From assembly GCA_903930515.1 (NCBI GenBank), contig CAIYYW010000200.1:1-16459 (forward strand): a stretch of DNA of 16,459 nt. Reading direction: 5' to 3'. The position numbers and the translations under genes are program-made. Positions 1 to 16,459 of this stretch are shown here, piece by piece (positions within the stretch are counted from its first letter, which is position 1; each line of letters opens with the position of its first letter). The DNA is from an uncultured delta proteobacterium (GTDB lineage: Bacteria > RBG-13-61-14 > DRUE01). The notes under the pieces are model-generated. The model was not told where the DNA came from. It ran no database searches and saw nothing but the letters and a program-made list of their open reading frames with translations.

Positions 1-246
1 CTCACAGGCCAGCCCGGAGAGCAAAGTTGGCCCATTACAGGCGCGTCCTTTATCCTGATTTACAAGGATCAATCCAGTGCGGCGCAAGCCAAAGCTCTGC
101 TCAAATTTTTTGACTGGTGCTATCGCTATGGCGCCGAGACCGCCAAGAAACTGCATTATGTTCCGATTCCGATGAATGTGGCGGAGATGGTGGAGAATGG
201 CTGGAAGAACGAGGTTAAATCTGAGGGAAAGCCGGTATGGCCCTGA
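1..246 (+). CDS. pstS: PstS, phosphate ABC transporter substrate-binding protein (C-terminal fragment)
   Basis: Only the last 81 codons are in the window; the frame is open from base 1 and stops with TGA at 244-246. PstS is the periplasmic protein that captures phosphate and hands it to PstCA. The visible part has the family's C-terminal pattern: a WPITGASFILIYKD strand (about residues 10-23 of the fragment), a helix carrying LLKFFDWCYRYGAETAKKL, then YVPIPMNVAEMVE and a closing helix ending in W. It lies 24 bp upstream of pstC, as expected for the first gene of a pst operon. Signal peptide, phosphate ligands and promoter (with any Pho box) are outside the window. The identification rests on this C-terminal pattern plus the gene order. 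Confidence 0.9.
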   Translation, partial: LTGQPGEQSWPITGASFILIYKDQSSAAQAKALLKFFDWCYRYGAETAKKLHYVPIPMNVAEMVENGWKNEVKSEGKPVWP

Positions 247-270
247 GAAAGGCTGGTTGATAAGAAACTG

Positions 271-1224
271 ATGCCAAAGCTGTCCCCTTTTCAAAGCAGG
301 TCAGCCCTGCAAAACAGGGCTGATCTTGCCTTTCGTGGAATCACGGTTTTCTGCGCAACCGTCTTGATCATAATTATGCTGGCAATATTTTTTGAGCTGG
401 TCCGCAATTCCGGTCTTTCAATCAAGAAGTTCGGGCTTGGATTTCTGCTATCTATGGCCTGGAATCCGGTTACCGAAGATTTCGGAGCCTTGACCAGCAT
501 TTTCGGCACCGTGGTTTCAACCATCATCGCAATGATCATCGCGGTGCCGCTTTCCATCATCACCGCGCTGTTTCTGGTGGAGCTGGCGCCTCCGATCCTG
601 AGCCGGATCGTGGGAATCGGCGTTGAGCTTCTCGCCGCGGTGCCCAGCATCATTTACGGAATGTGGGGGCTGTTCGTGTTTGCGCCCTTTATGGCGGATC
701 ATATCCAGCCCGCGCTGGGCAAGACCCTGGGATTTCTGCCTTTATTCCAGGGGCCGCCTATGGGCATCGGAATGCTCTCAGCCGGGATCATTCTCGCCCT
801 GATGATTATTCCTTTTATCTGCGCGGTCACGCGCGATGTTTTTCAGATGGTGCCGGCCGCGGTCAAAGAAGCCGGCTTCGGGATGGGGTCCACCACCTGG
901 GAGGTGACCAGAAAAGTCACCATCCGCTACGGCTTCCGGGGGGTGATCGGAGCCTGCTTCCTCGGACTGGGAAGAGCCGTCGGAGAAACCATGGCCGTTA
1001 CTTTCGTGATCGGGAACGACCATCGCATCTCAGCCTCGCTTTTCTCGGCCGGAAACAGCATCGCCTCCACTTTGGCCAATGAATTCGCCGAGGCCGCAGA
1101 GCCGATCTATCTGAGCAGTCTGATTGAACTCGGACTCGTGCTCTTCCTGATCACCTTTCTGATCCAGATTTTTGTCCAGCTCTGGCTCCGGAGAATCGCC
1201 AAAGGCATGGGAGACAGATTATGA
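271..1224 (+). CDS. pstC: PstC, phosphate ABC transporter permease
   Basis: Inner-membrane permease subunit that pairs with PstA to form the phosphate channel. The 317 residues match the usual family length (about 290-320). Hydrophobic segments occur near residues 25-45, 75-100, 115-140, 165-185, 225-245 and 280-300. The ABC-permease EAA loop is at the region reading EAGFGMGSTTWEVTRKVTI, followed by the PstC-typical GLGRAVGETMAVTFVIGN. The ATG at 271 has only a weak ribosome-binding site, so translation may depend on ribosomes leaving pstS. Its TGA overlaps the pstA start as ATGA (1221-1224), which implies translational coupling and near-equal production of both permease subunits. Confidence 0.97.
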   Translation: MPKLSPFQSRSALQNRADLAFRGITVFCATVLIIIMLAIFFELVRNSGLSIKKFGLGFLLSMAWNPVTEDFGALTSIFGTVVSTIIAMIIAVPLSIITALFLVELAPPILSRIVGIGVELLAAVPSIIYGMWGLFVFAPFMADHIQPALGKTLGFLPLFQGPPMGIGMLSAGIILALMIIPFICAVTRDVFQMVPAAVKEAGFGMGSTTWEVTRKVTIRYGFRGVIGACFLGLGRAVGETMAVTFVIGNDHRISASLFSAGNSIASTLANEFAEAAEPIYLSSLIELGLVLFLITFLIQIFVQLWLRRIAKGMGDRL

Positions 1225-2075
1225 AAGCTCGTTCCCTATTCGCAAGACGCCTTTCGGATTACCTGATCAAGATTCTTTCCGCGCTCGCGGCTCTGATTGC
1301 CATTTTCGCCCTGGGATGGATTTTATCTGTGGTGGTCAGCCGCGGGGTTTCTGCTTTCAATCTGGATTTCTTCACCAAACTGCCCACTCCTCCAGGAATC
1401 AGCGGCGGAGGTTTAGCGAACGCCATCCTGGGCACGCTCCTGATCACCGCGCTTGCCAGCCTGATCGGAATTCCCATCGGAATGCTCGCCGGGGTTTACC
1501 TTGCCGAATTCGGCCTGGACCGGCCTTTTGCCAGCATGATCCGGTTCGCGGCCAATGTAGTGATGGGAATGCCGTCCATCATCATCGGCGTGTTCGTCTA
1601 TACCCTGGTGGTGAAGCCGGCCGGACATTTCTCCGGATATGCCGGCGCCATCGCGCTGGCGATTATCATGCTGCCCCTGATCGCAAGAACCAGCGAGGAT
1701 ATGCTCCGGCTGGTGCCCAATTCCCTGCGGGAATCCGCTCTGGCCTTGGGCGCGCCGCGCTGGAAGGTCACGCTCGGGGTGGTGTTCTGGTCCGCCAAAA
1801 CCGGTTTGATCACAGGCGCCCTTCTCGCCCTTGCCCGGATCAGCGGGGAAACCGCGCCCCTGCTTTTCACCGCGCTCAACTCAAGTTATTGGATGCGGTC
1901 CCCCAAGGAGCCCACTGCGAATCTCACCGTGACCATTTTCAATTATGCGATGAGCCCGTATCCGGACTGGAAAGCCAAGGCCTGGGGAGCCTCGCTTTTA
2001 ATTATGATCGCGGTTTTAGCTCTGTCCATTTTTTCCAGATGGATTTTCCGGGAGAAAAAAATTAGAAAGGGATGA
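1221..2075 (+). CDS. pstA: PstA, phosphate ABC transporter permease
   Basis: Second permease subunit of the phosphate importer, 284 residues, typical for PstA. It has six predicted membrane segments, with the first near residues 17-40 and the last near 256-276. The EAA loop reads ESALALGAPRWKVTLGVVF and is followed by LARISGETAPLLFTAL, the PstA version of the GETAP motif; this separates it from PstC. GVYLAEFG and MPSIIIGVFVYTLVV are further PstA-like stretches. The start ATG overlaps the pstC stop codon. The stop at 2073-2075 is 6 bp before pstB. No oddities are visible. Confidence 0.97.
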   Translation: MKARSLFARRLSDYLIKILSALAALIAIFALGWILSVVVSRGVSAFNLDFFTKLPTPPGISGGGLANAILGTLLITALASLIGIPIGMLAGVYLAEFGLDRPFASMIRFAANVVMGMPSIIIGVFVYTLVVKPAGHFSGYAGAIALAIIMLPLIARTSEDMLRLVPNSLRESALALGAPRWKVTLGVVFWSAKTGLITGALLALARISGETAPLLFTALNSSYWMRSPKEPTANLTVTIFNYAMSPYPDWKAKAWGASLLIMIAVLALSIFSRWIFREKKIRKG

Positions 2076-2081
2076 GCGGCG

Positions 2082-2909
2082 ATGAGCGATAATTTAACCC
2101 GACCATTGTCAATGGAAAGAGAGCAAAAAAGATTGCTCCAGGAAGTGCAATCCCTGGAGGTCAAGATTTCCGTTAAAAACCTTTGCTTTTTCTACGACGA
2201 TCATCAGGCCCTGTTTGACAACACCCTGGATATTTTCCAGAACCGGGTCACTGCCATCATCGGCCCCTCCGGCTGCGGCAAATCCACCCATATCCGGGCT
2301 TACAACCGGATTTATGAAATGTATCGCGGGTACCGCGCCACGGGCGAGGTCTGGCTGGATCAAGAAAATATCCTTTCCCCAAGCCAGGACTTGATTCAGC
2401 TCCGCAAAAAAGTCGGGATGATCTTCCAGAAGCCCACCCCCTTCCCGATCAGCGTGTTTGAGAATGTCGCGTATGGACTCAGGCTTCATTTTAAGATGAG
2501 CCGGGGAGAGCTGGCCGCGAAAGTGGAAGACGCGCTCAAGCGCGCCGCGCTCTGGGAGGAGGTCAAGGACAAGCTGGATCAGTCCGGGCTGGCGTTTTCC
2601 GGCGGGCAACAGCAAAGGCTCTGCATTGCCCGCGCCATTTCCGTAGAGCCGGAGGTGCTTTTGATGGACGAGCCGACCTCCGCGATTGATCCGCTCGCCA
2701 CCTCCAAGATTGAGGAGCTGATTGAAAGCCTCAAGCAGAAATACACGATTGTGATCGTGACTCATAATATGCAGCAGGCCGCGCGCATCTCGGACTTCAC
2801 CGCGTTTTTCTACGAAGGACATATTGTGGAGTTTGGAGCCACCCGGCAGGTTTTCACCAATCCGGCGAAGAAGCAGACCGAGGATTATATTACCGGAAGA
2901 TTCGGATGA
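2082..2909 (+). CDS. pstB: PstB, phosphate ABC transporter ATPase
   Basis: ATP-binding subunit that powers phosphate import. At 275 residues it is somewhat longer than the common 250-260 because of about 27 charged residues before the ABC domain. Visible motifs are Walker [10 protein letters not shown] (61-69), Q-loop FQKPTPFP (Q116), signature SGGQQQR (173-179), Walker B VLLMDEP (192-198), D-loop SAIDP (200-204) and H-loop [16 protein letters not shown] and [19 protein letters not shown] are specific to PstB. Two small departures: His70 directly after Walker A, where Leu or Phe is usual, and SAIDP in place of SALDP. An internal ATG at 2112 would remove part of the extension; the upstream ATG is kept because GAAAGG lies near 2065-2070. 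Confidence 0.97.
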
Positions 2910-2930
2910 TCGGGACAGGAGGAATCAAAA

Positions 2931-3617
2931 ATGCCTAAAAGATTGCAAAGGGAAATTGAGAAACTGAAAAAAATGCTTCTGGCGCTGGGCGCGGTGGTGG
3001 AGGAGCGGGTGCGGCTTTCGGTCAAGGCCATGCAGGAGCGGGACGCCAAACTGGTGCAACAGGTGATCAACGGCGATCCTGAAATAGACCAGATGGAGGT
3101 TGATCTGGAGGAAGAAGGTCTGAAGATTCTCGCGCTTCATCAGCCGGTGGCGATTGACTTAAGGTTCATCATTGCCGTGCTCAAGATCAACAACGACCTG
3201 GAGCGGGTTGGAGACCTGGCCGTAAATATCGCGGAGCGGGCGGCTTTTCTTGCCACCCGGAAGCCGGTGGAAGAGCCTCTGGATTTCCCGGCTATGTTTG
3301 AGAAAACCCAGCAGATGCTGAGAAAAAGCCTGGATTCCCTGGTCAACCTGGACACCAACCTGGCTCTGGAGGTTTGCGCGAGCGACGATGAAGTGGACGC
3401 CATGAACCAGGCGATGTATAAAAATATTGAGGAAGGCATCCGCAAGCACCCGGACCAGATCAATTCCTTCATTCACCTGCTCTCAACTTCCCGCCACCTG
3501 GAGCGGATCGCGGACCACGCCACCAATATCGCGGAAGATGTCATTTATATGATCACAGGCGACATCGTCCGTCATTGCGCCGAGGATTACACCCACCTGA
3601 AAAAATCCGGCCAGTAG
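2931..3617 (+). CDS. phoU: PhoU, phosphate signalling / Pst regulator
   Basis: Cytoplasmic helical protein that links Pst transporter state to PhoR/PhoB-type signalling and limits phosphate uptake. The 228 residues form the expected two three-helix repeats. Each repeat carries the family's metal-binding ExxxD signature: ERVGD (E91-D95) with following NIAERA, and ERIAD (E191-D195) with following NIAEDVIYM. A strong Shine-Dalgarno AGGAGG at 2917-2922, 8 bases before the ATG, sets the start. It is 21 bp after pstB and is the last gene of the pst operon. No PhoR or PhoB genes are in the window, so its partner kinase lies elsewhere. Confidence 0.97.
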   Translation: MPKRLQREIEKLKKMLLALGAVVEERVRLSVKAMQERDAKLVQQVINGDPEIDQMEVDLEEEGLKILALHQPVAIDLRFIIAVLKINNDLERVGDLAVNIAERAAFLATRKPVEEPLDFPAMFEKTQQMLRKSLDSLVNLDTNLALEVCASDDEVDAMNQAMYKNIEEGIRKHPDQINSFIHLLSTSRHLERIADHATNIAEDVIYMITGDIVRHCAEDYTHLKKSGQ

Positions 3618-3633
3618 TTTTTCTGCCCGGCGT

Positions 3634-3663
3634 TTGACAGATTGACAAGACCGGGTCTATACT
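3634..3663 (+). promoter_or_regulatory. Sigma70-type promoter for the kdsB-pyrG-kdsA-kdsD operon
   Basis: TTGACA (3634-3639), an 18-base spacer, then TATACT (3658-3663), 29 bases before the kdsB ATG. A second TTGACA at 3642-3647 is too close to the -10 to serve with it. The spacer ends in the 11-base imperfect-centre palindrome AGACCGGGTCT (3648-3658), a possible operator or chance. The only A+T-rich gap between phoU and kdsB holds this signal, supporting separate transcription of the KDO genes from pst. GGAG at 3682-3685 is the kdsB ribosome-binding site. Confidence 0.65.
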
Positions 3664-3692
3664 CTTAAAAACTTTAATTCTGGAGTTGAAAA

Positions 3693-4472
3693 ATGTCCAG
3701 AGCTTTGATCGTGATTCCAGCCCGAATGGCCTCGGAGAGACTTCCGGGGAAAGTCCTGGTGGATTTAAAAGGCAAGCCGATGGTGCAATGGGTCTGGGAG
3801 CAGGCCAGCCAGGCCAAGCTCGCCCAAGGGGTGATCATTGCCACCGACGACGACCAGGTAATGGACCGGGTGAAAGGCTTCGGCGCCAAGGGGATGATGA
3901 CTTCTCCCTTTCATCAAAGCGGCACCGAGCGGGTGGCGGAGGTGGCGAGCAAGCTCAACTTTGACCTGATCGTCAACCTCCAGGGGGACGAGCCGCTTTT
4001 TTCTTCGGTGGCGATTGACCAGTTGATTGGGACGATGCTGGAAAGCGAGACGATCCAGATGGCGTCGCTGAGGGTGGAAATCCAGGAGCTGGACGATTAT
4101 TTCAATCCCAATGTGGTCAAGGTGATCGTAGATAATCAGGACAACGCCATTTATTTCAGCCGTCATCCGATCCCCTATTTCCGGGGCCGGGAAGAGCAGA
4201 TGGAGCAATGGCATAAACAGGGGTTCCGGCCTCCGGAACTGAGTCCTCCGCCGTACAAGCATTTGGGCATTTACGGGTTCCGCTCCGATTTCCTGAACGC
4301 GCTGGTGCACTTGCCTCCGGTCCCGCTGGAGCAGGCGGAAAAACTGGAGCAGTTGCGCGCCCTGGCCTGGGGCTTCAAGATCAAGGTTCCGGAAACCGCT
4401 TACGACTCGGTCAGCATTGACACCCTGGACGACCTGATCAAAGTCCGGGGGATGCTGGAAGAAAAAGAATAA
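3693..4472 (+). CDS. kdsB: KdsB, 3-deoxy-manno-octulosonate cytidylyltransferase (CMP-KDO synthetase)
   Basis: Cytoplasmic enzyme that joins KDO to CMP using CTP, giving the activated sugar needed for lipid A-core assembly. The 259 residues fit the family (about 245-260). N-terminal nucleotide-binding motif [13 protein letters not shown] (8-20) with [12 protein letters not shown] after it; ATDDDQV (50-56); SGTER (76-80); INLQGDEP-like VNLQGDEP (94-101) whose Asp99 corresponds to a metal ligand; [30 protein letters not shown]; and SIDTLDDL near the C-terminus with the second acidic residue. ATG at 3693 follows GGAG by 7 bases. It is the first gene of the KDO operon, directly before the CTP synthase that supplies its substrate. 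Confidence 0.96.
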
Positions 4473-4474
4473 AG

Positions 4475-6127
4475 ATGTCTAAGAAAAGCGAGAAGAACCG
4501 GCCGGTCAAGTATATCTTTGTCACCGGGGGAGTGGTCAGCTCGCTCGGGAAAGGGATCAGCGCCTCCAGCATCGCCGCCCTTCTGGAAGCGCGGGGGCTG
4601 AAGGTGACGATGTTGAAAATGGATCCCTACATCAATGTTGATCCCGGCACGATGTCCCCGTTCCAGCACGGCGAAGTCTTTGTCACCGACGACGGCGCCG
4701 AGACCGACCTGGACCTCGGCCATTACGAGCGCTTCACCCACGCGATTTTGGGCCGCAAGAATAATTTCACCACCGGCCAGGTTTATGAGTCGGTGATCAA
4801 TAACGAGCGCAAGGGAATTTATTTGGGAGCCACGGTCCAGGTCATCCCGCATGTCACCGACGAGATCAAGCGCCGGATCCGGCTTCTGGCCGACGAGGTG
4901 GATGTGGTGGTGGTGGAAGTGGGAGGCACGGTCGGAGATATTGAGAGCCTGCCCTTCCTGGAAGCGATCCGGCAGTTCCAATACGATGTCGGCCCGGAGC
5001 ACTGCTGTTATGTCCATGTCACCCTGGTCCCTTATATCACGGCCGCGGGCGAGCTCAAGACCAAGCCCACCCAGCACAGCGTGAACAAGCTCCAGGAAAT
5101 CGGGATCCGGCCGGATATCCTGATCTGCCGCTGCGACCGGCCCCTGCCCGACGGGGTCAAGGCCAAGATCGCGCTTTTTTGCAATGTGCGCAAGGAGCGG
5201 GTGATCTCGGCCCAGGATGTGGAGACGGTATATCAACTGCCGCTTTTTTTCCACGAGGAAGGGTTGGATGAGCAACTGGTGGACCGGCTGGGAATCTGGA
5301 CCGGCGCCCCCCACCTGGAGAGCTGGGAAGAAATCGCCAAACGAGTTCGGGAGCCCAAGCAGGAAGTCCGGATCGGGATTGTGGGGAAATACACCAGCCT
5401 GCGCGAATCCTACAAGAGCCTGAACGAGGCGCTCACTCACGGAGGCATCGCCAACCATTGCCGGGTCAAGCTGGAATTTATAGAGGCGGAAAACCTGGAA
5501 AAATGCCCGGACCTGTCCGGGGAATTGTGCCATTGCGACGGGATCCTGGTCCCGGGAGGGTTCGGCGAGCGCGGCCACGAGGGGAAAATCCGCGCGGTGC
5601 AATACGCGCGCGAGAAGAAAATCCCCTTCTTCGGCATCTGCCTCGGTCTGCAGATGGCGGTGGCGGAATTCGCCCGGAATGTCGCGGGCTTGAAGGGGGC
5701 CAATTCCACCGAGTTCAATCCGGATACGCCTCACCCGGTGATCCATTTGATGGAAGACCAGAAATATATTGACCGACTGGGCGGAACCATGAGACTGGGC
5801 GGTTGGGATTGCGCCCTGGAGAAAAAATCTTTGGCCTGCAAGGCATACGGCGCCACCCAAATCCGCGAGCGGCATCGGCACCGCTACGAGTTCAATAACG
5901 CCTATCGCGAAAAGTTGGCGCGCAAGGGCCTGAAGCTGGCCGGGCTGACCCCCGACGGAATGCTGGTGGAAATCGTGGAGCTGGATGAGAAGGTCCATCC
6001 CTGGTTTTTGGGATGCCAGTTCCATCCGGAATTCAAATCCCGGCCTTGGAGCCCGCACCCGATCTTCCGCGAATTCATCCGCGCGTCCCTCCAACATAAA
6101 AAATCGCCACCAAAGAAATCCCGTTGA
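4475..6127 (+). CDS. pyrG: PyrG, CTP synthase
   Basis: Converts UTP, ATP and glutamine to CTP. The 550 residues are the normal two-domain length. Synthetase domain: [17 protein letters not shown] at the N-terminus (P-loop-like), [31 protein letters not shown] and [13 protein letters not shown]. Class I glutamine amidotransferase domain: PGGFGERG, nucleophile Cys389 in FFGICLGLQ, and the catalytic pair in CQFHPEF (His517, Glu519). Every catalytic element is present. The start is 2 bp after the kdsB stop and the TGA at 6125-6127 lies against kdsA, so it is translated as part of the KDO operon. The placement ties CTP supply to CMP-KDO formation, an inference from context. Confidence 0.98.
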
Positions 6128-6129
6128 AG

Positions 6130-6957
6130 ATGCCGGCGAAAAATTCATTCAACATCGGCAGTCTCCGGGTCGGGGAAAACGCCCCGCTCTTCCTGATCGC
6201 CGGCCCATGCGTCATTGAGAGCGAAAAGCTCACCCTGCAAATCGCCAAAGACCTGAAAAAGATTTGCCGCCGGGCCGGGATCGGGCTGATCTTCAAAGCC
6301 AGCTTTGACAAGGCCAACCGCACCAGCATTGATTCCTATCGCGGACCCGGACTGGAAGAAGGTCTGCGGATTTTGAAGCGGGTCAAGGATGAACTCGGGC
6401 TCCCGGTCCTGAGCGACATTCACGAGCCGAGCCAGGCCGAGCCGGCCGGAAAAATTTTGGACCTGATCCAGATTCCGGCGTTCCTCGCCCGACAGACCGA
6501 CCTGATCATCGCCGCGGCTCAAACCGGAAAACCGCTTCATCTTAAGAAGGGCCAGTTTATGTCGCCGGAGGAGATGAAGAATGTCGCGGAAAAAGCGGTC
6601 CGATCCGGCGCGAAGAAAATCATTTTGTGCGAGCGCGGCACTTTTTTCGGATACCATAATTTAGTGGTTGACTTCCGGTCGTTCCAGATTATGTCCGAGC
6701 TGGGCTGGCCGGTGGTGTTTGATGTCACTCATTCGGTCCAGCGACCGGCCGGCAAAGGCAAGGCCAGCTCCGGCGACCGTCAATTCATCCCGATGCTCGC
6801 CCGGGCCGCGGTGGCCGCGGGTGTGGACGGATTGTTTATGGAAGTGCATCCGCATCCGGAGCAGGCCCTGAGCGATGGGGCGAATTCCTTCCGGCTCGGA
6901 GAATTGGAAAGATTGTTGAAGACAATTGTTAAAATAAAAGAGGCGGCCATTAAATAA
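6130..6957 (+). CDS. kdsA: KdsA, 2-dehydro-3-deoxyphosphooctonate aldolase (KDO-8-phosphate synthase), metal-dependent class
   Basis: Condenses phosphoenolpyruvate with D-arabinose-5-phosphate to KDO-8-phosphate in the cytoplasm. With the ATG at 6130 it has 275 residues; a TTG at 6124 overlapping the pyrG stop would add two. Motifs: IAGPCVIES, KASFDKANRTS, SYRGPGLEEG, DIHEPSQAEP, QIPAFLARQTDL, KKGQFMSPEEM, GYHNLVVDFR, DVTHSVQRP, EVHPHPEQALSDG. Cys27 in AGPC, the His of THSVQ, the Glu of MEVHP and the Asp of LSDG are the four metal ligands known from the Aquifex aeolicus enzyme. The E. coli enzyme has Asn where Cys27 stands. This one therefore belongs to the metal-requiring class. It is followed one base later by kdsD. 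Confidence 0.97.
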   Translation: MPAKNSFNIGSLRVGENAPLFLIAGPCVIESEKLTLQIAKDLKKICRRAGIGLIFKASFDKANRTSIDSYRGPGLEEGLRILKRVKDELGLPVLSDIHEPSQAEPAGKILDLIQIPAFLARQTDLIIAAAQTGKPLHLKKGQFMSPEEMKNVAEKAVRSGAKKIILCERGTFFGYHNLVVDFRSFQIMSELGWPVVFDVTHSVQRPAGKGKASSGDRQFIPMLARAAVAAGVDGLFMEVHPHPEQALSDGANSFRLGELERLLKTIVKIKEAAIK

Positions 6958-6958
6958 A

Positions 6959-7921
6959 ATGACTGTGAATATGGCAAAACGCGTCCTCCTAATTGAAGCC
7001 GACGCCCTCCGGGCGCTGGCGGAGCGGCTGGGAGAAGAGTTTGTACGGGCGATCCAGATTCTCAAGGCCTGCTCCGGCAAGCTGGTGGTGACCGGATTGG
7101 GAAAAAGCGGATTGGTGGGCCGGAAAATTTCCGCCACTTTTGCATCCACCGGAACTCCTTCCTTTTTCCTGCACCCGGTTGAGGCCCTGCACGGCGACAT
7201 CGGGATGCTATCCAAGGGCGATGTGGTGCTCGCGCTCAGCAACCGCGGCGAGACCGGCGAGATCCTCCAGTTGATCCCGTATTTCAAGCGGCTGGAACTG
7301 CCGGTGATCGCGATGCTGGGCCGGACCGATTCCACTTTGGCCAAGAGCGCGGAAGTGATCCTGGATGTGAGCGTGAAGGAAGAGGCCTGTCCGTATAATT
7401 TGGTCCCGACCGCGTCCACTACCGCGATGCTGGCAATGGGGGACGCGCTGGCGCTGGCGCTTTTGGAGGAAAAGGGATTCCAGCCCGAGGATTTCGCTCT
7501 GCTCCATCCGGCGGGCGCGCTCGGGAGAAAACTTCTGCTCAAGGTCTCCGACCTGATGAGAGCGGGCAAGGAGCTTCCGAGCGTAAGCCCGGAGGCGGGG
7601 ATGAAGGAAGTGATCCTGGAGATGAGTTCCAAGATGCTCGGGCATACCGCGGTGGCTGACCAAGGAAATCTGCTCGGGGTGATCGCGGACGGAGATTTGA
7701 GAAGGGCGATGGAAAAATATCCGGACCTGCTCAAGAAAAAGGCCAAAGACATTATGACCGAAAATTCCAAGACGACCACGCCGGACGCGCTGGCGGTGGA
7801 CGCGCTGTCCCGGATGGAAAAACATAAAATCACCGCGCTGTTGGTTTGCGAATCCGCCGATTCCCGCCGCCTGGTCGGGATCATTCATCTGCATGACCTG
7901 CTTAAAGCGGGTGTGGTCTGA
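6959..7921 (+). CDS. kdsD: KdsD/KpsF-type arabinose-5-phosphate isomerase
   Basis: Interconverts ribulose-5-phosphate and arabinose-5-phosphate, the first committed step to KDO. The 320 residues contain an SIS domain (about 30-190) and two C-terminal CBS motifs (about 197-315). Key stretches: VTGLGKSGLVGRKISATFASTGTP (Lys49 and phosphate-loop serines), HPVEALHGDIGM (His79), EACPYNLVPTASTTAMLAMGDALA and LLHPAGALGRKLL (His184), all as in characterised KdsD. One departure: SNRGET at 94-99, where the third residue is normally Ser (SNSGET or SYSG). A second ATG at 6971 is an alternative start; neither has a good ribosome-binding site, so coupling to kdsA is likely. It closes the operon; kdsC is absent. 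Confidence 0.95.
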   Translation: MTVNMAKRVLLIEADALRALAERLGEEFVRAIQILKACSGKLVVTGLGKSGLVGRKISATFASTGTPSFFLHPVEALHGDIGMLSKGDVVLALSNRGETGEILQLIPYFKRLELPVIAMLGRTDSTLAKSAEVILDVSVKEEACPYNLVPTASTTAMLAMGDALALALLEEKGFQPEDFALLHPAGALGRKLLLKVSDLMRAGKELPSVSPEAGMKEVILEMSSKMLGHTAVADQGNLLGVIADGDLRRAMEKYPDLLKKKAKDIMTENSKTTTPDALAVDALSRMEKHKITALLVCESADSRRLVGIIHLHDLLKAGVV

Positions 7922-7950
7922 ATCCGCCGCTCCCGGTCAATTTTGCTTAA

Positions 7951-8799
7951 TTATTTCTTGATCTTCAAAGTCCCTGATTTTTTCTCCTGGTGCCGGACCG
8001 GCCAGTCCTTGATCTGGTATTTGGCGTCATAGTCCAGCTCGTAATCGGAGCTGCCGCTTTTGAGCAGCGAGTAGGCCCAGTTGCCCACTCCCATCAGGTC
8101 CAAAGAGAGCGGGATGGCGATCTCGCCCTCGGAATTGGGAGGCACTTTGGCGGATTCTATTTGTCCCTTGGAAAAATCCTTGCCGTCCATCCGCAGCTGG
8201 TAATTGAGCTTGGAAATATTAAGCGGGAAGGGGTTGGGATTAAAGAGCTTAAGGTTGAGGTCCAGCTTGGCTTCGGTGAGGGTCAGGTTTTTCATTTTCA
8301 AATCCACGCTGTTGATCTTGGGCGGCCGGACCACCGGCAGTTTTCCCTTGAGATCATACGGGATCGGGAGCGAGCCGATCGGGGTGTTGAGCTTGACCTG
8401 CCCGGAAAGCCGATAGGGGAATTCGTCCTGACCCTTGAGCGAATTATAGACCTTGTTCAGTTGCTCATATTTGAGCGCGATCGGAACTTTAATATGACTC
8501 TTGCCCGAGGCCGCGATGTTCATGCCCTCGTTGGATTCCCCGGAGAAAAACGGCTCGCCGTTCAGCTCTAGCGCATAATCCATCCCGGCCAGAGATAGCC
8601 CGATCGGGTTGGGATTATCAATCGCGAGCTTGGCGGCCAGGCTGAGCTTCTGGCTGGAAATGTCGGTGACGGCCAGGTCGGCCAGGGAAACCTTGGGGGT
8701 TTGAATATTTTCCTTGATGATCTCCCCGGCTTTCTGGCAGCCGATTATAACGACCACAACAAAGATGCCGATCAAGACTATTTTTAAATTCGTTTTCAT
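7951..8799 (-). CDS. Lipoprotein with two LEA14/WHy domains
   Basis: The sequence starts with MKTN, a hydrophobic stretch and the lipobox IIGC, so it is probably an exported, lipid-anchored protein. The start at 8799 is chosen because AGGAGG (8805-8810 on the + strand as CCTCCT) sits 5 bases upstream; an in-frame ATG at 8820 would put seven residues before the signal peptide and lies upstream of that site. The mature part holds two similar halves of about 110 residues. Each has the WHy/LEA14 mark NPNP followed by a strand with a YxLxxNGxxF/YxLRMDGxxF pattern and an EGxxxIAIPxxL-type end. WHy domains occur in stress and envelope proteins of many bacteria; the function here is unknown. It is the last gene of a three-gene - strand unit and converges on kdsD with 29 bp between. 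Confidence 0.8.
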   Translation of the reverse strand: MKTNLKIVLIGIFVVVVIIGCQKAGEIIKENIQTPKVSLADLAVTDISSQKLSLAAKLAIDNPNPIGLSLAGMDYALELNGEPFFSGESNEGMNIAASGKSHIKVPIALKYEQLNKVYNSLKGQDEFPYRLSGQVKLNTPIGSLPIPYDLKGKLPVVRPPKINSVDLKMKNLTLTEAKLDLNLKLFNPNPFPLNISKLNYQLRMDGKDFSKGQIESAKVPPNSEGEIAIPLSLDLMGVGNWAYSLLKSGSSDYELDYDAKYQIKDWPVRHQEKKSGTLKIKK

Positions 8800-8835
8800 C
8801 ATTTCCTCCTGATCTTCCATACTGTGCGGGCGACT

Positions 8836-9585
8836 TTAGTCGCTATTCCTTAATTCCTCCGATTCAAAAATTTTGTTCGCGCAATTCGGGTCCAACGCGA
8901 GTCTCACCAGCGCCTGGGCCAGGATGGTGTTGCTGGTCGAGCGGTATCGGCCGTTCATTTTTTTTAGACCGAAGATGCCGGCCAACGCCAACAGGAGATC
9001 AAGGGTCCGCGCTCCATAAATCTCCCCGGCCCTTTTTTCATCCCGGTCCGGGCCGATGATAAAACTGGGACGGGCGATCACATAAAACAGGCCGCTTTTG
9101 ATCAATTCCTGTTCCAGTTTCCAGCGCGCTTGATAGTAGGGAGAGCCGGACTTGGCATTGGTTCCCGCGGCGGACAGATAGACGAATACCGGCTTGATCC
9201 CGGCCGCCTTCGCCGCGTTGATCAGCAATGCCGCCAGCCCGTAATCCACCGCGCCGTAATCCTGCGTCTTCGGGTCTTTGCCCGATCTCGCCACCTGCTT
9301 GACCCGCGCCCGGGTGGTCCCGAGCAGCGAGAAAATGTAAGCCGGCCGGAGCCGGGCAAAAGTCCCGGTCATCGCCGTCAACTCCCAGGCCGTATTGTCA
9401 ACCTCCGCGCCCATCTTCTGGAACCGCTCGGTCCATTCCTTCAGCCGGGTTGAATCCGGCCGGAGATGAGCGATGGTCGGCACCCCTTTCTCCACCAGAA
9501 CCCGGACCACTTCTCTCCCGGTGAACCCGGTGGCCCCGGCCACCAAGGCCTGATCCGAAATCCTTTCCAGCGCTTCAGTCATCAT
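8836..9585 (-). CDS. Atypical SDR / NmrA-like NAD(P)-binding protein
   Basis: A 249-residue Rossmann-fold protein. The dinucleotide-binding glycine motif GATGFTG is at 17-23, followed by helix REVVRVLVEKG and a strand ending in HLRPDS, where an Arg at this place often favours NADP. Further on it has YIFSLLGTTRARVK, FVYLSAAGTN and YYQARWKLEQELIKSG, then FYVIARPSFIIGPDR. The last three resemble HTATIP2/NmrA-like atypical SDRs. The classical YxxxK pair is not present with correct spacing (YYQARWK), so oxidoreductase activity is uncertain. GGGGAG lies directly before the first ATG, making the second ATG (9582) about as likely a start. It lies 9 bp after the GT2 gene and before the WHy lipoprotein. 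Substrate unknown. Confidence 0.75.
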   Translation of the reverse strand: MMTEALERISDQALVAGATGFTGREVVRVLVEKGVPTIAHLRPDSTRLKEWTERFQKMGAEVDNTAWELTAMTGTFARLRPAYIFSLLGTTRARVKQVARSGKDPKTQDYGAVDYGLAALLINAAKAAGIKPVFVYLSAAGTNAKSGSPYYQARWKLEQELIKSGLFYVIARPSFIIGPDRDEKRAGEIYGARTLDLLLALAGIFGLKKMNGRYRSTSNTILAQALVRLALDPNCANKIFESEELRNSD

Positions 9586-9594
9586 CTCCCCGGT

Positions 9595-10776
9595 TCAATA
9601 TAGTTTATACCGTTTTCCCTCTTTGAGAATCCCGCTTGGATAAAATGTCCCGCGCCAGTAAATCCCGCCCCGGATCGCGCCCAGGATTCCGGCGCGCAAG
9701 GTTACAATCGGAAGAGCGATGGACCCGATCGGGAAAAAGAAGGACGGCAAAATATTTCTTCCCGCCCATTGATTGAGCAAAACCTGAATATAGATCGCGA
9801 CACAGATCATCGCCAGTCCTGAAATCCAGAGATGCGGAACGCCCACCGGAATCAGGGCGAAAAAGGGAGACAGCTCCAGCAGAAAAACGATCGCGGCCAT
9901 CAGCGCCAGCCTCCAGAAGCTCAGGTTCCCGATTGAGGTGAACAAGGCCCGCTCCGACCCGATTGCCAGCTCGCGCAACGACCGGTAAAAATAAACCCCG
10001 ATATATCCGCGGCCGTTGACCAGGGAACAGCGCGCTCCGGATTCTTTGAGCATTTGCCCGAGCGCAACATCGTCCGCCGGCTCCAGCTTGAGCCACTCAA
10101 AGCCCTTGGTCTTTTCAAAAGCCGTTCGCCGGACCAGGTTGAACGAGCCGGACCCCGCGGAGGCCTTGGACTTTTCGTCCTCAATCGCCCACACCCGGGC
10201 CGCCAGGCAGATGAACCGGATGAAAACGGAAAAGAAGATGTCCAGCGCGAAATTCACCGGAAAGATTTCCGGCAAGCCGGCAAGCAGATCCAGTTTGCGG
10301 GTTTCGCAATAGGCGATGGATTTTTTCAGCGCGCCCTTCCTGATCTGGACATCAACATCGCTGAACAGGAGCCAATCGCCGGTCGCGCGCTTGACCCCCT
10401 GGTGCATGGCGTGCAATTTTCCCAGCCAGCCTTCGGGCAATTCCTTGAGGTGGACCGCCTTGACCCTGGGATCATTCCTCGCGATTTCATCCGCGATCTC
10501 CGAAGTGCCGTCATCCGAGCGGTCATCAATCAGGATGATCTCCAGGTTCGGGTAGTCATCTTCCAGCCGGACCGACATCGCCGCAATAATGGTGTCAGCC
10601 TCGTTCCGGGCGGTGACGATTTCCGAGACCCTGGGCCAAGGATCAGGCTCGGCGCCTTTCAAATCCGAAATCAGGCGCACGGATTTCACCACCCGCAAAC
10701 TGAGAACCAGTTGCGCGAGCCAATAGAGGGCGCCGAGTCCGAGATAGCCCAGAAAGATCATTTTGAAAATTAACAT
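9595..10776 (-). CDS. Membrane GT2 family glycosyltransferase (HpnB-like)
   Basis: A 393-residue protein with one N-terminal membrane segment (about 5-27), a GT-A catalytic domain and hydrophobic segments near 178-195, 285-310, 320-340 and 345-370. Catalytic signs: IVTARNEADTI at about 53, IDDRSDDGT (nucleotide-binding acidic pair D84-D85), the DxD motif FSDVDV (D140, D142) and LEPADDVALGQML (D235-D236), which fits the acidic catalytic-base position. The arrangement is that of HpnB-like GT2 enzymes found near hopanoid genes, but no hopanoid gene is here, so the acceptor is unknown. The family probably transfers a sugar to a lipid at the cytoplasmic face. It heads a unit with the SDR and WHy genes. 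No Shine-Dalgarno is seen before ATG 10776; the downstream ATG at residue 6 is an alternative. Confidence 0.85.
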   Translation of the reverse strand: MLIFKMIFLGYLGLGALYWLAQLVLSLRVVKSVRLISDLKGAEPDPWPRVSEIVTARNEADTIIAAMSVRLEDDYPNLEIILIDDRSDDGTSEIADEIARNDPRVKAVHLKELPEGWLGKLHAMHQGVKRATGDWLLFSDVDVQIRKGALKKSIAYCETRKLDLLAGLPEIFPVNFALDIFFSVFIRFICLAARVWAIEDEKSKASAGSGSFNLVRRTAFEKTKGFEWLKLEPADDVALGQMLKESGARCSLVNGRGYIGVYFYRSLRELAIGSERALFTSIGNLSFWRLALMAAIVFLLELSPFFALIPVGVPHLWISGLAMICVAIYIQVLLNQWAGRNILPSFFFPIGSIALPIVTLRAGILGAIRGGIYWRGTFYPSGILKEGKRYKLY

Positions 10777-10788
10777 CGGCTGTCGGTG

Positions 10789-10818
10789 ATTATATGGAGA
10801 TTTTGGAAATCAAGTCAA
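10789..10818 (-). promoter_or_regulatory. Strong sigma70-type promoter for the GT2-SDR-WHy operon
   Basis: On the - strand TTGACT (10818-10813), an 18-base spacer and a consensus TATAAT (10794-10789). Only 12 bases separate the -10 from the GT2 start codon, so transcription should begin about 5-7 bases before the ATG. That gives a nearly leaderless mRNA, consistent with the lack of a ribosome-binding site there. Confidence 0.65.
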
Positions 10819-10914
10819 CCTGGATGCGAGTCTCGTATGGGCGCGGGTTGCCTTGAGCGGCGCCGAGTAATAGACTGGGAAAAGCTGAATTTCGCAACCG
10901 CACTCCGGTTAATT

Positions 10915-10919
10915 GGAGG
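10915..10919 (+). promoter_or_regulatory. Ribosome-binding site fixing the start of the UroD-like gene
   Basis: GGAGG, 10 bases before ATG 10930. It argues for the 386-residue product over a 434-residue reading from GTG 10786; the latter's first 48 residues show no resemblance to the family and would run across the opposing promoter. Confidence 0.6.
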
Positions 10920-10929
10920 CCGAATAGAG

Positions 10930-12090
10930 ATGCCTGGAAAATCCGAGCAATTACTGAACGCCGCGGTCCGGCTGGAACATAACCAATATGTGCCGGTCGC
11001 GCCGATGATCTATTATTTCGCCGCCAACTACGCCGGGATTTCAATGTATGAGCTTTGGTCGGACTGGTCAAAGTATGAAACGGCGATCAAGAAATGTTTC
11101 CAGGAACTGGGTCCGTGGGACATTTATTATAACATTTGCCCGTATTCGCCGATCGCTTACCAGGCCTGCCTGTTGATGAAAGTGAAGTATCCGGGCAAGG
11201 ACCTTCCGGCCGACAGCATCTGCCAGTTTGACGAATATGAAATGATGACCGCTCAGGATTACGACTGGATTCTTGGCTATCAGGGCGCGGAATTTATGTT
11301 TTATACCAACTACACCGTTCGGATCCTTTCCAAATTTATGCCCGAGTTCGCCGGGCAGGGCTGGACTGAAAAATACCGGCTGGCGCGGGGAATCCTGATA
11401 AATTTTTTGGCCTGGCGCTGGCATTTCCGATGGTTCAGGGAACAGGGCGCGGCCATCCTGAGCGGCACTCAATCCGAATCCCCGTTTGATCAATTTTCAA
11501 TGTCCCGCTCTTTGCAGCCATTTTCCTTGGACCTGATGGACCGGCCGGAAACGGTCCAAGCCGCGGCGAAAAGGCTGGCCAAATCCTTTGCCCAAAACCA
11601 TATCCTGTTCTCCAAGATTTCCGGCGTGCCCAGGATGCTCATTTATGTCCACCGGTCCAGCACGGATTTTGTCTCTCCTAAAATTTTCGCGGAAATCGCG
11701 CTCCCGGCGCTGAAAGAGATTTGCCAAGCCCTGATTGAGGCCGGGATCACCCCCATCCTCCATTGCGACGGCAACTGGGACAAAAACCTGAAACATCTGC
11801 GCCGGCTCCCGGCAAAAAAATGCATTATCCAGTTTGACGGTCCCACCGACATTTTCCGCGCCAAGCAGGAACTCGGGGATATTCATTGCCTGTTCGGGGA
11901 TGTGAACGCGTATGATCTCGCGTTCGGCAGCCCGCAAAAAGTTGACGAGTATTGCCACCGCCTGATTGAAGAGGTGGGCAAAGGCGGCGGGTTCATCCTG
12001 GCGGCCGGGTGCGAGATTCCGGCCAATGCCAAGCCGGAAAATGTCAAGGCCATGATCCAGGCGGCCCGGAAATATAAAGCGCCGGCCTGA
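10930..12090 (+). CDS. UroD/MtaA-superfamily protein (putative corrinoid-type methyltransferase)
   Basis: 386 residues with the fold pattern of the uroporphyrinogen decarboxylase superfamily. Recognisable stretches: RLEHNQYVPVAPMIYYFAANYAGIS near the N-terminus, QFDEYEMMTAQDYDWIL, MLIYVHRSSTDFVSPKIFAEIALPALKEI, ILHCDGNWDKNL (about 276-287), FGDVNAYDLAFGSP and GGGFILAAGCEIPANAKPENVKAM. True HemE has an Arg-rich PVWxMRQAGRY start, which is missing, so heme synthesis is unlikely. The His and Cys of LHCDGN and Cys361 of AAGCEIP fall where the zinc ligands lie in MtaA-like methyltransferases (usually HxCG), though the spacing here differs. The start follows GGAGG by 10 bases. It stands alone on the + strand with no corrinoid protein next to it; the substrate is unknown. 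It converges on the M20 gene with 21 bp between. Confidence 0.75.
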   Translation: MPGKSEQLLNAAVRLEHNQYVPVAPMIYYFAANYAGISMYELWSDWSKYETAIKKCFQELGPWDIYYNICPYSPIAYQACLLMKVKYPGKDLPADSICQFDEYEMMTAQDYDWILGYQGAEFMFYTNYTVRILSKFMPEFAGQGWTEKYRLARGILINFLAWRWHFRWFREQGAAILSGTQSESPFDQFSMSRSLQPFSLDLMDRPETVQAAAKRLAKSFAQNHILFSKISGVPRMLIYVHRSSTDFVSPKIFAEIALPALKEICQALIEAGITPILHCDGNWDKNLKHLRRLPAKKCIIQFDGPTDIFRAKQELGDIHCLFGDVNAYDLAFGSPQKVDEYCHRLIEEVGKGGGFILAAGCEIPANAKPENVKAMIQAARKYKAPA

Positions 12091-12111
12091 CCATTTCGGA
12101 GTATTCGCGGC

Positions 12112-13533
12112 TTACCGCTCGGAATCCTGAATGAACAAGATGTAAAACTTGACCACCTGTCCGTAATTGTCCACCCCGATCCGCTCATTGATGTTATGCG
12201 CCCGTTCCAAATCTTCCCCGTTCAAGAAAGTGGGCGTGAAGCGGAAGATGTTGTCGGTCAACTCCTGGAAATGGCGCGAGTCCGTGGCCCCGATTTCCAA
12301 CAGCGGCGCCACCACCGCGTCCGGGTAAATTTCCTGGATGGTCTTCGCCAGCGTCCGGTACCATTCAGAATTGAGGTCCGAAACCTTGGAGGCCTGGTTG
12401 GCCCGGCCCAGGATGCTCACCTTCACGCGCGGATCATTGATCGCCCGGTTGATGTGATTGAGCACATACCCGATCGTGTCCCCCTCCATCAGCCGCAGGT
12501 TCACGATCGCGGTGGCTTTCCTGGGCAAAATGTTTTCCTTCTCGCCGGCATTAATGATGGTCGGGGCGATGGTGGTGCGGAGGGTGGCGTTTCCCGCCTG
12601 AGATTTTTCCAGCTCCTGGATGATCGCCGGCCCGAACAGCCAGCGGTTCTTGAAAATAAATTGCATCTTCGGCTCCAGGTATGGCAAAACCGCCTGGAAG
12701 GTTTGTTCGGTGACTCCTTTGAGCGCGGCCGGGAACTGATGCCGCTCCAGGTTGTGGATGGCGGTGGCGAGGATTCCGATGGAATTGTCCAAGCTGGGCG
12801 CGGACGCGTGCCCGCCTTTGGTTTCCACGCTCAGTTGAACGCTCAGATACCCCTTCTCCGCAATGGCGACCAGGGCCACCGGCTTTTGCACCCCCGGGAT
12901 GACCCCGGTGGTGACCGAGCCTCCCTCGTCAAGCACATATTCCAGCGAGACCCCGCGCGACTTGAGCAATGCCGCGACCGCGACGGTCCCGCTCCCACCC
13001 ACCTCTTCGTCGTGGCTGGAGCAGATGTAAATGGAGCGTTTGGGCTGAAATCCCTTGCCCAGCAAATACTCCACCGCTTCCAAAATGCCCATCAGGCTCA
13101 CCTTGTCGTCCAGCGTGCCTCTCCCCCAGATGAACCCGTCCGCGATTTTTCCGCTGAAGGGCGGCTGGGTCCATTCATTCTCCGGCCCGGCCGGGACCAC
13201 ATCCTGGTGGCCCATCAGAAGGATCGGCTTGAGCGAGGGATCGGTCCCTTCCCACTTATAAAGCAAGGTGTAGTTGGCCACGAGTTCCTTTCTCAAATTC
13301 TGGTGCAGGAGCGGATAGGTCTTCTCCAGATAGGACTGTATTCCCAAAAACGGCGCCGGGTCAAATTTCGCCGGGTCCTGATAGGAAATGGTTTTGAACT
13401 GAACCGCGCGGGAAAGATGATCCGCCCCAGCCGGGCTGTTGATCTCGTTCGCCGACCCTTCCGCGCCGATCGCCTTCCCCGCCGAGCCCCAAGCCAGAAC
13501 CGCCCATAACCCCGCGGCCAAGATTTTTCTCAT
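12112..13533 (-). CDS. Exported M20 family zinc peptidase (carboxypeptidase S / PM20D1-like)
   Basis: 473 residues starting with a signal peptide (MRKI, hydrophobic core to about residue 19, probable cleavage after AIGA at 24), so likely periplasmic. Two-zinc M20 catalytic set: His109 in MGHQDVVPA, bridging Asp142 in WGRGTLDDK, catalytic Glu176 and ligand Glu177 in SSHDEEVGG, Asp202 in VLDEGG, and His446 in ERAHNINER. The dimerisation insert runs from about 225 to 385 and has KGGHASAP. The GRGTLDDK, PPFSGKIADGFIWG and SIYICSSHDEE wording resembles yeast carboxypeptidase S and PM20D1, which act on peptides or N-acyl amino acids. The true substrate is unknown. GGGGGAG (13538-13544) lies 4 bases before the ATG. 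It follows the GT9 gene by 12 bp and is probably cotranscribed. Confidence 0.9.
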   Translation of the reverse strand: MRKILAAGLWAVLAWGSAGKAIGAEGSANEINSPAGADHLSRAVQFKTISYQDPAKFDPAPFLGIQSYLEKTYPLLHQNLRKELVANYTLLYKWEGTDPSLKPILLMGHQDVVPAGPENEWTQPPFSGKIADGFIWGRGTLDDKVSLMGILEAVEYLLGKGFQPKRSIYICSSHDEEVGGSGTVAVAALLKSRGVSLEYVLDEGGSVTTGVIPGVQKPVALVAIAEKGYLSVQLSVETKGGHASAPSLDNSIGILATAIHNLERHQFPAALKGVTEQTFQAVLPYLEPKMQFIFKNRWLFGPAIIQELEKSQAGNATLRTTIAPTIINAGEKENILPRKATAIVNLRLMEGDTIGYVLNHINRAINDPRVKVSILGRANQASKVSDLNSEWYRTLAKTIQEIYPDAVVAPLLEIGATDSRHFQELTDNIFRFTPTFLNGEDLERAHNINERIGVDNYGQVVKFYILFIQDSER

Positions 13534-13545
13534 CTCACTCCCCCT

Positions 13546-14562
13546 TTAACTATTTTTTCCAAACCCCAACTCAATCGCCTTTGCCATCACTTCCTCAACC
13601 GTGATCCGGCCGCAACATTTCAGCATCTCTTCCGGCCCGCAGGGATTCTTGGAACAGTCCCCGCAATCTTCGGGCAAAAGCGCCGACCGGAATTTCTCGC
13701 TCTTCGGCCGCCACCTTTTCAGGTTATCCGCCAGGCCCTGGCGCGGCCCGTAAATACCGACCGTGGGGGCGCCGATGGCAACCGCCAGGTGCATCGGACC
13801 GGAATCGTTCCCGATCAACAGGTCCGCGGATTTGATCAGGCTCGCCAGCTCCGGGAGTGTCAGATCAAACGCCGGAACCGCGCCGCCCCATCCCTTTGGC
13901 CAGTCCATCCGCAACGGCTCCGCTTCCTCGGCCTGCCCGATCAGGATCACCTTCGCGCCGAAATCCGCCTTCAGCCTTCCGGCCAGCTCCGCGAACCTCG
14001 GCCATCTCCGCGCCTGCTCGGACCGGGCAAACGGATGAAGGATCACCAGCGGCCTGCCCTCCCGGCCGAGCAATTCCCTGACCCGCTCCGAAGCCGGACC
14101 CGGCCAATACTCCAGCGCCGCGTCTTCCGCCTTGATCCCAAGCTCGGCCGCCAGCCCCAGGTTCTGCTCCACCAGGCTCTCATCCTCCCGGTAAGAAATC
14201 TTCCGGGTCAGCAGCGAAAACCTCTCCGGATCAAATCCGATCCTGACTTTTGCGCCGGATAAAAAACCGATCAGCTCCGAACGGATGAAACGCCGGAAAT
14301 GAACCGAATGGCTGAACCGAAGTTTCCGGAGTTGATGGATCATTTTCAGATACCCCGGCCCGGCCCGATTCCCGCCCTTCTGATCGTAAACAATCACCTG
14401 GTCCAAATACGGGCATCCCTTCCAAAGATCATAAGTACGAGGATCGCAGAGCAAGGCCAGAAATGCCGCAGGCATCCCCTTTCTCACCGCCCGGATGGCT
14501 GGAACAGATACCAGCGCGTTCCCGATTGAGCCGAACCGTAAAAACAAGATCCGCATTTCCAT
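13546..14562 (-). CDS. GT9 family (ADP-heptose:LPS heptosyltransferase-like) glycosyltransferase
   Basis: 338 residues with a GT-B layout. N-terminal ILFLRFGSIGNALVSVPAIRAVRK is the acceptor-domain start of GT9; LVILHPFARSEQARRWP marks the second Rossmann domain; GNDSGPMHLAVAIGAPTVGIYGP (from 251) is the hallmark sugar-nucleotide site. Near the end is a Cys cluster (Cys300, 303, 308, 316, 317) of the C-x2-C-x4-C-type kind common in this family, then RITVEEVMAKAIEL. GT9 enzymes add heptose or related sugars to the LPS core on the cytoplasmic side, so this fits with the KDO operon in the window. The donor sugar cannot be told. A second ATG at 14556 would remove two residues and fits family starts equally well. 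Confidence 0.88.
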   Translation of the reverse strand: MEMRILFLRFGSIGNALVSVPAIRAVRKGMPAAFLALLCDPRTYDLWKGCPYLDQVIVYDQKGGNRAGPGYLKMIHQLRKLRFSHSVHFRRFIRSELIGFLSGAKVRIGFDPERFSLLTRKISYREDESLVEQNLGLAAELGIKAEDAALEYWPGPASERVRELLGREGRPLVILHPFARSEQARRWPRFAELAGRLKADFGAKVILIGQAEEAEPLRMDWPKGWGGAVPAFDLTLPELASLIKSADLLIGNDSGPMHLAVAIGAPTVGIYGPRQGLADNLKRWRPKSEKFRSALLPEDCGDCSKNPCGPEEMLKCCGRITVEEVMAKAIELGFGKNS

Positions 14563-14631
14563 TCATTAAACTATAAAACCGGCTCCGGCCAAAATCGCTT
14601 CGCGGCAAGCGCCGATCCCGCCGGGGAAAAA

Positions 14632-15606
14632 TCACCCCTCTTTCAAGAGCGGAGATTCTCCCTCCAGGATCCGCTTCTGGATTTCCTTCCAGCGGTCATA
14701 GGTTTGCTCGAAAATCGCCAGGTCTTCCTCGCTGTCCGCGTCCAGCGCCGTGCCCGGCCCGATCGTTTCCTGGGCGGTGAACCGGGTCTGCATAATCGGG
14801 TTGACATAATCCAATACCGCCTTCAGGCTCACCCGTTTCCGGGCCAATTCCCGTATCCGGCCCCAGCCTTTGAGGTCTGCGGACTTTGCGAGTTGGAGCA
14901 TTAAGAAATACCAGATCCCGCGCGGGCCGATTCCGAGACTGAGGATGTATCCAAGGGAGCCGAAGATATTTCTCCATTTCTTCTGATAGCGGAAGTTGTA
15001 AATCATTGGGATAAATTCCTCCATCACAAATCCGAGCTTGAGGGGTCGGAGCAGGAACACATTGGAGTGTCGGATGATCTGATCCCGGAAGCAAAAATAA
15101 GCAAAACTAAATCCCGGGGTCTGCGGGGTATGCAAGAAAGGCAGGAGCATTTCCTTGCGGGTGACTCCGAAGATGAGGTCGTAGTCATTGATTGGAGACT
15201 GCCGGATAAAGGCGTCAACCTCTGCCGGCTCCAGCATCGGCATATCGCAAGTCGTCGCCAGAACCACTTTATCCGCTTCCTTGGACCCGGCCAGGCTCCG
15301 ATAGTCCGACCCGCGCACATATTCCGGAAAGGAGTGCAACGATCCATACCACAGGTTCTGGAAGATGCTCTCGCCCTGGTCAATGTAGCTGATCGGCTTC
15401 CGGAATTGGAACTCCGATAATGATTCCCGAACCCGCTCCACCGGTCCCACAATATGGATTGAACGGATTTCCTCCGAAGCGTCCAAAGCCCTCAGCACAT
15501 AGCTCAAGAGCGGCTTGCCCTTCAGCATCAGGAAGGCCTTGTTGGTCCCATAAAGAAGACGCGCGCCCTTGCGGTCTCCGGCCAAAACTATTGCGTCTAT
15601 CCCCAT
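14632..15606 (-). CDS. MobA-like NTP transferase domain protein
   Basis: 325 residues from ATG 15606. An upstream in-frame ATG at 15687 is rejected because the added 27 residues lack homology and would be encoded by a hairpin and a likely -10 box. The N-terminal domain is a MobA-like nucleotidyltransferase: IDAIVLAGDRKGARLLYG, TNKAFLMLKGKPLLSYVLRAL (Lys23 in place of the usual PKxL lysine), and VVLATTCDMPMLEP with metal-binding Asp121. The glycine-rich loop is loose compared with the AGGxSxRMG consensus. The C-terminal 150-180 residues are unassigned; they are rich in aromatic residues and end with GTALDADSEEDLAIFEQ, a closing typical of this group. Likely it transfers a nucleotide to a phosphosugar or similar substrate; target unknown. 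TACAAT (15631-15626) could be the -10, but no convincing -35 is seen. Confidence 0.75.
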   Translation of the reverse strand: MGIDAIVLAGDRKGARLLYGTNKAFLMLKGKPLLSYVLRALDASEEIRSIHIVGPVERVRESLSEFQFRKPISYIDQGESIFQNLWYGSLHSFPEYVRGSDYRSLAGSKEADKVVLATTCDMPMLEPAEVDAFIRQSPINDYDLIFGVTRKEMLLPFLHTPQTPGFSFAYFCFRDQIIRHSNVFLLRPLKLGFVMEEFIPMIYNFRYQKKWRNIFGSLGYILSLGIGPRGIWYFLMLQLAKSADLKGWGRIRELARKRVSLKAVLDYVNPIMQTRFTAQETIGPGTALDADSEEDLAIFEQTYDRWKEIQKRILEGESPLLKEG

Positions 15607-15670
15607 CTTTAATCCCGGTTTCCAGATTGTAGCAAAACCGTCTAAAAAAGAAAACCGGCTCCAAATACAC

Positions 15671-15849
15671 CCCTGGGGCGCAGGCACACTTGCCTGCGGT
15701 GAGTTTGCCGAACTGCCGAGCCAAGTTGAGATTGGCGTCCTGAATGTGCGAGAGCCTTTAGGCGCGATGCCTTTAAATCGCTTGAACCTCTTGCTCGTGC
15801 TTCGGCTTCCCCTTGGCTCGCGATGAATTTAACCCACGCAACCCCAGGG
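15671..15849. repeat. Multi-branched inverted-repeat region (structured RNA or MITE-like element)
   Basis: No convincing gene lies here. The ends are complementary: CCCTGGGG (15671-15678) and CCCCAGGG (15842-15849). Within them are a perfect 8-bp hairpin (15679-15698), a small AGTT/AACT hairpin (15702-15714 region), a 9-bp arm CGAGCCAAG (15717-15725) with CTTGGCTCG (15812-15820), and an inner GCGAT/ATCGC hairpin (15764-15781). All arms nest without conflict, giving a multi-way junction. This suits either a structured RNA or a non-autonomous mobile element with terminal inverted repeats. Transcribed strand and copy number in the genome cannot be told from the window. Confidence 0.4.
15679..15698. 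repeat. Perfect 8-bp palindromic hairpin (REP-like)
   Basis: CGCAGGCA, a CACT loop, then TGCCTGCG. Such short G+C-rich hairpins between genes are typical of REP-type palindromes; only this one copy is visible in the window. On the - strand it is upstream of the NTP-transferase gene; it lacks a T-tract and so is not a classical terminator. Confidence 0.5.
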
Positions 15850-15856
15850 CGCCCCC

Positions 15857-15944
15857 GACCATTTAGCAGGTCCAAATGATCTCATAGGCGAAAAGCCTCG
15901 GATAGATGCCTTGACCGCGAAATGGTCAAAACAATCACGAGATC
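15857..15944. other. Segment with mutually exclusive helices and pseudoknot-type pairing
   Basis: GACCATTT (15857-15864) is the exact complement of AAATGGTC (15920-15927). The same bases can form local hairpins: GACC (15857-15860) with GGTC (15869-15872), and TTGACC (15911-15916) with GGTCAA (15924-15929). AGGC-GAAAA-GCCT (15886-15898) lies inside. GATCTC (15878-15883) complements GAGATC (15939-15944) across the long helix, a pseudoknot topology. No known RNA family was recognised. Coding signs are absent. Confidence 0.35.
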
Positions 15945-15954
15945 AAAATCCGCT

Positions 15955-16023
15955 GCCGGGGAACCGGCCCTGGCCGCGGCCCGAAAATTCCGGTGGATCA
16001 GGCTGCTCCGGGACCGCCGGTCC
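15955..16023. other. G+C-rich hairpin cluster
   Basis: GCCGG-GGAA-CCGGC (15955-15968) is a perfect stem with a GNRA tetraloop if read on the + strand. GGCCGCGGCC (15972-15981) is a palindrome. GGACC-GCC-GGTCC (16011-16023) is another stem that can extend through CTCC/GGGG with one mismatch. No gene is apparent. The GNRA loop favours the + strand as the RNA strand if the region is transcribed. Confidence 0.35.
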
Positions 16024-16059
16024 GGGGCGCCCTCCAAGTCAAAGAAATTCGGCTGTTAG

Positions 16060-16111
16060 GGGAAGTATTTCACTTGACCTGGGCTTTCATAGATGACCCC
16101 CGGGGCTTCCC
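16060..16111. repeat. Imperfect inverted repeat before the nuclease gene
   Basis: GGGAAG (16060-16065) pairs with CTTCCC (16106-16111); CCCCGGGG lies just inside the right arm. It is downstream of the nuclease gene on the - strand. There is no T-tract, so calling it a terminator is not justified. Confidence 0.25.
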
Positions 16112-16134
16112 AAGAGGGGGACACTATAGATTTG

Positions 16135-16157
16135 ATAATTATTTTCCATAATTATTT
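16135..16157. repeat. Short A+T-rich tandem repeat at the composition boundary
   Basis: ATAATTATTT occurs at 16135-16144 and again at 16148-16157, a 13-base period. The second copy covers the nuclease stop codon. It marks the change from G+C-rich non-coding sequence to A+T-rich coding sequence and may be a junction scar or chance in low-complexity DNA. Confidence 0.4.
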
Positions 16158-16459
16158 ATTTAAAATAACCTGATATGCCCAATCTCTATCTATCTTGTTT
16201 TCAATATCTGCTTGTAATTGCTTATCTAATTCTGGGAAAAAGTCCAGATGCGTTTTAGCCTCTAGCTCATCTATACTAGAAAGATGGCTCAAGATGTCAT
16301 CACTGCGAGGAGTTTCCTGATCAAAAATAAACGCTGGTATTTTTATTGAAGAAAGCCTATCCCCTGGCACAATCAGAATTACTTTCCAATATCCTGAGGG
16401 AATTTCATGGTTTTTCTTTGTTCTCGGCAATTTAGGCATTTTCCTTTCATATAAAGTGC
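16152..16459 (-). CDS. DNA/RNA non-specific endonuclease (NucA/EndoG type), C-terminal part
   Basis: The reading frame stays open to the window edge, so this is the 3' part of a longer gene. An ATG at 16439 is probably internal: the codons before it read TLYER, and a LYER-type stretch followed by IPSGYWKVIL matches the middle of Endonuclease_NS proteins. After that come IPAFIFDQETPRSDDIL, LSSIDELEAKTHLDFFPEL and a short helical tail; the last pattern (ideally IDEIExxTGLDFFP) is diagnostic. The catalytic DRGH His and metal-binding Asn lie outside the window. These enzymes cut DNA and RNA non-specifically and are usually secreted or used as toxins; a signal peptide cannot be checked. The gene is strikingly A+T-rich with A/T-ending codons, unlike all its neighbours, which suggests recent transfer. 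Confidence 0.8.
   Translation of the reverse strand, partial: TLYERKMPKLPRTKKNHEIPSGYWKVILIVPGDRLSSIKIPAFIFDQETPRSDDILSHLSSIDELEAKTHLDFFPELDKQLQADIENKIDRDWAYQVILNK

What the first reader, a model, noticed from the sequence alone, without database searches (positions are those of the whole stretch)
15671..15849. Nested complementary arms form a multi-way junction in a gene-free interval
Five pairs of exact complementary arms (8, 8, 4, 9 and 5 bp) nest without conflict over 179 bp, closed by CCCTGGGG/CCCCAGGG. That is more order than expected in random intergenic DNA, and no ORF explains it. Possible identities: an unassigned structured RNA, a MITE with terminal inverted repeats, or a REP-type cluster moved by a RAYT transposase elsewhere in the genome.
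Basis: partly seen in the sequence, partly recalled or inferred. Interest (0 to 1): 0.6.

Follow-up and report, generated by a model that had tools for sequence, protein, structure and literature searches.

The report
Mosaic of scattered hairpin DNA repeats
The supposed many-armed RNA is really a patchwork of short hairpin repeats (two of the REP type, about 150 copies in this genome) lying side by side next to the broken end of a jumping gene, so it is an ordinary repeat cluster in a poorly known bacterial lineage.

Summary
The arms are in the sequence, but the 179-bp interval is not one structure. It is a mosaic of at least four independently dispersed repeats: A (15664-15698), E (15699-15725), extended B (15738-15800) and C (15806-15845). 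It abuts D (15848-~16100), a solo right end of an IS110/IS1111-type insertion sequence.
A has 108 copies in this genome and 55 in a congener (reversed-pattern control: 2 and 0). B has 42 and 25 (control 0). Both have covarying stems and a 5' tag like REPs of the GTAG superfamily. In the congener a REP-associated tyrosine transposase (above the NCBIfam cut-off) is flanked by A palindromes, and a 55%-identical homologue in Gemmataceae by near-identical ones. A is therefore very probably a RAYT-dispersed REP; B is REP-like.
The two long-range "junction" stems join different repeat families, occur together nowhere else, and are at background frequency. No conserved multi-way RNA spans 15671-15849.
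A candidate conserved three-way RNA lies just to the right (15877-15945) in the right-end relic, where IS1111 elements carry bridge RNAs; no related transposase was found in this genome.
Verdict: REP cluster plus IS relic; new members of known kinds.

The parts
15664..15698 (+). Module A: REP-like palindrome with 5' flank, AATACACCCCTGGGG-CGCAGGCA-CACT-TGCCTGCG; contains the left outer arm and the 8-bp hairpin of the finding
   Evidence: 108 copies (<=3 mismatches) in own genome, 55 in same-genus G001, 7 in G002; reversed-pattern control 2/0/0; contexts; covarying stem; flanks a RAYT in G001
15699..15725 (+). Module E: GTGAGTTTGCCGAACTGCCGAGCCAAG; ends with the left 9-bp arm; the BLAST match to L007 starts at 15688
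   Evidence: One exact and one 3-mismatch further copy in own genome, none in G001/G002; the copy at C199 interrupts a B element
15738..15800 (+). Module B, extended: TCCTGAA-TGTGCGAGAGCCTTTAGGCGCGATG-CCTTTAAATCGCTTGAACCTCTTGCT; REP-like core 15745-15769
   Evidence: Core 42 copies in G000, 25 in G001, 0 in G002, control 0; extension matched in G001 copies L013 and L018
15806..15845 (+). Module C: CTTCCCCTTGGCTCGCGATGAATTTAACCCACGCAACCCC; carries the right 9-bp arm and the CCCC of the right outer arm
   Evidence: 36-40 bp at 95-98% identity at three other places in own genome (C5, C63, C34), there at the end of a longer dispersed repeat
15848..16100 (+). Module D: solo right end of an IS110-family (IS1111-group-like) insertion sequence; supplies the GG of the right outer arm
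   Evidence: 85% identical over 254 bp to sequence directly 3' of an IS110 transposase in G001 C513; first part also beside an IS110 transposase in G002 C40
15877..15945 (+). Candidate bridge-RNA core: three-way junction, outer stem 15877-15883/15939-15945, hairpin 15886-15889/15895-15898, hairpin 15911-15917/15923-15929
   Evidence: Similar local fold in G000, G001 and G002; sequence strongly conserved; one double compensatory change in the outer stem, one seen by eye in the third hairpin; only three sequences
16084..16091 (+). CTTTCATA: right-hand subterminal inverted repeat of the insertion sequence (partner TATGAAAG at the left end of the G001 element)
   Evidence: Read directly from the ends printed; close to the common 3' limit TTTCATAGATG of the solo right ends
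14632..15606 (-). Flanking gene, MobA-like nucleotidyltransferase; the interval lies 5' of it
   Evidence: Pfam NTP_transf_3; orthologue 78% identical in G001 C683 without any of the repeats upstream

Best explanation
The interval is an accretion of short dispersed repeats in a gene-free gap, not a single functional RNA. At least two members, A and B, are REP-type palindromes: hairpins of about 20-25 bp with a GTGG/GGGG (A) or mostly GTGC (B) 5' tag. A is most likely copied by a REP-associated tyrosine transposase, which in studied systems recognises the tagged hairpin in single-stranded DNA (general mechanism from the literature, not shown here). E and C are further dispersed repeats of low copy number. 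The block ends against a transposase-less right end of an IS1111-type insertion sequence. The apparent multi-way junction arises because palindromic, G+C-rich repeats of different families lie next to each other. Shown: multi-copy dispersal, hairpin covariation, separate occurrence of the modules, RAYT flanked by A in the congener, IS110 linkage of D. Inferred: that the RAYT moves A, the order of insertion, and the absence of a present function.
For: A and B counts far above reversed-pattern controls. Stem covariation: B pair 11/18 is C-G, A-T or G-C, A pair 7/16 is G-C, A-T or C-G. G001 C320 encodes a 152-aa protein scoring 86.7 bits against NF047646 REP-associated tyrosine transposase (cut-off 80), with A palindromes at 1254-1274 upstream and 1770-1790 and 1819-1839 downstream; no A-type hit in 31 kb around the other Y1 genes of the genus. 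The 55%-identical Gemmataceae homologue has four GCCAGACACTCTTGTCTGGC palindromes around it, three of them tagged GTGG (L150). Across the 55 homologous RAYT loci tested, A-type palindromes lie within 300 bp of the gene 21 times in 32 kb, against 10 in 266 kb further off. Modules occur separately: E without C at C199, C without E at C5, C63 and C34. IS110 linkage of D.
Against: No RAYT flanked by A or B was found within the window's own genome; that genome is estimated 93% complete in 401 contigs, and many copies lie near contig ends. No RAYT was linked to B. The tag of A in the window copy is GGGG, not GTGG. Two nested long-range stems are rare in shuffles of the 179 bp alone. Insertion boundaries and target duplications were not established; no empty-site pair exists, since the congener's flank has diverged.
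Confidence: 0.88

Rival explanations
1. One structured non-coding RNA (multi-way junction closed by CCCTGGGG/CCCCAGGG) spans 15671-15849.
For: Exact nested arms, fold better than shuffles, rare in local shuffles.
Against: Equally good fold on both strands; no Rfam match even at E 5; no other copy of the whole in the own genome or 40 relatives; closing arms belong to different repeat families; not beside the orthologous gene in the congener; nested pairs of this kind are at background frequency.
Confidence: 0.04
2. The interval is one MITE with CCCTGGGG/CCCCAGGG as terminal inverted repeats.
For: Terminal complementary 8-mers, repeated DNA, short length.
Against: The left 8-mer lies inside the conserved 5' flank of A (AATACACCCCTGGGGCGCAG in L006 and L008); the right 8-mer is formed at the C/D seam; no second copy bounded by the two; no target duplication visible.
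Confidence: 0.03
3. The REP-like repeats are kept as functional elements (transcription terminators, mRNA-end hairpins, protein-binding sites) rather than being passively spread.
For: Stem covariation and mostly intergenic position would fit; such roles have been proposed for REPs elsewhere (abstract of PMC3733652).
Against: No conservation of copies at orthologous places was seen; copies nest in and interrupt each other; some lie in genes, for example in frame in a GH3-like gene of G001; the window copies lie 5', not 3', of the neighbouring gene.
Confidence: 0.15

Closest known systems
GTAG-superfamily REPs dispersed by RAYT (PMC3733652, PMC2817692, PMC8266576)
   Same: Short tagged palindromes in tens to hundreds of copies, clustered, covarying stems, RAYT flanked by the palindromes; B has the layout described for GTAG-1 families (tag, unpaired dinucleotide, here GA, stem-loop, 3-base motif, here GAT, on the far side).
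   Different: Tags are GTGG/GGGG (A) and mostly GTGC (B) rather than GTAG; host belongs to a little-known uncultured lineage (relative of Deltaproteobacteria bacterium RBG_13_61_14); RAYT linkage seen in the congener, not in the window's genome.
IS1111 group of the IS110 family with bridge RNA in the right end (PMC11208160)
   Same: In the congener: IS110 transposase, short left and long right non-coding end, subterminal inverted repeat TATGAAAG/CTTTCATA, conserved multi-stem RNA candidate in the right end.
   Different: The window copy is a solo right end without transposase; RNA expression and guide pairing are untested.
IS elements that target REPs (PMC1525189)
   Same: IS110-family remnant lies directly beside REP-like repeats.
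   Different: A precise insertion point inside a REP was not shown here.

Membership tests
REP (GTAG superfamily), module A | Short palindrome in high copy number per genome | tested here: met
   108 and 55 copies against 2 and 0 in control
REP (GTAG superfamily), module A | Stem kept by complementary changes | tested here: met
   Pairs 7/16, 5/18 and 2/21 vary on both sides
REP (GTAG superfamily), module A | 5' unpaired GTAG-like tag | tested here: inconclusive
   GTGG or GGGG in most contexts; GTGG is a described variant (PMC3733652), the window copy has GGGG; RAYT homologues in other phyla carry GTAG or GTGG with similar palindromes
REP (GTAG superfamily), module A | RAYT gene flanked by the repeats | tested here: met
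   In congener G001 C320; not found in the window's genome
REP (GTAG superfamily), module B | High copy number, covarying stem | tested here: met
   42 and 25 copies, control 0; pair 11/18 covaries
REP (GTAG superfamily), module B | RAYT flanked by the repeats | tested here: not met
   No B within 1.5 kb of the Y1 genes of G000 or G001; B therefore called REP-like only
IS1111 group of IS110, module D | IS110 transposase with long right end | tested here: inconclusive
   Relatives in G001 and G002 have it (Pfam above cut-off; NF033542 125.8 and 133.3 bits, just under its cut-off of 140); the window copy has no transposase and none was found in the genome
IS1111 group of IS110, module D | Subterminal inverted repeats of 7-17 bp | tested here: inconclusive
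   TATGAAAG / CTTTCATA, 8 bp, read by eye from the ends of the G001 element; only the right half is left in the window
IS1111 group of IS110, module D | Bridge RNA in right end binding the recombinase | not testable with these tools
   Conserved three-way fold only
Rfam structured RNA | Match to a curated family | tested here: not met

The most novel reading that the evidence does not exclude
The solo right end beside the repeats still makes an orphan bridge-type RNA (15877-15945) that works in trans with an IS110 recombinase elsewhere, and REP-like repeats are its targets; the eleven other right-end matches in the genome would then be a non-autonomous, RNA-guided element population.
Probability: 0.04. 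Interest if true: 0.6.

Novelty: new member of a known kind. Interest (0 to 1): 0.25.

Why it matters
It removes a false lead (no new multi-way RNA at these coordinates) and replaces it with a concrete account: a little-known lineage carries two abundant REP-like families, one of them linked to a RAYT whose homologue in Gemmataceae carries almost the same palindrome. That gives a further example of RAYT-REP pairing far from the well-studied Proteobacteria, and a small natural set for asking how a RAYT and its palindrome stay matched. The IS1111-type right end gives a candidate bridge RNA in the same gap.

Tried and rejected
No tRNA or tmRNA. Rfam at gathering score and at E 5 gave nothing credible. 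Y1 transposase genes of the own genome were examined for A or B flanks: none. D was first taken for a MITE; all-against-all comparison and ORFs showed it to be the end of an IS110 element. E was tested as a high-copy repeat: only two further sites, one of them with 3 mismatches. A first background count of nested stems was spoiled, probably by runs of N and repetitive loci (second part), and was repeated without N. The orthologous site in the congener has no repeats but has diverged and is followed by a different gene, so it gives no clean empty site.

Full report
Observation. The interval 15671-15849 lies in a gene-free gap 5' of a MobA-like nucleotidyltransferase gene. The ORF is listed from a GTG at 15687, but DNA similarity to the congener's orthologue ends at 15607. 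The interval folds better than shuffles on either strand. In shuffles of the 179 bp alone the nested long-range stems are rare, but the proper background is genomic DNA: the window has another such nested pair in a coding gene, and unrelated bacterial DNA holds about three per 16.5 kb. So the local hairpin is a real feature and the junction is not more than background.

Repeats. A BLAST search of the own genome with 15640-15880 gave, apart from the self match, 46 short matches. None covers the whole interval; they fall on separate sub-stretches. Among 40 other genomes only the one same-genus genome had matches. Reading and aligning these places divides the interval into A 15664-15698, E 15699-15725, extended B 15738-15800 and C 15806-15845, followed by D 15848-~16100. 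Only about 12 bases between E and B and 5 between B and C are left unassigned.

A and B. Pattern counts with a reversed-pattern control are 108, 55 and 7 copies of A in G000, G001 and G002 (control 2, 0, 0), and 42, 25 and 0 copies of B (control 0). Stem positions vary with pairing mostly kept. Contexts show A with GTGG or GGGG before the palindrome and B as GTGC-GA-stem-TTYA-stem-GAT. That is the layout described for GTAG-1 REPs (tag, unpaired dinucleotide, stem-loop, conserved 3-base motif; PMC3733652).

Link to a RAYT. The genus has several Y1 transposase genes. One in G001 (C320, L032) scores above the NCBIfam cut-off for REP-associated tyrosine transposases and has A palindromes on both sides. 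A scan of GTDB genomes with this protein gave homologues in Planctomycetes, WOR-3, Acidobacteria, Cyanobacteria and others. In 55 of these loci A-type palindromes are concentrated next to the gene (21 in 32 kb within 300 bp, 10 in 266 kb beyond). The closest homologue other than itself, 55% identical in Gemmataceae (L150), carries GCCAGACACTCTTGTCTGGC four times, three of them after GTGG. This supports A being the RAYT's REP. No such RAYT was found in the window's own genome, which is incomplete. B has no RAYT link.

Why the junction is not a unit. The left outer arm is part of A's recurrent flank AATACACCCCTGGGG (L006, L008). The right outer arm CCCCAGGG is made of the end of C, the two bases at the seam, and the beginning of D. 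The inner 9-bp stem pairs E with C, but E occurs without C (C199) and C without E (C5, C63, C34). The congener has no such cluster upstream of the orthologous gene. Rfam has no match.

D and a misplaced intuition. D is 85% identical over 254 bp to the sequence just 3' of an IS110-family transposase in G001, and its first part lies beside a second one in G002. These elements have a short left and a long right end and, in G001, the subterminal inverted repeat TATGAAAG/CTTTCATA (read by eye), as in the IS1111 group, whose bridge RNA lies in the right end (PMC11208160). In D a three-way junction at 15877-15945 is predicted in all three genomes, with small differences. It is strongly conserved, with one double compensatory change counted in the outer stem. 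A further one in the third hairpin (GACC/GGTC to GGCC/GGCC) was seen by eye only. Three sequences are too few for a covariation test, and the shuffles reach the observed values often. The window's own genome has no detectable transposase of this kind but eleven further right-end matches, so D is most simply a relic.

Verdict. REP-type repeat cluster beside an IS110/IS1111 relic. Shown: repeats, copy numbers, separate modules, RAYT-A linkage in the congener, IS110 linkage of D. Inferred: mobility of A by the RAYT, the order of events, and that the relic's RNA is not in use.

Noticed in passing
window 15877-15945 and 16084-16095: Candidate bridge-RNA core in an IS1111-type solo right end; the core contains TCATAG and ATAGATG, which recur together as TTTCATAGATG at the element's end, as a donor guide might. 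Conserved in two related genomes.
   Followed up: partly
L116, L126, L122, L113, L119, L124, L127, L128 (own genome); L114, L117, L120 (G001): Eleven further right-end matches of the same IS type in the own genome and more in G001, most ending near TTTCATAGATG with varied left limits; L116, L126 and L122 share 340-550 bp of further sequence without an evident long ORF, perhaps a non-autonomous element.
   Followed up: partly
L020 (G001 C453) 1501-1527: An A palindrome lies in frame inside a GH3-like glycoside hydrolase gene (reading KLSQAGVPAPQ), reminiscent of intragenic palindromic elements. The gene name is from reading the sequence, not a family search.
   Followed up: partly
L002, L003, L004, L008, L010: A further dispersed repeat of roughly 250-300 bp (GCTGTTTCAAGGGCAA... 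to GGCGGTATAAGCCGAGCC...) with module C at one end in some copies; not classified.
   Followed up: no
L024, L027, L030 (G000) and relatives in G001 and G002: About 320-330-aa Y1 transposases with a RAYT-like N-terminus and, in the one scanned (L024), a weak DnaA-like C-terminal match; many copies in G002; no A or B palindromes nearby in G000/G001.
   Followed up: partly
window 16152-16457: Partial gene at the window's end with similarity to DNA/RNA non-specific endonuclease (Pfam Endonuclease_NS).
   Followed up: no
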